A DNA stretch of 57,146 nt from Thermodesulfobacteriota bacterium (GTDB taxonomy: Bacteria; Desulfobacterota; Anaeroferrophillalia; Anaeroferrophillales; Tharpellaceae): positions 1 through 57,146 of the forward strand of contig JANTGZ010000005.1 in NCBI GenBank assembly GCA_024762675.1, in the 5' to 3' direction. How positions within the stretch are numbered: the first letter of the stretch is position 1; the number at the start of each line of letters is the position of its first letter. The position numbers were made by a program, and so were the translations under genes. Shown one piece after another: positions 1-57,146 of the stretch. The notes beneath the pieces were generated by a model that saw only the letters and a list, made by a program, of their open reading frames with translations, was not told the DNA's origin and made no database searches.

Positions 1-1
1 G

Positions 2-757
2 GCTCGTGAAATCACTATGGCTCTGACCAAAGATGATTTCAGAGGTTTTCAACGCCCCTGTTTTCCCGAGCTCGGTGCCTACATCTGCATGTCCGAATAT
101 GATGTGAATTTTGGTCTGCCGGTTGCCTTTCCTCCGGAAACATTGAATGATGGTCTGGGGCAGGTGATTGCTGACCGGGGCTTGAGTCAGTTGCGGATTG
201 CGGAGACTGAAAAATACGCCCATGTCACCTTTTTCTTTAATGGTGGCCGTGAAGATCCTTTTCCCGGTGAGGAGCGCTGCCTGGTTCCTTCTCCGCGTGA
301 TGTGAAAACCTACGATCTGAAACCGGAGATGAGTGCCTGTGTTGTTGCCGAAGAACTGATTTCTCGGCTCGATAAGAACTCTTATGATCTCATTGTGTTG
401 AATTTTGCCAACTGTGATATGGTTGGTCATACCGGGGATGTTGATGCTGCGGTCAAGGCTTGCGAAACGGTTGACAGCTGTCTGGGAATGATTCTTGAGA
501 AGTTTCAAGAGCATGGTATTGTGGCTATGATTACCGCTGATCATGGCAATGCTGAAGCTCTGCTTGATGAGGCTGGCAAACCGTTTACTGCCCACTCAAT
601 CAATCCGGTGCCTCTGGTTATTTGCGGCCTGGATACTTCCGCTTACAGTCTTCGCGAGGGGGGTGTTTTAGCTGACATTGCACCGACCCTGTTACAGATC
701 ATGGGGCTCGACAAACCTATCGCAATGACCGGTACTAGTTTGCTGCTTGCTAATTGA
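2..757 (+). CDS. gpmI: 2,3-bisphosphoglycerate-independent phosphoglycerate mutase, 3' part
   Basis: This is the C-terminal half of the cofactor-independent, Mn-dependent phosphoglycerate mutase that interconverts 3- and 2-phosphoglycerate in cytoplasmic glycolysis/gluconeogenesis. The reading frame is open to the left edge (codons for AREIT precede the first internal Met at base 17), so the gene starts outside the window; the family is about 510 residues and roughly 250 are present. Visible motifs are FFFNGGREDPFPGEER, NFANCDMVGHTGD with metal-binding Asp/His, and ITADHGNAE, all diagnostic of GpmI. The C terminus is intact. A hairpin follows about 65 bp downstream, before the ComF gene. Confidence 0.96.
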   Translation, partial: AREITMALTKDDFRGFQRPCFPELGAYICMSEYDVNFGLPVAFPPETLNDGLGQVIADRGLSQLRIAETEKYAHVTFFFNGGREDPFPGEERCLVPSPRDVKTYDLKPEMSACVVAEELISRLDKNSYDLIVLNFANCDMVGHTGDVDAAVKACETVDSCLGMILEKFQEHGIVAMITADHGNAEALLDEAGKPFTAHSINPVPLVICGLDTSAYSLREGGVLADIAPTLLQIMGLDKPIAMTGTSLLLAN

Positions 758-820
758 TTCTAACATGAAATGGTCAAGAGTTGTATTTTGTGAATATTAT
801 AAAATCTGTTTCCAGTGGGC

Positions 821-852
821 AGTTGTCAGGAAAACCCTGACCACTGACAACT
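821..852. repeat. Inverted repeat (AGTTGTCAG arms) between gpmI and comF
   Basis: AGTTGTCAG at 821-829 pairs exactly with CTGACAACT at 844-852. No long T-run follows, so it is a weak candidate terminator. The arm resembles the AGTAGTCAG elements at 6708-6749 and 13637-13658 and may belong to the same dispersed short repeat. Confidence 0.5.
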
Positions 853-858
853 AGATAA

Positions 859-1566
859 GTGACCGATTTTCTCTCTTTTGGCACGGTTTTTCTTGATATC
901 CTGTTTCCACGTCGTTGTCTGCTTTGTTCAGTTTTCCTCTCCCACCCCTTAAGTTCTTCTATCAAAAATCAAGCAATTGATAACTTTCTTTGTGTTACTT
1001 GCCGGCAGCAATTGTTGATATCGCAAGAAAGTCTTGATGTGATCCGGTTGCCAGATGTTGATAAAGTTATTTCCGGATACCCCTATGCCGGTCTGTTCGA
1101 AAAAATCATTCCGGCCTGGAAATATCATAAGCGGCACGAGTTTTCGCCATTGGTCAAGGTTCTAGTGGGCCTGATTCTATCCCGCCAGGAAGTCTCTGAA
1201 CTGGATTTGGATCTGGTTATAGCGGTACCCCTTACTCCCCGTGCCTTACGGACACGGGGCTTTAATCAGGCCTTTTTTATCGCCTCTAGCAGTGCTGCTT
1301 TTCTTAAAACAACCTTAGGCAGCAATCTTTTTATTAAAGCTGTTGAAACCCCGCAACAGGCATCTTTGAACCGTCGGGCTCGAACCCTCAATTTGAGTCC
1401 AGACAATTTTCAGGTTCCGAGGCCGGAGATGATAGCCGGTAGAAATATTCTGTTGTGCGATGATGTTTTGACAACTGGAGCGACCTTGAGTGCTGCTGCC
1501 GGTGCACTGAAAAGTGCCGGTGCGGTTTCAGTCAGTGCCCTGACATTGGCCCGGGTGTTACGTTGA
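859..1566 (+). CDS. ComF family phosphoribosyltransferase-like protein
   Basis: A 235-residue ComF/GntX-type protein. The N terminus carries two Cys pairs (CLLC near residue 20 and CVTC near residue 48), as in the family's zinc-ribbon-like segment. The C terminus carries the PRPP-binding loop ILLCDDVLTTGATL of type I phosphoribosyltransferases, preceded by the RGFNQA motif typical of ComF. Members are linked to DNA uptake (ComFC) or to sulfur/iron metabolism (GntX); the true substrate is unknown. The start is a GTG at 859 with a poor ribosome-binding site, so the exact N terminus is uncertain. It follows gpmI on the same strand but is separated by about 100 bp with a hairpin. Confidence 0.85.
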   Translation: MTDFLSFGTVFLDILFPRRCLLCSVFLSHPLSSSIKNQAIDNFLCVTCRQQLLISQESLDVIRLPDVDKVISGYPYAGLFEKIIPAWKYHKRHEFSPLVKVLVGLILSRQEVSELDLDLVIAVPLTPRALRTRGFNQAFFIASSSAAFLKTTLGSNLFIKAVETPQQASLNRRARTLNLSPDNFQVPRPEMIAGRNILLCDDVLTTGATLSAAAGALKSAGAVSVSALTLARVLR

Positions 1567-1607
1567 GTTTGCAAAAAAATAACGAAAAAAATCCAACCTT
1601 ATCCGTA

Positions 1608-1666
1608 ATTTAATACTTTCTTCCGATTGTCAAATCCATATTTAATACTTTCTTCCGATTGTCAAA
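1608..1666. repeat. 27-bp direct repeat, two copies 32 bp apart
   Basis: Positions 1608-1634 and 1640-1666 are identical; each begins ATTTAATACTTTC and ends GATTGTCAAA. They are separated by the 5 bases TCCAT. The pair lies just after the ComF stop and before the leader of the VPLPA-CTERM gene. It may be a tandem duplication or a double protein-binding site. Confidence 0.85.
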
Positions 1667-1808
1667 GTGGTCCTTGTCGGTTATAATCGAAGTATAGTGA
1701 TGGTAAAATAGCTATGTGCTATGACTTGTGAATAGTTGTAAATCTTAACTTCCGGTTTTGCAAGCCGATTTTCGTGAAGATTTAGTTAATTTTCAGTCCG
1801 GGAGGATT

Positions 1809-2486
1809 ATGAGCGCTTTAGTGAAAAAACTATCTTTAGTCATGCTGTCAGGATTGTTGTTTGCTCTGCTCCTGGAGCCGCAAAATGTTCTGGCCTTAAG
1901 TTTTGACTTTTCCGGTACTGTTCTTTACGACAGCAAAGCTTCCAGCTTCGGTTTCCCGGGATTCGGACATCACTTTAAGGGGTCATTTTCGTTGGCGAAT
2001 GACTTTTTGACTTTTGAAAATAGCAAGGCCGGCACTTCCTTTAAAGATTTAGGCAGTGTGACGGGAGGTTATTTCAACCAGGAAGGCGGCGATTTCTTTT
2101 ATGCTTTCAGTCAAGGTCAAGATGCCTCTTCGCAAATGGGGATGGTATGGTGGGACGACCCTCGTGATTTCACTATCGGTAAGCGGTTTTTAGGTGACAT
2201 CTATGGCCTGGTTTTTTATCTCGAAGGCAGTACGCTCTATACGCCGGCTCAGATGATAGCCTGGCGTCTGGCTGAATATTTTGCGACCGGCATATTGCCG
2301 ACGCTTACTGGCGGCGGCCCAAATCCTTATTACTACGGTTGCCAGCTTGCAGATGGTACGGCTTTTTTTGGGGTTGTCGAAACCCCATTTATTGCCGATC
2401 AGAGTTCGGCGGCGGTACCTCTGCCCGCCTCTGTCTGGTTTTTAGGTAGTGGTTTGCTCTTTTTAATGCGCCGTCGCAAGGGGTAG
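1809..2486 (+). CDS. Exported protein with VPLPA-CTERM sorting signal
   Basis: A 225-residue secreted protein. The ATG at 1809 is preferred because GGGAGG lies 3-8 bases upstream and the protein then begins with a normal Sec signal peptide (hydrophobic stretch about residues 9-24, then NVLA). The body is Gly-, Phe- and Ser-rich and has no domain I recognise. The last 23 residues have the layout of a PEP-CTERM signal: VPLPASVWFLGSG, a hydrophobic helix (LLFLM) and RRRK. This class (VPLPA-CTERM) is thought to be processed by exosortase and is associated with exopolysaccharide. No exosortase gene is in the window. The gene is monocistronic, with a strong terminator just downstream. Confidence 0.85.
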   Translation: MSALVKKLSLVMLSGLLFALLLEPQNVLALSFDFSGTVLYDSKASSFGFPGFGHHFKGSFSLANDFLTFENSKAGTSFKDLGSVTGGYFNQEGGDFFYAFSQGQDASSQMGMVWWDDPRDFTIGKRFLGDIYGLVFYLEGSTLYTPAQMIAWRLAEYFATGILPTLTGGGPNPYYYGCQLADGTAFFGVVETPFIADQSSAAVPLPASVWFLGSGLLFLMRRRKG

Positions 2487-2495
2487 TAATAATTC

Positions 2496-2545
2496 AAAAG
2501 CACAAAAAAAGCCGGGCTTAAACCCGGCTTTTTTTGTGCTTTTTT
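2496..2545 (+). terminator. Rho-independent terminator after the VPLPA-CTERM gene
   Basis: A long perfect inverted repeat: an A-rich arm plus GCCGGG, a CTTAAA loop, then CCCGGC followed by a run of T and GTGCTTTTTTTTT. It starts about 10 bp after the stop codon. Confidence 0.93.
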
Positions 2546-2677
2546 TTTGAAAAACTATTCTTAGTGACTTTTAACTTCAAAAAGATGCCGGTCAGTGATA
2601 TTGGTTTGCGATGATTGATTGTGTATATAAAGAGTGTTTGAAACGGGTCTTGAAGATGATATCAGGATTGTTGTCTT

Positions 2678-5600
2678 ATGCGTAAAAGGGGTTTGCGGTT
2701 TATTTCCCGAATTGGGGCTTTAGTTCTGCTGGGCTTTTTTTTACTGCTTATCAGCCTGCCGAATCTGATTGATTTGGAAAACTTTCGCCCCCAGCTGCTT
2801 GAATACCTGCAGTCGCGGATCTCGGGAGAGGTTGCGGTTGGTAAGTTGAAGTTGACTTTTCACAATGGCCCGGGCCTTCGTGTAGATGGTATACGAGTGC
2901 TTGACAAATCCGGCTCACAGCAGATTTCAGTAGCAACGGCGATCGTCAATTTTGATCTTCAACGGTTATTTAAACGCCGTCTCCACCTGTGTCGGGTAAC
3001 CTTGGTGCAGCCTCGGGTTATTTTACAGGTCGATAAGACAAGCTCTCCTTTGGCCGGTTTTCTACGTCCTGCGGTCATTACAAATCCAGATAAGAAGCAT
3101 AAAACCGTTAATCTTTCTCCTGAAAGAATTACCGATTCCAGCGGTGGAGAAGTTGGCCGTAGGGAGCCTGCAGGTTTTTTCAGGTCATGGCATTTTGATG
3201 CTGATGTCAGTCAAGCGTTAGTGGAGATTATTGATGGCTCGGTGGTTTTTACTGATCGTTGTTTCGGGATGTTGCCGATCCTGACTCATTTGGAGGATTT
3301 AAATTCTCTCATTGAATGGCACAAGTCTGGAGTTCCGGCTGAATTTAGATTGGCGGCTCGGGTGGTTGATAAACAAGGTGATGGTTCCTTGAAAATTGAG
3401 GGGAGCTTATCGGCTTTACAGTGGCCGCTACTCCCTGGCCGGATGTTTTTGGATTGCCGGGTTGATGCCGAAAACCTAAATGCGGCAACCTACTTTCCCT
3501 ACTATCAGAAATATGTACCGATGCGCTTTATCGGAGCCCGGGTTGATATTGATTCGACATACAGGGGTAACCTGTTGGGCTTGTTCAGGTCTTGCGGTCG
3601 TATCGTATTGCATCAGGCTGAACTTGATTATCAGCAGATTTTCAGTGAGAAATTAAAATTCGACCGTTTTTCAGTAGACTATGATTTTCGCTTGGCCGAC
3701 CGCTATAATACGATTGAGACGTTAAAGTGTGCGATTGATGCCGATGGTTTAAAACTTAAAGGACATTGTCTACTGCATGAAGCCCGGAGTGGCATTGATG
3801 GGACGATTGAAGCTGAGCTTGAAATACCTGAGTTCGACCCTCTGACGGTTTCTCCTCTTCTGCCTTGGAAGATTATGCCTGAAAAGATGAGGAGTTATTG
3901 CCAACTGCTGCAAGAAGGGGGGCAATGTGTAGTTGAAAACGCCTACTTGAAAGGAGATTATCGGAAAATCGTGCGGTTGGCCAATAAGAATCCACCGACA
4001 GGTGTAATTGGCGGCAAACTTTCAGGGAAAAGCCTGTTTATTAAGGTTTCCGATGATTGGCCACTTCTCGCAATCGGGGCCGGGAGTGCAACTCTTGAAA
4101 GCGACTCTCTCGAGGTCTCAGACCTTGATTTCGACTGGTGCGGCCTCTCGGGCGATGCGCTTAATCTCTCTTTACAGCAGCTCTATCACGATCCCCAAAT
4201 CAAACTTGGCGGGAGCCTTAATCTAGATTTAAGGCGCCTGCAACCACACCTTGAAAGTTTTTTTCAGGAAACTTCCGACTCCTCTCCAAATAGCTCTTTG
4301 CCGGTGATCTTCTCTGACGGGTCGCTGTTCGGAGATTTGGCTTTACAGGGGCCTCTTTTACGGTTTCCCGAAATTATCTGGAGTGGGATTTTCAAGGGCC
4401 GTGACCTCTCTTTCGAGTTTGCCGGGGAACCGTTAGCGATTACCCAGGGAGAGGGCTCCTTCGTTCTTAGCAGTGACCAATTTACAATAGAAAATGCGAC
4501 TTGTAATGTTGCTTCTCTGCCCCTAACCTTACAAGGCTCGCTCCCCGGGCCTGCAGCCTGGTGCAGTGAAGATGATAGTCGAGGTCTGCCGTTTGCATTT
4601 GCAATATCCTGTCAGGAATTCAGTCCCGAACATCTCGACTTTTTGTTGGGTGAGCGGTTTTCCATCAGCGGGGACAGGGCTGGGGAATCGCCGTTAGATC
4701 TGCGTCTTATTGGTGATCTCAAGAATCCTTCCGACCTGCAATTACATGGTGCGTTGAGCCTTGATTGGAGTGATGTCAAGCTGCCTTTTATTGGACGTTC
4801 TTTTGAGAGTCTGAACTGTTTGGCTGATTTTGATCGGGGAAGTATAGGTTTTAAAAGGCTGTTTCTTAAACGAGGCAGTTCCGATCTCTCTTTCGAGGGC
4901 GGCTTGGCCAGGGGTGGAGCGGGCCGCGACTTTCTCTTGAGTGGAAAGATCTCCGGTACCCGTTTACTGGTCGATGATTTTTTGACTTTGCCCAAAACGG
5001 TTTCCGACAAAGAAGTTATAGCTGAGCCGGAGGGTGGAGCTGCCTCGGACGGATCAGGTTTTACAGGGGTGAAACCGGAAGAGAAGAGGGAAGTTCAAAA
5101 GTTGCCGGGCCTGAAAGTCAACCTTGAGGGAGCCATAAAGGAGTTGGTGTTGCCGACAGGCGACGGGGCTGAAAACTCTCAGGCTCAAAGGTTGCCCTGG
5201 CACCACATCGATGATTTAAAATTCTCTTTTTCAGGCGGGCCGGAAACGGCGGTTGAGATCAAGGAGTGTCGCTGGCGTTGGGGTGAGCCGGGATCTCAAA
5301 TCAATGTTCAGGGTAAGTTGCAATACCTTGATGGGTTAGATGGAGAGCTAGAAATTAGCGCTCATGATCTTGATTTTGATAACCTTTTCGGTCTCCCTGA
5401 GCAAGAGGTCGATGGTAAAGATGAGGAGCCGCAACCCGGCGTACTGGATGACGGTAAAGTCAAAGCGGTTCTGCTCAACGAACTTGCTGGAGAGGTCAAG
5501 GCAGACCGGGTCGCGGCTCTGTTATCATGGAAAGAGATATTGGCCCGTAACAATCTTGATATCAGGGCTCAGGCCCAGCGTCTGCGGTGGCAGCGGATGA

Positions 5601-6454
5601 TACTTGATGAAATTGAGTGTGATTGCTCTCTCGATGCTTTGGGGGTCAACCTTAAAAGAATTGTCGGCCGTAGCTTTGGGGGAGGGCTATTCGCCTCGGC
5701 TCAATGGCGCTATGCTGATGATTATTTCGTTCTTGATTCTGAGTTGGCGGAGATCAATTTTGAAACCTTCAATGAGTACTTGAAAAACCCTGATCGTGGT
5801 CTGCCTATGCGGGGGGGGCATGGTTCAGTGAATCTTATTCTCGATTGGCAGGGACGGTCCTTGAAAAGCTGGAAAGAGAGTCTGGATGGTCAACTCGATT
5901 TTAATTTTTATGACGGTCGCCTGAAAAAATTTACCCTGGTGGCTAATGTCTGCTCTTTGCTTAACTTGTCTCAGTTTGCCGCTCTACGCTTACCTGAATT
6001 CAGTATCGATCAGGGAGTTCCTTATCAAACACTTTCAGGTAAGGGGACAATCGTTGATGGGGTTCTGGATATCGAAGAGTTTGCCCTGCGGGGGTCGGCG
6101 ATTAACCTTTTGAGTGGCGGGCAGATCTCTATAGTTGAAGGCCGAGTCGATCTTGAGATAGGAGTGCAGCCTTTGCAGACGGTTGATAAACTACTTGCCA
6201 CGATTCCGGTGGTCGGTTATATCATGACTGGAGATGAAAAGACCTTTGTTGTGATTCCGATGACGGCTCAGGGGCCTTTTGATGATATCGAGATCAAGAC
6301 ACAGACGGTTTCCGGGCTCGGCAAAAAAGCTGGGGGCATGATTCAGAGATTTTTTGAAACCCCGGTAAGATTGTTGCAGATGCCGGGAAAATTGTTAAAC
6401 CATTTAGGGGCTCAAGGTGGCCCTGAAATAGATGTCGAAATAGATAAAAAATAG
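2678..6454 (+). CDS. AsmA/YhdP-like large envelope protein
   Basis: A 1258-residue protein with one N-terminal membrane anchor (about residues 12-30) and an otherwise periplasmic, beta-rich body. The first 110 residues look like the AsmA-type start (LENFRPQLLEYLQSRISGEV, then VGKLKLTF). The C-terminal 250 residues resemble the AsmA-like C-terminal region (SGKGTIVDGVLDIEEF, PVVGYIMTGDEKTF). Length and order match YhdP of Gram-negative bacteria (about 1266 residues), one of the AsmA-like bridge proteins implicated in phospholipid transport to the outer membrane. The exact orthology (YhdP versus another AsmA-like family) cannot be settled by eye. It is followed within 9 bp by a small zinc-finger membrane protein, so the two are probably co-transcribed. 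Confidence 0.85.
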   Translation: MRKRGLRFISRIGALVLLGFFLLLISLPNLIDLENFRPQLLEYLQSRISGEVAVGKLKLTFHNGPGLRVDGIRVLDKSGSQQISVATAIVNFDLQRLFKRRLHLCRVTLVQPRVILQVDKTSSPLAGFLRPAVITNPDKKHKTVNLSPERITDSSGGEVGRREPAGFFRSWHFDADVSQALVEIIDGSVVFTDRCFGMLPILTHLEDLNSLIEWHKSGVPAEFRLAARVVDKQGDGSLKIEGSLSALQWPLLPGRMFLDCRVDAENLNAATYFPYYQKYVPMRFIGARVDIDSTYRGNLLGLFRSCGRIVLHQAELDYQQIFSEKLKFDRFSVDYDFRLADRYNTIETLKCAIDADGLKLKGHCLLHEARSGIDGTIEAELEIPEFDPLTVSPLLPWKIMPEKMRSYCQLLQEGGQCVVENAYLKGDYRKIVRLANKNPPTGVIGGKLSGKSLFIKVSDDWPLLAIGAGSATLESDSLEVSDLDFDWCGLSGDALNLSLQQLYHDPQIKLGGSLNLDLRRLQPHLESFFQETSDSSPNSSLPVIFSDGSLFGDLALQGPLLRFPEIIWSGIFKGRDLSFEFAGEPLAITQGEGSFVLSSDQFTIENATCNVASLPLTLQGSLPGPAAWCSEDDSRGLPFAFAISCQEFSPEHLDFLLGERFSISGDRAGESPLDLRLIGDLKNPSDLQLHGALSLDWSDVKLPFIGRSFESLNCLADFDRGSIGFKRLFLKRGSSDLSFEGGLARGGAGRDFLLSGKISGTRLLVDDFLTLPKTVSDKEVIAEPEGGAASDGSGFTGVKPEEKREVQKLPGLKVNLEGAIKELVLPTGDGAENSQAQRLPWHHIDDLKFSFSGGPETAVEIKECRWRWGEPGSQINVQGKLQYLDGLDGELEISAHDLDFDNLFGLPEQEVDGKDEEPQPGVLDDGKVKAVLLNELAGEVKADRVAALLSWKEILARNNLDIRAQAQRLRWQRMILDEIECDCSLDALGVNLKRIVGRSFGGGLFASAQWRYADDYFVLDSELAEINFETFNEYLKNPDRGLPMRGGHGSVNLILDWQGRSLKSWKESLDGQLDFNFYDGRLKKFTLVANVCSLLNLSQFAALRLPEFSIDQGVPYQTLSGKGTIVDGVLDIEEFALRGSAINLLSGGQISIVEGRVDLEIGVQPLQTVDKLLATIPVVGYIMTGDEKTFVVIPMTAQGPFDDIEIKTQTVSGLGKKAGGMIQRFFETPVRLLQMPGKLLNHLGAQGGPEIDVEIDKK

Positions 6455-6463
6455 GTTGCCAAG

Positions 6464-6709
6464 GTGTTTCGATTTTTACTGTGGATAGGGTTGGGTTATC
6501 TTTTTTTCCGTCTTTTTAGAGGACAGTCATCGGTTGATGGTGAAAGGGTAGCTGGTTCAAAAGGGAGATCTCAGGTTTCGGGGCAAGGTGAAAAAATGGT
6601 CAAATGTGCTGTTTGCGGCCTTTATGTGCCTGAAAAAGAAGCTCTGGCTGGTGGTTGGCGTAAACCGGGGCGTTATTACTGTAGCCCGGAGTGCCACAAA
6701 AAACAGTAG
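6464..6709 (+). CDS. Small membrane-anchored zinc-finger protein (PP0621-like)
   Basis: An 81-residue protein starting at GTG 6464. It has an N-terminal hydrophobic helix (about residues 3-17), a short polar linker and a C-terminal metal-binding finger: CAVC at residues 48-51 and CSPEC near 73-77, with YYC typical of MYND/YHS-like small zinc ribbons. The layout matches the PP0621 family, which has no established function. It sits 9 bp after the AsmA-like gene. Its TAG stop lies inside the AGTAGTCAG repeat, so the repeat supplies the end of the gene. Confidence 0.7.
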   Translation: MFRFLLWIGLGYLFFRLFRGQSSVDGERVAGSKGRSQVSGQGEKMVKCAVCGLYVPEKEALAGGWRKPGRYYCSPECHKKQ

Positions 6710-6749
6710 TCAGTAGTCAGGGGATTTTTTTGAAAGCTGACTACTGACT
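6708..6749 (+). terminator. 13-bp inverted repeat at the end of the zinc-finger gene
   Basis: AGTCAGTAGTCAG at 6708-6720 pairs perfectly with CTGACTACTGACT at 6737-6749, with a 16-base T-rich loop. It overlaps the stop codon. There is no T-run after the right arm, so its role as a terminator is only plausible. The same unit recurs at 13637-13658. Confidence 0.55.
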
Positions 6750-6842
6750 TAAACTGTCGTCAAGTGTATTATTTTGAGTGTCTGAAAAATCACGACGACT
6801 GGCACCCAAAGGGCACTTCCTGCGGGGCGCAGGTCGGACTTT

Positions 6843-7625
6843 CTACGACGTCATCAATTCGTTTTTTAAATTGCTATAAATACTTTCAACATTTTTGACG
6901 ATCTTAGGGTTGACTTCAAAAGGCGCCTGATCACGTCGGTCGGCAGCAACTATATCCTGATCGTAATCGAGGAAGCCAAGAACTTTGATGCCATTAAGAT
7001 TGTCGGTGATGAACTCCCGGTCACCGGGTTCGCAAACCTTGTTGCCGACGACATAGACTTGATTTATGCCAAGGTCTGCCGCCAGTTTCTTGATTTGCCT
7101 TGCGGTCTGCAGACTGCGTGAGCCGGGTTCGACGACGACGATAAAAGCATCAATCCCTTTAGTTGCTCCGCGCCCCAGATGTTCAAGGCCGGCTTCCATG
7201 TCTAGGATAATACTTTCATCCCGTTGCACGAGAATATGGCGCAGGAGGAATTTTAAAATGACACTCTCCGGGCAGTAGCAACCGCCGCCGCCTTCAGGAA
7301 TGGTGCCGAGGACCAATAACTTCAGGTTTTCACGGTTCAGGCTGAAGCGTTCGGGAATATCGTCGACTTTAGGGTTAAGTTTGAACATGCCGCCGTAGGT
7401 TCCCTTTTGTGACCCGGTGCGTTCTTGGATGAAATCTGTCATCTCGGCAAACGGAGTAATTTTTTCTACCTCTTCGAGGCTGAAACCGAGAGCTGAGGCG
7501 AGATTGGCATCGGGGTCGGCATCAATGGCCAGTACTTTATGCTCACCGGCGGCGATGACTCGGGCCAAGGTTCCGGCCAATGTGGTTTTGCCGACCCCTC
7601 CTTTACCTGAAATTGCAATTTTCAT
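6843..7625 (-). CDS. cooC: CooC-type nickel-insertion ATPase (CO dehydrogenase maturation)
   Basis: A 260-residue MinD/SIMIBI-class P-loop ATPase. The deviant Walker A motif GKGGVGKTT is at residues 7-15, and the switch region AIDADPDANLA follows near residue 38. The pair of Cys in GGGGCYCPES (CXC) is the feature that in CooC binds a metal at the dimer interface. CooC uses ATP hydrolysis to help insert Ni into carbon monoxide dehydrogenase. No CODH or acetyl-CoA synthase gene is in this window, so the client enzyme must be elsewhere. The gene is divergent from radC, with about 160 bp between them. Confidence 0.88.
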   Translation of the reverse strand: MKIAISGKGGVGKTTLAGTLARVIAAGEHKVLAIDADPDANLASALGFSLEEVEKITPFAEMTDFIQERTGSQKGTYGGMFKLNPKVDDIPERFSLNRENLKLLVLGTIPEGGGGCYCPESVILKFLLRHILVQRDESIILDMEAGLEHLGRGATKGIDAFIVVVEPGSRSLQTARQIKKLAADLGINQVYVVGNKVCEPGDREFITDNLNGIKVLGFLDYDQDIVAADRRDQAPFEVNPKIVKNVESIYSNLKNELMTS

Positions 7626-7786
7626 GATCGGAATTTCCTTTTTTAAAGAGATTTATATTGATAGTTTCATTAATTTTCGTTGTTTTTGCAATGTATGGTC
7701 TTAGTTGAAAAAAATCAAGCCTGGTCGTTGAAAAAAGGTCATATTATTTGACGCATTGGTTTAGGTTATCTCGATTTTGATGAAAA

Positions 7787-8485
7787 ATGGCAAATAAAAA
7801 TGAGAAACCGGCAACCGTTAATCATCTCGGTCACCGCCAGCGACTGAAAGTGCGTTTTGCCAAACAAGGACTGAGCGGTTGGCATGACTATGAGGTTCTT
7901 GAACTGCTTTTGGGGTACGCAATTCCGCGGCGTGATGTAAAGCCTCTGGCGAAAGATCTGCTGCGTGATTTTAAGACCATAAAAAGGGTTCTAGATGCCC
8001 CATTGGATCGTTTGCAGGGGGTTGACGGGATGGGACCGCAAAGTGCCTTGTTCCTAAAGCTGTGCCGGGAACTTTTGGTTCTCTATCTTGAGAGTCCTGA
8101 TTGTCAACGTCAAACCATAACTTCACCGGAGCAGATTGGAGAACTCTGTCGGGCCCGCCTTGAGGGGCTTCCTGAAGAGCAGTTTCTGGTTCTCTTTCTT
8201 GATAACCGTCATCGCTTAATCGCCAGTGAAGTGATTCATCGGGGCACGGTGGATATGAGTGTTGTTTATCCGCGCGAAGTCTTAACCAGAGCTTTACTGC
8301 ATCGGGCGGCAGCTTTACTGGTAGCCCATAATCATCCAGGTGGCAGCACGACGCCATCCTCGGAAGATCTCAAGATCACACAGGAACTGAAAAAAGCCGC
8401 TGCAACTCTGGATATTCGTCTTCTTGATCATCTGATCGTTGCCGGTTGTCAAGTCGTCAGTCTGAAAGAGTCGGGAGACCTGTAA
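7787..8485 (+). CDS. radC: RadC family JAMM-domain protein
   Basis: A 232-residue RadC-like protein. The N-terminal part has a helix-hairpin-helix segment (LQGVDGMGPQSALFLKL). The C-terminal JAMM/MPN metal-site motifs are present: a Glu in the EVIHRG region, HNHPGGSTTPS and the following Asp in SSEDL. The old link of RadC to DNA repair is not well supported; the biochemical role is unknown. It lies 6 bp upstream of lptF, so the two are probably one transcript. Confidence 0.92.
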   Translation: MANKNEKPATVNHLGHRQRLKVRFAKQGLSGWHDYEVLELLLGYAIPRRDVKPLAKDLLRDFKTIKRVLDAPLDRLQGVDGMGPQSALFLKLCRELLVLYLESPDCQRQTITSPEQIGELCRARLEGLPEEQFLVLFLDNRHRLIASEVIHRGTVDMSVVYPREVLTRALLHRAAALLVAHNHPGGSTTPSSEDLKITQELKKAAATLDIRLLDHLIVAGCQVVSLKESGDL

Positions 8486-8491
8486 GAAATT

Positions 8492-9676
8492 ATGCCAATT
8501 ATTAATAGCTATTTACAGCGGGAGATTCTGCTTCCCTTTTTTTATGCCCTGGTGGTCTTGGTTTTTATATTTTTACTGGGACAGCTCTTTAAGATTGTCA
8601 ATATGGTGGTTTCCGAAGGGGTGCGGATTTGGGATGTAATGCGTCTGGTTTTTGCTCTAGTTCCCCAGATTCTGACCATGGCCTTGCCGATTTCGTTCTT
8701 TTTTGCGGTTCTGGTTGGCTTGGGCCGCATGGTCGGTGATGGGGAAGTTGTGGCTTTAAAGGCTGCTGGTGTCTCTCCTTATGCCATATCTAAGCCAGTG
8801 TTGCATCTGGCTGTTGCTTGTTCCATTGCTGCATTATTGGTGAGTGCATGGCTGGCCCCTTGGGGGATGCGTCAGGTTCGTCAAGTGACCTTTGAGATTC
8901 TTCAGGAAAAAGTGACCCTGGCATTGCGTTCTCGGGCTCTTAACCTGGCGTTCCCGGGCATGGCTATCTATATGGGCAAAATTGATCGAGAAAGCGGCCG
9001 GGTGGCTGAGGTCTTTATCGAGGATCGAAGGCATGGTGAACACCCCCAGACGATTACGGCTTTAGAGGGGGTGATTATCAGTGATCTTAACTCATCTACC
9101 CTGTTATTGCAGCTCGAGGAGGGCACGATCCATGAGTATGATTCGCGGGCGGAGGGTTACCGGGTAACTGATTTTTCTCAATATCGCATCAATTTTGATA
9201 TCTCCACCCTGCTGGGTGAAGAGGGGCATGTGAAACTTAGAAACAAGGCTCTATCGAATGCCGCCCTATTACGTAAGATCGCCCTGAAAAAGGGTCGGGG
9301 GGAAAATTCGATTGGGGCCCAGTCGACCTTTTATGAACGTTTTACCCAGCCCTTCTCCTGCCTTGCTTTTGCTTTGCTGGGGCTGGCCCTGGCCTTGGTC
9401 CCGGTACGTAGCGGGGCCCGTTTTCAGGGTTTTGTTTTCGGGCTATTCTTTCTTTTAGTCTATTATTTGAGCGGTATGGTGAGTGAGTATCTGGCTGAAT
9501 GGCAGCCCTCATTAGCCATCTTTTTTTTCTGTTTACCGAACCTTATATTTCTTTTGCTGGGCGCCTTTCTTTTGAGTATGAAACAGCGTGAAGTTGAGTT
9601 TCCCTTTGGGTCATGGAGTAGAATTTTAACAGTAGTTAAGATTCGCTGCTCCTTTCTCTTCTCCTCCCAACCCTAA
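8492..9676 (+). CDS. lptF: LPS export system permease LptF
   Basis: A 394-residue inner-membrane permease of the LptB2FG complex, which extracts lipopolysaccharide from the inner membrane. It shows the expected architecture: N-terminal helices (about residues 10-110, including GLGRMVGDGEVVALKAAGVSP), a periplasmic beta-jellyroll domain (about 120-260) and three C-terminal helices. Length is normal. An lptG gene usually follows; here the next gene is on the other strand, so lptG is not adjacent. Confidence 0.92.
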   Translation: MPIINSYLQREILLPFFYALVVLVFIFLLGQLFKIVNMVVSEGVRIWDVMRLVFALVPQILTMALPISFFFAVLVGLGRMVGDGEVVALKAAGVSPYAISKPVLHLAVACSIAALLVSAWLAPWGMRQVRQVTFEILQEKVTLALRSRALNLAFPGMAIYMGKIDRESGRVAEVFIEDRRHGEHPQTITALEGVIISDLNSSTLLLQLEEGTIHEYDSRAEGYRVTDFSQYRINFDISTLLGEEGHVKLRNKALSNAALLRKIALKKGRGENSIGAQSTFYERFTQPFSCLAFALLGLALALVPVRSGARFQGFVFGLFFLLVYYLSGMVSEYLAEWQPSLAIFFFCLPNLIFLLLGAFLLSMKQREVEFPFGSWSRILTVVKIRCSFLFSSQP

Positions 9677-9769
9677 GTCGGTCACAAGCCGGGATCAAAC
9701 CTTAAGCTCCAGTCAAATATTTTCCCAAAGGATAATCCGCGGTTTATCAAGCAGCTGTCAAATGGATTC

Positions 9770-12211
9770 TTACTCAAGGTCCAGACGAAAAGTGATGGTG
9801 CTTGCTTCCTGACTCTCTACTGTAAAGCCGAAAGACCGACAAAAATCGATCATCTTCTGGTTTTCCGCCAGTACAACTCCGAAAATCTGCTTGATCCGGC
9901 GATCTTGGGCAATCTCTATTAAATGTTTCATCAGGATGGCACCGACGCCTAAGGTCTGAAATTCGTCGGCGACGACGATGGCAAATTCGTGTTGGTCACG
10001 TCGGGCCTCGTAGCTTAAGCGATTAACGCCGATTGAGCGGACTCGGTTGTTTTCTTCAATCAGGGCGATGATCGCCATCTCCCGGTCATAATCGATTTGG
10101 GTGAAGCGGGCCGCCTGTTCATGGGTCAGGTTGCGGCGGAAACTGAAAAACCGGAAATAGTTGGTCTGGCGTGAGAGTGAGCGGAAGAGCTCATGGTGAA
10201 GCTCTTCATCTTCGGGCCGAATCGGTCGGACCAGTAACTTGCGGCCATCGCGCATTTGATCGTGAAATTCATACTCGTTGGGATAGGGGGCGATAACCAG
10301 ATGTCGGGGTGCACGGACCGCACTTTTCTTGATTTCAATGGTCGCGTGATCAATGTTGAAGTTCTGTTTGCTGGTCTCTTTCAAAAAAAGTTCGAGGTTG
10401 ACTATCTCTGGGCAGTCGGTGACAACACTGGACACTCGCAACAGGATTATTGCCAGATTCTCATTTAGTTCCGGGCTGCGTCGAGCTAAAGCTCGGGCGG
10501 CCGGCGAACGGGAGATCATTATACGGGCCAGAAACGGGTTGAGGGGTGGGAGCATGATTGAGTTTTCGGGCTCGATTTCAGCTGCTATTCCAGATAATCC
10601 TAGGTAGAGATAGGGGCCGAATTCGATATCAATGGTGGCGCCGACTTTAAGAGAGAGCCCCTCGTTGAGTGAGGTAGTGGATTTTATTTCAGGATAAAGG
10701 CCATAGGCCTGTAGTAGTTGCAGAGAGGGTGCCGGCGGAAGTTTTTTCTTCTCTTTTTTCAGGTATGGGTCGAGAAAGTCCTGGGAGTTAAGATGGTTGA
10801 TGCTGTACTGCTGGTGGAATCGTGGCGTTAAAGCGGTCAGCTGATTGAGCTTATGGCGATAGCGGCGGCTATAGAGATAGGCATTGAGAGCCGCCGGGAC
10901 ACTGAAATAGATATAGACCCCCTGGTGTGCTAAGGGCGCGGCAACTCTTCGGTCTTTCGGTTTGGCATTGATCCAGGTGTAGGTTACGGCACAGTAGTGG
11001 TGTTCAAGATGTTTTTGTACCCGGTCGATTAATTGACGGGGATCGAGTCTCGGGTGGGCTGCTGCAAGAATGATCAGGGCATCGAACTCTTGGGCTTCGA
11101 GGCAAGCGGAGATGGCGGCAGAGAAGGTTTCGGTATCAGTTGTGCCGCCGACATCTATCGGGTTCTGAATCAGCTTGTCAGGTAAAATACGGCGCAGTTT
11201 CCCGACTAATTTTTTTGATAGCGGAGTCGGCTCAATCTCGTTGAAAAGGAGATTGTCGACTGTGAAGATGGCGAGACCCCCGGAGTTGGTAATGATGCCG
11301 AGTCGGTCGCCGGACGGGATGTTACGACGTGACAGGGAGCGGCCGGCCAGGAGCATCTCTTTGAGATTGTTGACCGAGATGATGCCGGCTCGGCGAAAGG
11401 CGCTGTCGTAGACTGGGCCGGCACCAATTTGGGCAAAGACCCGGCGCTGCATGACCTCGTGAATTTTCGGATGACGCCCGCTCTTGATGGCGATTATCGG
11501 TTTAATGCGTGAGACCGAGCGACAGGCGCTGATAAATTTTTTTACATTGCGGATATTCTCAAGATAGAGCAGGATTGCTTCAACTTCCGGGTCGTTACCG
11601 ACAAAGTCTATGAGGTCGCCAAAATCGATGTCAAGCAGTGACCCTATGCTGGCTATGTGGCTGAAACCGATATCAAGTTCCCGGGCAAGATCAAGGATGG
11701 TGCCGAGGACGGCCCCGCTCTGTGAGAAGAAGGCAATTTTACCAGCTTCCGGCAGTTGAGGGTGAGTTGACAGATTAAGGCGAATCGGAGGGCGCAGGAC
11801 GCCGCTTGAGTTGACCCCTATGATCCGGGTATTATCTTTTCTGGCGGCACTAAAAATCAGTTCCAGGGTCTGGCGATCCTGACTTGCTGCGATGTTTTTG
11901 TTGATGGCTATGGTGGCCGTTTTTTTTAGAATCGGCACTTTAAAATAGGTGGGGAGCTCATGCAGTGGACAGGTCAGGAAAAGGAGATCGATATCTTCAC
12001 TGATTTTTTCCAGAGAGTCTGCATTCCTGAAACCACTTAGGGACTCGTTCTCCTTGGCGCCTACTATATAGATGGTTCGTGGCAGGGCGGTTTGTCGAAG
12101 ATTGGTCAGCAGTTCATTTAACTTAAGATCCTTGTCACTGTCATCGCCAGGGTTCCCGGCAACGGCAATGACTTGGGGATTAAAGAGTTTTTCCAGTTGA
12201 TTGACACTCAT
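9770..12211 (-). CDS. Pat-like fusion: acyl-CoA synthetase (ADP-forming) fold plus GNAT acetyltransferase
   Basis: An 813-residue protein. Residues about 5-460 have the CoA-binding and ligase-CoA domains of ADP-forming acetyl-CoA synthetases (IAFFSQSGAV, PVYDSAFRRAG). The loop that carries the phospho-His in active enzymes (SHTGA) reads AQIGA here, so ligase activity is unlikely, as in protein lysine acetyltransferase Pat/PatZ. The region that should be the ATP-grasp domain (about 485-640) is short: it goes from LLQAYGLYP to FGPYLYLGLSG with roughly 70 residues fewer than usual. Residues about 660-813 form a GNAT domain with QTLGVGAILM as the acetyl-CoA loop. It probably acetylates lysines, such as those of acetyl-CoA synthetases. 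AAGGTG precedes the ATG at 12211, and the gene is 8 bp downstream of pilR. Confidence 0.82.
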   Translation of the reverse strand: MSVNQLEKLFNPQVIAVAGNPGDDSDKDLKLNELLTNLRQTALPRTIYIVGAKENESLSGFRNADSLEKISEDIDLLFLTCPLHELPTYFKVPILKKTATIAINKNIAASQDRQTLELIFSAARKDNTRIIGVNSSGVLRPPIRLNLSTHPQLPEAGKIAFFSQSGAVLGTILDLARELDIGFSHIASIGSLLDIDFGDLIDFVGNDPEVEAILLYLENIRNVKKFISACRSVSRIKPIIAIKSGRHPKIHEVMQRRVFAQIGAGPVYDSAFRRAGIISVNNLKEMLLAGRSLSRRNIPSGDRLGIITNSGGLAIFTVDNLLFNEIEPTPLSKKLVGKLRRILPDKLIQNPIDVGGTTDTETFSAAISACLEAQEFDALIILAAAHPRLDPRQLIDRVQKHLEHHYCAVTYTWINAKPKDRRVAAPLAHQGVYIYFSVPAALNAYLYSRRYRHKLNQLTALTPRFHQQYSINHLNSQDFLDPYLKKEKKKLPPAPSLQLLQAYGLYPEIKSTTSLNEGLSLKVGATIDIEFGPYLYLGLSGIAAEIEPENSIMLPPLNPFLARIMISRSPAARALARRSPELNENLAIILLRVSSVVTDCPEIVNLELFLKETSKQNFNIDHATIEIKKSAVRAPRHLVIAPYPNEYEFHDQMRDGRKLLVRPIRPEDEELHHELFRSLSRQTNYFRFFSFRRNLTHEQAARFTQIDYDREMAIIALIEENNRVRSIGVNRLSYEARRDQHEFAIVVADEFQTLGVGAILMKHLIEIAQDRRIKQIFGVVLAENQKMIDFCRSFGFTVESQEASTITFRLDLE

Positions 12212-12219
12212 GTTTCACC

Positions 12220-13629
12220 TTATTTCAATCCATACTTGTCAAGGCGGTAGCGCATGGAGCGAAAGGTCAGGCCGAGGAGCTCGGCGGCTCTGGTTTTGTT
12301 GCCGTCACACTGTCTAAGGGCTTGCTCAATAAGGTCGGTCTCCAGTCTGGCGACAACCTCTTCAAGGTTGAGCCCCTCCTTGGGTAATTTTGTCATAATG
12401 AGATCGTTTTGCGAATTTTCCTGGACAACCGCAGGCAGGGTAGAAACAGTTATGAATCCACCTTCGGGTTCGAGAACCACGCAGCGTTCGACAATATTTT
12501 CGAGTTCGCGGATATTTCCGGGGTAATCATAGTTTATCAGAGCCTGGGTTGCTTCCGGACTGAAACCGCTGAGCTTACGATTGTACTCTTGTGAGTATTG
12601 TTGGAGAAAATGCTTGAGCAGGAGGGGGATATCTTCCTGGCGCTGGCGCAAGGGGGGGAGGTCGATGCGGATGACGTTGAGCCTGTAGAACAGATCCTGG
12701 CGGAACTCACCACTGTCGACGGCAGCCTGGAGGTCCCGATTAGTTGCCGCAACAAATTGCAGATCAACCCTGATCTCTTTGGGGTTGCCAACCTTCTGGA
12801 AACGTTTTTCTTGGATGACCCGTAAAATTTTTACCTGCAGGGCGGGGGGTATTTCAGCAATTTCATCGAGAAAAAGGGTGCCGCCGTCGGCTGCAGCCAG
12901 ATATCCCTCAGTGTTGCTGACGGCGCCGGTAAAAGCCCCTTTGGTGTGTCCGAAGAGCTCGCTTTCAATAAGGTGTTCCGGAATGGCAGCACAGTTGACG
13001 GCGACAAATGGTTTCTCCTTATGCGGGCCGGAGAAATGGATGGCGCGGGCTACCAGTTCTTTTCCGGTTCCCGACTCCCCACAGATCAGGACATTGGTTT
13101 TGGTCGGTGCGACCTGTTTGATGATTTCATAGATAGCTATCATGGGCGGGCTTTTGCCGATCAGGTTGTCAAATCCGAAACGTTTTTCAAGCTCTTGGCG
13201 CAACCTCAGGTTCTCGCGTTGCAGTTGTGAGTTTTTGAGGGCTTTTTCGACGGTTAGAAGGATCTCGTCAACCTTGAAGGGTTTGGTGATATAGTCAAAG
13301 GCCCCATTTTTCATGGCCTCAATGACGGTTGTTGTTGAGGCAAAAGCGGTTATCATGATGAGTTCGGTAGTCGGAGTTCTTTTTTTGACTGTACGTAGCA
13401 ATTCGAGGCCGCTCATTGACGGCATCTTCAAGTCGCTGATAACAAGGTCGTAATTTTCTGTTTCGAGGCTTGCGACGGCAGCAAAAGCATCAGTGAAGCA
13501 GCTTACCTGGTAGCCGTCACGTAACAGAATGATCTCAAGAAAATCGCACATACTCTGTTCATCATCAACGATCATGATGTGGAGGTTGCGGTTGATGTTT
13601 GTCTCTTCTTTGTTCATGTTATCCGCCAT
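12220..13629 (-). CDS. pilR: Type IV pilus response regulator PilR (sigma-54 activator)
   Basis: A 469-residue NtrC-family regulator. The receiver has acidic residues near 22-23, the phospho-acceptor D66 (VISDLKMP) and the KPF lysine. The AAA+ domain has Walker A GESGTGKE and an intact GAFTGA loop that contacts sigma-54. The C-terminal Fis-type helix-turn-helix (NKTRAAELLGLTFRSMRYRL) is the form characteristic of PilR. It is directly after pilS and should activate pilin genes. A second ATG lies 12 bp inside the gene and could also be the start. No pilA follows. Confidence 0.92.
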   Translation of the reverse strand: MADNMNKEETNINRNLHIMIVDDEQSMCDFLEIILLRDGYQVSCFTDAFAAVASLETENYDLVISDLKMPSMSGLELLRTVKKRTPTTELIMITAFASTTTVIEAMKNGAFDYITKPFKVDEILLTVEKALKNSQLQRENLRLRQELEKRFGFDNLIGKSPPMIAIYEIIKQVAPTKTNVLICGESGTGKELVARAIHFSGPHKEKPFVAVNCAAIPEHLIESELFGHTKGAFTGAVSNTEGYLAAADGGTLFLDEIAEIPPALQVKILRVIQEKRFQKVGNPKEIRVDLQFVAATNRDLQAAVDSGEFRQDLFYRLNVIRIDLPPLRQRQEDIPLLLKHFLQQYSQEYNRKLSGFSPEATQALINYDYPGNIRELENIVERCVVLEPEGGFITVSTLPAVVQENSQNDLIMTKLPKEGLNLEEVVARLETDLIEQALRQCDGNKTRAAELLGLTFRSMRYRLDKYGLK

Positions 13630-13636
13630 TTTTAAA

Positions 13637-13658
13637 AGTAGTCGTCAGTAGTCAGTAG
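13637..13658. repeat. AGTAGTC/CAGTAGTCAGTAG repeat at the end of pilS
   Basis: Imperfect tandem copies of an AGTAGTC unit lie across the pilS stop (13645-13647) and supply the last codons (TDY). It matches the arm of the inverted repeat at 6708-6749. Confidence 0.6.
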
Positions 13659-15327
13659 CTGGAAACGAGATGTGGGCGCAAGTCCCCAGGATTCGGTCTT
13701 CTCTTTTGCCAAGCTGGATATTGCCGTTATTGATGCGGGTCAGCTGGAAGGCGATGTAGAGCCCCAGCCCGGTACCCGTAGTTTTGGTAGTGAAGAAAGG
13801 TTCGAAAATCTCTTTGGCAATTTCATCACTGATACCGGGGCCATTATCGCAGATCGAGATTATGACCCAAGTGGGTTTGCTATCGTGAGGACGGGCACTC
13901 CCGGGCAAACTGTCATTACTGGTTAGGGCGCTGCTATTAGTCGTCCGGCTTGAGATGGTTACCTCTCCGTTGTTGTCGACCGCCTCGAGAGCATTTTTCA
14001 GAAGGTTCCAGAATATCTGTTCAAGCTGTTCCGGGTTGGCTTTAATCGGAAAATCATCCCTATGGTAGTTTTCATTAAACCGAGTGAGAGGGAATTGGGA
14101 ACGAAAGAGAAATACTATATCCTTAAGTAGGGCGATGAGGTTGGTCTTTGTCTGCTCTTTGCCTTCGAGTCTGGAAAACCCGAGGAAATCACCAATCAGG
14201 TGGTTGAGCCGTGTGCTCTCTTTAAGGACGATTTGCATGAGCCGATGGTGGGTTTCGTCCTTGGCCGGGAGGTCTTTAGCCAAAATCTCGATTGAGCCGC
14301 TGATGGCGGCCAGGGGGTTTCTGATTTCATGTGCAATGCCGGCTGAAAGCCGGCCGATAGCGGCCATTTTGCGGGCTGCCTGAAGGCGTTCTTCAATCTC
14401 TTTTAATTCAGTCAGGTCCTGGAAGATGAGGATCCATCCCCGATCCTGATTGTGGCTTTTTTTTAAAGGGGTGAACGAAAAACCGAGGACGAGTTGATCG
14501 TCTTCTCGAGGGTGTTTATAGATGACCTCATGTCGTGGATGTTTTCGGTTTTCTGTAGCGGGTGGCAGCCCGGGGATGATTTCGTTAAGGTTGTGAGCGA
14601 GAATATTCTTTTTTCCCTGCCCAAGGATGTTACTGCCGGCTTGGTTGATGGAGTTGATTATAAGTTGTTGGTCGGTGGTTATCAGGCCACTGTCGATGGA
14701 GGCGATGATGTGTTCATTTAAGTCTTTAAACTCCTTGAGATCACTGGTCGCTTTTTGTAAGCGTTGTTTGGTGTCGAGCCGCTCCTTGGCAATAAAGCGT
14801 AAAATAAAGGAGGTCAGGTAGAAAGGTGCCAGGTTGAAGAAGAGCTGAGAGACTATTTTATGATTGCTACTGACTAATGGTGGCAGAGGCAGGAAGTTTT
14901 GAAAAGGGTTGTAGTTATGGGCAAAGATGACCATAAGATAGAGAAACGTACAGTAAAAGAGGAGTGTGATCGTGTGCTGGCGTTTCAGGTAGAGAGTGCC
15001 GCCCAGGATAATAAAGTAAAAAAGTGGAAAAAAGAGGCTGTAGAAGCCGCCGGTCAGATAGAGGAGCCCGGCGATCAGGGTTGCGTCAACCAGCAGCTGC
15101 TGTTGGATGAAACGTTCGAGCTTGACGACCTTTGGCAGTTGTCGGGCATAGAGTATGGTTAAAAGATAGGTTAGAACAATAAAGCTGTAGAGCGGAATCG
15201 GGATCGGGGCCGATTCATGAGGCCAGATAAATTCAAAGAGAATCAGGGCTCCAAGCAGGAGGGTGACCAGTAAGAGACGAAAAGCCAGAAGGTGTTTTAT
15301 GGGGGTTGATTGATTGTCAGTGTTCAT
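13645..15327 (-). CDS. pilS: Type IV pilus sensor histidine kinase PilS
   Basis: A 560-residue membrane kinase. About six hydrophobic helices lie between residues 15 and 180, a PAS segment about 200-310, the HisKA box with H333 (AGIAHEIRNPLAA), and the HATPase boxes near the C terminus (FWNLLKNALEAV, ICDNGPGI, TGTGLGLYIA). The six-helix sensor with a cytoplasmic PAS is the PilS layout; in Pseudomonas it senses pilin level in the membrane. It starts 2 bp after the pilC stop, so it is translationally linked to the pilus operon. Its last residues come from a short dispersed repeat. Confidence 0.92.
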   Translation of the reverse strand: MNTDNQSTPIKHLLAFRLLLVTLLLGALILFEFIWPHESAPIPIPLYSFIVLTYLLTILYARQLPKVVKLERFIQQQLLVDATLIAGLLYLTGGFYSLFFPLFYFIILGGTLYLKRQHTITLLFYCTFLYLMVIFAHNYNPFQNFLPLPPLVSSNHKIVSQLFFNLAPFYLTSFILRFIAKERLDTKQRLQKATSDLKEFKDLNEHIIASIDSGLITTDQQLIINSINQAGSNILGQGKKNILAHNLNEIIPGLPPATENRKHPRHEVIYKHPREDDQLVLGFSFTPLKKSHNQDRGWILIFQDLTELKEIEERLQAARKMAAIGRLSAGIAHEIRNPLAAISGSIEILAKDLPAKDETHHRLMQIVLKESTRLNHLIGDFLGFSRLEGKEQTKTNLIALLKDIVFLFRSQFPLTRFNENYHRDDFPIKANPEQLEQIFWNLLKNALEAVDNNGEVTISSRTTNSSALTSNDSLPGSARPHDSKPTWVIISICDNGPGISDEIAKEIFEPFFTTKTTGTGLGLYIAFQLTRINNGNIQLGKREDRILGTCAHISFPATDY

Positions 15328-15329
15328 TT

Positions 15330-16541
15330 TTAATGAACCACTTCTCCCATTTTAAAGATCGGGAGGTACATGCCAACAATCATAGTCCCCAGGATGCCCC
15401 CTAAAAAGACCATCAATAAGGGTTCAATCAGCGAAGTGATGGCACTGACTGCAGCATCTACCTCATCGTCATAAAAATCGGCAATTTTGTTGAGCATCTG
15501 ATCCAGGGCTCCAGTAGTTTCGCCAACGGCTATCATTTGCACAACCATGGGCGGGAAGATGCCGCTCTCCATCAGGGGTTCGGCAATAGTTTTACCCTGG
15601 CTGATACTCTCCCTGGTCGCTAGAATAGCTTTTTCTATAACGACATTGCCGGCCGTGCGGGCCACAATTTCGAGAGATGTGAGGATCGGTACCCCGCTGG
15701 AGACCATAGTTCCCAGGGTTCTAGTAAATTTGGCAACTGCGACCTTGCGTAAAAGGATGCCAAAAATCGGCATTTTAAGAAACATGTTGTCGAAAAAGTG
15801 GTGTGCTTTATCGCTTTTCTGATAGGTTTTTTTGAGAGAAAGAACAGTCACAAAGATAGCCGCTATAATAAAGATAACATTATTGCGCATAAAGGCGCTG
15901 ATGTTGACGATAATCTGGGTTAAGAGCGGCAATTCGGCCCCGAAGCCGGAAAACATTTTCTGAAATGAGGGGATAACAAAGATCATCATAATGGCGATGA
16001 CGATAATGGCAACACAGATTACGGAAGCCGGGTAGACCAGGGCCCCTTTCACCTTTTTCTTCAATTTCATATTCTTTTCCATGAAGAAAGCGAGGCGGCC
16101 GAGGATGACATCCAAGGCGCCACCGGTCTCTCCGGCATCGACCATATTGCTGTAGAGCGAATCAAAAACCGTGGGATGTTTTCTTAAGCCATCAGCCAGG
16201 GTTTCACCCTTTTCAACATCTTCTTTGAGAGTTGTGAGAACTTTTTTGAACTCTTTGTTCTCCTGCTGGGTGGACTGGATTTCTAAACATTGGATGATCG
16301 GCAGGCCCGAGTTGATCATTGTGGCGAACTGACGGGTAAAGACGACAACATCTTTTTCCGGTACCTTGGCCTTCATAAAGGGGATGTTGATTTCGATATC
16401 TTTCGCTTTCTTCCTGATCTTGATGTCAATGACGCCCTGCTTGCGCAGGCTCATAGTGACGACGCTCTCTGAGAGTGCTTCGACTTCTCCCTTGATTTTT
16501 TTGCCTTGGCGGTTCTTGCCTTGCCATTTAAAAGTATCCAT
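15330..16541 (-). CDS. pilC: Type IV pilus inner-membrane platform protein PilC
   Basis: A 403-residue type II secretion F-family protein. Two repeated T2SF domains are visible (about residues 70-195 and 275-395), each with the FTRQFATMINSGLPI / FTRTLGTMVSSGVPI start and a GE-T-GALD motif. Three transmembrane helices are evident. PilC links the PilB/PilT ATPases to the pilin. It lies between pilT and pilS. Confidence 0.95.
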   Translation of the reverse strand: MDTFKWQGKNRQGKKIKGEVEALSESVVTMSLRKQGVIDIKIRKKAKDIEINIPFMKAKVPEKDVVVFTRQFATMINSGLPIIQCLEIQSTQQENKEFKKVLTTLKEDVEKGETLADGLRKHPTVFDSLYSNMVDAGETGGALDVILGRLAFFMEKNMKLKKKVKGALVYPASVICVAIIVIAIMMIFVIPSFQKMFSGFGAELPLLTQIIVNISAFMRNNVIFIIAAIFVTVLSLKKTYQKSDKAHHFFDNMFLKMPIFGILLRKVAVAKFTRTLGTMVSSGVPILTSLEIVARTAGNVVIEKAILATRESISQGKTIAEPLMESGIFPPMVVQMIAVGETTGALDQMLNKIADFYDDEVDAAVSAITSLIEPLLMVFLGGILGTMIVGMYLPIFKMGEVVH

Positions 16542-16566
16542 AGTTCGTCCTTTTAAATTCTGTTTG

Positions 16567-17634
16567 CTAAATTACCTGTCCCAGCATCTGTCTTAATTCC
16601 ATTAAATCGTTACTTTTAGCAAAAGCGTCATCAATGCTGATTTTGCCGGTCTGGTAGAGAGTGGCCAGTGACTGATTCATGGTCTGCATTGAAAACTTGC
16701 TCTGGCCTACCTGCATCTGGGAGTATATCTGGTGAACCTTGTCCTCCCTGATCAGGTTGCGGATAGCGGCATTGGGTACCATTAGTTCCAGAGCCATAAC
16801 CCGGCCGTGGCCGTTGCGGTGGGGCAGCAGTTGTTGGGAGATGACGGCCTGGAGAACGAATGAGAGTTGAGAGCGGATCTGAGGTTGTTGATGAGATGGG
16901 AAGATGTCGATGATCCGGTTGATTGTCTGGGCGCAGGAGTTGGTGTGGAGGGTCGCCAGGGTCAGGTGTCCGGTTTCGGCAACCGTCAGGCTTGAGGCGA
17001 CGGTTTCCAGGTCGCGTAACTCACCAACCAGAACGACATCTGGATCCTGGCGCAGGATATAGCGCAGAGCTTTGCTGAAATCTTCTGTATCAGCTTTCAC
17101 TTCGCGTTGATTGACGATACAGTTTTTGTGGGTGTGGATAAATTCAATCGGGTCTTCGATGGTAATGATATGCTCGTGACGCTCTTCGTTGACCTGGTCG
17201 ATCATCGATGCCAGGGTCGTGCTTTTGCCGCTACCGGTTGGTCCGGTCACCAGAATCAGGCCGCTGGGTTTACGCATCAGCTCCTGGATTACCGGCGGCA
17301 GGCCCAGTTCGTGGAAGGGTTTAACCTCGTAAGGGATAGCGCGAAAAGCTCCGGCCACCGTGCCGCGTTGAATAAAAATATTAGCTCGAAAGCGGCTGAC
17401 TCCCTTGAGTCCGAAAGAGAGGTCGAGTTCGCTCTCCTTCTCAAAACGGTGTTTCTGGCTGTCGGTCAGGACGCTGTAGCACATTTGTTTAGTTTCGTTG
17501 GCGTCCAAAGGGGGAAGATTGAGGGGCTCGAGAATTCCGTCAATCCGGATCTGGGGCGGGCTGGCAACCGTCAGGTGGAGGTCGGAGGCTCCTTTATCAA
17601 TCATGATTTTTAGAAGTTCATGCAGGCTGGCCAT
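16567..17634 (-). CDS. pilT: Pilus retraction ATPase PilT
   Basis: A 355-residue hexameric secretion ATPase. Walker A GPTGSGKSTT lies near residue 130, followed by the Asp box (ITIEDPIEF), Walker B (DPDVVLVGELRD) and the His box (TGHLTLATLHTN). The PilT-specific AIRNLIRE signature is present near residue 290. The length is typical. It powers pilus retraction (twitching). It is transcribed with pilB (118-bp gap) and pilC (25-bp gap). Confidence 0.96.
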   Translation of the reverse strand: MASLHELLKIMIDKGASDLHLTVASPPQIRIDGILEPLNLPPLDANETKQMCYSVLTDSQKHRFEKESELDLSFGLKGVSRFRANIFIQRGTVAGAFRAIPYEVKPFHELGLPPVIQELMRKPSGLILVTGPTGSGKSTTLASMIDQVNEERHEHIITIEDPIEFIHTHKNCIVNQREVKADTEDFSKALRYILRQDPDVVLVGELRDLETVASSLTVAETGHLTLATLHTNSCAQTINRIIDIFPSHQQPQIRSQLSFVLQAVISQQLLPHRNGHGRVMALELMVPNAAIRNLIREDKVHQIYSQMQVGQSKFSMQTMNQSLATLYQTGKISIDDAFAKSNDLMELRQMLGQVI

Positions 17635-17752
17635 AGAGGTACTCCGTTAGTTGTAACGTTAAGCTCTTGTGGGTACTTTTTCAGGGCACCCTTATATTTT
17701 TCAAAGTGTTTCGTATGTAAATTTAGTTGACGGCTGTCGGTCGCCACTGTTT

Positions 17753-19462
17753 TTAATCCCGGGCGCTCACCCTTAGAACCTCCTGAAAGCTGGTGGTTCC
17801 TTCGATGAGCTTGCTCAAACCACTTTGGCGCAGGCTCTTCATGCCGCCTTTTATAGCCAAGGTTTTTAGCTCCATGGTGTTGGCCCCATTGATGATCGCA
17901 GATTTAAGTTCGTCGTTGAGAGCCATGATTTCATAGAGTGCGATGCGCCCTTTGTAGCCGGTCCGGTTGCACTCCTCGCAGCCTTCGCCGGCCAGGCAGA
18001 CGGCATTTTCGGCAGTTTGCGGATCCATGCCGCTCTGGATCAGGGCCGGTACCGGAATCTCTTCCCTAGTGCTGCACTTCTGGCAAACCTTTCGGGCCAG
18101 GCGTTGAGCGATGATTATGTTGAGGGAGGAGACTATGAGGAAAGGTTCAATCCCCATGTTGATCATTCTGGTGACGCTGCTGGGGGCATCGTTGGTGTGC
18201 AGGGTGGAGAGTACCAGGTGGCCGGTTAAGGCTGCCTTGATGCTGATTTCGGCGGTTTCCAGGTCTCGCATTTCACCAACCAGGATAATGTCTGGATCTT
18301 GTCGGAGAAAGGAGCGTAGTGCGGCCGAGAAGGTTAAGCCGATAGACTCTTTGACTTGAACCTGGTTAATGCCGGCCAGATTGAACTCAATAGGGTCTTC
18401 GGCTGTCATGATATTATCGGAAATTTTATTGAGTTCACTTAAAGCTGAGTAGAGGGTTGTGGTTTTGCCGCTACCGGTCGGGCCGGTCACCAGGATCAGG
18501 CCGTAAGGTTGATGGATAGCGTCTTCAACAATCTCCAGTGTGGCCGGCTCGAGTCCCAGTTTTGTCATGTCAAGTTGGAGGTTGGACTGGTCGAGCAGGC
18601 GCAAAACGATCTTTTCACCAAAAAGAGTTGGCAGCACCGATACTCGCATATCCATTGATTTGCCTTTGCCGAGTTTCATTTTAATGCGTCCATCCTGGGG
18701 CAGGCGGCGTTCAGCGATGTTTAATTCAGACATGATCTTGATGCGAGAGAGGATGGCGTTTTTTAGTTTCATCGGGGGTTTCATGATCTCATATAGAACG
18801 CCGTCTATACGGTAGCGAACCCGGAAGAACTTTTCGTATGGCTCAATATGAATATCGCTGGCCCCGCGGCGGATAGCATCGACCATGATTTTATTGACCA
18901 GGCGAATTACCGGCGCATCTTCAGTCTCGGTTTGGAGAGTAGAGGTGTCGGGCTCATCTTCAGTCTGGACAAGCTCTAGTTCTGAGTCATCAAATTCAGC
19001 GATAATGTCATCAAGCATCGATGAAGAATCGTAATACTGGTCTATCGCTTCTTTGATGGAGATTTCAGAGGCAACAGTAATTTCAATATTGTAGCCAGTG
19101 ATGAATTTGATGTCGTCTATGGCGGAGAGGTCGGTTGGGTCGCTTACAGCTATAATCAAGGTTGAGCCGATACGGTTGATCGGCAGAATGTGGTGTTTGT
19201 TGACGAGTTCACTTGAGAGCAACTCAATAACTTCATTGTTGATCGAGAAGTCATTCAGGTTGACGGCTGGAACCCCGAACTGGACACTTAGGAAGTTGAC
19301 CAGGTCTTCATTGCTGAGGTAGCCCAGGCGGACCAGGGTTGAGCCCAGTCGGCCCGGGGTTGTCTTCTGCTCACTTAAGGCGTGTGCCAGCTGATCGTTG
19401 CTGATGAGCTTGGCGTTAATTAGAAGTTCGCCGATGCGCTTGTTTGATTCGGGTGATACCAT
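17753..19462 (-). CDS. pilB: Pilus assembly ATPase PilB
   Basis: A 569-residue extension ATPase. An N-terminal MshEN/GspE-N region (about residues 1-150) resembles segments that bind c-di-GMP in some PilB/MshE proteins. The core has Walker A GPTGSGKTTTLY, an Asp box (MTAEDPIEF) and Walker B (DPDIILVGEMRD). The tetracysteine zinc module has CQKC and CEEC about 45 residues apart. It is the first gene of the minus-strand pilus block and matches the order pilB-T-C-S-R of Geobacter. Confidence 0.96.
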   Translation of the reverse strand: MVSPESNKRIGELLINAKLISNDQLAHALSEQKTTPGRLGSTLVRLGYLSNEDLVNFLSVQFGVPAVNLNDFSINNEVIELLSSELVNKHHILPINRIGSTLIIAVSDPTDLSAIDDIKFITGYNIEITVASEISIKEAIDQYYDSSSMLDDIIAEFDDSELELVQTEDEPDTSTLQTETEDAPVIRLVNKIMVDAIRRGASDIHIEPYEKFFRVRYRIDGVLYEIMKPPMKLKNAILSRIKIMSELNIAERRLPQDGRIKMKLGKGKSMDMRVSVLPTLFGEKIVLRLLDQSNLQLDMTKLGLEPATLEIVEDAIHQPYGLILVTGPTGSGKTTTLYSALSELNKISDNIMTAEDPIEFNLAGINQVQVKESIGLTFSAALRSFLRQDPDIILVGEMRDLETAEISIKAALTGHLVLSTLHTNDAPSSVTRMINMGIEPFLIVSSLNIIIAQRLARKVCQKCSTREEIPVPALIQSGMDPQTAENAVCLAGEGCEECNRTGYKGRIALYEIMALNDELKSAIINGANTMELKTLAIKGGMKSLRQSGLSKLIEGTTSFQEVLRVSARD

Positions 19463-20192
19463 CAGTCAGTTAGTCCATTGCGTGGGGCTCTTTGGGAAAA
19501 ATGTAAACATGCAACAATTGTTCCGTGTTTTGTGGGTGGCGCCAGTTCCTGGTAGTTTTCTCTTTTGGTCTCCGAGTATACACGGGCACTCCGAGTATAC
19601 ACAGCTTTTGGGTTTCTATCAACCCTTTAGAGTGTTGGCAGCTTATGAGTTCTTTTTCTGTTGTCTGATGATTTGGGGCTTGCTGAGTAGGAAAAGTTTG
19701 CCGCCGGTTTTAGCGCTTTTATCTAGGCGCAAGCTGTTACAGTTTCAGTGTTTTTGCAAGAGTGATAGCTCTGAACTGCAAACTCTATGACCTTTTTGCT
19801 TTCGGGTATGGGCTCTAGATTTTTAGCTACGCCGTTTTAGGTTTTTGCTTGACTTCGTTCAAGATTTCACCAGGATTATTCTTTGTTTATGGTGGTTTAC
19901 TTTGTGATGTTGGAAGGTGTGGGGTAAATTTGAACGCCATCTTTTTATTCTTGCATCAAGAATAAACTTCTGAAAACTAAGTGATTATATAGTTTGTAGA
20001 TGTTTTACTTTAGCCGGTGCTGTGGTGAATTTGTCAAGTGTTTATTGATAAATAAAATAATGTTTTTTTGCCTTGACTTAATCGTTACGATGTTTTAAAT
20101 ATAATCGTTGTTACAATTTCTTAACTATTCCCACGGCCTGAAAAGAGGTCGAGCGGGAGACTGGGCCCATCCCTAGAAAGGAGGTGTTAGTT
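19463..20192. other. Long intergenic region upstream of pilB and the symporter operon
   Basis: About 730 bases between the divergent pilB start and a small reading frame. It should contain both promoters. A 14-bp direct repeat (CTCCGAGTATACAC) occurs at 19570-19583 and 19589-19602. An AT-rich stretch near 20060-20110 has TTGACT and TATAAT hexamers but with poor spacing. No gene with convincing coding character was found; the 130-codon open frame at 19398-19790 overlaps pilB antisense and resembles nothing. Confidence 0.5.
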
Positions 20193-20294
20193 GTGGATGT
20201 AGGGGCGCATCGCTTGGTCGATGCCGTCAAGGTTATAGTGTTCGGGACAGAGGTATCGTTTTCTTATTATTTTTTTATTTTATTACCACTGTAG
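20193..20294 (+). CDS. Possible 33-residue small protein or leader peptide upstream of the symporter
   Basis: A short frame starting at GTG 20193 (VDVGAHRLVDAV...) and ending at TAG 20292-20294. A strong Shine-Dalgarno AAAGGAGG lies 9 bases before the start. The C-terminal half is hydrophobic (FSYYFFILLPL), so it could be a small membrane peptide. It ends 46 bp before the symporter small subunit. No homologue is known to me; it may be a translated leader. Only the ribosome-binding site and the position support it. Confidence 0.35.
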   Translation: MDVGAHRLVDAVKVIVFGTEVSFSYYFFILLPL

Positions 20295-20340
20295 CTGGGC
20301 CGGAGAAACAGTATTTAATTGATTGGGAGGAGGCACAATT

Positions 20341-20646
20341 ATGAGCGAAGATCGTTATCATGTTAACATTTTTAAGCCTAATGGTGAGTTTCAGAAAAAT
20401 GAGTGCAAGTATATCTGGATGATTCTGGCAGTCTGGGCCCTTGCAACTTATGGTTTTCAGATTCTATTAAAGCTCGTTCAGCGTAACCCTCAAGGTGAAA
20501 GCTTTTTGACCGATATGCAGTTCTTGGGTTTTCCCTTCCACTACTGGTTTACCGGGCAGTTTCTGATTATTCTGTTCATTCTGCTCTGCATCTGGTTCAA
20601 TATCCTGGTTGATGGTCTCGAAGACCGCATGGGTAAGAGTGATTAA
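20341..20646 (+). CDS. Sodium:solute symporter small subunit (DUF4212)
   Basis: A 101-residue membrane protein with two hydrophobic helices (about residues 24-45 and 64-92). Features include NIFKPNGEFQKNE near the start and FPFHYWFTGQ before helix 2, typical of DUF4212 small subunits that pair with the VC2705 subfamily of SSS transporters. The ATG at 20341 follows GGGAGGAGG, so it is preferred to the in-frame TTG at 20323. The partner large subunit begins 84 bp downstream. Confidence 0.9.
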   Translation: MSEDRYHVNIFKPNGEFQKNECKYIWMILAVWALATYGFQILLKLVQRNPQGESFLTDMQFLGFPFHYWFTGQFLIILFILLCIWFNILVDGLEDRMGKSD

Positions 20647-20730
20647 AGTAAGGTTTTATCGGAAACTGTTTCGTTTTGCATCGGCTTTGAAACCGGGTGT
20701 TAAAGCGATTAGAAATTAAGGAGTTTTCTT

Positions 20731-22266
20731 ATGCATGCTAGTTTTAAATTGGGACCAGCTATAATCTTGGTCGTAGTTCTTATTGCATTTGTCGGTATCG
20801 GGGTAGGTCATAAGGCCAAGGATCAGGACGATTATTGGGCGGCAGGCCGTGGTATTGGTCGAGTCGGGGCGGGTGCTGCGATTGCCAGTAACTGGATGAG
20901 TGCTGCCAGTTTTCTCGGGATGGCAGGTCTTCTCTATCTGAAGGGCTATTTTGCGTTGGCGTACGTTATTGGTTGGACCGGTGGTTATGTTATGCTGCTC
21001 GTTCTGATGGCCGGTCAGATTCGTCGTTTTGGTAAATATACTGCGGCTGATTTTATTGGTGACCGTTTTGAGTCCCAGGGCGCGCGACTGTTAGCGGCCT
21101 TAACCGCAATAATTATCTCTTTAACCTATGCGATTGGTCAGTACAAAGGGATCGCAATGATGTTCTCCTGGGTCTTTGGCATGAACTATGCGACCTCGGT
21201 TATTGTCGGAACCGCTGTGGTTTTGGCTTACATTATTATCGCCGGTATGCTGGGCGCAACCAAGAATATGCAGTTCCAGTACTGTATCATTATCACCGCT
21301 TTTATCTTTCCGCTGATTTTTATAGCTAAAAAAATGGGTTATTTCTACCTGATTCCGGAGATCGGATACGGCTCCGCAGTCTGGGATCTGGGGCATAAAT
21401 ATGCATCCGATCCAAATAACCTTAAATATGTTCAGCCTTGGGGCGTCGCCAGTACTTATAAGTGGATCGCTCTCTGTTTTACACTGATGGTTGGTACGGC
21501 CGGTCTGCCGCACGTTCTCTCCCGTTTCTATGTTGTTCCTAATACCCGCGATGCTCGTTGGTCGGTGGTTTGGGGTCTCTTTTTTATCGGTCTGCTCTAC
21601 TGGAGTTCTCCGGCGTATGCAGCTTTTGCCCGAGTTCAGAATGCGATCGCTGGTGTCCAGCCGGTTAAAGCTCTGGCTGATGCTATTGTTGTTACGGCGG
21701 CTGAAAATGCTGGTCTGCCGCAGTGGTTCTGTGGTTATTTGGCAGCGGGTGCGATTAGTGCGGCCTTCTCGACGGTTTCGGGTCTCCTTTTGGCTGCTGG
21801 CGGGGCCTGCTCACATGATATCTACTATCGTATTATTAATCCCAATGCGACTGAGAATGCCCGGATGATGATCTCCAAGGTTGCGGTTTTCGCGCTTGGT
21901 TTGATAGTTGTTATTTTTGCTCTCAAACCTTTCGCTCTGATTGCCCAGATTGTGGCCATGGCCTTTGCGATTGCCGGGAATACCATCTTCCCGACCTTCC
22001 TGCTTGGGGTCTGGTGGAGTCGTTCGAATAAGCAGGGTTGTATTGCCGGGATGTTGGTTGGTCTCACCTTGACTGCATTCTTCTTCTTCTGGGGTAAAGG
22101 CAACGATCACTGGTTGGCCCAGTTGATTCCGTTTACCTCCTCTTCCCTGATCCTCATGCCGATCGCCTTGATGACCAATATTGTCGTGTCGCATATGACA
22201 CCGCCGCCGTCAATGGAAATCCGCAAGTTCCTCTGCGAACAGGTGCATGGCATCGAGTTTGACTAG
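20731..22266 (+). CDS. Sodium:solute symporter, VC2705/ActP-like (probable acetate uptake)
   Basis: A 511-residue SSS-family transporter with about 12-13 hydrophobic helices. Family marks include AAGRGIGRVGAGAAIASNWMSAASFLGMAG near the start and the AISAAFSTVSGLLLAAGG helix. It is paired with a DUF4212 small subunit and a DUF294 nucleotidyltransferase, a context known for acetate-type monocarboxylate permeases of Desulfuromonadia. Acetate as substrate is inferred from family and context. AAGGAG precedes the ATG at 20731, and a strong terminator follows. Confidence 0.88.
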   Translation: MHASFKLGPAIILVVVLIAFVGIGVGHKAKDQDDYWAAGRGIGRVGAGAAIASNWMSAASFLGMAGLLYLKGYFALAYVIGWTGGYVMLLVLMAGQIRRFGKYTAADFIGDRFESQGARLLAALTAIIISLTYAIGQYKGIAMMFSWVFGMNYATSVIVGTAVVLAYIIIAGMLGATKNMQFQYCIIITAFIFPLIFIAKKMGYFYLIPEIGYGSAVWDLGHKYASDPNNLKYVQPWGVASTYKWIALCFTLMVGTAGLPHVLSRFYVVPNTRDARWSVVWGLFFIGLLYWSSPAYAAFARVQNAIAGVQPVKALADAIVVTAAENAGLPQWFCGYLAAGAISAAFSTVSGLLLAAGGACSHDIYYRIINPNATENARMMISKVAVFALGLIVVIFALKPFALIAQIVAMAFAIAGNTIFPTFLLGVWWSRSNKQGCIAGMLVGLTLTAFFFFWGKGNDHWLAQLIPFTSSSLILMPIALMTNIVVSHMTPPPSMEIRKFLCEQVHGIEFD

Positions 22267-22296
22267 TAGTCTCTTTTTAAGAGATAGGATTGTTTG

Positions 22297-22336
22297 AAAA
22301 AAAGAAGGGGCGCATATGGCGCCCCTTCTTTTTTGT
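22297..22336 (+). terminator. Rho-independent terminator after the symporter
   Basis: AAGAAGGGGCGC at 22302-22313 pairs with GCGCCCCTTCTT at 22319-22330 around the loop ATATG, flanked by an A-run and a T-run. Perfect 12-bp stem. Confidence 0.95.
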
Positions 22337-22419
22337 AGATTTTTTTTCTGCAATTGTCTATCTTGGTAATTGCTCTTGTGCTGTAAAATAACCTCTGCAA
22401 ATTAACGGAATCATAAAGT

Positions 22420-23673
22420 ATGCCTACCGATTATAAGTCAGCCGATTTCAGTCAGCTTTATCGGCAGTTTAAAAGTTCTGTAGGGATTGATGACTTGGTC
22501 TCTCTGCATTCGCTGGTTGAGGTTGGCGATGATTATCTCTGTTTCCCAGATCTTGGAGAGCATATTGATTTGCTTGCTAAGGGTTGTGCTGTACTTGAAA
22601 AGCGCCGTGACTTTTTGCAGGTAAGGCAGGCTGAAATTGCCAAGTTGGTTGAAAGGACTGCAGATGTTTCTGGACTTGATGGTCTGGTAGAATTACATAG
22701 GCGGTTGAATGTTGTAGCGATAGAGCTTTTTCTTAAAGGGGTCGGGGTGATGGAAATTCATGCCCTGATCACCTCTTATCGGCATCGTTTAACCGAAAAG
22801 GTTATTGCCTTGGTTAGTGAAAGGCTGGCGCCGTTGCCCTGTGACTTTACCTGGTTTAATATGGGTAGCGATGGGCGCCGGGAACAGACTTTTTTTACCG
22901 ATCAGGATAACGCCCTGGTCTATGAAATAGATGGATCGCCTGAAATAGATCGATATTTTGAAGGTTTTGCCAAAGAGGTGGTGACGGCTCTGGATCAGGT
23001 TGGTTTCGCTCTCTGCACCGGTAATATAATGCCCTCAAATCCCGATTGGCGGGGTTCCTTGCATGAGTGGCATCGTAAAATGGATCGTATTTTCCATGAT
23101 CAGAGCCAGGATAATCTTTTGCAGGTTATAATCTTGATGGATGTCGCCTATAGTGCAGGTTCGGTTACCTTGGGCCAGCAAATGATTGACAAGGTACACC
23201 AGATGATTCGTGACAATTTTGGGGCTTTGATGGTTATGGCGCGCAGTGCGGTTTTGTCGAATGTGGCTCTGACCATGTTTAATAAATTACGTCTCGAAAA
23301 GAGTGGCGATCATCAAGGGATGTTTAATGTTAAGCTCTATGGTTGGGCTCCCCTGATTATGACCGCGCGGGTTTTTGCCTTGAAATATGGAGATACCGAT
23401 ACCAATACGGTTGTCCGCATCAAAAACCTTGAAGCCCAGAACCATTTTGACGCAGATTTATCCCGGAATCTTCAGAAAGCTTATCGAATTCTGGCTCACG
23501 CCAAGATGGTTTCTCAGGTGGAAGCGATTGTTACAGGTCGTAAATATGACTATTTTCTTGATCCCGAGACCTTGAGGGGAGATGGGCAGGCTGAGTTGAG
23601 ACGAGCCTTGGTCAGTGTTGAAGCCCTGCAGAAGCTGGCCTACAACAGCTTTTTCGGCAGCGGCGGCATGTAA
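22420..23673 (+). CDS. DUF294 putative nucleotidyltransferase
   Basis: A 417-residue cytoplasmic protein. The core motif FNMGSDGRREQTFFTDQDNA (residues about 145-165) is the polymerase-beta-type active-site region with the acidic pair, as in GlnD-like uridylyltransferases. The C-terminal half corresponds to the DUF294 substrate-binding domain. Many relatives carry N-terminal cyclic-nucleotide-binding and CBS domains; here the first 120 residues have neither and the two CBS domains are in a separate convergent gene. It probably modifies a protein or small molecule to regulate the neighbouring transporter, but the target is unknown. It lies after the terminator, so it may have its own promoter. 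Confidence 0.82.
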   Translation: MPTDYKSADFSQLYRQFKSSVGIDDLVSLHSLVEVGDDYLCFPDLGEHIDLLAKGCAVLEKRRDFLQVRQAEIAKLVERTADVSGLDGLVELHRRLNVVAIELFLKGVGVMEIHALITSYRHRLTEKVIALVSERLAPLPCDFTWFNMGSDGRREQTFFTDQDNALVYEIDGSPEIDRYFEGFAKEVVTALDQVGFALCTGNIMPSNPDWRGSLHEWHRKMDRIFHDQSQDNLLQVIILMDVAYSAGSVTLGQQMIDKVHQMIRDNFGALMVMARSAVLSNVALTMFNKLRLEKSGDHQGMFNVKLYGWAPLIMTARVFALKYGDTDTNTVVRIKNLEAQNHFDADLSRNLQKAYRILAHAKMVSQVEAIVTGRKYDYFLDPETLRGDGQAELRRALVSVEALQKLAYNSFFGSGGM

Positions 23674-23690
23674 ATGCCTTGCATCGAATA

Positions 23691-23743
23691 TGATGGCAAA
23701 ATAAGCGTTTAGATGCGAGGCACGCGAAACCTGAGGAATGAGG
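23691..23743. repeat. Partial copy of the dispersed palindromic repeat
   Basis: The segment starting TGATGGCAAAATAAGCGTTT and running through GATGCGAGGC to GAGGAATGAG parallels the left part of the full element at 23801-23926, with several substitutions. Its right half is missing, and it begins just after the DUF294 stop. Confidence 0.65.
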
Positions 23744-23800
23744 CTTTGCACAGGACTTCCCGCATTGCAAGTTGAGGATAATGGATATTTAAAGTCGATA

Positions 23801-23926
23801 TGATGGCAAAGTAAAATGTTTAGATGTGAGGCGTCCAAAGCCTAAGGAATGAGCCGTACATTAAGTACGGTGCAGTGATGCAGGTCGCAGGACAACGAAG
23901 CAGATGAACGTTTTACTTTGTCATCA
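23801..23926. repeat. 126-bp dispersed palindromic repeat element
   Basis: The left end (23801-23820, TGATGGCAAAGTAAAATGTT) and right end (23907-23926, AACGTTTTACTTTGTCATCA) are inverted repeats matching at 18 of 20 positions. An internal short palindrome CCGTACATTAAGTACGG is at 23854-23870. From memory, similar elements (TTTAGATG..GAGG..GGAATGAG) are scattered in intergenic DNA of Desulfobacterota; this was not checked. The CBS gene stop lies in its right end. Confidence 0.7.
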
Positions 23927-24340
23927 TTCGTGGCAGAGGCAGCACTGGGCTAGAGCCTTGAGAATGTCACCGCGGGTGACGATGCCGACCAGCTTGCCGT
24001 CTTCAATGACCGGGAGTCGATTGATACTGTTGTCGGTCATGACCAAGGCGCATCTTTCAACCGCTTCTACCGGTTGCACTGTGATGACTTCACTTTGCAT
24101 GTGGTCAACGACATAGTTTGAACAAGTTCTGCGGATCTGTTCCAGGGAACTGCAATCAAGGTCAAAGGTGGTAATCAGGGGCAGGATATCTTTACGGGAG
24201 ATCACCCCGACGACCTTGCCCTGCTCGGTTACCGGAGCCCCGGTAATATTTTTTTCCAAAAAGAGATCTATAACATCGCAGACCCGGTCTTGTGGTGTAA
24301 CACTCAAAACCTCCCGGTTCATGACCTCGCTTACCTTCAT
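23924..24340 (-). CDS. CBS-domain pair protein
   Basis: A 138-residue protein made almost wholly of two CBS domains: residues about 6-58 (VMNREVLSVTPQD to VVGVISRKDIL) and about 80-132 (MQSEVITVQPVEA to LVGIVTRGDILKAL). CBS pairs bind adenine nucleotides and act as energy sensors. The convergent DUF294 nucleotidyltransferase normally has such domains fused to it, so this protein may act with it. Its last codons and stop lie in the end of a dispersed repeat. Confidence 0.88.
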   Translation of the reverse strand: MKVSEVMNREVLSVTPQDRVCDVIDLFLEKNITGAPVTEQGKVVGVISRKDILPLITTFDLDCSSLEQIRRTCSNYVVDHMQSEVITVQPVEAVERCALVMTDNSINRLPVIEDGKLVGIVTRGDILKALAQCCLCHE

Positions 24341-24775
24341 TGATTCTTTCCTCTTAATCCCTGGTTATAGTTAGGTGGTCTGTTATATTATCAGAAAGGC
24401 CATCAGTCGTGGCTGAATTATGTTTCCGGCACAGTATATAATAGTCAAAGTATAAGTTTGTCAACCAAACAATGTCTTTAACCTTTGAATTTTTATTCTC
24501 AGAGCAATTTATTTTGTTAAATAAATTGCAGTTAACTATTTAAAAACAGAAAGTTTTACAATTTAAAAGTCAGTCTTTTCTGATTGTTTTTTTATTTTAT
24601 AAAGCATCTTTATGTTAATATTGAGATTTTGTATACAGTATTGATGATTGTATACATTTATTTACGGTTGCTATGGTTCTCTTTTTAGCGTATATGGGAT
24701 TTCTTTTTTTTATAATATTAATTTTGCTGGTTAAATATCGATTTCTAAATTGATTTTAAGTGGGGGACCTTGTAG
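24341..24775. other. AT-rich intergenic region upstream of the 2-oxoacid oxidoreductase
   Basis: 435 bases between divergent genes. It is strongly AT-rich and has no credible gene. The only clear structure is the pair of TTGTATACA sites at 24629-24637 and 24648-24656. It should hold the promoters for both flanking genes. Confidence 0.5.
24629..24656. promoter_or_regulatory. Two TTGTATACA boxes upstream of the pyruvate:ferredoxin oxidoreductase
   Basis: TTGTATACA occurs at 24629-24637 and 24648-24656, 19 bp apart, so the two lie nearly on the same face of the helix. Each contains the palindrome TGTATACA. The pair sits about 120 bp before the start codon. GntR-type operators often have a GTATAC core, but the regulator here is unknown. 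Confidence 0.4.
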
Positions 24776-27700
24776 ATGGCTTTAAAACGAAGGAATGTTG
24801 ATTTTAAGCGGGATTTTGAGTTTACATTTAATGGGGCCCGGCTTTTTGAGAGAGAACAGTATCTAAAAGATATTAAAAAAGAGGCGGGCAGTGATTTTGC
24901 CGAAATGAGCCGGCAGCAGGATTTTATTGGCGATGGCAATGCGGCGGCGGTTAATGCTTTAAAGCGGACCGTTACCGGACTGGTTGGTTACCCGATTACG
25001 CCCTCAACTCCGATTGCTGAGGGAATGGCGAAAGCCTATGCAGATGGTTTTGTTAATGCTTTTGGTGAGAGAATCTTCTATTTTCAGCCGGAGAGTGAAC
25101 TCGGGGCGATGGCTTTTCTTGAGGGAGCGGCCTCCCAGGGAGGGCGTTATGCGGATAATACCTCATCCCAAGGTCTAACCTATAAGTATAAAAATATGTA
25201 TTCGGTGGCCGGTAAGAGATTGCCGGTCGTCATGACGATGCAGACTCGGGAACTTAATAAAGGGGGGTTGAGCATCCATAACGGCCATGCTGATCTCTAC
25301 GCCGCTCGCGGTGCCGGGTGGCTACAGTTTATGAGTGCTGATAACCAGGAGTTGCATCACCTGATCCCCTTGGCTTTCAAGGCGATAGAGCAGCGCCAGG
25401 TAATGTTGCCGGCGATTGTCGCCGGGGAGGGTTTTCAAAAAAGCCACAGTATCGAAAATATTAAAGTTGTTTCAGATCAATTTCTTAAATATTTTCTCGG
25501 CGAACCCAACCGTCTTTTTCAGCCCGATTTTGATAATCCGGTTCTTATGGGGACCTTTACTGATATCGGGACAACAATGTCGACCCAGATGAAACAGGAT
25601 CTGGCTCTACTCAATGCCAAGAAATATGTTAAGGCGGCGATGGGGGTTATGAATGAGATTTTGGGAACCTCTCTTGACGTGGTCGAGGACTACTATGCGG
25701 CCGAGTCGGAATACGTGGTGGTCTGTCTTGGGGCTGCGTCCGGCACTATGAAGGAGGCGATCGATTACTATCGCAGCAAAGGGGTTTCAGTTGGACTTTT
25801 GCGACCGGTACTATTTTTCCCGGTCTGCACCGAAGAGCTGGCCCGCGGGATTCAGAATGCCAAAGTTGTCTCGGTCTTGGAAAAAACCGCCCTCGCCAAT
25901 GAGCGCTATCTTTTGCGGGATGTCAAGCACGCCGCTTACAATGAGCGGACCGGCCGTTCATTTAACCCAGTTATTACTTCTGGGATTTATGGGCTTGGCA
26001 GTCAGGATCTCAGTATTGAGGACTGTTTTTCTGTAATTGAAAATATGCTCGCGGAGAGGCCAAAAGGGATTTATGGGGTTGGTATCAAGGGGCCCGAAGT
26101 TCTTGAAAAGGTCGAGCATGAGGATTTTGTTGAAGGTGAGGTTGGTGTCGCCTTTATCGGGGTCGGGGCGGAAGGGGTAAAAACCGCTCAAGAGACCCTG
26201 GCCAAGATTATCGCCAAGGCCGGCAAGTATGTGCAGACCAGTGCTAAATATGGGGCTTCGCGTAAGGGCGGCATGGTAGTTATGAATGCCCGGGTTGCAA
26301 CCCAACCGATTCGTAACTGTTCAGATGTCAGCAAAATGGAGACCCTGGCGGTTTTTAATGACAAATATCTTCTTGATAACAGCTTGCTCGGTTTCATCAA
26401 GGGGGTAAAATCGGGCGGTTACCTCGTTGTCAATACCGTAAAAAATGTGGATGATCTTAAATCTCAGGCGACCCCAGATGTGCGCGTTCTGTTAGAAAAC
26501 GCCGCTTTTAATCTGGTTCTGCTTGATGCTACCGGGGCCTCTTTGGCCCAATTAAAAAGAAATTTGCCGGGGACGCCAATTCTTGGAGCTATAAACCGGA
26601 TCATTGAGTTGCTGCCGGCCGATGATTTCAATGCGGCTTTTCGTAGTGAGTTGGCGAGTAAATTCAGTGGTCAGAAAGCTGCTCTGGTCGACATCAATAT
26701 GGAGTTGCTGGAGGTCCCTTATGAACTTATTCCGGCCAAAGGGGGCTCTTCTCGTACAGAAAATCCGTCTGTTGAAGCCGGCAAGGCCCAGACCGGCACT
26801 GAACCGGTAGTAAAAAAGATCTATTATGACCCGCCTCTCTCTCGGGGTTATAATAAGGATGATGAACATGCGACTCTAACTTTTCCTGCGGTCCTGGGGG
26901 ATAAATATCGTTCGCTCTTTATCGAAAAAGTGCTCGAACCCCTGCAAAAAGGTGAGGAGATTCCTTGGGACCAGTTCTATAATATTGTTCCGGCTCGGAC
27001 CTCGGAGTATAACGATGCCAGTTTAATAGGTACCGTTCTGCCGGTTTTCACAGCTGATAAATGTATCGCCTGCGGTCTTTGTATTGCCGCCTGTCCTGAT
27101 AATGCCCTGCGGGTGACGGTGGTTCATGATCGTGAATATGAAGCCCTGACGATGTCGGATAAAAAACTCTTTCGCCCTCTTGATTTGAGTAAATTCACAG
27201 GTTATGGCGACGCGGTATTTAAGGATAGCTACCTCAATATCAATGTCATGCCGCAGTACTGTAAAGGTTGCGGGGCCTGTGTCGAAGTCTGCAAGAGCAA
27301 AGCTTTTGGTATGGTCGATAAAAGTAGTCTCAAGACCGATACTGAAGAGTGTTTACTTAAGTCCGCAACCTACGAAAAAGACGTCAGCCAGGCGGTTGCT
27401 CCTTACGTCAAGGAGAGCCGTTACCTGCAGCAGTTGATGCTGCTCTATTCGGGCCAGAAATTTCTTCCTGGTGGTCACACTCTATGTCCGGGTTGTGGTG
27501 AGGGGATTATTGAAAATCTGGTTTTTTCAGCAGCCGAGATGGTACGTCGTAATCCACAACTGATTGCAGATTTCTATCGTTCGATTCCGGCTTTGATGAC
27601 CCGTGAACATGGCCGGGGCTTACAGCATATGATCGATCATGGCTTTAATATCTATACTGTAAATGCCACCGGTTGTGCTGAAGTCTCTTGCCTCGGCAAT

Positions 27701-28552
27701 CCTTACAATGCCCGGGTCTATCCCTCAGGCCACTACGGTTTCGGTACTGCCAGCGCCGCCGGTCTCGGAGCCCGAGTCTCTCTTTTTAACGCCTTTCGCA
27801 ACCTCTATCTCGATAAATTGACCAAGGTTCTGGTTTTTGGCGGTGATGGCTCTTTTTATGATATCGGAAACCAGGGGCTTAACTTTGCCCTGGGCGAAAA
27901 TCAAGATGTAACCTGGATTATCTACAATAACGAAGCCTATATGAATACCGGTTTTCAGAAATCCGGAGCCAGCCGTTTCGGTTCGAACCGGACAACTTCT
28001 CCCTACGGTATGGAGTTGCAGGGTAAAGATGATTTTCATCGTGAGATTGTCGGTCAGGCGATGGTTATCCCCGGGGTCTATGTCGCCCGTCTCTCATTGT
28101 CAAATCCGATGCATGCGATGCGTATTCTGACCGAGGCGATTGCTTATAAGGGCCCATCCTTGATTGAATTCTTTTCACCATGTCCGACGGGGCAGGGGAT
28201 GGCGACTGATGATCTGCCGATCGCGCTTTCCAAGATGATGGTTGATTCTCGGGCCTGGACGGTTTTCACTCGTAAACCGTATGCCCGAATTGATCTGGCT
28301 GGTAATCCCGATCCTGAAGAGATCTATCCCAAGCCTCGTAAAGTCAAGGGTAAAGAGGTGAAAACTACGACCTTTCGTGATATTGTAGCCCTTTTAGGTC
28401 AGTTTACAGGTGATGAAAAAACCATTGACGAAATTGTTAAAGTCAATGAGCGGCAAAATCTCTATCTCTGGTGCCTTAACCAATACCGGGCCGGTATCCG
28501 CCAGGATATGCCCGATGCTGATGAGATTGAGCGTCTGATCAGCCAGCGCTGA
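24776..28552 (+). CDS. Fused pyruvate (2-oxoacid):ferredoxin oxidoreductase
   Basis: A 1258-residue single-chain enzyme that oxidatively decarboxylates pyruvate to acetyl-CoA with ferredoxin reduction (or runs in reverse for CO2 fixation). In order: the alpha domain with GYPITPSTPIAEG (residues about 72-84), the gamma domain (about 450-620, GVGAEGVKTAQE), two 4Fe-4S ferredoxin clusters (CIACGLCIAACP from about 763, CKGCGACVEVC from about 827), and the thiamine-diphosphate beta domain with LCPGCGE (about 903), GGDGSFYDIGNQG (about 1022) and NNEAYMNTG. The first 50 residues precede the usual start and are unusual. The family is the NifJ-like group, but the alpha-domain sequence differs from classical NifJ, so another 2-oxoacid cannot be excluded. 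It is monocistronic. Confidence 0.85.
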   Translation: MALKRRNVDFKRDFEFTFNGARLFEREQYLKDIKKEAGSDFAEMSRQQDFIGDGNAAAVNALKRTVTGLVGYPITPSTPIAEGMAKAYADGFVNAFGERIFYFQPESELGAMAFLEGAASQGGRYADNTSSQGLTYKYKNMYSVAGKRLPVVMTMQTRELNKGGLSIHNGHADLYAARGAGWLQFMSADNQELHHLIPLAFKAIEQRQVMLPAIVAGEGFQKSHSIENIKVVSDQFLKYFLGEPNRLFQPDFDNPVLMGTFTDIGTTMSTQMKQDLALLNAKKYVKAAMGVMNEILGTSLDVVEDYYAAESEYVVVCLGAASGTMKEAIDYYRSKGVSVGLLRPVLFFPVCTEELARGIQNAKVVSVLEKTALANERYLLRDVKHAAYNERTGRSFNPVITSGIYGLGSQDLSIEDCFSVIENMLAERPKGIYGVGIKGPEVLEKVEHEDFVEGEVGVAFIGVGAEGVKTAQETLAKIIAKAGKYVQTSAKYGASRKGGMVVMNARVATQPIRNCSDVSKMETLAVFNDKYLLDNSLLGFIKGVKSGGYLVVNTVKNVDDLKSQATPDVRVLLENAAFNLVLLDATGASLAQLKRNLPGTPILGAINRIIELLPADDFNAAFRSELASKFSGQKAALVDINMELLEVPYELIPAKGGSSRTENPSVEAGKAQTGTEPVVKKIYYDPPLSRGYNKDDEHATLTFPAVLGDKYRSLFIEKVLEPLQKGEEIPWDQFYNIVPARTSEYNDASLIGTVLPVFTADKCIACGLCIAACPDNALRVTVVHDREYEALTMSDKKLFRPLDLSKFTGYGDAVFKDSYLNINVMPQYCKGCGACVEVCKSKAFGMVDKSSLKTDTEECLLKSATYEKDVSQAVAPYVKESRYLQQLMLLYSGQKFLPGGHTLCPGCGEGIIENLVFSAAEMVRRNPQLIADFYRSIPALMTREHGRGLQHMIDHGFNIYTVNATGCAEVSCLGNPYNARVYPSGHYGFGTASAAGLGARVSLFNAFRNLYLDKLTKVLVFGGDGSFYDIGNQGLNFALGENQDVTWIIYNNEAYMNTGFQKSGASRFGSNRTTSPYGMELQGKDDFHREIVGQAMVIPGVYVARLSLSNPMHAMRILTEAIAYKGPSLIEFFSPCPTGQGMATDDLPIALSKMMVDSRAWTVFTRKPYARIDLAGNPDPEEIYPKPRKVKGKEVKTTTFRDIVALLGQFTGDEKTIDEIVKVNERQNLYLWCLNQYRAGIRQDMPDADEIERLISQR

Positions 28553-28672
28553 TCACGAAGTGAGTTAAGTTCTTTTTTGAATTTTATCTCGTTTTTAGAT
28601 CCGAGGGTTTGGCGTGGGCGGGTTTGAAAAATGATTTTTTGGGGTGGACATTTCTTGGTTAGCATACTATAT

Positions 28673-28701
28673 TTGACTTAATTTGTCTGGTTTCGTATAG
28701 T
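28673..28701 (+). promoter_or_regulatory. Sigma-70-type promoter with overlapping palindrome
   Basis: TTGACT at 28673-28678, a 17-bp spacer and TATAGT at 28696-28701 make a good housekeeping promoter for the OB-like protein gene 110 bp downstream. ATAGTCAGACTAT (28697-28709) is a perfect palindrome with a central A that overlaps the -10 box, so a repressor could bind there. Confidence 0.6.
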
Positions 28702-28814
28702 CAGACTATTGAGGAGTGCTAACAACTAAATAGTGACTTTTGTCACCTCGGGGTCAGTAAGACGATTAAGATTACTACGCTTTTTGTGCCGGCCCTTAGC
28801 TTAAGGAGAAACAG

Positions 28815-29669
28815 ATGAAACGAATAGTAGCAGGTTTAGGAGTAATGGTAGTGATTGCGGTAGCTGCCGTATTGCTTGTAATGCAGAACCACAAGATCGC
28901 CTATTCGGCCAAAACGGGGAACCCTGCCGGAACTGTTGAAAAGGCCAAACCGGCGACCGGAAGTCTTGCTGGTAAAGTCTTGGAAACCATGGACAGCGGC
29001 GGCTATACCTATGTCCTGCTGGCAACCGCAGAGGGTGAAAAGTGGGTGGCGGCCCCTAAGACAGTGGTTACGGTGGGTCAGACAGCAGCGTTTGCATCGG
29101 GTATGGTGATGCGAAATTTTAAGAGTGAAACGCTTGGTCGGACTTTCGATGAAGTGGTTTTTTCCTCTGGTCTGGCTGGTGCCGGAGGTGGTAGCGCGAT
29201 GGCCGCCGGCTCCTGTCCCAGCAGTAGGGGGGGGGATGCTGAGAGTGTCTCCCCGCATGGCGGTGCCGCGGGTATGGGCATGGGTGCTATGGGCGGCGGA
29301 ATGGGAGCTATGAAATCCTCCGGTCGGGTAACCGTACCCCCGGTTGATCTGGCGATCGAAAAGGCAATTGGAGAAAATGCTTATACGGTTGCCGAATTAT
29401 ATCAGCAGGGAGCTGCATTAAATCAGAAAAAAGTCGCCGTGCGAGGTAAAGTTGTTAAGGTCTCCGCCAACATTATGGGAAAAAACTGGATTCATCTGCA
29501 GGATGGCAGCGGTAAGCCGGAAACCGGCACCCATGATCTGGTCTTTACCTCTCAGCAAAAGCCGACCGTCGGTGAGATTCTTGTGGCTGAGGGGATCTTG
29601 GCGGCGGATAAGGATTTCGGTGCCGGCTATCGCTACGAGGTAATAGTAGAGGCGGCCGAATTCAAGTAG
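28815..29669 (+). CDS. Exported protein with two OB-like domains (NrfJ-like)
   Basis: A 284-residue protein with an N-terminal hydrophobic segment (about residues 5-23), used as a signal peptide or anchor. Domain 1 (about 50-118: GKVLETMDSGGYTYVLLATAEGEKWVAA) has the NrfJ-like OB pattern. A Gly/Met/Ala-rich linker (about 120-170, repeated MGMGAMGGGMGAM) follows. Domain 2 (about 190-284: GKVVKVSANIMGKNWIHLQDG) is a second OB-like unit. NrfJ-type proteins are found near cytochrome genes of anaerobic respirers, with no defined activity. AAGGAG precedes the ATG, and the gene has its own promoter and terminator. Confidence 0.7.
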   Translation: MKRIVAGLGVMVVIAVAAVLLVMQNHKIAYSAKTGNPAGTVEKAKPATGSLAGKVLETMDSGGYTYVLLATAEGEKWVAAPKTVVTVGQTAAFASGMVMRNFKSETLGRTFDEVVFSSGLAGAGGGSAMAAGSCPSSRGGDAESVSPHGGAAGMGMGAMGGGMGAMKSSGRVTVPPVDLAIEKAIGENAYTVAELYQQGAALNQKKVAVRGKVVKVSANIMGKNWIHLQDGSGKPETGTHDLVFTSQQKPTVGEILVAEGILAADKDFGAGYRYEVIVEAAEFK

Positions 29670-29703
29670 CTGTAAAGATTATTTCTATAAACATACCTTT
29701 AAG

Positions 29704-29750
29704 CCGCAGGCAGATGCACAATTAAACCCGTATCTGCTTGCGGTAATTTT
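29704..29750 (+). terminator. Rho-independent terminator after the OB-like protein gene
   Basis: CCGCAGGCAGATGC (29704-29717) pairs with GTATCTGCTTGCGG (29730-29743) with two non-Watson-Crick positions and is followed by TAATTTTTT. Confidence 0.8.
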
Positions 29751-29805
29751 TTATCATTGCTAACCGATGCTACTTTAGCCCCTCAGAAAAAGGTTTTGCA
29801 CTGAA

Positions 29806-31134
29806 ATGGATAATCCTGAAAATAAAAACATCTTCAAACCATCTTGCACTCTTAATAATATTCAAAACAGAGAGCTGGAAATAGCTGTCATTGGGCTTGG
29901 CTACGTAGGACTCCCCTTGGCTGTGGAATTTGGTAAACATTTTTCAACCCTGGGTTTCGACATAAACCAGACCCGTCTGCAACAACTTCAATCAGGTCAC
30001 GACAGTACTTTGGAAGTTACTGAAGCAGAACTTGCAAGTGCCACAGATCTCAAATTCAGTGGCGATATCCAATCTTTGAGTGGCACCCAAATCTATATTG
30101 TCACGGTTCCGACACCGATCAATGAACACAACCAACCAGATCTGACACCGTTACTCAAAGCCAGTGAAACTATTGGCAAAACAATTAAACCGGGTGATAT
30201 TGTCATCTATGAATCCACCGTTTACCCCGGAGCCACCGAGGAAGCGTGTGTGCCGGTTCTAGAAAAGATCTCCGGTCTCCGTTTTAACTGCGATTTTTTC
30301 TGTGGTTATAGTCCTGAACGCATAAATCCAGGAGATAAACAGCACCGAGTCACCACCATCAAAAAAGTGACCGCTGGCTCCACCCCCGAGGTTGCCGATC
30401 TCGTCGATGCCCTCTATGGCACGATCATCACCGCCGGGACCCACAAGGCTGCGAGTATCAAAGTTGCCGAAGCTGCCAAAGTAATCGAAAATACCCAGCG
30501 CGATGTTAATATCGCCCTCATTAATGAACTTGCATTGATCTTCAATAGAATGGGAATCGACACTGAAGCTGTTTTAGAAGCCGCAGGTACTAAGTGGAAT
30601 TTTCTCCCTTTTCGTCCCGGCCTGGTCGGCGGACACTGTATCGGAGTTGATCCCTATTATTTGACTCACAAAGCCCAGTCTATCGGTTATCACCCTGAGA
30701 TTATCCTCGCCGGCCGTCGTCTCAACGACGGCATGGGCGCTTATGTCGTTTCCCAACTTCTTAAAACCATGATGAAGCGGGGCATCCATATCAAGGGGTC
30801 AAAAGTGCTGGTTCTGGGCCTGACTTTCAAGGAGAATTGTCCCGACCTCCGTAATACCCGGGTTGTTGATATTGTCAGTGAACTTTCGGAATACAGTGTT
30901 ACAGTCGATGTCTACGACCCCTGGGTCGATAAATCAGAAGCTCAGCATGAATATGGTATCACACCGGTCTCCGACCTTAAAGAAAACACCTACGACGGTA
31001 TCATTGTCGCTGTCGCTCACAAACAGTTTGCCGACATGGGCACTCGGGAACTCCGCTTTTTAGGTAAACCCGAGCATGTGCTATATGATTTGAAATACAT
31101 TTTCAGAGCCGAGGAAGTAGATATGCGCCTGTAA
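29806..31134 (+). CDS. tviB: UDP-N-acetylhexosamine 6-dehydrogenase, TviB/WbpO type
   Basis: A 442-residue NAD-dependent nucleotide-sugar dehydrogenase. The Rossmann motif is [13 protein letters not shown] (about residues 27-39), VTVPTPI and YESTVYPG follow, then the catalytic segment [18 protein letters not shown] with the active-site Cys, and a C-terminal NAD-binding domain ([20 protein letters not shown]). This subfamily oxidises UDP-GlcNAc or UDP-GalNAc to the uronic acid for surface polysaccharides. No other polysaccharide gene is adjacent, so it stands alone between unrelated genes. Its start lacks a clear Shine-Dalgarno. Confidence 0.88.
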
Positions 31135-31233
31135 AAAGGTTTTTATTATTCTGCTATCCCTTTTCCAACTCTCTCTCCGTCTATCCATCCTTCATCTTTT
31201 GCTTTCGTTAAACCAGGTCACCTGGGAAATAGC

Positions 31234-33063
31234 TTAAGGCCTGCTGTTCTGGAATTTTTCCAGTTGCCTGATATAATGATCGAAATTGTCGGCGCTCTTA
31301 GGGTCTCTTAAAAGTTCTTCCTCCAGGGCTATAGCTGTAGTGACGTCGCCCTGGCGCCAGTGAGCTTCAGCCAGGGTGTCAAGGATATAGGGTGATCGAT
31401 TTAGAGTGGCAGCTTTATGGGCCAGCTGGAAAGCCAGTGCGTAGTTGCGTAGCGCTTTATCCTGTATGGTTAGAAGTAGCCAGGCCAGGTTGTTGAGGGT
31501 TTCCGGCTCGTCCGAGTTGAATTCGTGGGCCCGATTAAGGGCTTTGAGGGCTTTTGTTTCCTCACCGCTTTCGATATAGAGTGAACTTAAGGCAAACCAT
31601 AGTTTCGCTTCTTGTGGTTTTTCCTTGAGTAGATGTTCAAGGCGCTGACTCAGGTAACGGTAGTTGAGCTGCCGGGCCATATCGGTCTGTTGCCAGTAGA
31701 TGCCGGGTATGAGAAGGAGTACAAAGATCATGAGATAGATCAGCAGACTTTTTTTCAGTCGTTGATGATGTTGCTTGGCGATTTGGGGGTTGGCCAGGGC
31801 GGCTTTAAGGAAGGTGATTCGTTGGGGGATATTGAAATGGTGCCAGTTGGGTTTCTCACCAGCCTGACCGAGGAGAAATCCCAGTTTCTCAAAGGCGGAA
31901 ACCAGGTAGGGGCCAAGGCCGGGCAGATCCAGGCTGGCAAGGTCAGCCTGGCGTTCAAAATTGCGCAGGAAAAAGCCAAAGATATAACGAAAGAAAAGTA
32001 GGTAGAGGAGCAGCAGAGGTAGTATTTCCAACAAAGAGAGAAATATCTCCTGTCCGCCGATTCCACTATCAAGCAGAGTGCTGATTGGGGTGGTGGTCAG
32101 GAGCCAGGCAATCCCTAAGTCGAAGTAGAGAAAATTAAATAAGAAGAAAGTTAGAAAAAAAAGGAGGAAAAAGAGCATGTGGCGATATCGGACATGGCCC
32201 AGTTCATGGCTCATTACCGCAATCACCTCTTCGCCGTTGAGTAAACGTAACAGGTCCGGGGTAATCAGAAGATAGCGGCTGAAAGGGAAGGCGCCAACCA
32301 CAGCGGCAGTGGCCATACGCCCCTCAAAAGGCGGCCAGAGCATGATCTCTCGGTAGTCGATTTGCTGGTGTCGGCAGAGGTTGATGATAGCTTGGCGTAG
32401 CGGGGAGTCCGGCAGCTTTTTACATTGCCAGAGATGAACCAGCAGGGGCGGGGCGGCGATTGTCAGGATGAAGAGAAAAAGGACAAAAAGAGTCATTTCT
32501 CCAAGTGGATGCTGGAGGGCCAGTTGTATGGTCTGAGGCTTCCAGAGGCTCAAAATATCGATGGCAAAGAGGATGCTAAGCCAGGGGACCACTAAGCCTA
32601 AGGCAAACCGCAGGCGGGCTTTTATGTAAGCTTGCCGTGGCCTGATCAAGAGGATACGTTCGGAAAAATAGTGGTGGCTCTCTCTCCAGATGAAAATCTG
32701 GAGCAGAAAAAAGACGCTCAGGCCCAAGAAGTTGTTGAACCCTTCACTCTTGCCGGCCAGGGGTAAAAGTTCGATCAGCAGGCCCAGATCAGCTCCATAA
32801 ACCATCCCGGCAAAAACTATTATAGCCCCGATCTGAAGCTGCATTTGCAGGCGGTCGTAGAGCGTGGGCAGTTGGGTATCGCTCAGCTTAACAGCATTCT
32901 GGCTTAAACGCCGGCAGCGCATGCGAACCACCCAGAAAAAAAGTAAAAGCAGGGCCATAATCAGCCCCAGGCTGTGCCCTGGCTGCAAGAGTTCCGGCCG
33001 ATGTCCGGGCCGGGCCGTGTAGATTAGAATGACGATGATGTAGAAGATAAATGTTTGATACAT
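31234..33063 (-). CDS. Membrane M48-family metalloprotease with C-terminal TPR repeats
   Basis: A 609-residue integral membrane protease. Several hydrophobic helices fill residues about 5-220. The HELGH zinc motif (VMSHELGHVRYRH, about residue 285) is followed by more helices and by ERQADLASL, which supplies the third ligand, as in HtpX/Ste24-type enzymes. The last 150 residues carry TPR-like repeats (KLWFALSSLYIESGE, PETLNNLAWLL, YILDTLAEAHWRQGD). The TPR part suggests substrate or partner binding. The target is unknown. Confidence 0.85.
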   Translation of the reverse strand: MYQTFIFYIIVILIYTARPGHRPELLQPGHSLGLIMALLLLFFWVVRMRCRRLSQNAVKLSDTQLPTLYDRLQMQLQIGAIIVFAGMVYGADLGLLIELLPLAGKSEGFNNFLGLSVFFLLQIFIWRESHHYFSERILLIRPRQAYIKARLRFALGLVVPWLSILFAIDILSLWKPQTIQLALQHPLGEMTLFVLFLFILTIAAPPLLVHLWQCKKLPDSPLRQAIINLCRHQQIDYREIMLWPPFEGRMATAAVVGAFPFSRYLLITPDLLRLLNGEEVIAVMSHELGHVRYRHMLFFLLFFLTFFLFNFLYFDLGIAWLLTTTPISTLLDSGIGGQEIFLSLLEILPLLLLYLLFFRYIFGFFLRNFERQADLASLDLPGLGPYLVSAFEKLGFLLGQAGEKPNWHHFNIPQRITFLKAALANPQIAKQHHQRLKKSLLIYLMIFVLLLIPGIYWQQTDMARQLNYRYLSQRLEHLLKEKPQEAKLWFALSSLYIESGEETKALKALNRAHEFNSDEPETLNNLAWLLLTIQDKALRNYALAFQLAHKAATLNRSPYILDTLAEAHWRQGDVTTAIALEEELLRDPKSADNFDHYIRQLEKFQNSRP

Positions 33064-33139
33064 GGGTTTGGCGGTTCAACGTTCAAGGTTAAAAGTTCTG
33101 GGTTGGGTCTGATTGGGTTTGTATGTGTCGTATCAGGGG

Positions 33140-34336
33140 TTACAGGAAAACGTCGGGAACAACACTCCATAAAGCTTTTTTGCCGGTTTCCAGGGTGCCG
33201 AAATCGGTATCGATGGCGAGGGCTTGGGCTGGGTTTACAGTTAACATCTTAAGGCCGGTTTCAAGATCCATGTGTGAGTTTTTTTCAGTCAAAAGAAACT
33301 CAAGTTCATGCCAGAGGTTTAGATCATGGTTCGAAGTCAAACTGTCAGTGCCAAGGCAGAGGTTGACACTGTTTTTATTAAGTTTTTCCCACGGGGCTCG
33401 GTTGACGCCTATAAAGGCGTTACTTCGAGGGCAGAGACAGACGTTGACCCGGTGGCGGGCCAGGGTTTCGATATCTCTCTGGTCGATTTCGACGCAATGA
33501 ATTGCCAGTGTCGACTCATCAAGTAGCTGCAGGTTTTCGGCATAAGTTATGGGAGAACAGCCCGGGGCTTGGAAGTTGGAAGGCAGGATGTCGGCGGCTC
33601 GGAAAAAGTCGGCCAGTTCTCCCCGGCCATCATGTATGAGTTCGTTTTCGCCGCTCGATTCGGCCAGATGAAGGGCAAAAGGGCGTTGCTGTTTCCGGTT
33701 CCAGTTTTTCGCTGCCTGTAGGGTTGTGGCATCGGTTGAGTAGAAGGCGTGACCGGCGCGACAGAAGTTTTCTGAATTTGCGAGCTCGGGGTTTAGGTTT
33801 TCAGCCATTGCTGGTGGCATGGTTTTGTCGTTGCCTGGGGCGGCAAAACCAAAATGCTGAACCATGAGCCAGTGAGCAAAATCTTTTTTTTTGAGAAACC
33901 GAGCCAGGTGGTTGGCGTGACGGGCAGCCATGTCGGCCGCAAAAACAGTTCCGCTGGAGCGCATCTCCTGTAACGCTCTGTCTAGGGCTTTGTTATCGGG
34001 AGGCAGAGTGAGATGGGGGACCAGGCTTCTAAGCCAGGGCACAAAACCCTGGCCACCAACGGTCATTCCGGCCAGGTGTGAAATCTCAAGATGGGTATGC
34101 GCGTTAATCAGTCCGGGGGCGATCGTCACCGGGCCCAGGTCTATAACTTTCTGATAACTCTCTCTCTTTAATAAATTATAATTGTCGACAGCTGTGATCA
34201 GGTTGCCTTTGTCGGTAGGTTGAATAAGCAGGGCTCCGTTGTCGATCGGTTTTTGCTCAGGAACCATAGAGATAAGGGTAGCAGCTCTAACGATGTAGGG
34301 GGCGGTCTGATTTTTCTGCCGGCTAAAATCTCTCAT
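33140..34336 (-). CDS. Amidohydrolase-family deaminase
   Basis: A 398-residue metal-dependent hydrolase of the cytosine/guanine deaminase-like group. The HxH motif is INAHTHLE, followed by a His in LHLAES, another in IHCVEID, and the catalytic Asp in LGTDSLTSN; CPRSN is also typical. Possible substrates include aminofutalosine (menaquinone route), S-adenosylhomocysteine-type nucleosides or guanine. The sequence alone does not decide. No linked pathway gene is present. Confidence 0.8.
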   Translation of the reverse strand: MRDFSRQKNQTAPYIVRAATLISMVPEQKPIDNGALLIQPTDKGNLITAVDNYNLLKRESYQKVIDLGPVTIAPGLINAHTHLEISHLAGMTVGGQGFVPWLRSLVPHLTLPPDNKALDRALQEMRSSGTVFAADMAARHANHLARFLKKKDFAHWLMVQHFGFAAPGNDKTMPPAMAENLNPELANSENFCRAGHAFYSTDATTLQAAKNWNRKQQRPFALHLAESSGENELIHDGRGELADFFRAADILPSNFQAPGCSPITYAENLQLLDESTLAIHCVEIDQRDIETLARHRVNVCLCPRSNAFIGVNRAPWEKLNKNSVNLCLGTDSLTSNHDLNLWHELEFLLTEKNSHMDLETGLKMLTVNPAQALAIDTDFGTLETGKKALWSVVPDVFL

Positions 34337-34495
34337 TGTTTACCTGATACGTCTAAAGGGAACCCTGAAAATAGAGCAATTATCTTTCTGGTAAATAGTA
34401 GCATACATGAGTCGCTAAAGGAACCGCTGAAAATAAAAAATTTGGTGAGCCTTGGCAGGAGCGTATATCTTTAATAAAATTTATATTTTATTTAG

Positions 34496-34523
34496 TTGAC
34501 AAAATTAACTTCATATGTATACT
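34496..34523 (+). promoter_or_regulatory. Sigma-70-type promoter for the response regulator/kinase operon
   Basis: TTGACA at 34496-34501, a 16-bp spacer and TATACT at 34518-34523: close to the consensus. It predicts a leader of about 230 bases before the ATG at 34763. Confidence 0.65.
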
Positions 34524-34564
34524 GGTTGGTGAATATAAGTACAAGAGGTTTAGACGGTTAGTAC

Positions 34565-34666
34565 CTTACAGGTTATTTTCTTGTTTTTTAACAATAAAAT
34601 AACCTGTAAGAGTTACTTATTTGCGGGCCGTTAGAGCCCGTTTGGGTTGCGGGAATTGTTCCCGCA
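34565..34666 (+). other. Structured leader with three stem-loops
   Basis: Three hairpins in a row in the predicted 5' leader. Hairpin 1 (34565-34610) has a perfect 15-bp outer stem starting CTTACAGGTTATTTT, one mismatch, then a 5-bp inner stem (TTGTT/AACAA) and a T loop. Hairpin 2 is CGGGC/GCCCG at 34624-34640. Hairpin 3 (34648-34666) has an 8-bp stem TGCGGGAA/TTCCCGCA with a TTG loop. It could be an RNA control element; no known riboswitch class is recognised. Confidence 0.5.
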
Positions 34667-34762
34667 TTAGATTATTAACGTTGAAAACTTTTTCCGTTTC
34701 AAAGTTGTACTTGTGTGATAAAAATAACGTGAATGGTACTGTAGCATTCAAGGAGTAAAGGC

Positions 34763-36172
34763 ATGCCAGGAGTAAAAGTTCTTGTAGTCGATGACGAAGC
34801 CGTGATCCGGAAAGGGCTCTGCCGTGTTATGGAGGGCATGGGCTACCAGGCTGAATCATCTGAAAGCGGTTATGGGGCCATAGAAAAGCTCCAGAAAGCT
34901 CCATTTAGCATCGTTATCACAGATCTAAAAATGCCGGGAATGGATGGCATCGAGGTCTTAAAGGCCATCAAAATCCTGCAGCCGGATGTACCGGTTATCA
35001 TTATTACCGGGTACTCTACAGTGGATACCGCTGTGGAGGCCATGAAAAAAGGGGCTTTTGATTATATTTCCAAACCTTTTACACCTGAGCAGATTATTGA
35101 TATGGTCGAAAAGGCTCTGGAGCAGAGAACCATCCAGATGCAGCTTACCCATCCAGCCGTAGGATCGAACCGGAATGGTTTTGAGATTTTTGTCGGTGAA
35201 AGCGAAGCTATGCAGAGGGTCTATACAAGAATCAAGCAGGTCGCTCCCACCGACAGTACGGTCCTTATAACCGGTCAGAGCGGAACCGGAAAAGAGCTGG
35301 TTGCCAAGGCCATTCATAAAAACAGCATTCGTTGTAATAAGCCCTTTGTTGCAGTTGATTGCACTTCTCTTGTCGAGAATCTTCTCGAGAGTGAGCTCTT
35401 TGGCCATGTCAAGGGCTCTTTCACCGGGGCTGTACAGACCAAGATGGGCTTGTTTAAAGTTGCTGACGGAGGAACCCTTTTTCTGGATGAGATTTCCAAT
35501 ATCAGTCTGGCCACTCAGGGCAAACTGTTGCGGGTTCTCCAAGAGTTTAAAATAACCCCTATTGGGGGAACCAAACCTATTCCCATTGACATCCGTCTTA
35601 TTACCGCAACCAACAAAGATCTGAGTGACCTGGTTAAAGAGGGGCTTTTCCGGCAGGATCTCTTCTTCAGATTGAATATTATTCCAGTTAACCTGCCGCC
35701 CCTGGTTGATCGAGAAGGGGACCTGCCCTTTCTTATCGGTCATTTCCTGAAAAAATTCTCCGAGGAGATCGGCAAAGAGATTAATGGAGTGTCGCCGGCC
35801 GCAATGGCCATCCTGGACCGCCATCCTTTTACCGGAAATGTCAGGGAACTGGAAAATATTATTGAGAGAGCAGTTGTACTCACCCAAAACAAGCTTATTC
35901 AACCGGAGGACCTTGAGATTCAGTTCACCGCCGACGATCCTCCAGAAATTACTACTGAGCCTATTCCCCAAAGTGCAGAGAGCCTGAAGGAGGTCAAAAG
36001 ACAGGTCAGGGAAAAAGCGGTTGAGCCGGTTGAGCGCGCCTTTCTAATTCAGGCCCTTGAGCAGAATAGCTGGGTTGTCACCAGGGCCGCCAAGAGTGTT
36101 GGGATGTTGAGGCCCAATTTTCAGGCAATGTTGAAAAAACACGGTATTTCAGTGAGAGATCATTCAGAGTAG
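34763..36172 (+). CDS. Sigma-54-dependent response regulator of the heme-sensor system
   Basis: A 469-residue NtrC-family regulator. The receiver has D10/D11, phospho-acceptor D54 (VITDLKMPGMDG) and the KPF lysine near residue 104. The AAA+ domain has Walker A GQSGTGKE (171-178). The sigma-54 contact loop reads GSFTGA (218-223) instead of GAFTGA. A C-terminal Fis-type helix-turn-helix (VVTRAAKSVGMLRPNFQAML) would bind DNA. AAGGAG precedes the ATG. The sensor kinase starts 21 bp downstream. Two sigma-54-type promoters lie on the opposite strand nearby and are its likely targets (inference). Confidence 0.9.
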   Translation: MPGVKVLVVDDEAVIRKGLCRVMEGMGYQAESSESGYGAIEKLQKAPFSIVITDLKMPGMDGIEVLKAIKILQPDVPVIIITGYSTVDTAVEAMKKGAFDYISKPFTPEQIIDMVEKALEQRTIQMQLTHPAVGSNRNGFEIFVGESEAMQRVYTRIKQVAPTDSTVLITGQSGTGKELVAKAIHKNSIRCNKPFVAVDCTSLVENLLESELFGHVKGSFTGAVQTKMGLFKVADGGTLFLDEISNISLATQGKLLRVLQEFKITPIGGTKPIPIDIRLITATNKDLSDLVKEGLFRQDLFFRLNIIPVNLPPLVDREGDLPFLIGHFLKKFSEEIGKEINGVSPAAMAILDRHPFTGNVRELENIIERAVVLTQNKLIQPEDLEIQFTADDPPEITTEPIPQSAESLKEVKRQVREKAVEPVERAFLIQALEQNSWVVTRAAKSVGMLRPNFQAMLKKHGISVRDHSE

Positions 36173-36193
36173 CAGGAGAGGAGGAAAAAAGGC

Positions 36194-37747
36194 ATGCGTC
36201 TGAAACTGATTGTTCAGATCTCGCTGATTACGGGAATTGTCCTCTCGTTTACCTCGGCCCTCTTTGGTTATTTCAATATCTCCAGCTTAAAGCAAGCCTT
36301 CCTCCAGAGCGCAGTATCTGACCTCGACCACCTGGGCGAAACCATCTTCAGATCCGTATTTCATCAGATGTTGGAAAATGACAGGAATGCGATTCAGGTT
36401 ACAATAGTGGAGGTGGGACAAGGAAAAGGGATCGAGCGTATCAGGATCCTCAATCGGGATGGGATGGTGGCCTTCTCCACCCGGAAGGGTGAAATCTGCA
36501 CCACTGTTGTCAAGCAACAGGCTCCGGCATGTATGGTCTGCCATAATGAAGAAATGTCTTCTGAGGATTCCTGCGCCTCTTTGCCGCGAAGCAGAATGCT
36601 TGTTAATAGTGACGGCAAAAAGGTTCTTGGTATGATTAGACCCATATATAATGAGCCGACCTGCTGGACGGGTGCCTGCCATGCCCACTCCAAGGATACG
36701 AAACTTCTGGGACTTCTGGAGATTACCATCTCCGCCGATCCCATGTTGTCGATGATCAGAAATTATCGCAACAATGCCGTGATTCAGATCTTTTTCCTGA
36801 TTCTCTCCATCTCGCTTTGTCTTACCCTGCTTACCAAGAGGTTGATTATTCAGCCGGTTCATACGCTGTTGGAACATACCCGGGCTGTTGGAAAGGGGAA
36901 TTGGCGCCTTATCAAATCAGTGCCGGGGGATGAATTAGGAGAACTCTCCGAGGCGTTCAATGACATGACCGGCAAGCTCAAAAAGAATCAGGATGAAATG
37001 GATGAGTGGGCGGCTACGCTGGAGACCCGGGTCGAGGAGCGCACTCGCGAAATAAAGGAGATGCAGGCAGTTCTGGTCCGCTCGGAAAAACTTGCTTCTC
37101 TCGGTGAACTCGTTGCGGGGATCGCCCACGAGCTCAATAATCCACTTACAGGGGTTATGATTCACGCTTCTCTCCTTGCGAGGGATCCACGTCTGGATGA
37201 TGGCCTGGTGGAGGATTGCCAAACTGTTATTGACGAGACCACGCGCTGCTCCAAGATTGTCAAAGAACTGCTTGACTTCGCCAGGGTCTCTGATCCGCAA
37301 AAGGTAATGCAGCCGGTCAGCAAAGTAATTGACAAAACAATAGCCCTGATCGAACACCATAGCGATTTCAAAGACACCGAGTTAATCAAGGAGTATGATC
37401 CTGATCTTCCGGAAACCTTGATGGACGCTTCTCAGATTGAGCAGGTTCTAATCAACATAATGATCAATGCAAGCCAGGCTATGCCTGAGGGGGGGGAGCT
37501 GTTTATAAAGACTGGGGTGAGTGAATCTGGGAACCACATCTATGTCCGGATTGAGGATACAGGTTGCGGCATTCCAAAAGAGAATATAGAAAAACTTTTC
37601 GATCCCTTTTTCAGCACCAAAGGACACAAAGGTACCGGCTTGGGCCTTTCGGTTTCTTACGGAATTATCCAGTCTCATGGTGGTGATATCGAAGTTGAGA
37701 GCACGCCGGGAACGGGCACAGCTTTCACCATTATTTTACCCATATAA
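36194..37747 (+). CDS. Membrane sensor histidine kinase with periplasmic heme-c motifs
   Basis: A 517-residue kinase. Helix 1 is about residues 7-27 and helix 2 about 196-213. The periplasmic domain between them contains two covalent heme-binding motifs: CMVCH (C113-C116-H117) and the longer CWTGACH (C157-C162-H163, CX4CH type known from cytochrome c3). HAMP (about 214-268), coiled coil, HisKA with H312 (AGIAHELNNPLTG) and HATPase boxes (INIMINASQAM, GTGLGLSVSYG) follow. It should sense redox state, a gas or electron-carrier status through the hemes and phosphorylate the upstream regulator. GAGGAGG lies before the ATG. Heme attachment is predicted from motifs only. Confidence 0.88.
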   Translation: MRLKLIVQISLITGIVLSFTSALFGYFNISSLKQAFLQSAVSDLDHLGETIFRSVFHQMLENDRNAIQVTIVEVGQGKGIERIRILNRDGMVAFSTRKGEICTTVVKQQAPACMVCHNEEMSSEDSCASLPRSRMLVNSDGKKVLGMIRPIYNEPTCWTGACHAHSKDTKLLGLLEITISADPMLSMIRNYRNNAVIQIFFLILSISLCLTLLTKRLIIQPVHTLLEHTRAVGKGNWRLIKSVPGDELGELSEAFNDMTGKLKKNQDEMDEWAATLETRVEERTREIKEMQAVLVRSEKLASLGELVAGIAHELNNPLTGVMIHASLLARDPRLDDGLVEDCQTVIDETTRCSKIVKELLDFARVSDPQKVMQPVSKVIDKTIALIEHHSDFKDTELIKEYDPDLPETLMDASQIEQVLINIMINASQAMPEGGELFIKTGVSESGNHIYVRIEDTGCGIPKENIEKLFDPFFSTKGHKGTGLGLSVSYGIIQSHGGDIEVESTPGTGTAFTIILPI

Positions 37748-37848
37748 GTCACAAAAATCGGTAATTATTCCTTTTTCTGATTTATCCTACATTAATATAT
37801 CTACTTAGACGTGAGAACCACTGATGTGTGGTGTTTGAAATATGTTCA

Positions 37849-37890
37849 AATGCAAAAAGGCCACCTATCTTATGGTGGCCTTTTTGCATT
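37849..37890. terminator. Bidirectional terminator between converging operons
   Basis: A perfect 17-bp stem: 37849-37865 (AATGCAAAAAGGCCACC) pairs with 37874-37890, loop TATCTTAT. Both strands end in a T-run, so it can end the kinase transcript and the opposing small-protein transcript. Confidence 0.93.
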
Positions 37891-37899
37891 GAAATTCGT

Positions 37900-38121
37900 T
37901 TAGGATTCGGTTGTTGCGGCTTTTTCTTTTGTGTGTGCCAATCCCTTGATGAACCCTACAACCAACATGAGAGCCGGAACCAGTTGGGCGACAACGACCA
38001 GAGCACAGACACCGACGAAGGCGGAGACGAGAATCCCGCTTTTATAAACTACTGTTTCAGCTGCAAATGCTGGATTGATAACTGCCAGAACCAAAAAGAT
38101 TGTTGTGATTGCCGTTTTCAT
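37900..38121 (-). CDS. Small exported membrane protein B1 (cassette copy 1)
   Basis: A 73-residue protein with a Sec-type signal (MKTAITTIFLVLAVINPAFAA, cleavage likely after AFA) and one hydrophobic helix (about residues 28-58) containing the motif ALVVVAQLVPAL. The tail is short and charged. It is a close paralogue of B2 at 44079-44321 and shares the AL-V-Q-VPA core with A1 and A2. GGAG precedes the ATG. It is last in copy 1 and has no recognised family. Its strict co-location with a receiver-like protein suggests a membrane signalling or channel role, but this is a guess. Confidence 0.85.
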   Translation of the reverse strand: MKTAITTIFLVLAVINPAFAAETVVYKSGILVSAFVGVCALVVVAQLVPALMLVVGFIKGLAHTKEKAATTES

Positions 38122-38176
38122 GATTAATTCTCCTTTTCTGTTTTCCCTACCTTTGGATTGTCAATTTATTAGAGTT

Positions 38177-38581
38177 TCAATTAGAAATATTTTTGGGCGC
38201 TCTTTTGTCTGTTGAATTATGAAAGGCGCATTGAACCACCTGTCTGATCTCCGTCCTGTCATCGCCATTTACTGGTTTTAAGGCATGATAGAAGATCCTC
38301 TCTTTACGAACTTTACGGATAAGATTGGGGGATTCAACATTCGAAATAAGGATAATTTTCAGGTTCTGGTTACATCTCTTTAAAAGGGGGATTATTTCCG
38401 TTGCCGATAAGCCGTCAAACTCGCTTCCCAACAAGATGACTGTGGCCTCTCTTTTTAAGACATTACGCAGAACAATGCCCATGGAATCCGCCTCGATAAC
38501 CCGGTATCCGCTCCCATTGAAAAACCCGACGATATGTTTGCGAGTCTCTTTATCCGTGTCAATTATCTGAAGAGTCTGCAT
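38177..38581 (-). CDS. Receiver-like protein without the phospho-acceptor Asp (copy 1)
   Basis: A 134-residue stand-alone receiver-fold protein. The acidic N-terminal positions are present (D8, D10) and the conserved Lys is K102 (HALKPVNGDD), but the phosphorylation site aligns to G52 in ILLGSEFDG instead of Asp. It cannot be phosphorylated in the usual way and has no output domain. The ATG at 38581 is preferred over the 13-codon-longer frame because residues from MQTLQ onward match copy 2. The paralogue at 44369-44782 has the same Gly. It lies between A1 and B1. Confidence 0.85.
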   Translation of the reverse strand: MQTLQIIDTDKETRKHIVGFFNGSGYRVIEADSMGIVLRNVLKREATVILLGSEFDGLSATEIIPLLKRCNQNLKIILISNVESPNLIRKVRKERIFYHALKPVNGDDRTEIRQVVQCAFHNSTDKRAPKNISN

Positions 38582-38636
38582 GATCAATCTCACTTTCCAG
38601 GAAATACCTAGGTAGCCCAATCTATCGGGAGTTGTT

Positions 38637-38873
38637 TTACTTTACATTACCAGAAGCTGTTTCACGGTTCTTTGCTTTCCCGAAAACACCCGCCATCATA
38701 GAACCAAACATTATCAAAGCTGGGACAAACTGTAAGGTAACGATAAGAGCCAAAAATCCAAGAAAAATCCATCCAGCGAGGCCGAACTCAGTACCCTCGG
38801 CGCCGGTCGCGGCAAAAGCCGAATTTGCATACATGATGGTCATCAGTGTGACGATACGTAATGTGTTCTTCAT
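38637..38873 (-). CDS. Small exported membrane protein A1 (cassette copy 1)
   Basis: A 78-residue protein with a signal peptide (MKNTLRIVTLMTIMYANSAFA) and one helix (about residues 33-62) with ALIVTLQFVPALIMFGSMM. GGAGGTG upstream fits the ATG at 38873 rather than the GTG at 38882. By eye it is about two-thirds identical to A2 (44825-45073) and shares its core with B1/B2. It is the first gene of copy 1, after a sigma-54-type promoter at 38961-38976. Confidence 0.85.
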   Translation of the reverse strand: MKNTLRIVTLMTIMYANSAFAATGAEGTEFGLAGWIFLGFLALIVTLQFVPALIMFGSMMAGVFGKAKNRETASGNVK

Positions 38874-38897
38874 TTTTCTCACCTCCGCTTAGCTTCA

Positions 38898-38915
38898 AAA
38901 GACTTCAATGTCTTT
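38898..38915 (-). other. Leader hairpin of cassette copy 1
   Basis: AAAGAC (38898-38903) pairs with GTCTTT (38910-38915) in the 5' leader of A1, just before the ribosome-binding site. Copy 2 has a hairpin at the same place with a different stem sequence. Confidence 0.45.
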
Positions 38916-38960
38916 CGCGTTGTATGTTTTGCATTATATTCTTTATACAATCTACATAAC

Positions 38961-38976
38961 TGCATGGGGCGTGCCA
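38961..38976 (-). promoter_or_regulatory. Sigma-54-type promoter of cassette copy 1
   Basis: On the minus strand the site reads TGGCACGCCCCATGCA: GG and GC separated by exactly 10 bases and a -24 box TGGCACG identical to consensus. The -12 box is ATGCA rather than TTGCA. It lies about 90 bp before the A1 start. Confidence 0.7.
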
Positions 38977-39149
38977 GTTGTAAAATAAATCACATTAGTT
39001 TTATAAGGTCTTGAATTTACACGTTTTGAGGTTTTTAGGTGGGGGAAGATGATGCACTGTATTACGGCCGGATGTATATGATTTTTATACAATAAATTAG
39101 CTGATAGGGATCAAATAGAGATATCGAAAATCATAACCCTGTAAAAATT

Positions 39150-39195
39150 AAAGGATTATCCGATATCATTTGGGAGTATACGAAAAAAGTGCTCC
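39150..39195. promoter_or_regulatory. 46-nt conserved block upstream of cassette copy 1 (candidate enhancer)
   Basis: Runs from AAAGGATTATC through TTTGGGAGTATAC to GTGCTCC. It matches 41 of 46 bases with 45351-45396. It lies 174 bp upstream of the -24 box, a normal distance for a sigma-54 enhancer. It contains an imperfect dyad, GGAGTA...TGCTCC. Confidence 0.55.
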
Positions 39196-39368
39196 TTATT
39201 TCCGGATTTATCTTTCAAGATATGGGAAGCTGCCGGAGATGAGCTCTTTCGTACGAAGGTAGATGGAATGGAAGGGAAAATTGTTTTTTTTGGGGGGGTG
39301 AGTTTGCCGATGGTAACAAATGTTACCTTATCTATTTGTTCAGGAGTAGGACTTTGATGTTGCCACCA

Positions 39369-39893
39369 TCATTTTTCCAAGTATGCGAGGACCTTCTCTT
39401 CTTCTTTTATGGCCTCGCTGCAGCCGGACCAGACCCGGTAGTTCTCAAGGCCGAGAATCGTCAGGCCGGCGATGAACACCGGCCAGAAATTATCCCGAAG
39501 CGCGTCGGTATAATAATAGAATAGATAAAATGCCGAAAGATAGCCGATATGTGACCAACCTCGAAAGCGGCGAGGCCCGGTGTTCATATGGCCAAATATG
39601 AGAATGAGGGCTGAAAAAGCGTAGACGATCAGGGCAATGCTGATGAGGGAGGGTGAGGGTGATGCACCTAGAAAGATTCTGACTTCCTCGGATATCGGGG
39701 GGAGAAACCGGAAATTGGCCGCGGCCCCTAGGCTGACCAGGAAAAAGAGGGCCATCCACCATTGACCATAGCGTATCTGTTTTTTAAGGTAGCGGATTCG
39801 AATATGAATTTCCTGGCGCCGTGAGTCCGGGCTCAGTACACCCTCATCAGGGGATAAGTGATGATTTTGTTTCTGCTTCCGCCGTAAAAACAC
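39369..39893 (-). CDS. Four-helix membrane protein of unknown function
   Basis: A 174-residue protein starting at GTG 39893. Four hydrophobic helices (about residues 45-62, 80-101, 112-128 and 133-146) lie between a basic N terminus and an acidic C-terminal tail. No family is recognised. It follows the kinase-less heme sensor by 90 bp on the same strand, so it may be the last gene of the respiratory operon and could be a quinone-site or anchor subunit. Confidence 0.7.
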   Translation of the reverse strand: MFLRRKQKQNHHLSPDEGVLSPDSRRQEIHIRIRYLKKQIRYGQWWMALFFLVSLGAAANFRFLPPISEEVRIFLGASPSPSLISIALIVYAFSALILIFGHMNTGPRRFRGWSHIGYLSAFYLFYYYTDALRDNFWPVFIAGLTILGLENYRVWSGCSEAIKEEEKVLAYLEK

Positions 39894-39983
39894 TCAAAAA
39901 CCCCCATTTGCCTAACAACTTTGAAAGGTTGCTGAGCCCCCGGCCTTAAGAACTAAATCAAATTATACACCCTTTCCTTGTGT

Positions 39984-40811
39984 CTAGTTATCAGCTTTCT
40001 TACTTTTTTTCAATGCCATTTCAGCAAGATGTTTTTCTCTAGCCATATCAAAATAGATCTCGCCAAGGATCTCAACCTCATTGACTCCTTTGGGATAATC
40101 ATTATCCAGACTTCCCCCGGAAACCTTTTTTACATAGTCCATCAACTGGCTGATGGGTATCAGCAGGTTTCGTCTGAGGAGGGCGCTGACGCCGCCTACC
40201 GATAATATAAGAATCATAATGCAGAAGACTATCATTTTCCAGCGCAGAGTCAGCAGCCTACTGTCCATAGAATCAGTTGACAGGCCGATGTCCAGGGTGC
40301 CGAGAACTTTCTGTTGGGAGGGGTGAAAGTGGCATTCACCCGCAGAGCATTGTGAGTCATTATATATTGGAGAGGTGATGGCCAACACATTGCGGTTTTG
40401 GGCATTGACAAAGCGTCTCGCCAGTTCCATGGAGCCCAAACGTAATGCAGGCTCTGAACCGCTGTGACACTCAATGCATCCGGCTGTGGATTTGTCTACA
40501 ACCTGATTTAACTCCTCAGGCTTCGAGGAGAACATGATAACCCCCTCTTTATTGAAGATCCGGAGATGTTCGACTCCCTCCTGGTCTCCGATACTGTTAA
40601 TAATATGGTAAAGATTTTTCCGGTCATCCGTCATCATGGCGTATCGGGTTGAAGTGACAACAGTAGCAGCGAGGTTGGTCTCCTGCTGTACCGCAGTTTC
40701 CAGAAGATCCTCTTTAATAGAGGAACACAGGATTAAGCTGCAGATGATGACAAAACCAGTCAGGGAAAGTGCTACCGGGACGATTGCTTTGGAAGCTAAG
40801 TTGTTGAACAT
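39984..40811 (-). CDS. Kinase-less heme-c sensor-like membrane protein
   Basis: A 275-residue paralogue of the kinase sensor at 36194-37747. Helix 1 is about residues 8-30 and helix 2 about 193-212. Between them lie CIECH (C112-C115-H116) and CSAGECH (C155-C160-H161, CX4CH), with TSPIYND around the second motif as in the kinase. A HAMP-like segment follows to about residue 262, then the protein ends: there is no HisKA, ATPase, GGDEF or methyl-accepting domain. AGGAGG precedes the ATG. It might modulate the kinase, act as an electron carrier, or be a decoy receptor. Heme binding is inferred from motifs. Confidence 0.83.
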   Translation of the reverse strand: MFNNLASKAIVPVALSLTGFVIICSLILCSSIKEDLLETAVQQETNLAATVVTSTRYAMMTDDRKNLYHIINSIGDQEGVEHLRIFNKEGVIMFSSKPEELNQVVDKSTAGCIECHSGSEPALRLGSMELARRFVNAQNRNVLAITSPIYNDSQCSAGECHFHPSQQKVLGTLDIGLSTDSMDSRLLTLRWKMIVFCIMILILSVGGVSALLRRNLLIPISQLMDYVKKVSGGSLDNDYPKGVNEVEILGEIYFDMAREKHLAEMALKKSKKADN

Positions 40812-40921
40812 GTCCGATCCTCCTTTCTGGTCTTCCGGTTTCCTCGTTGGGGTATTTTAAAAATACTCTTGATGGTGTCTCACCAAAGCTGTACTTTCAG
40901 CGGAGGTGAAAAAATTACTGG

Positions 40922-40956
40922 AACCGTCATACCGACAGAAAGCCGGTATGGCGGTT
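40922..40956 (-). terminator. Hairpin between the NrfD-like gene and the heme-sensor paralogue
   Basis: AACCGTCATACC (40922-40933) pairs with GGTATGGCGGTT (40945-40956), one G-T wobble. On the minus strand a T-run follows after about 8 bases. It may attenuate transcription into the downstream heme-sensor gene. Confidence 0.6.
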
Positions 40957-40965
40957 TAGAGAAGT

Positions 40966-42309
40966 TTACGAGGACATCTCACTTACTAACTGTTGCTTGG
41001 CTTGAGCTGGGCTAGGGTCAGCCAGGTCGGGCACGGGTACGGAGACCAGCTCAGCTGCCGGTTCAGTCTTCCACGAATACAGTATTGGCAGTCGATAGAG
41101 AATAAAACGATAGACTGTTACGAACAGGAAAAATATAGTTACGCTTATGATCGTTTCCAATAGAGGGGGCCACTCCTGGTAAAGGTTCCAGTTGAAAGTG
41201 ATCAAGACTGTGTTAAGTCGGTTCATCAATAATCCGCCAATCGTTAGAAACGCTGTAAAGCGGATCAGGCCAACGCTTTTTCTTCTAATACCGAAAGAGA
41301 AAAGGGTGACAGGCAGGATTACTCCTAGAAAGATCTCTGCCATATACAATTTCCCCCATCCGGTGGCCAGGTAGGACCATTGATTGTCATGGATAAGCCC
41401 GATAAGCTTAATCACAAAATAGGTTACCAGAGCCATGCTTGCACCTTTGGCCAGACCGATAGTGATGGTGTCGAGATTATCCAAAAACTCATCACCGCAA
41501 CGCCAGGCCATGGTCTTTTTAACAATGGTACTGACCGCAATAACCATGCAAAGGCCGGCAAAAACCGCAGAACAGAGGAAGAAGATCCACATGAACTCCG
41601 CCGAGTACCAGAGCGGGTGTACTTTCCCCGGTGCATAAGTAAGGAGGGTTCCTAAGGCTCCCTGATGGAGCGTCGAAAGGATGATTCCCGCCACAGTTAA
41701 GCCGATGGTTCCTTTATGGATATAGTTCTTCGCGGTGGGCCAGTTGATCCATTCAAAAAATGCTTCGGAGACTTCCAGTACCTGTACTGTCAGGTAGGTT
41801 GCAACATGCCAGCCCACCAAAAAGAGAACCGCCGCCGTACCCCAGGCGACAACCATGGGGTAGTAGAGCCGCCAAGGGCAACCAAGGTCTACCAGAAGAA
41901 AAACAACCGCAAAGAAATATCCGAGCAAGCCGTTGAGCAGCGCCAGGTTTAGTATGGGCTTGAATCCTTTGTGTCCGAAAAGTTCCACCGTCGTGCCGAG
42001 CAGAAATCCCGAGGCCGAGAGCGGCACCATACAGAAAAGACCAAAGCCTAAGAAAAGGCCCCATGGATAATCGAAACCGCCGTGCATAACCGAGCCCAGT
42101 CCATTGATATACCTGTAGACAATAACCGGCAGGCCGACGGCAAAGATCATAAACAGGAACCAATTGAAAGGATTACGCCGAAGTTGCTGGAAATACTCTT
42201 TAGGAGATAATCCCAGCAGCAGTTTCTGCATTATACTCCACTGATGGCCATCAGTCGGATCGTTTAGAGAGTCAACCGGCTTAAAGCCTTCTTTTATAAA
42301 ATGTTTCAT
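40966..42309 (-). CDS. HybB/NrfD-family membrane subunit (quinone-interacting)
   Basis: A 447-residue protein with about ten hydrophobic helices, the NrfD/PsrC/HybB fold. HybB-like features include GLFLGFGLFCMVPLSASGF in the first half and TLHQGALGTL in the middle. These subunits exchange electrons with menaquinone without heme. Its ATG overlaps the stop of the Fe-S gene by 4 bases (ATGA), so the two are translationally coupled. With the Fe-S protein and cytochrome it should form a quinone:cytochrome oxidoreductase like the Qrc or Cbc complexes of Desulfobacterota. The direction of electron flow is not known. Confidence 0.88.
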   Translation of the reverse strand: MKHFIKEGFKPVDSLNDPTDGHQWSIMQKLLLGLSPKEYFQQLRRNPFNWFLFMIFAVGLPVIVYRYINGLGSVMHGGFDYPWGLFLGFGLFCMVPLSASGFLLGTTVELFGHKGFKPILNLALLNGLLGYFFAVVFLLVDLGCPWRLYYPMVVAWGTAAVLFLVGWHVATYLTVQVLEVSEAFFEWINWPTAKNYIHKGTIGLTVAGIILSTLHQGALGTLLTYAPGKVHPLWYSAEFMWIFFLCSAVFAGLCMVIAVSTIVKKTMAWRCGDEFLDNLDTITIGLAKGASMALVTYFVIKLIGLIHDNQWSYLATGWGKLYMAEIFLGVILPVTLFSFGIRRKSVGLIRFTAFLTIGGLLMNRLNTVLITFNWNLYQEWPPLLETIISVTIFFLFVTVYRFILYRLPILYSWKTEPAAELVSVPVPDLADPSPAQAKQQLVSEMSS

Positions 42310-43259
42310 TCTCCTTGAACCTCCACTCTATTTTTAGACTCCTTATCCTTTTTCTCTCCCTTGCCCCCTTTTGCTAAGAGGTGAAATCCCAGAAACATGG
42401 CCGGCCAGATGCCTAAGACCATCGGTACGATGCCCAGGAAACTCTTGGTGTTGTCCAAGATCGGATGGTGCTGAAGGGTAGTGTTGAAATCTACTTGATC
42501 GAAGGGGACACTGGATAGATACATCCAGGAGGTACCGCCGACTTCGGTTTCCCCGTAGACATGATCCACATACTTTTTCGGGTTCGCTTTAATCCGTTCA
42601 TGGGCGGTTTTTACAAGGGTCTTCCGGTGGCCGAAAGTTAGAGCATCTTGTGGGCAGGCTTCGACACAGGCCGGCGGTTTCCCATTTTTGAGACGGCTAT
42701 CGTAGCAGAAGTTACATTTTATTATCTGAGGGTGTAAAGCACTGTCATAGGTGTAGGCCGGCATACTGAAGGGGCAGGCAACCATACACATTCTACAGCC
42801 AACGCAGACATCCGCGTTGTAGATGACCGCACCCTCTTTGGTTTTCGTGTAAGCGTTAACAAAGCATGAGGTCAGACAGGCCGGTTCACTGCAATGAAAG
42901 CACTGGAGTTTCCGGTAGACCGGTGCACCTTGATCTTTTGTCTCATAGCGGTTGACCACCGTGTAGGCTTTTTCAGTGGTTCTGCGTTTCTGTTTACCTT
43001 CGTGAAATACCTGGTCGAAAACTGAGAAGTCGTCAAAAGGAAGGGCCGGTTCCGGAAGGCCATGTTCTTTATTGCACGCCGCTTCGCAGGTACGACAGCC
43101 GATGCAGCGGGTAAGATCCACCAAGACCCCCATACTTTCAGGGTAACCTTCGAACTCCTTCATAGCAAAAGCTTTTTTAGTGGAGGACATCGCCGCGGCG
43201 GCGCTGCCGCCAGCGACGACGGTCGATTTGAGAAATTTTCTCCGGCTTATACCACTCAT
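42306..43259 (-). CDS. Tat-exported ferredoxin-like protein with four 4Fe-4S clusters (HybA/DsrO type)
   Basis: A 317-residue periplasmic Fe-S subunit. The twin-arginine signal is SRRKFLKS at the N terminus followed by a hydrophobic stretch to AFA. Cys groups for four clusters are visible: CIGCRTCEAAC, CFHCSEPACLTSC, CVGCRMCMVACP and CNFCYDSRLKNGKPPACVEACP. A C-terminal helix (about residues 283-300, GIVPMVLGIWPAMFLGFHLL) anchors it, as in HybA. It passes electrons between the HybB-like subunit and the cytochrome. No hydrogenase or molybdopterin catalytic subunit is encoded nearby, so it is not part of a Hyb hydrogenase here. Confidence 0.9.
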   Translation of the reverse strand: MSGISRRKFLKSTVVAGGSAAAAMSSTKKAFAMKEFEGYPESMGVLVDLTRCIGCRTCEAACNKEHGLPEPALPFDDFSVFDQVFHEGKQKRRTTEKAYTVVNRYETKDQGAPVYRKLQCFHCSEPACLTSCFVNAYTKTKEGAVIYNADVCVGCRMCMVACPFSMPAYTYDSALHPQIIKCNFCYDSRLKNGKPPACVEACPQDALTFGHRKTLVKTAHERIKANPKKYVDHVYGETEVGGTSWMYLSSVPFDQVDFNTTLQHHPILDNTKSFLGIVPMVLGIWPAMFLGFHLLAKGGKGEKKDKESKNRVEVQGE

Positions 43260-43310
43260 AATGATCTATCCCCCTTTCCTTGTTGAAAAATAATCTCTTT
43301 CTCGAAAAAA

Positions 43311-43838
43311 CTATTCATGACTGCCTCCAGTTCCACCGCCTGTGGGTGCATATTTGCCGGAACGATAAAAACGATCACCGGCGTCAGTTCTTTCATGACA
43401 GCTTGCACACTCTGAAGGTGCTTCCATTTCAATATGGCAGGTGAAACATCTCAGGTGATAGGCACCCTTGAGTCCTGTTATATCGACATGGTAGCGATTC
43501 GGATCAGTTTCCATCTTCGTTAGATACTCAACCGTGAATGGATCTTCGACATGACAATCTCTGCAGGCGACAGAGGTTGTCCCTTTACTATTGGAATGGC
43601 ATCTGGCGCACTGTTTATCGGCAACCCCATTGCCAAACACATGATGGTGGCAGACAGAACAGTCCTCCTCGACGCCGACATGTAGTTCGTGGTCAAAATC
43701 AACTCCATTGTAAAGGTGGGACAGGGAGTCTATGCGCACGGAATCTGGAGGCTCGCCACCAGCGCCAAAAGCCGGTGCGACGAGAAAACACAGTGCCACG
43801 ATCGTCCCTTTCAGGGCCCATCTTTTTCTACTTTTCAT
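43311..43838 (-). CDS. Periplasmic pentaheme cytochrome c
   Basis: A 175-residue protein starting at ATG 43838, chosen because GAGGAGG lies just upstream and a signal peptide (WALKGTIVALCFLVAPAFG) follows directly. Five CXXCH motifs are visible: C60, C77, C92, C131 and C144 as first cysteines, each with His at +4. The extra histidines around HHH (64-66) and H50/H53 suggest bis-His ligation as in class III cytochromes. It is the electron-transfer partner of the Fe-S and HybB-like subunits. Confidence 0.9.
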   Translation of the reverse strand: MKSRKRWALKGTIVALCFLVAPAFGAGGEPPDSVRIDSLSHLYNGVDFDHELHVGVEEDCSVCHHHVFGNGVADKQCARCHSNSKGTTSVACRDCHVEDPFTVEYLTKMETDPNRYHVDITGLKGAYHLRCFTCHIEMEAPSECASCHERTDAGDRFYRSGKYAPTGGGTGGSHE

Positions 43839-43869
43839 TCGTTCGTTCCTCCTCGAATGTTCAGAAATA

Positions 43870-44058
43870 CTATTTGTTTCCGTTATCAGCATCTTTATCG
43901 TACATGATAACTTTCCTATAAAAAAATGGAAATGCGATCAAAAACCCGACGCAGACGAGATATTCGACAGCCTTGATATAATCGTAGTATTCGACCAAGG
44001 TGCCAATCGCAACGGGTTCGCCGATAGTGTTGAAAAAATTAGTTAGTTGTTCGCCCAT
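43870..44058 (-). CDS. 62-residue single-helix membrane protein
   Basis: One hydrophobic helix (about residues 31-48, VEYLVCVGFLIAFPFFY) between an N-terminal polar part and a basic/acidic tail (RKVIMYDKDADNGNK). AGGAG lies 7 bases before the ATG at 44058. It sits between B2 and the cytochrome gene in the same orientation and may be a small subunit of the quinone:cytochrome complex. No family is recognised. Confidence 0.75.
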   Translation of the reverse strand: MGEQLTNFFNTIGEPVAIGTLVEYYDYIKAVEYLVCVGFLIAFPFFYRKVIMYDKDADNGNK

Positions 44059-44078
44059 TTAAAGATCTCCTTTTACAG

Positions 44079-44321
44079 TTAGTTTCCATTCGTTGAGGAT
44101 TCGACCACCGGAACCTCCTTTTTTTGTCCCATGCCGACTGATGCCTTGATGAACCCAAGCACCAGCATAAGAGCGGGAACCAGCTGAGCCACAACAATCA
44201 ATGCACAGATGCCGACAAAGACGCTGACCAGAACCCCGCTCTTGTAAACCACCGTTTTCGCGGCAAATGCCGGATTGATAACCGCCAGAACCAAAAAGAG
44301 TGTTGAGATCGCCGTTTTCAT
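44079..44321 (-). CDS. Small exported membrane protein B2 (cassette copy 2)
   Basis: An 80-residue protein with the signal MKTAISTLFLVLAVINPAFAA and one helix with ALIVVAQLVPALMLVLGFIK. The first 59 residues are almost the same as in B1 (37900-38121); the tails diverge. The ATG at 44321 has GGAG upstream and matches the start of B1. It is followed 20 bp later by the 62-residue membrane protein, so copy 2 runs into the respiratory operon. Confidence 0.85.
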   Translation of the reverse strand: MKTAISTLFLVLAVINPAFAAKTVVYKSGVLVSVFVGICALIVVAQLVPALMLVLGFIKASVGMGQKKEVPVVESSTNGN

Positions 44322-44368
44322 GATTAATTCTCCTTTTACTTTTTGCCCTACCGCTGGAAATATTATCG

Positions 44369-44782
44369 TTAGAGTTCCTTGGTAGAACCTTTTTGGGACA
44401 GCCTTCTGTCCGTTGAGTTGTGAAAAGCACATTCCACTACCTGTCTTAGCTCCTCTCTGTCATCGCCGTTTACAGGCTTTAAGGCATGATAGAAGATTCC
44501 CTCTTTACGAAATCTTCGGATAAGCGGGAGGGACTCCTCGTTTGATATGAGAATAATGGTTAAATTTCGGTTGCACGTTTTTAACAGGGGGATGATTTCC
44601 ATTGCCGATAACCCGTCGAACTCACTTCCCAAGAGGACGACATCAGCCTCTTTTTTCAGGACGTTTCGCAGAACAACATCCACGGAATTAGCCTCTATGA
44701 CTTTGTACTCGCTCCCACTGAAAAATCCGCCGATCCGCCTGCTGGTTTCATCATCCTTGTCAGCTATAAGAAGAAGCTGCAT
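44369..44782 (-). CDS. Receiver-like protein without the phospho-acceptor Asp (copy 2)
   Basis: A 137-residue paralogue of 38177-38581. The phospho-acceptor position is again Gly (VLLGSEFDG), while the acidic N-terminal pair (ADKDD) and the Lys in HALKPVNGDD are kept. The start at 44782 is preferred because GGGGG lies 6 bases upstream and the sequence then matches copy 1. There is no DNA-binding or enzymatic output domain. The retention of the same Asp-to-Gly change in both copies implies a conserved phosphorylation-independent role. Confidence 0.85.
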   Translation of the reverse strand: MQLLLIADKDDETSRRIGGFFSGSEYKVIEANSVDVVLRNVLKKEADVVLLGSEFDGLSAMEIIPLLKTCNRNLTIILISNEESLPLIRRFRKEGIFYHALKPVNGDDREELRQVVECAFHNSTDRRLSQKGSTKEL

Positions 44783-44824
44783 ATTCATCCCCCTTCTAAG
44801 GAAATACTGCGGTAGCCCATTCAA

Positions 44825-45073
44825 TCAGGAGTTGTTGGCCTTTCCATTGTTCATAACTTCTTCATGGTTTTTCGCTTTGCCGAAGATAGCCGCCATCATA
44901 GACCCAAACATCATTACGGCCGGGAGAAGTTGGAAGGCAACTATAAGGGCCAGAAATCCGACAAAAATCCATCCTATAAGACCGAATCCACCACCCTCGG
45001 CACCGCTCGCGGCAAAAGCTGAATTTGCGTACAGGATGGCACTCACTGTAACGATACGAAATATGTTCTTCAT
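44825..45073 (-). CDS. Small exported membrane protein A2 (cassette copy 2)
   Basis: An 82-residue protein with a signal peptide (MKNIFRIVTVSAILYANSAFA) and one helix with ALIVAFQLLPAVMMFGSMM. It is the paralogue of A1. The same GGAGGTG-to-ATG spacing supports the ATG at 45073. It is the first gene downstream of the sigma-54-type promoter at 45159-45174, and therefore the probable first gene of a long operon to the NrfD-like subunit. Confidence 0.85.
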   Translation of the reverse strand: MKNIFRIVTVSAILYANSAFAASGAEGGGFGLIGWIFVGFLALIVAFQLLPAVMMFGSMMAAIFGKAKNHEEVMNNGKANNS

Positions 45074-45093
45074 TTTTCTCACCTCCGCCTAGC

Positions 45094-45119
45094 TACAGGA
45101 GTCATCAACGCCTCCTGTA
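45094..45119 (-). other. Leader hairpin of cassette copy 2
   Basis: TACAGGAG (45094-45101) pairs with CTCCTGTA (45112-45119) around a 10-base loop. It occupies the same position as the copy 1 hairpin but the stem sequence is different and still pairs. Confidence 0.5.
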
Positions 45120-45158
45120 TTATATAAACTATAGAATTCTTTATACAATCTACAGTAT

Positions 45159-45174
45159 TGCATAGAGCGTTCCA
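45159..45174 (-). promoter_or_regulatory. Sigma-54-type promoter of cassette copy 2
   Basis: On the minus strand: TGGAACGCTCTATGCA, GG-N10-GC spacing kept. The -24 box has one change (TGGAAC for TGGCAC) and the -12 box ATGCA is the same as in copy 1. Confidence 0.65.
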
Positions 45175-45350
45175 TCTGTTAAATAAATCACATAGGTTTG
45201 TTTAAGGTGTTGAATTTACAGCTTTATATGGTGTGAATTGGGGGTGCAGGTGAGTTCTTTTATTGCATCAGGATGTATAAAAGTTTTGTACATTGTATAC
45301 GTTGACATGGATCGTTTGGGACTGTTGGATAATCTAAATCACTGAAAAAT

Positions 45351-45396
45351 AAAGGATTATCTGATATTGTTTGGGAGTATACAAAAAAAGTGCCCC
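45351..45396. promoter_or_regulatory. 46-nt conserved block upstream of cassette copy 2 (candidate enhancer)
   Basis: Same block as 39150-39195 with 5 substitutions, 177 bp upstream of the -24 box. Candidate binding site for the local NtrC-type regulator. Confidence 0.55.
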
Positions 45397-45542
45397 ATAT
45401 TTTATTCCACCTCCATATTCGTATCATCCTTTCTTTCTACTTTTTATAAGATCGTACAAGATGGTTAATTTTACGTTTAAAAGACTTAAGGAGTATTTTT
45501 TATCGGAAAACCTTACAATGTTCTTTTTTTAGCTGAGGTTCG

Positions 45543-45968
45543 ATGCGAAATTTGATGATTTTACATGTTTTGGCAGCTGGTGTGAATGTTGCTAGGATTC
45601 AGGGTTGTGTCGAAAAATATAACAAGTTCGAAAGATTCAGGTGTGCAAATATGGAGCAAAGAGTATTGACCAGGTATCGTCTTCAGGTTCCGGCTCATGT
45701 TGAAACTATGATTAGCGGTGGAGATGTTCGTTCATATGAATGGAAAACCCGTGATGTCTCATCTCGTGGAGCGTTCCTTTTGACCAATGGTCAATTGGTG
45801 GAAAATGGTACGGATATTAAAGTCAATCTCTATCTCAACTCATTTTCAGGTTCCGGTTCATGGGTTGCAATGAATGGCCGGGTGGTTCGAGTTGAGAGTG
45901 AAGGTGTCGGGGTCTGTTTTAATGGTCAATATCAATTTTCCAGCAATGAGCCAGGTCTTGAAATGTAG
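45543..45968 (+). CDS. PilZ-domain protein
   Basis: A 141-residue protein. Residues about 38-135 have the PilZ pattern: RVLTRYRLQVPAHVE (basic RxxxR-type motif) and DVSSRGAFLLT, the D/NxSxxG motif that binds c-di-GMP. TGAGG lies just before the ATG at 45543. A later ATG at 45651 would give a protein of just the domain, so the N-terminal 36 residues are uncertain. It may link c-di-GMP to pilus or envelope functions. It diverges from the cassette 2 operon. Confidence 0.8.
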   Translation: MRNLMILHVLAAGVNVARIQGCVEKYNKFERFRCANMEQRVLTRYRLQVPAHVETMISGGDVRSYEWKTRDVSSRGAFLLTNGQLVENGTDIKVNLYLNSFSGSGSWVAMNGRVVRVESEGVGVCFNGQYQFSSNEPGLEM

Positions 45969-45995
45969 TTACTTAACCATCCCCGAGACTTTTTT

Positions 45996-46047
45996 ACGAA
46001 TGCAAGTTTTTATGTTGCTATTCAGCAACATAAAAACTTGCATTCGT
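45996..46047. terminator. 24-bp perfect hairpin after the PilZ gene
   Basis: Bases 45996-46019 pair perfectly with 46024-46047 around an ATTC loop. The arm begins ACGAATGCAAG. No T-run follows, but a run of T precedes the left arm, so it could act as a terminator on the minus strand or as an RNA-processing structure. Confidence 0.75.
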
Positions 46048-46134
46048 TGTCTGATAATGAGATGAAAAAAAGGAGGATATTGGTTTGTAGAGATTAGTAG
46101 TCTGAATCAGCAAAGATTTTAGCCAAGGGATATA

Positions 46135-49100
46135 ATGGCCGGTTTTTTTATTCATACCAGTAATCAGTTGGAAGTGTTGGCCCGAGTGTTGGCCGGTTTC
46201 CTGGTTGAGAAAAAAACTGTAGGCATCTTGGAACCCGAGGTTGTGGTGGTTCCGAGTCGGGGACTGGAACGTTGGTTGAAACTCTATCTGGCTCGGGTCA
46301 ACGGGATTTCAGCTAACCTGGAATTTCCTTTCCCCCAGGCTTTTCTTGAGGATAAGATCTTTGCCAATCTGCGACGCTGGATAGACCCGGGTGTGGTCTC
46401 CAATCCTTTTGCCCAGGAGGTAATGGCCTGGAAGATCTTTTTTGCGCTTGAGTCAGGTAGTGGCCCTGGGAGCGAACCGGGTTTTGGGCGGTCGCCGGAA
46501 CTTGATAACTATCTGGCCATGACTGGTGACGAACTTTCTCGTTATCATCTGTCGCTCTCTTTAGCCGACCTCTTTGACCGTTACCTTTTGTCGCGACCGG
46601 AACTGATTCGGGCCTGGGAGAGGGGCGAAAACCCACTCTCTCAATTTGCTGCTTCGAGGTGGCAGAAAAAGCTCTGGCTAGGGCTTAGCCGTGGTCAAGC
46701 CAAGGTTCACTTTGCGGCCCTGCATGATCTTTCCAACCAGATGATCTATCCCGAATTTTTCCCCGAGCCCGCCCCGTTTTCACTTAAGGAGTTAAGCGCA
46801 GCCCTCCCTTCGCGCATCTTTCTTTTTGGTTTTGCGGCCCTGCCTCTTACCTATTTTGACCTTTTTAAGGGGCTCTCGCGATTGACCGAGGTTCATCTCT
46901 TTCATAGCAATCCTTGTGTCGAGTACTGGGGCGATCAATATCGTACAGGAGCCGAAAAACGCCGTTTCCAGACGACGGCTCCAACTCCGGCTGAAAAGCG
47001 TGATGATCAATCTGCCGGCCACCCTTTGTTGGTCTCATGGGGGCGTTTGGGAAGGGCCTTTTTCGATCTTGCTGCATCTCTTGAGGTTGATCAGTACAAT
47101 GAACATTTTGTGGCTCCTGAAGGAAACTCCCTGCTCGCCTCTCTGCAACGCCAGATTCTTTTTTTAGAGACTCCGGAAATCCCGGTAGAGTTTGAAGGTG
47201 AAGATTACTCATTGCAGGTTCACCGTTGCCACGGCCGAAAGCGTGAAGTCGAAATTCTCTACGATAACATTCTCTCAGCCCTTGAACGCGACCCCGCTTT
47301 AGAGCCCGATGAGATCCTAGTGATGGCTCCTGATATCACTCCCTACGTTCCCTATATTGAAGCTCTTTTCGCCAATCAACGACCATTTTCCGGGCGTCAA
47401 CGCCTGGCGGTTTCGGTAGTCAGTCAGAAATCATCGCTTAAATTGCCGGTTATCAGAGCCCTGCTCGATCTTTTACGTTTGACCCGGAGTCGTTATCGTT
47501 TAAGCGAAGTCTTTGATCTTTTCAGCCAGGAGGTGGTACGTCGCCGTTTTTCGGTCAGTGAACCGGGTCTCGGACTGCTTGGTGAATGGCTCAGGAAAGC
47601 TGGAGTCAACTGGGGTCTTGATGGTGATTTTCGTAAAGAAACCGTCGGGGTTGATTTTGCTGAGCACTCATTTTTATGGGGACTGGATCGGCTTCTGGCC
47701 GGTTATGGTTTGGCTGGAAATGGTTTTGATAATTTCGGTTCTATGGCAGCAGAAGTTTGGCCTGAAGGAACCGGTTCCGGTTTTTTACCGATGCCCGGTG
47801 TCGAGGGATCAGAAGCTCTGGTTCTGGGGTCTTTTTATGCTTTTGCGGCGAATTTGAGTAAGGCTCGGAAACGATTGCTGAAAGCTCTGCCAGCCAGCCG
47901 ATGGCGGATGGAGCTGAAAACCCTGATTGACGATTTTATCCTGCCGCTAACTGTTAACGATGGCGGTTTGGAGCGCTTGCACCAGGCTATCAACAATCTT
48001 GACCAGCAGCTGGAAGCAGCACTTGGCCGAGGCCTGAATGAGAATGAAAACGGTTGTTTGAGTACGGAGACAATTATCGCCGCCTTGGAGAAGGGTTTGG
48101 GAGAGATTATCGGCGGCTCCGGTTTTTTTGCCGGAGGGATTACCTTCTCTTCAATTTTACCACTCCGGGCTTTGCCCGCCCGGATGATCTGTTTAATGGG
48201 TCTTAACGACGGCGAATTTCCCCGCAGCCATCGTCCACCCTCATATGATCTCATCACAGCCCTGCCTCGGTCTGGAGACCGGACTGCTCGAGATGAAGAT
48301 CGTTACCTTTTTCTGGAAACCCTGCTGGCCGCGCGCAACTCCCTGGTCTTGAGCTATCTTGGGCGTGATCCCAAGGATAACCATCTGCGTCCGCCATCGA
48401 TCGTAGTTAGTGAGCTGTTGGACTATATTGAGGAGCACTTTACGGCTTCGTCTGAGGCTGGTTCTGGTGTTTTACTTGATTTTCTGCTCTATGACCATCC
48501 GCCCCAACCTTTCAGCTCGCGTTATTTCGAAACAGCTTTGAAAACTTCCGCTAAAGATTGCCGCCTCTTTACCTACGATTTCGTCCAGGCCGGGATCGCC
48601 GCCGGTTTGAGTCAGCCGGGGAGACAGTCATCGGATTTTTTTGGCGAGTCTTTGCCTCTGGTTGTGCCTGAACGTACCGAGCTTGCAGACCTGGTTCGTT
48701 TTTACACTGCTCCGGCCCGCTATTTTCTCAAAGAGAGGCTTAATTTTACCCCTGAAATCAGGGAGATTAACCGTTTTGATGATAGCGAACCCTTTGCTCT
48801 TGATGCTCTCGATTCATATCAACTCTATGACGATATGATTGATTGGTTGATGGAGTATTCGGTCTCCGAACGAACTGATCCCGCAATCGTTAAAAATCTG
48901 GAAAGCCGGTTGGCCGCTGCCGGCAAACTGCCGCCAAAGCTGTCCGGCCAAGTAGTTTTTGCCGATAAAATCAAGACCGCGGTTGCCGTGACAAAAATTT
49001 TACAGCCCTTTTGTGATCGGATTTTGCCCTCTGTTCAGGAGGTCGTTACTGTAGCTCTTGCTGGCCGCAGCTTTGAGATTCAGATAAAGGCCAATGGCAT

Positions 49101-49635
49101 TTATTGTGGAGAGGACGGCATCATCAGGCAGGTTCTCTATCGTCCTGGTAGCAGGGTTAAGGAGAAGGATCAAATCAGAGTTGCAATTCTGCACCTTGGC
49201 TTGGAACTTTCGATCCCGGAGGGTGGAGTCGGGGGCAACTCTGCAGGTGACGAATCTGCACGGGCAATAGAGACCCGTTTTCATACCCTGGCGGAAAAAG
49301 AGCGGATCGTTCTTCCCGTACAGGCGGCGGCCTCAGCCCAGCTTGAGTTAGAGCTTTTGTTTGAGCTCTTTCTTGAAGGTCTGCAGAGGCCGCTACCCTT
49401 TTTACCGGCACTTTCTCTACCCTGGTATAAAACCTGGTTGAAAGAGATGGAAAAAGAGGGAGATGAGAAAGGGCGCGCGAGAGCTCGCGAAAAAGTCAGG
49501 TCCCTGCTTGCCGGTGACCGCAATTACGATGCTCAGGATGAGGCTTTTAATTTCTGTTTCCAGGATCGCCTTGAAGACGAAGTCTTCTGGGCCGATTTTG
49601 AAAGCCTGGCCCAACGTTTAGGACCGATTTTTTAA
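46135..49635 (+). CDS. recC: Exodeoxyribonuclease V subunit gamma (RecC)
   Basis: A 1166-residue RecC. It begins with the IHTSNQLEVLARVLA start and has VVPSRGLERWLKLYLA and ISANLEFPFPQ, the conserved N-terminal RecC segment. Downstream parts include ILVMAPDITPYVPYIEALF and ICLMGLNDGEFPR, typical of the helicase-like and nuclease-like folds that RecC retains without activity. Length is normal (E. coli RecC is 1122). RecC recognises Chi and holds RecB and RecD. recB and recD, which usually follow, are not here; the next gene is on the opposite strand. Confidence 0.92.
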   Translation: MAGFFIHTSNQLEVLARVLAGFLVEKKTVGILEPEVVVVPSRGLERWLKLYLARVNGISANLEFPFPQAFLEDKIFANLRRWIDPGVVSNPFAQEVMAWKIFFALESGSGPGSEPGFGRSPELDNYLAMTGDELSRYHLSLSLADLFDRYLLSRPELIRAWERGENPLSQFAASRWQKKLWLGLSRGQAKVHFAALHDLSNQMIYPEFFPEPAPFSLKELSAALPSRIFLFGFAALPLTYFDLFKGLSRLTEVHLFHSNPCVEYWGDQYRTGAEKRRFQTTAPTPAEKRDDQSAGHPLLVSWGRLGRAFFDLAASLEVDQYNEHFVAPEGNSLLASLQRQILFLETPEIPVEFEGEDYSLQVHRCHGRKREVEILYDNILSALERDPALEPDEILVMAPDITPYVPYIEALFANQRPFSGRQRLAVSVVSQKSSLKLPVIRALLDLLRLTRSRYRLSEVFDLFSQEVVRRRFSVSEPGLGLLGEWLRKAGVNWGLDGDFRKETVGVDFAEHSFLWGLDRLLAGYGLAGNGFDNFGSMAAEVWPEGTGSGFLPMPGVEGSEALVLGSFYAFAANLSKARKRLLKALPASRWRMELKTLIDDFILPLTVNDGGLERLHQAINNLDQQLEAALGRGLNENENGCLSTETIIAALEKGLGEIIGGSGFFAGGITFSSILPLRALPARMICLMGLNDGEFPRSHRPPSYDLITALPRSGDRTARDEDRYLFLETLLAARNSLVLSYLGRDPKDNHLRPPSIVVSELLDYIEEHFTASSEAGSGVLLDFLLYDHPPQPFSSRYFETALKTSAKDCRLFTYDFVQAGIAAGLSQPGRQSSDFFGESLPLVVPERTELADLVRFYTAPARYFLKERLNFTPEIREINRFDDSEPFALDALDSYQLYDDMIDWLMEYSVSERTDPAIVKNLESRLAAAGKLPPKLSGQVVFADKIKTAVAVTKILQPFCDRILPSVQEVVTVALAGRSFEIQIKANGIYCGEDGIIRQVLYRPGSRVKEKDQIRVAILHLGLELSIPEGGVGGNSAGDESARAIETRFHTLAEKERIVLPVQAAASAQLELELLFELFLEGLQRPLPFLPALSLPWYKTWLKEMEKEGDEKGRARAREKVRSLLAGDRNYDAQDEAFNFCFQDRLEDEVFWADFESLAQRLGPIF

Positions 49636-50406
49636 TCAGCTAATTCCCACCGGACATACGGCCATACACTGCCAACAGTTATACTGAAAACCGATAAAAC
49701 CGGCTTGGTAGAGTTCTAGAAAAACCGGCTCTTTGAGCAAATTTTTCTGCTCTTCAGGAGATGCGCCGATAAATGAATTTATATACTTAAGAGTTCCCCC
49801 TATTCCATAAGGTTGGGAGTTCTTTAGGCAGCGCATTTGATTTGTTTTGCCTTCTTCATCAAGAGCGTTGGCCGGACAAGCCTCCACACAGAGACCACAA
49901 TCAGTGCAAAGATCTTCAGTGATTGACGGATCAGAAGTCAGTAGGAGACTGGTAAGTATTACCGTATAGATCATTCGAGTGCCATGCACAGGATTGATAA
50001 TTAGATTGTGGCGGCCAAAAACACCCAGGCCGGCGGCGTGGGCAGCATGACGCATAGAGATATCGCCAACCATACCTTTCCCTTTACCGCTCATCTCTAA
50101 AGGGTAGGAAACTGCAACGGGGGCCGCCTTGGCCTGATACTCTTTTTCTATGTGCCGGGCAATCAGGTAGTTGTTTTTCATCGACAACTCCATTCCTCCC
50201 ATACGTGAAGTCATGGAGATACGTTTATTGGGGCTGTCAACGGCTCCATCATTCTCCCGGTATCCGGTAACCACCATAGACTGCACGCCGGGCATTATTT
50301 CCTGTGGTGCAGGTGAAAGCGGTGAGTGGTAATCGGCGATGGCGGCAAATCCCACGACATCAGCACCAATATTCATGGCGTACTTGCGAATATCTTCCTT
50401 TCTCAT
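49636..50406 (-). CDS. 4Fe-4S reductase, QueG/reductive-dehalogenase-like
   Basis: A 256-residue protein. The ATG at 50406 is preferred because TTGAGGTG lies upstream; an in-frame TTG at 50418 is less likely. Two 4Fe-4S groups are near the C terminus: CTDCGLCVEACPANAL and CWQCMAVCPVG. The N-terminal half (IGADVVGFAAI, then HAAHAAGLGVFGRHNL) resembles epoxyqueuosine reductase and reductive-dehalogenase-like proteins, but it is shorter than QueG and has no HEAT tail. The substrate is not known. It is the convergent neighbour of recC. Confidence 0.75.
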   Translation of the reverse strand: MRKEDIRKYAMNIGADVVGFAAIADYHSPLSPAPQEIMPGVQSMVVTGYRENDGAVDSPNKRISMTSRMGGMELSMKNNYLIARHIEKEYQAKAAPVAVSYPLEMSGKGKGMVGDISMRHAAHAAGLGVFGRHNLIINPVHGTRMIYTVILTSLLLTSDPSITEDLCTDCGLCVEACPANALDEEGKTNQMRCLKNSQPYGIGGTLKYINSFIGASPEEQKNLLKEPVFLELYQAGFIGFQYNCWQCMAVCPVGIS

Positions 50407-50475
50407 GTGGCACCTCAAGTATCAATATTGTTATAATTTCTCGTTTGGCTATAAATAGTCAAACGCTTCACCATA

Positions 50476-50940
50476 TTAAAGAAACTTGCAAGATTTAGCT
50501 TGCAACCCTTTACCCGGCAGTATTTTCAACGTTGATGTGCCGTGGACAAGAAGTTCATTGTTTTCGTTAAAAATTTTCGCTTCAGCGTAACTTATCGACT
50601 TGCCCGATCTGATTGCATACCCTTCAGCTATTAACTTGCCACTTTGCACAGCTTGCAGGTAATTCAATTTGAGATCAATATTAACGAGACCGTCATCTTC
50701 AGGAATCCTCATAAAAACAGACCAGAATGTCGCCGTATCAATCAAAGTTGACAAAACTCCGCCATGGACAATGCCATAAGGCTGGAGGTGGCAGTTGCCG
50801 ACATCAAGCTCAACCGTAGCCCGGTCCAACTCCATAGATATAAGCCTCATAGACATATGACTCGGATAAGGACTGCAATTTACAATACTGATTATCTCCT
50901 GGGTATATTCCGGATTTGGCTTTAGGGATGATTTAGGCAT
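50476..50940 (-). CDS. PaaI-type hotdog thioesterase
   Basis: A 154-residue hotdog protein. The central helix motif YGIVHGGVLSTLIDTATFW has the HGG and D expected for PaaI/YbgC-like acyl-CoA thioesterases. It probably hydrolyses an aryl- or acyl-CoA. A second hotdog gene lies two genes upstream at 51553-52011. Confidence 0.85.
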   Translation of the reverse strand: MPKSSLKPNPEYTQEIISIVNCSPYPSHMSMRLISMELDRATVELDVGNCHLQPYGIVHGGVLSTLIDTATFWSVFMRIPEDDGLVNIDLKLNYLQAVQSGKLIAEGYAIRSGKSISYAEAKIFNENNELLVHGTSTLKILPGKGLQAKSCKFL

Positions 50941-51026
50941 AAGTTAGAGAATCCTTTATTACAGTAAGAGACAGTTTAATGTTTAATGCGGTACTGTATG
51001 AACAAGATTTTTTTCAGATAGGCATT

Positions 51027-51518
51027 TTAAATCCGCAATCCATAGTAAGAATGGCCGAATTCGATTCCATCAAATTCGGCGACTTTTGGCAGTTGTCCCC
51101 ATCTTTTGAATCCGTATTTCTCAAGAAGTCTGATGCTGCCTTGATTATTGTCTATGAGGATCGCCACTAGAGTCTTTATCTGTAGCAGCGGACACATGTC
51201 GATTGCATAGCGCAGAAGATCCGAAGCCAGTCCTTTGCGATGATGTTCAAAATGAATAAAATAGCTTACTTCTGCTGTATATTGAAGGGCCATGCGACCA
51301 GGTCGGTATGGGCTGATAGTCAAATACCCGACAATCGATCTATCTTTTTCGACAACTAAGATCGGGTATTTGCCTGGAACATGCTCGTCAAACCAAGGCT
51401 TTCGATCATTGCTGGTGAAGGGCGTAAGGTCCGCAGTTTTTTCACCTACAGCTATCGCCTGGTTGTATATCTCGACAATCTCTTCCAGGTCTTCAGGTTT
51501 TGCAATTCTTATATTCAT
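51027..51518 (-). CDS. GNAT acetyltransferase, phosphinothricin-acetyltransferase-like
   Basis: A 163-residue N-acetyltransferase. The start MNIRIAKPEDLEEIVEIYNQAI is the usual beginning of this family, so the ATG at 51518 is chosen. HHRKGLASDLLRYAI is the acetyl-CoA loop (Q/R-x-x-G-x-G/A), and NNQGSIRLLEKYGF is the conserved C-terminal motif. The substrate is unknown. It lies between two thioesterase genes on the same strand. Confidence 0.85.
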   Translation of the reverse strand: MNIRIAKPEDLEEIVEIYNQAIAVGEKTADLTPFTSNDRKPWFDEHVPGKYPILVVEKDRSIVGYLTISPYRPGRMALQYTAEVSYFIHFEHHRKGLASDLLRYAIDMCPLLQIKTLVAILIDNNQGSIRLLEKYGFKRWGQLPKVAEFDGIEFGHSYYGLRI

Positions 51519-51552
51519 CTTAAATGTTATCAAGCGCTGTTGAGCGCTGTCA

Positions 51553-52011
51553 CTAATTCTTGACGCCTTCACGATCATAAACCGACATGATAGTGCCGGC
51601 CATTGTTGCGACTAATTTCTGATTACCTCTCTCTGAATAAGAGAATAGTTCCCCTTCTGTTACGGTAATATTCTTTCCGGTTTTTTTGACTTTAGCAACA
51701 GCTTTAAATCGTTCTCCTTTGGCGGGAGATAGAAAATTTATTTTGAATTCAATAGTCAGAACCGCCGCACCCTCAGGCATTAGCGAAAATGCTGCATAAC
51801 CACAGGCACTGTCAAGCACAGTGGAGACGATACCAGCATGGATGAAACCATGTTGCTGGGTTAGGTTTGATTGATATGGAAACTCCAGTTCTATTTCGCC
51901 GGGCCGAATAGCAAGGATTGAGACATTTATCGTTTTCATCACCTCCTGCCGGTTAAAGCTCTCGGTTACTTTCTCTTTATATCCTGCATTTGCTATAAAT
52001 TGTGAACTCAT
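51553..52011 (-). CDS. PaaI-type hotdog thioesterase (second copy)
   Basis: A 152-residue hotdog protein with QQHGFIHAGIVSTVLDSACGYAAF, the hotdog helix with the HxG and D of the family. The ATG at 52011 has GAGGGG upstream. It is not close to 50476-50940 in sequence, so it is an older paralogue or a different subgroup. Its substrate is unknown. Confidence 0.83.
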   Translation of the reverse strand: MSSQFIANAGYKEKVTESFNRQEVMKTINVSILAIRPGEIELEFPYQSNLTQQHGFIHAGIVSTVLDSACGYAAFSLMPEGAAVLTIEFKINFLSPAKGERFKAVAKVKKTGKNITVTEGELFSYSERGNQKLVATMAGTIMSVYDREGVKN

Positions 52012-52062
52012 AAGGATTCCCCTCATATATTAATGGTATGCAAGTAATTTGGGTAAATTTTT

Positions 52063-52226
52063 CTAAAATCTATTTAAAAGCCCCTTCAAGAATGCAATCT
52101 CTTCGTTGGAGAAATTTTTCAGAAAAGTAATATTTGCTTTTTCAGAAATATCCCATAACTTTTCAACAATCGTTCCGCTCTTTTCTCGGGGGGAGTAGTT
52201 AAGTATGCAGAAGCGCTGATTTTCAG
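52063..52226 (-). pseudogene. C-terminal remnant of a MarR-like regulator
   Basis: Reading the minus strand gives an open frame ending at TAG 52063-52065 with no start: LNYSPREKSGTIVEKLWDIS, then NFSNEEIAFLKGLLNRF. This pattern, a wing-end followed by a helix with S-x-E-E and a final LLNR helix, is that of the C terminus of MarR-family repressors. The 5' part is missing and the frame runs into the nitroreductase 3' end. Probably a truncated gene; the call rests on a short stretch. Confidence 0.45.
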
Positions 52227-53128
52227 GCTATCCACCGAATGGGCACTTTGCGTCGACCGGCGGGGCGCGGGAAAGAGATAGCGGGCCAGCCTAGGGCGAT
52301 TACGGTATAGATCTTTTCGGAAGTCGGAATTTTTAAGGCCATTTTGATCTTCTTGTCCCGGCGCAGGGCTTCGACGGCAAAGCCAATCAAACAGCTGCCC
52401 AGACCCATAGCTTGAGCACCTAAAAGGATGTTCTGTGAGGCCAGTAAAGCGTCCTCTTGAGGGCAGCTGCCACCCGGCTGGGCCCCGACCAGAATCGCCG
52501 CCTGGGCTCCATGAAAGAGGCGGTCGATCCCCTTTTCATGCCACTGCGAAAGGGCTTGTTTAATCGATTCATAATACTCTCGGTAATAGATGTCAAGTTC
52601 TGGTCGGCCGCCAAGCTTTAAAAGTTTGCGCAACCAGCCGGACTCCGCCAACCTGTTCATTTTCCCAAAGTATGTCGCGATATTCTCGCCAAAAGCCAAC
52701 ATTTTGGGACGTGATTCGATGATTGAGAAAGTCCACTTCTGGCTGTTGGTACCGGATGGTGCCGTGAGGCCGATTTTGACGAGATCTTCGAGAATTTCTC
52801 GATCTACAGGTCGTTTCTGGTAGACCCTGCAGGAGCGGCGGGCACGCATCACGGAAGCCAGGCGCGCGAGGCTGGTATCTGACGGGCTTTCAACTGCTTC
52901 TTCGGCGGCGAAACTCGCAAATTCAAAAGGTTCACGTTCTTCGGTAAAACTAACGGTGATGGCCTGTTGCGGGCAGGTTGCGGCGCAATGGTCACAGGCA
53001 AACGTACAGCTTCCGGTAAGCTCGGCCTTCTCGGCAACGATTGAAAAAGCTCGGGCCGGACAGACTGTAACGCATGCGCCGCAACCATTACAGAGATTTT
53101 TGTCGATACCAATATCTGATGCTTGCAT
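52223..53128 (-). CDS. Nitroreductase with N-terminal ferredoxin domain
   Basis: A 301-residue protein. Residues about 1-60 hold two Cys groups: CNGCGACVTVCPARAF and CTFACDHCAATCPQQA, for two 4Fe-4S clusters. Residues about 90-301 form the FMN-dependent nitroreductase fold (RRSCRVYQKRPVDREIL, TAPSGTNSQKWTF, GLGSCLIGF, ALGWP). Such fusions are flavin reductases that take electrons from ferredoxin; the substrate is unknown. The ATG at 53128 is a plausible start. Confidence 0.88.
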   Translation of the reverse strand: MQASDIGIDKNLCNGCGACVTVCPARAFSIVAEKAELTGSCTFACDHCAATCPQQAITVSFTEEREPFEFASFAAEEAVESPSDTSLARLASVMRARRSCRVYQKRPVDREILEDLVKIGLTAPSGTNSQKWTFSIIESRPKMLAFGENIATYFGKMNRLAESGWLRKLLKLGGRPELDIYYREYYESIKQALSQWHEKGIDRLFHGAQAAILVGAQPGGSCPQEDALLASQNILLGAQAMGLGSCLIGFAVEALRRDKKIKMALKIPTSEKIYTVIALGWPAISFPRPAGRRKVPIRWIA

Positions 53129-53365
53129 GGTAAACCTTCCGGGTTAAATTTTTCTTATATCACAGATTTCATTGTTCTGGAAGTTATCCGCCACTTTATG
53201 ATAGGTTATGGTATAACATAGCATGGGTGGTTGCCTGAGAGTAGTCTTTTCTCAGATCTTAAGCATCTTGCTGGACATTCTCAGACAATCTCTTGGGTGT
53301 TTTTTTATAATTATTCAGGCCGAATCGGCTGGATTAAAATTTAAAACGATAAAGGAGAAGTTCAA

Positions 53366-53890
53366 ATGCTGATCGAATATGATAAGATGATAGCCTTTCA
53401 TGGTCACAGTTGTCCAGGGTTGGCCATGGGGTACAGGATGACAGTGGCGGCCATGGCTTATCTGGCTCAGTATCGTTCTGAAGATGAGGAGCTGGTAGCA
53501 ATTTCCGAAAACAATGCTTGCGGTGTCGATGCTCTGCAGTTTATCAGCGGTTGTACTTTTGGTAAGGGGAACCTTATTTTTAAGGACTACGGCAAACAGA
53601 TCTACACCTTTTATTCTCGGAAAACTGGTCAAGGGGTCCGGGTTGCTCTCAACCAGGCGGCCATTCCGGCGGACCTAAGGGCCAACCGTACAGCTTTCAT
53701 CAAATGGCTTTTGGAGGTGGATGAAGCCGAGATTGTCTCTTTGTTGCCGGTTACGATAGAGGAGCCGGAAAAAGCTCGCGTAATGGCTTCAGTGGTTTGT
53801 GATAGCTGCGGTGAGGCGGTGATGGAGACCCGTATCGGATCGCAGGAGGGTAGAAACATCTGCATTCCCTGTAGTGAGAAAAATAGTTGA
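53366..53890 (+). CDS. FmdE-family protein
   Basis: A 174-residue protein with the signature FHGHSCPGLAMGYRM, near NNACGVDALQFISGCTFGKGN, of formylmethanofuran dehydrogenase subunit E relatives. The C terminus has a zinc-ribbon pair (CDSCGE and CIPC). In non-methanogens these proteins are linked to molybdopterin enzymes, but there is no formylmethanofuran pathway implied. It lies 19 bp before the sensor kinase gene and is probably co-transcribed with it. Confidence 0.85.
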   Translation: MLIEYDKMIAFHGHSCPGLAMGYRMTVAAMAYLAQYRSEDEELVAISENNACGVDALQFISGCTFGKGNLIFKDYGKQIYTFYSRKTGQGVRVALNQAAIPADLRANRTAFIKWLLEVDEAEIVSLLPVTIEEPEKARVMASVVCDSCGEAVMETRIGSQEGRNICIPCSEKNS

Positions 53891-53909
53891 ATTTTAAAAG
53901 AAGATTTCT

Positions 53910-55406
53910 ATGAACCTTTGTCACTTTCTTAGGCTCAAACGCAGTGAGATTATTGACGACTGGGTGCGGCAGCTAAGCCGTACAACCAGCGACCGATACA
54001 GTAAGCGGCAGTTGTCGGAGTTGCGTGAGACTGTGGCCCGGGCCTATGACGGTAACTATTCGGTGATCTGCAACCACGATTGGCAGCCGATTGAAGAGTT
54101 TATCGTTTTTATTACCCGGATGCGCCTTGAGCGGGGTTTCTCGCTTTCCGAAGTTCAAAAAGCCTTCGGTATTTTCAGGATTATTATGATCAATCGCCTC
54201 CCCCTGGTCTTTCAAGGGGAGGATTTGAGTAACGCCTTGCTTTCGGTTAATAATTCAGTTGATGTCACGATTAACCGGTTCAGTGAATATTTTCAGGGCA
54301 AGCACGAAGAGGAGATGCAGGGTTTTCTTGAGAAACTTGAAGATCAGGTCGAAAAACGAACAGAGCAGCTCTTTAACTCTGAGAATCGTTACCGCACCCT
54401 GGTCGAAGATATAAGTGACGGTTATTTCGTCTGCCACAAAGATCGACTGATCTTTGCTAATCAAGCACTTGGAGAGATGCTCGGCCGAGAGCCCGAGACT
54501 CTGGTTGGCAAAGAGTATAGCACTCTCTTTGCCGGGACTGAAGATCAGCTTGCTTCGGCTTCCAACCACGAAGTTTTTAAAAGCGAAGCGGTTAAGGTGG
54601 ACGGCACCAGATTTCCGGTTGAGATTAAAATCAGTCGGGTGCGCTATGATGGTCTGCCGGCTCTGGCCGGAATCTGTCGTGATATCACCGAGCGCATGGC
54701 CTCGGTACAAAAAGAACTTGAGCATGAACGCCTGGTTGTGATCGGTCGTATTGCCACTATCTTTGCCCATGAGATCAGAAATTCGCTCTCGTCGATCAAA
54801 GTCAATGTCAGAATTCTGCAGAGAAAGCTTGATCTGGTTGAAAATGATACCCGGCGTATGGAGATTATCCTGCGTGATATCGATAAGCTTGACAAAATTC
54901 TGCAGGATACACTTCTTTTCTCCAGGCCTCTGGAGATAAGTCCGCACTGGTATGACATAAATGAGTTGCTAGGCAAAGCTGTGCAGAGGTTTGATGTTCT
55001 TTTGGCCGCTGCCGGTATCTTGCTGCAGATCGAGCTTGACGGCGATCTCCCTGAACTCAAAGTTGATAGTAACAGCATGGATATTGTCTTTGACAATCTG
55101 ATTACCAATGCCATAGAGGCTCTGCGCAAATCTCTGGATAAAAGATTAACCATCTCGACCCGCTTTCGGCAAAAAGACGGCGCTGATGATCTGGTTGAAA
55201 TTGTTGTGGCTGATAGTGGGTGCGGTATGCGGGAAACTGAACTGGAGCTGATTTTTCAACCTTTTTATAGCACTAGAGAAAACGGTATCGGTCTTGGCTT
55301 GAGTAATGTTGCCAGGGTTATTGAGCAGCATGGTGGCTCGATCATTGTTGCAAGTAAGATTAATCAGGGTACAACTTTTACGGTGGTACTGCCGTGGCAA
55401 AAATAG
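53910..55406 (+). CDS. Soluble PAS histidine kinase with RsbR-like N-terminal domain
   Basis: A 498-residue cytoplasmic kinase with no transmembrane helix. Residues about 1-130 resemble the four-helix N-terminal region of RsbR-type proteins (RSEIIDDWVRQL), then a coiled coil (about 132-155), a PAS domain (about 158-262, DGYFVCHKDRLIFANQALGEMLG), HisKA with H287 (FAHEIRNSLSS) and HATPase (DNLITNAIEAL, GIGLGLSNVARV). The PAS ligand is unknown. The response regulator gene overlaps its 3' end by 13 bp. Confidence 0.88.
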   Translation: MNLCHFLRLKRSEIIDDWVRQLSRTTSDRYSKRQLSELRETVARAYDGNYSVICNHDWQPIEEFIVFITRMRLERGFSLSEVQKAFGIFRIIMINRLPLVFQGEDLSNALLSVNNSVDVTINRFSEYFQGKHEEEMQGFLEKLEDQVEKRTEQLFNSENRYRTLVEDISDGYFVCHKDRLIFANQALGEMLGREPETLVGKEYSTLFAGTEDQLASASNHEVFKSEAVKVDGTRFPVEIKISRVRYDGLPALAGICRDITERMASVQKELEHERLVVIGRIATIFAHEIRNSLSSIKVNVRILQRKLDLVENDTRRMEIILRDIDKLDKILQDTLLFSRPLEISPHWYDINELLGKAVQRFDVLLAAAGILLQIELDGDLPELKVDSNSMDIVFDNLITNAIEALRKSLDKRLTISTRFRQKDGADDLVEIVVADSGCGMRETELELIFQPFYSTRENGIGLGLSNVARVIEQHGGSIIVASKINQGTTFTVVLPWQK

Positions 55407-56743
55407 TTGAAATAGTTATTGTCGACGATAACCTGGGACTGCTGGAAAGTCTGGAGCTCTATTTTCGAGAGAAGGGTTATGCGGTCGCCATCGCCGACAA
55501 TGGTGAGGCGGGTTTTGAACTGATTAAGGCCCGTAAGCCGGAGGTTGCGATTGTCGATCTGCGTCTGCCCGGTATGGGTGGGCTGGAGTTGTTGAAAGCT
55601 CTTAAAAATGAAGATATTGATTGTCGGATAGTTGTTATTACAGCTTACCAGGAGATGGAGACTACGGTTCAGGCGATCAAACTCGGAGCTTTTGACTATC
55701 TCCATAAACCGATTGATATTGATGCTCTTGATGCGGTTGTTGACAAGGCCTTAAGCGATATCCCTGAGAAAGAAGTGATTAAGGTTATCGATGAAGATTT
55801 TAAAGAGAATACGATCGTCGGTCGTTCCCATGAGCTTAAAGAGATTTTTAAGATCATCGGTCTCCTCTCGGAGGTTAAAACTACGGTTCTTATCGTCGGT
55901 GAGAGCGGTACCGGTAAGGAGCTGGTGGCCCGGGCGATTCACTATCACAGTTCGTTCGCCGGGGAGCCTTTTGTCGCTCTCAACTGCTCAGCAATTGTTG
56001 AAAACCTGCTCGAAAGCGAACTTTTCGGTCACGAACAGGGCAGTTTTACCGGAGCAGTTTCAACCAAAAAAGGCAAGTTTGAGATTGCCGGCAGCGGCAC
56101 CCTGTTTCTTGATGAGATCAGCGAACTCCCCCTCCATCTTCAGGCCAAGCTTTTACGCTTTATGCAGGAGAGGGAGTTTGAGAGGGTCGGCGGTAACCGG
56201 AAAATAAAATTTAATGCCCGGATTATTGCGGCGACCAATCGTGATCTTGCGCAAATGGTTAAAGAGGGAGAGTTTCGTGAAGATCTCTTTTTTCGGCTCA
56301 AGGTTTTTGAGATAGATATTCCGCCGCTCCGTAAACGCAAAGAAGATATTCCCCTGCTTGTGGAGTATCTGGTTAAAAAAATAAACCGTACCACCGGCAA
56401 AAGAATACTGCGTATTCCGATGGCGGCCATTGACCGTTTCATTGAGCATGACTGGCCTGGAAATATCCGTGAACTCGAAAACGTTCTCACCCGTGCCGTC
56501 GTCCTATCCAAGGATGATTGCCTGCATGAAACCAGCGTCGTTAACCTGCTGCGCCAGCCCCATGTTTCTCATTCCACTTCCTTCCAGCTGAAGAGTTTAA
56601 GTGAGATAGAAGCTCAGCACATCGCCCAAGTTCTTGAGCACTGCCAGTGGAACATCTCCCAAGCTGCCCGCATTCTGGGTATTACCCGGCCTACTCTAAG
56701 AAGCAAAATCAGGTCGCTGGAGATCTCTCCCCAAAATAGTTAA
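55394..56743 (+). CDS. Sigma-54-dependent response regulator, partner of the PAS kinase
   Basis: A 449-residue NtrC-family regulator. The receiver has D11/D12, the phospho-acceptor D55 (AIVDLRLPGMGG) and KPI. The AAA+ domain has Walker A GESGTGKE, and the sigma-54 loop reads GSFTGA rather than GAFTGA. The C-terminal helix-turn-helix has NISQAARILGITRPTLRSKI. It overlaps the kinase gene by 13 bp, so they form a two-component pair. Targets are not visible in the window. Confidence 0.92.
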   Translation: MAKIVEIVIVDDNLGLLESLELYFREKGYAVAIADNGEAGFELIKARKPEVAIVDLRLPGMGGLELLKALKNEDIDCRIVVITAYQEMETTVQAIKLGAFDYLHKPIDIDALDAVVDKALSDIPEKEVIKVIDEDFKENTIVGRSHELKEIFKIIGLLSEVKTTVLIVGESGTGKELVARAIHYHSSFAGEPFVALNCSAIVENLLESELFGHEQGSFTGAVSTKKGKFEIAGSGTLFLDEISELPLHLQAKLLRFMQEREFERVGGNRKIKFNARIIAATNRDLAQMVKEGEFREDLFFRLKVFEIDIPPLRKRKEDIPLLVEYLVKKINRTTGKRILRIPMAAIDRFIEHDWPGNIRELENVLTRAVVLSKDDCLHETSVVNLLRQPHVSHSTSFQLKSLSEIEAQHIAQVLEHCQWNISQAARILGITRPTLRSKIRSLEISPQNS

Positions 56744-57065
56744 ATTATAAAGTTTTTCGGTTTGAGCTTCAGAGCTGGTTCTTGAGGTGTTCCTCCATAT
56801 TACTGTATAATAACTTTCCACCTGGGAAAGTTATTATGCAGTTGTTATCCGTTTTTATCCCCTCTCATTCATTTTTAGATAAAACGTTTTTATAAATAGT
56901 GATATGGTATTCATCGTATAGTATATGTGTGCGTTATGTGGCCGGGATTTTCTTATCGTGTAGATTTTATAGAATATCATTTTATGGCATATTGTTTGCT
57001 CTTTAAGTTCGAGATTTATTTTCATGAAGGCAGGATAATGCATAACTTATGTCGGAGGTGTTGTG
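56744..57065. other. Intergenic region before the right-edge gene
   Basis: 322 bases. It has a hairpin at 56807-56837, then AT-rich DNA with no gene that can be supported. It must hold the promoter of the exported protein at the right edge, but no clear hexamers are seen. Confidence 0.5.
56807..56837. terminator. Hairpin after the response regulator gene
   Basis: ATAATAACTTTCC (56807-56819) pairs with GGAAAGTTATTAT (56825-56837) around a 5-base loop. It is AT-rich and has no long T-run, so it is a moderate terminator candidate. Confidence 0.6.
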
Positions 57066-57146
57066 ATGAGAGTTTGTAAGAGTTTTATCTGGTTAATGGT
57101 CGCTTTGTTTGTTGTCTGTACTGCAAGTGTAGCTGGGGCCAGCGCT
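57066..57146 (+). CDS. 5' end of an exported protein
   Basis: GGAGG at 57053-57057 precedes ATG 57066. The 27 codons to the window edge read MRVCKSFIWLMVALFVVCTA and then SVAGASA, a complete Sec signal peptide. The rest of the gene is outside the window, so nothing can be said of the mature protein. Confidence 0.7.
   Translation, partial: MRVCKSFIWLMVALFVVCTASVAGASA

Follow-up and report, generated by a model that had tools for sequence, protein, structure and literature searches.

The window, a stretch of 57,146 nucleotides, belongs to a member of the Candidatus Tharpella group that lives in sediment. It carries two units of 1.3 kb each (37.9-39.2 kb and 44.1-45.4 kb), both on the minus strand, in which a conserved block, a sigma-54 site and a leader hairpin precede the genes for a small protein A, a receiver-like protein R and a second small protein B. 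An earlier note on this DNA had proposed that these form a duplicated cassette, and a blastn comparison bears this out: the units align from block to B over 1275 nt (74.7% identity, E = 0.0), with the same order of elements, all in register, and a near-constant offset of 6198-6201 nt. The genes, and the repeat that follows copy 1, are as follows:

37849..37890 (no strand): inverted repeat after B1, terminator-like; 17-nt perfect arms, -30.7 kcal/mol, z -8.6; lies where B1 and the convergent kinase gene end and is shared by the two
37900..38121 (minus): B1, 73 aa, signal peptide and single membrane helix; same family as A
38177..38581 (minus): R1, receiver-like, without the phosphoacceptor Asp (Asp to Gly); Pfam Response_reg 32.8 bits, cut-off 30.2
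38637..38873 (minus): A1, 78 aa, signal peptide and single membrane helix
44079..44321 (minus): B2, by comparison with B1
44369..44782 (minus): R2, receiver-like, without the phosphoacceptor Asp; Pfam Response_reg 35.5 bits, cut-off 30.2
44825..45073 (minus): A2, by comparison with A1

Protein identity between the copies is 68% for A (53/78), in line with the "about two-thirds" given earlier, 71% for R (95/134) and 75% for B (55/73). B had been called nearly identical over 59 residues; the similarity is indeed high, but the wording was slightly strong, as 51 of the first 59 residues match in the translations, nearly all of the changes being conservative. Copy 1 ends alone at the strong inverted repeat, and copy 2 continues after a gap of 20 nt into a 62-residue gene and a respiratory operon, both as first described:

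43870..44058 (minus): 62-aa membrane protein, next gene of the operon downstream of copy 2; same place in relatives
43311..43838 (minus): penta-heme cytochrome c, five CxxCH; Pfam Cytochrom_CIII 26.3 bits, cut-off 22.9
42306..43259 (minus): HmcB-like iron-sulfur protein; NCBIfam HmcB 395.1 bits, cut-off 420
40966..42309 (minus): HmcC/NrfD-like membrane protein; NCBIfam HmcC 334.1 bits, cut-off 550
39984..40811 (minus): CbcD-like protein, a counterpart of the heme-motif sensor half of the kinase that lacks the kinase part; the two proteins align over 260 aa at 31% identity, E 9e-34
39369..39893 (minus): 174-aa membrane protein in the CbcE place; homologues follow CbcD-like genes in Geobacterales loci

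Homologues of the CbcD-like protein occupy the same place in Geobacterales loci. The cassette, as A-R-B or A-B-R, stands at the head of three types of cytochrome core (Hmc-like, CbcA/B, and 9/11-heme with cytochrome b), and its stand-alone copies are mostly without adjoining cytochrome genes.

The small proteins A and B and the receiver-like protein R

A and B are paralogous to each other (about 32% identity, E about 1e-3), a relation that the earlier note missed, as it did a third copy in the same genome. Each has a signal peptide and one long membrane helix, in which a Gln-x2-Pro motif is conserved. Neither has a significant match in Pfam, NCBIfam or PDB, and none of the known small-protein families was matched. 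An alignment-based model of B consists of the signal helix and one long helix (pLDDT 84-89 in the core), too simple to be suited to a fold search. Because no homologue has a known function or structure, an accessory role in a membrane complex is a best guess. Size, hydrophobicity, copy number and repeated stand-alone loci also recall the membrane-active toxic peptides known as type I toxins, likewise short, hydrophobic and multi-copy; the likely cleavable signal peptides, the dedicated sigma-54 activator, the membership in operons with respiratory genes and the purifying selection make such a role very improbable.

Both R proteins score above the Response_reg cut-off, and R folded alone gave a weak model of alternating strands and helices (pLDDT only 60). 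The phosphoacceptor Asp is lost in 47 of 48 R proteins, where Gly (40), Ser (6) or Ala (1) takes its place, and is kept in one. R is a receiver on which the usual phosphorylation is not possible.

A common control region and its candidate regulators

The elements upstream of the two A genes are:

38896..38917 (minus): leader hairpin, copy 1; covariation across 21 copies
38962..38976 (minus): sigma-54 promoter, copy 1, TGGCACGCCCCATGC; site scan and sequence
39074..39090 (minus): inverted-repeat element, copy 1, GTATAAAAATCATATAC, presumed enhancer site; 114 nt upstream of the -24 element
39144..39201 (minus): conserved block, copy 1; 88% identity to the block of copy 2
45096..45117 (minus): leader hairpin, copy 2; covariation and folding
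45160..45174 (minus): sigma-54 promoter, copy 2, TGGAACGCTCTATGC; site scan and sequence
45275..45291 (minus): inverted-repeat element, copy 2, GTACAAAACTTTTATAC; 117 nt upstream of the -24 element
45345..45402 (minus): conserved block, copy 2

One control region is common to all 22 copies found in 11 Tharpellales genomes; what the copies retain is this region and not the proteins alone. Its TGG-N9-TGC -24/-12 element is present in both window copies and in 22/22 Tharpellales copies (one with GGG for TGG), and outside the Tharpellales 49 of 70 copies have a sigma-54-like site ahead of them (0.75 expected from mononucleotide shuffles). The GTAT-N9-ATAC element occurs in 20 of the 22 Tharpellales copies and, with Geobacterales added, at 62 of 72 promoters, where it stands upstream of the -24 element at a distance of 92-127 nt, in round figures 115 nt; dinucleotide shuffles gave an expectation of 2.5 and a maximum of 7 in 200 rounds. 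Most of what genome scans for the repeat together with a sigma-54 site retrieved were A/B genes; in genomes of the Geobacterales type the scans also picked up a CbcB..CbcD segment, which is separate from A-R-B-CbcA, and genes for formate dehydrogenase. The strict pattern retrieves one or two copies only in the genome that the window comes from, because the repeat is degenerate in the copies that it misses.

The leader hairpin is real: among 21 copies both partners have changed in four of its eight pairs, its paired cells exceed those of all 500 shuffles, and the stem of copy 2 reads GGAG/CTCC instead of AAAG/CTTT. The core of the block occurs only three times in the genome, each time upstream of an A gene. 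Confined to the Tharpellales and absent from Geobacterales upstream regions, the block was rejected as a general site. Its strong conservation between copies at a far upstream position, and the covariation of the hairpin, would fit upstream DNA kept as a regulatory RNA or a nucleoid-protein site, with the sigma-54 match being secondary. We give little credence to this explanation, since the sigma-54 site and the inverted repeat are kept phylum-wide at near-fixed spacing and the block is not.

The gene for a candidate activator lies beside copy 1, together with that of a kinase:

34763..36172 (plus): sigma-54 enhancer-binding protein (EBP) with a receiver domain; AAA+ loop (GAFTGA) present as the GSFTGA variant, ELFGHVKGSFTGA, from the translation
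36194..37747 (plus): membrane histidine kinase whose sensor domain carries heme-binding motifs, from the sequence

Among 394 genomes of the phylum the A/B family is present in 41, and every one of these belongs to the 45 genomes that have an orthologue of the EBP (hypergeometric 2e-51, genome kinship ignored); four genomes have the orthologue without A/B at the thresholds used. This co-occurrence would fit binding of the repeat by this EBP. Dozens of EBP candidates are encoded in the genomes, however, and the site may be that of another one. For the cassette as such, we infer sigma-54 regulation with good support.

Spread and age of the copies

A third copy lies on contig C17 of the same genome, with A and B, without the receiver and with the full control region, and relatives carry up to five copies each. 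The duplication seen in the earlier note is real, but it is part of a genus-wide paralogue set rather than a two-copy local event. Copy 1 falls inside a nine-copy genus-wide clade (support 100/99) and copy 2 outside it, among operon-head copies; a sister pairing of the two was rejected by the AU test (p-AU 3.3e-4). Between the copies dN/dS is 0.33 for A, 0.16 for R and 0.18 for B, with nonsynonymous changes fewer than synonymous ones (Fisher p = 5e-4, 5e-15 and 1e-8, respectively), so that all three genes are under purifying selection. Given the genus-wide clade, the rejected pairing and these ratios, the duplication is old. In congeners G004 and G009 an extra copy, without R, is kept at the same site as copy 1, between the 174-aa gene and the kinase gene; this interval is without it in G005, G006, G016 and G017. 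That selection has kept both copies, as originally suggested, agrees with the ratios and with this retained site, and no disabling changes were seen in copy 1.

The same gene order and control region 6.2 kb apart might also suggest that the second copy arose locally and recently, has survived only by chance and is a functionless artefact of dosage. This is scarcely credible, however: the copies differ at 25% of sites, their dS of 0.6-1.2 is higher than that of the iron-sulfur gene between congeners (0.5), dN/dS is 0.16-0.33, and to this are added the AU test and an insertion site common to two congeners. Recent in-genome duplication or an assembly artefact is ruled out by the divergence, the presence in relatives and the AU test. 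An origin from a mobile element or phage was also rejected, with no match in phage or plasmid collections and R unmatched in viral contigs. The copies are best read as dosage paralogues that belong to a heme-sensing, sigma-54-controlled regulon of respiration.

A proposed regulon and its relation to known complexes

In the explanation that we favour as a whole, with a probability of roughly 0.6, the two units are paralogues that both belong to one small regulon under sigma-54. The membrane kinase, with its heme-c motifs, would most likely sense the redox state of the periplasm and activate the EBP, which would bind GTAT-N9-ATAC upstream of each promoter and lead to sigma-54 transcription. The promoter of copy 2 would drive A-R-B together with the quinol-cytochrome operon (62-aa, penta-heme, HmcB-like, HmcC/NrfD-like, CbcD-like and CbcE-like genes), while copy 1 and the C17 copy, which stand alone, would supply extra A and B on the same signal and no extra complex. 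A and B, exported by their signal peptides, would most likely be accessory or assembly subunits of a membrane-bound oxidoreductase, and R would probably act as an unphosphorylated adaptor.

The Psp response combines sigma-54, a dedicated activator and small inner-membrane proteins. The cassette is alike in these three respects, but no sequence relation was found, and its activator has a receiver domain and a partner kinase. By a similar, phage-shock-like logic, A and B might, rather than being subunits of the complex, form a general envelope or proton-motive-force stress device under the same regulator, the extra copies raising the dose of protective peptide. Stand-alone copies in loci without cytochromes, that on C17 among them, would fit such a device, as would the retention of A/B with the EBP whatever the enzyme core; in G. 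sulfurreducens, moreover, the small membrane proteins GSU3410 and GSU3489, candidate A/B members, are up with cbcBA under cobalt stress (PMC7726332). We nevertheless consider it unlikely, if deserving of some weight, as A and B have no Pfam or NCBIfam resemblance to PspA/B/C and the pair stands directly before cytochrome genes in the EBP-linked operons examined.

The preferred role of A and B as oxidoreductase subunits can tentatively be taken further. The enzyme would be swapped between lineages while A, B, the dead receiver and the regulator stay, and A/B would therefore act, in low-potential quinol-multiheme electron transfer, as universal adaptor subunits, an undescribed family forming the constant output of a heme-sensing sigma-54 switch, with extra dose from scattered copies. 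We regard this as possible rather than probable.

Cbc5 (cbcEDCBA; CbcBA) of Geobacter sulfurreducens resembles the window operon in its end, where a CbcD-like gene (HAMP, heme motifs) and a gene in the CbcE place follow in the same order, and its Geobacterales versions are headed by an A-R-B cassette with orthologous EBP and kinase nearby. The window operon is without the hepta-heme CbcA, the CbcB-type cytochrome b and the dodeca-heme CbcC, and has instead the penta-heme cytochrome and the HmcB-like and HmcC/NrfD-like proteins. The activator of CbcBA is reportedly BccR, from the work of Joshi and colleagues in 2021. The Cbc5 literature compared here names five subunits and is silent on A and B. 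CbcD, a HAMP protein, has two heme sites (PMC7894505), and GSU0597 (hypothetical) and GSU0596 ("response receiver", PMC10599522) lie directly upstream of cbcA, at the positions expected for A and R, which makes them candidates by position.

The Hmc complex (HmcABC) of sulfate reducers likewise has HmcB and HmcC/NrfD-type proteins beside a multi-heme cytochrome. In the window, however, both score under their curated cut-offs, the cytochrome has 5 hemes and not 16, HmcA reaches 35.3 of 400 bits, and CbcD/CbcE-like genes follow. At GSU2750-2751 of Geobacter, a small hypothetical gene in the RpoN regulon lies ahead of dcuB (fumarate/succinate exchanger; PMC2725144); it is a candidate member of the A/B family, as are GSU0595 and GSU3409.

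An undescribed cassette with the same type of switch heads different respiratory operons across metal-reducing bacteria, Geobacter for example. CbcBA is induced in the absence of easier acceptors (PMC12307469), and according to the same source CbcBA-type complexes enable metal-reducing bacteria to respire close to the energetic limit (citing Joshi et al. 2021); for the syntrophic partners of methane-oxidising archaea an involvement of relatives has been put forward (PMC10553843). If the A/B pair and the dead receiver are constant companions of these operons and the invariant target of their regulator, the accepted inventory of the complexes is incomplete. With the presumed regulator site written out (GTAT-N9-ATAC about 115 nt upstream of TGG-N9-TGC), the regulon becomes predictable genome-wide and the model testable in Geobacter.

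The duplicated cassette and its third copy

The earlier note had described a three-gene cassette that is duplicated together with its control region, and this is confirmed: the two units align over 1275 nt with 74.7% nucleotide identity, and the offset between them stays at 6198-6201 nt all along. Both lie on the minus strand in one order, namely an upstream conserved block, an inverted repeat, a sigma-54 promoter, a leader hairpin and the genes A, R (receiver-like) and B.

37900-39195, minus strand: copy 1, closed by a perfect 17-bp inverted repeat
44079-45396, minus strand: copy 2, reading on through the 62-residue gene into the respiratory operon
43870-44058: 62-aa membrane protein, first operon gene after B2 and kept there in most relatives
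39984-40811: CbcD-like protein of the operon
36194-37747: membrane kinase with heme-binding motifs, adjoining copy 1
34763-36172: sigma-54 enhancer-binding protein (EBP), adjoining copy 1
45996-46047: perfect inverted repeat with 24-bp arms and a 4-nt loop, flanked by a 141-aa gene and a large gene that by eye resembles recC

Protein identities between the copies are 68% (A), 71% (R) and 75% (B), with B matching in 51 of its first 59 residues when read from the translations. A and B are themselves paralogues (~32% identity), whose common residues include Gln-x2-Pro-Ala within the single membrane helix behind the signal peptide. Neither matched any entry in Pfam, NCBIfam, PHROG or PDB, and the functions of A, B and R are offered as a proposal. 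Of 48 R homologues, 47 lack the phosphoacceptor Asp.

A third unit, on contig C17 (locus L008; A 12193-11954, B 11879-11655), has the block and promoter without R, and its surroundings are without respiratory genes. The block core occurs at three sites in the genome, every one upstream of an A gene.

Age and maintenance of the copies

The genome is related to that of Candidatus Tharpella. Among congeners and the sister family, G005, G006, G016 and G017 have a single A-R-B heading the same operon, G004 and G009 carry an additional A-B at the exact place of copy 1, flanked by the 174-aa gene and the kinase gene, and in G011 five units are scattered. A tree built on codons places copy 1 in a nine-member clade of extra copies of this kind (support 100/99) and copy 2 outside that clade, with the copies that head operons; the third copy groups with one from G008 (95/81). 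Sister pairing of copies 1 and 2 is rejected (cost 97 log units, p-AU 3.3e-4). Their dS of 0.6-1.2 exceeds the 0.5 that the operon's iron-sulfur gene shows when this genome is compared with G004 or G009, and dN/dS is 0.33 (A), 0.16 (R) and 0.18 (B); these estimates are rough, as the genes are short and dS of R is near saturation. Together, the tree, a dS above congener level and the low dN/dS indicate that both copies are old and maintained by selection. The note's reading, duplication followed by selection keeping both, holds, with an earlier date and a larger number of copies. In G011, two units (L042 and L043) have identical B proteins (dS 0.12) and strongly different A genes (dS 0.82), likely through local gene conversion between the units.

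Control region and operon cores

The DNA upstream of 22 copies, drawn from 11 Tharpellales genomes, can be aligned along its whole length. In these copies, a T-tract and the block lie 212-219 nt, and the inverted repeat ~115 nt, upstream of the -24 element; the sigma-54 site has GG-N10-GC spacing, the start codon follows 78-111 nt downstream, and an 8-bp hairpin with covarying pairs precedes the ribosome site. The block was not found outside Tharpellales. There, 49 of 70 units have a sigma-54-like site ahead of them (0.75 expected), with GTAT-N9-ATAC 92-127 nt upstream; overall, this repeat occurs in 62 of 72 promoters tested (2.5 expected). Across all loci, repeat-to-promoter distances group near 92, 101, 115 and 125 nt, which may reflect helical phasing.

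Three types of core follow the cassette, whose gene order is A-R-B or A-B-R:

Operon cores behind the cassette
Core 1: penta-heme/HmcB/NrfD; Tharpellales and some others
Core 2: 7-heme/cytochrome b/12-heme with CbcD and CbcE, the Cbc5 layout; Geobacterales
Core 3: 9- or 11-heme cytochrome and cytochrome b; family f9

The f9 loci L211-L216 and L219 run EBP, A-B-R, 9- or 11-heme cytochrome, cytochrome b and further genes. CbcBA of Geobacter sulfurreducens operates at the lowest potentials (PMC12307469). Seep-SRB2 is believed to have acquired cbcBA from Desulfuromonadales (PMC10553843).

Proposed regulator and regulon

The units are best read as paralogues from a dosage-type expansion within a heme-sensing sigma-54 respiratory regulon; several independent tests underpin the regulatory side of this reading. 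The A/B family is present in 41 of 394 phylum genomes (>=90% complete), and every one of these is among the 45 having an EBP orthologue (E up to 1e-160), a co-occurrence that spans >12 families and is uncorrected for kinship. The CbcD-like protein aligns with the kinase's sensor half over 260 aa at 31% identity (E 9e-34), and both proteins contain CxxCH and Cx4CH motifs. The operon thus encodes its own version, lacking the kinase part, of the domain by which it is presumably controlled, which suggests feedback or competition for the same signal.

A scan for the repeat plus sigma-54 site in eight genomes, including this one, yields A/B genes for the most part. In G303 it also picks a CbcB-CbcD segment separate from the A-R-B-hepta-heme segment, an independent hint that a single regulator serves both. 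Formate dehydrogenase genes carry the same repeat and site in G303 (L196) and G319 (L190); fdnG of G. sulfurreducens appears among the listed RpoN-regulon genes (PMC2725144).

In G. sulfurreducens, GSU0597 and GSU0596 ('response receiver'), directly upstream of cbcA, co-vary with GSU3409, GSU3410, GSU2750 and GSU3489 (PMC10599522), and GSU3410 and GSU3489 increase with cobalt along with cbcBA (PMC7726332). GSU3410 gives its name to a ten-member family that a comparison of six Geobacter genomes found in every one (PMC2825233). These published listings would fit a multi-copy A/B regulon, of which the genes named are candidate members.
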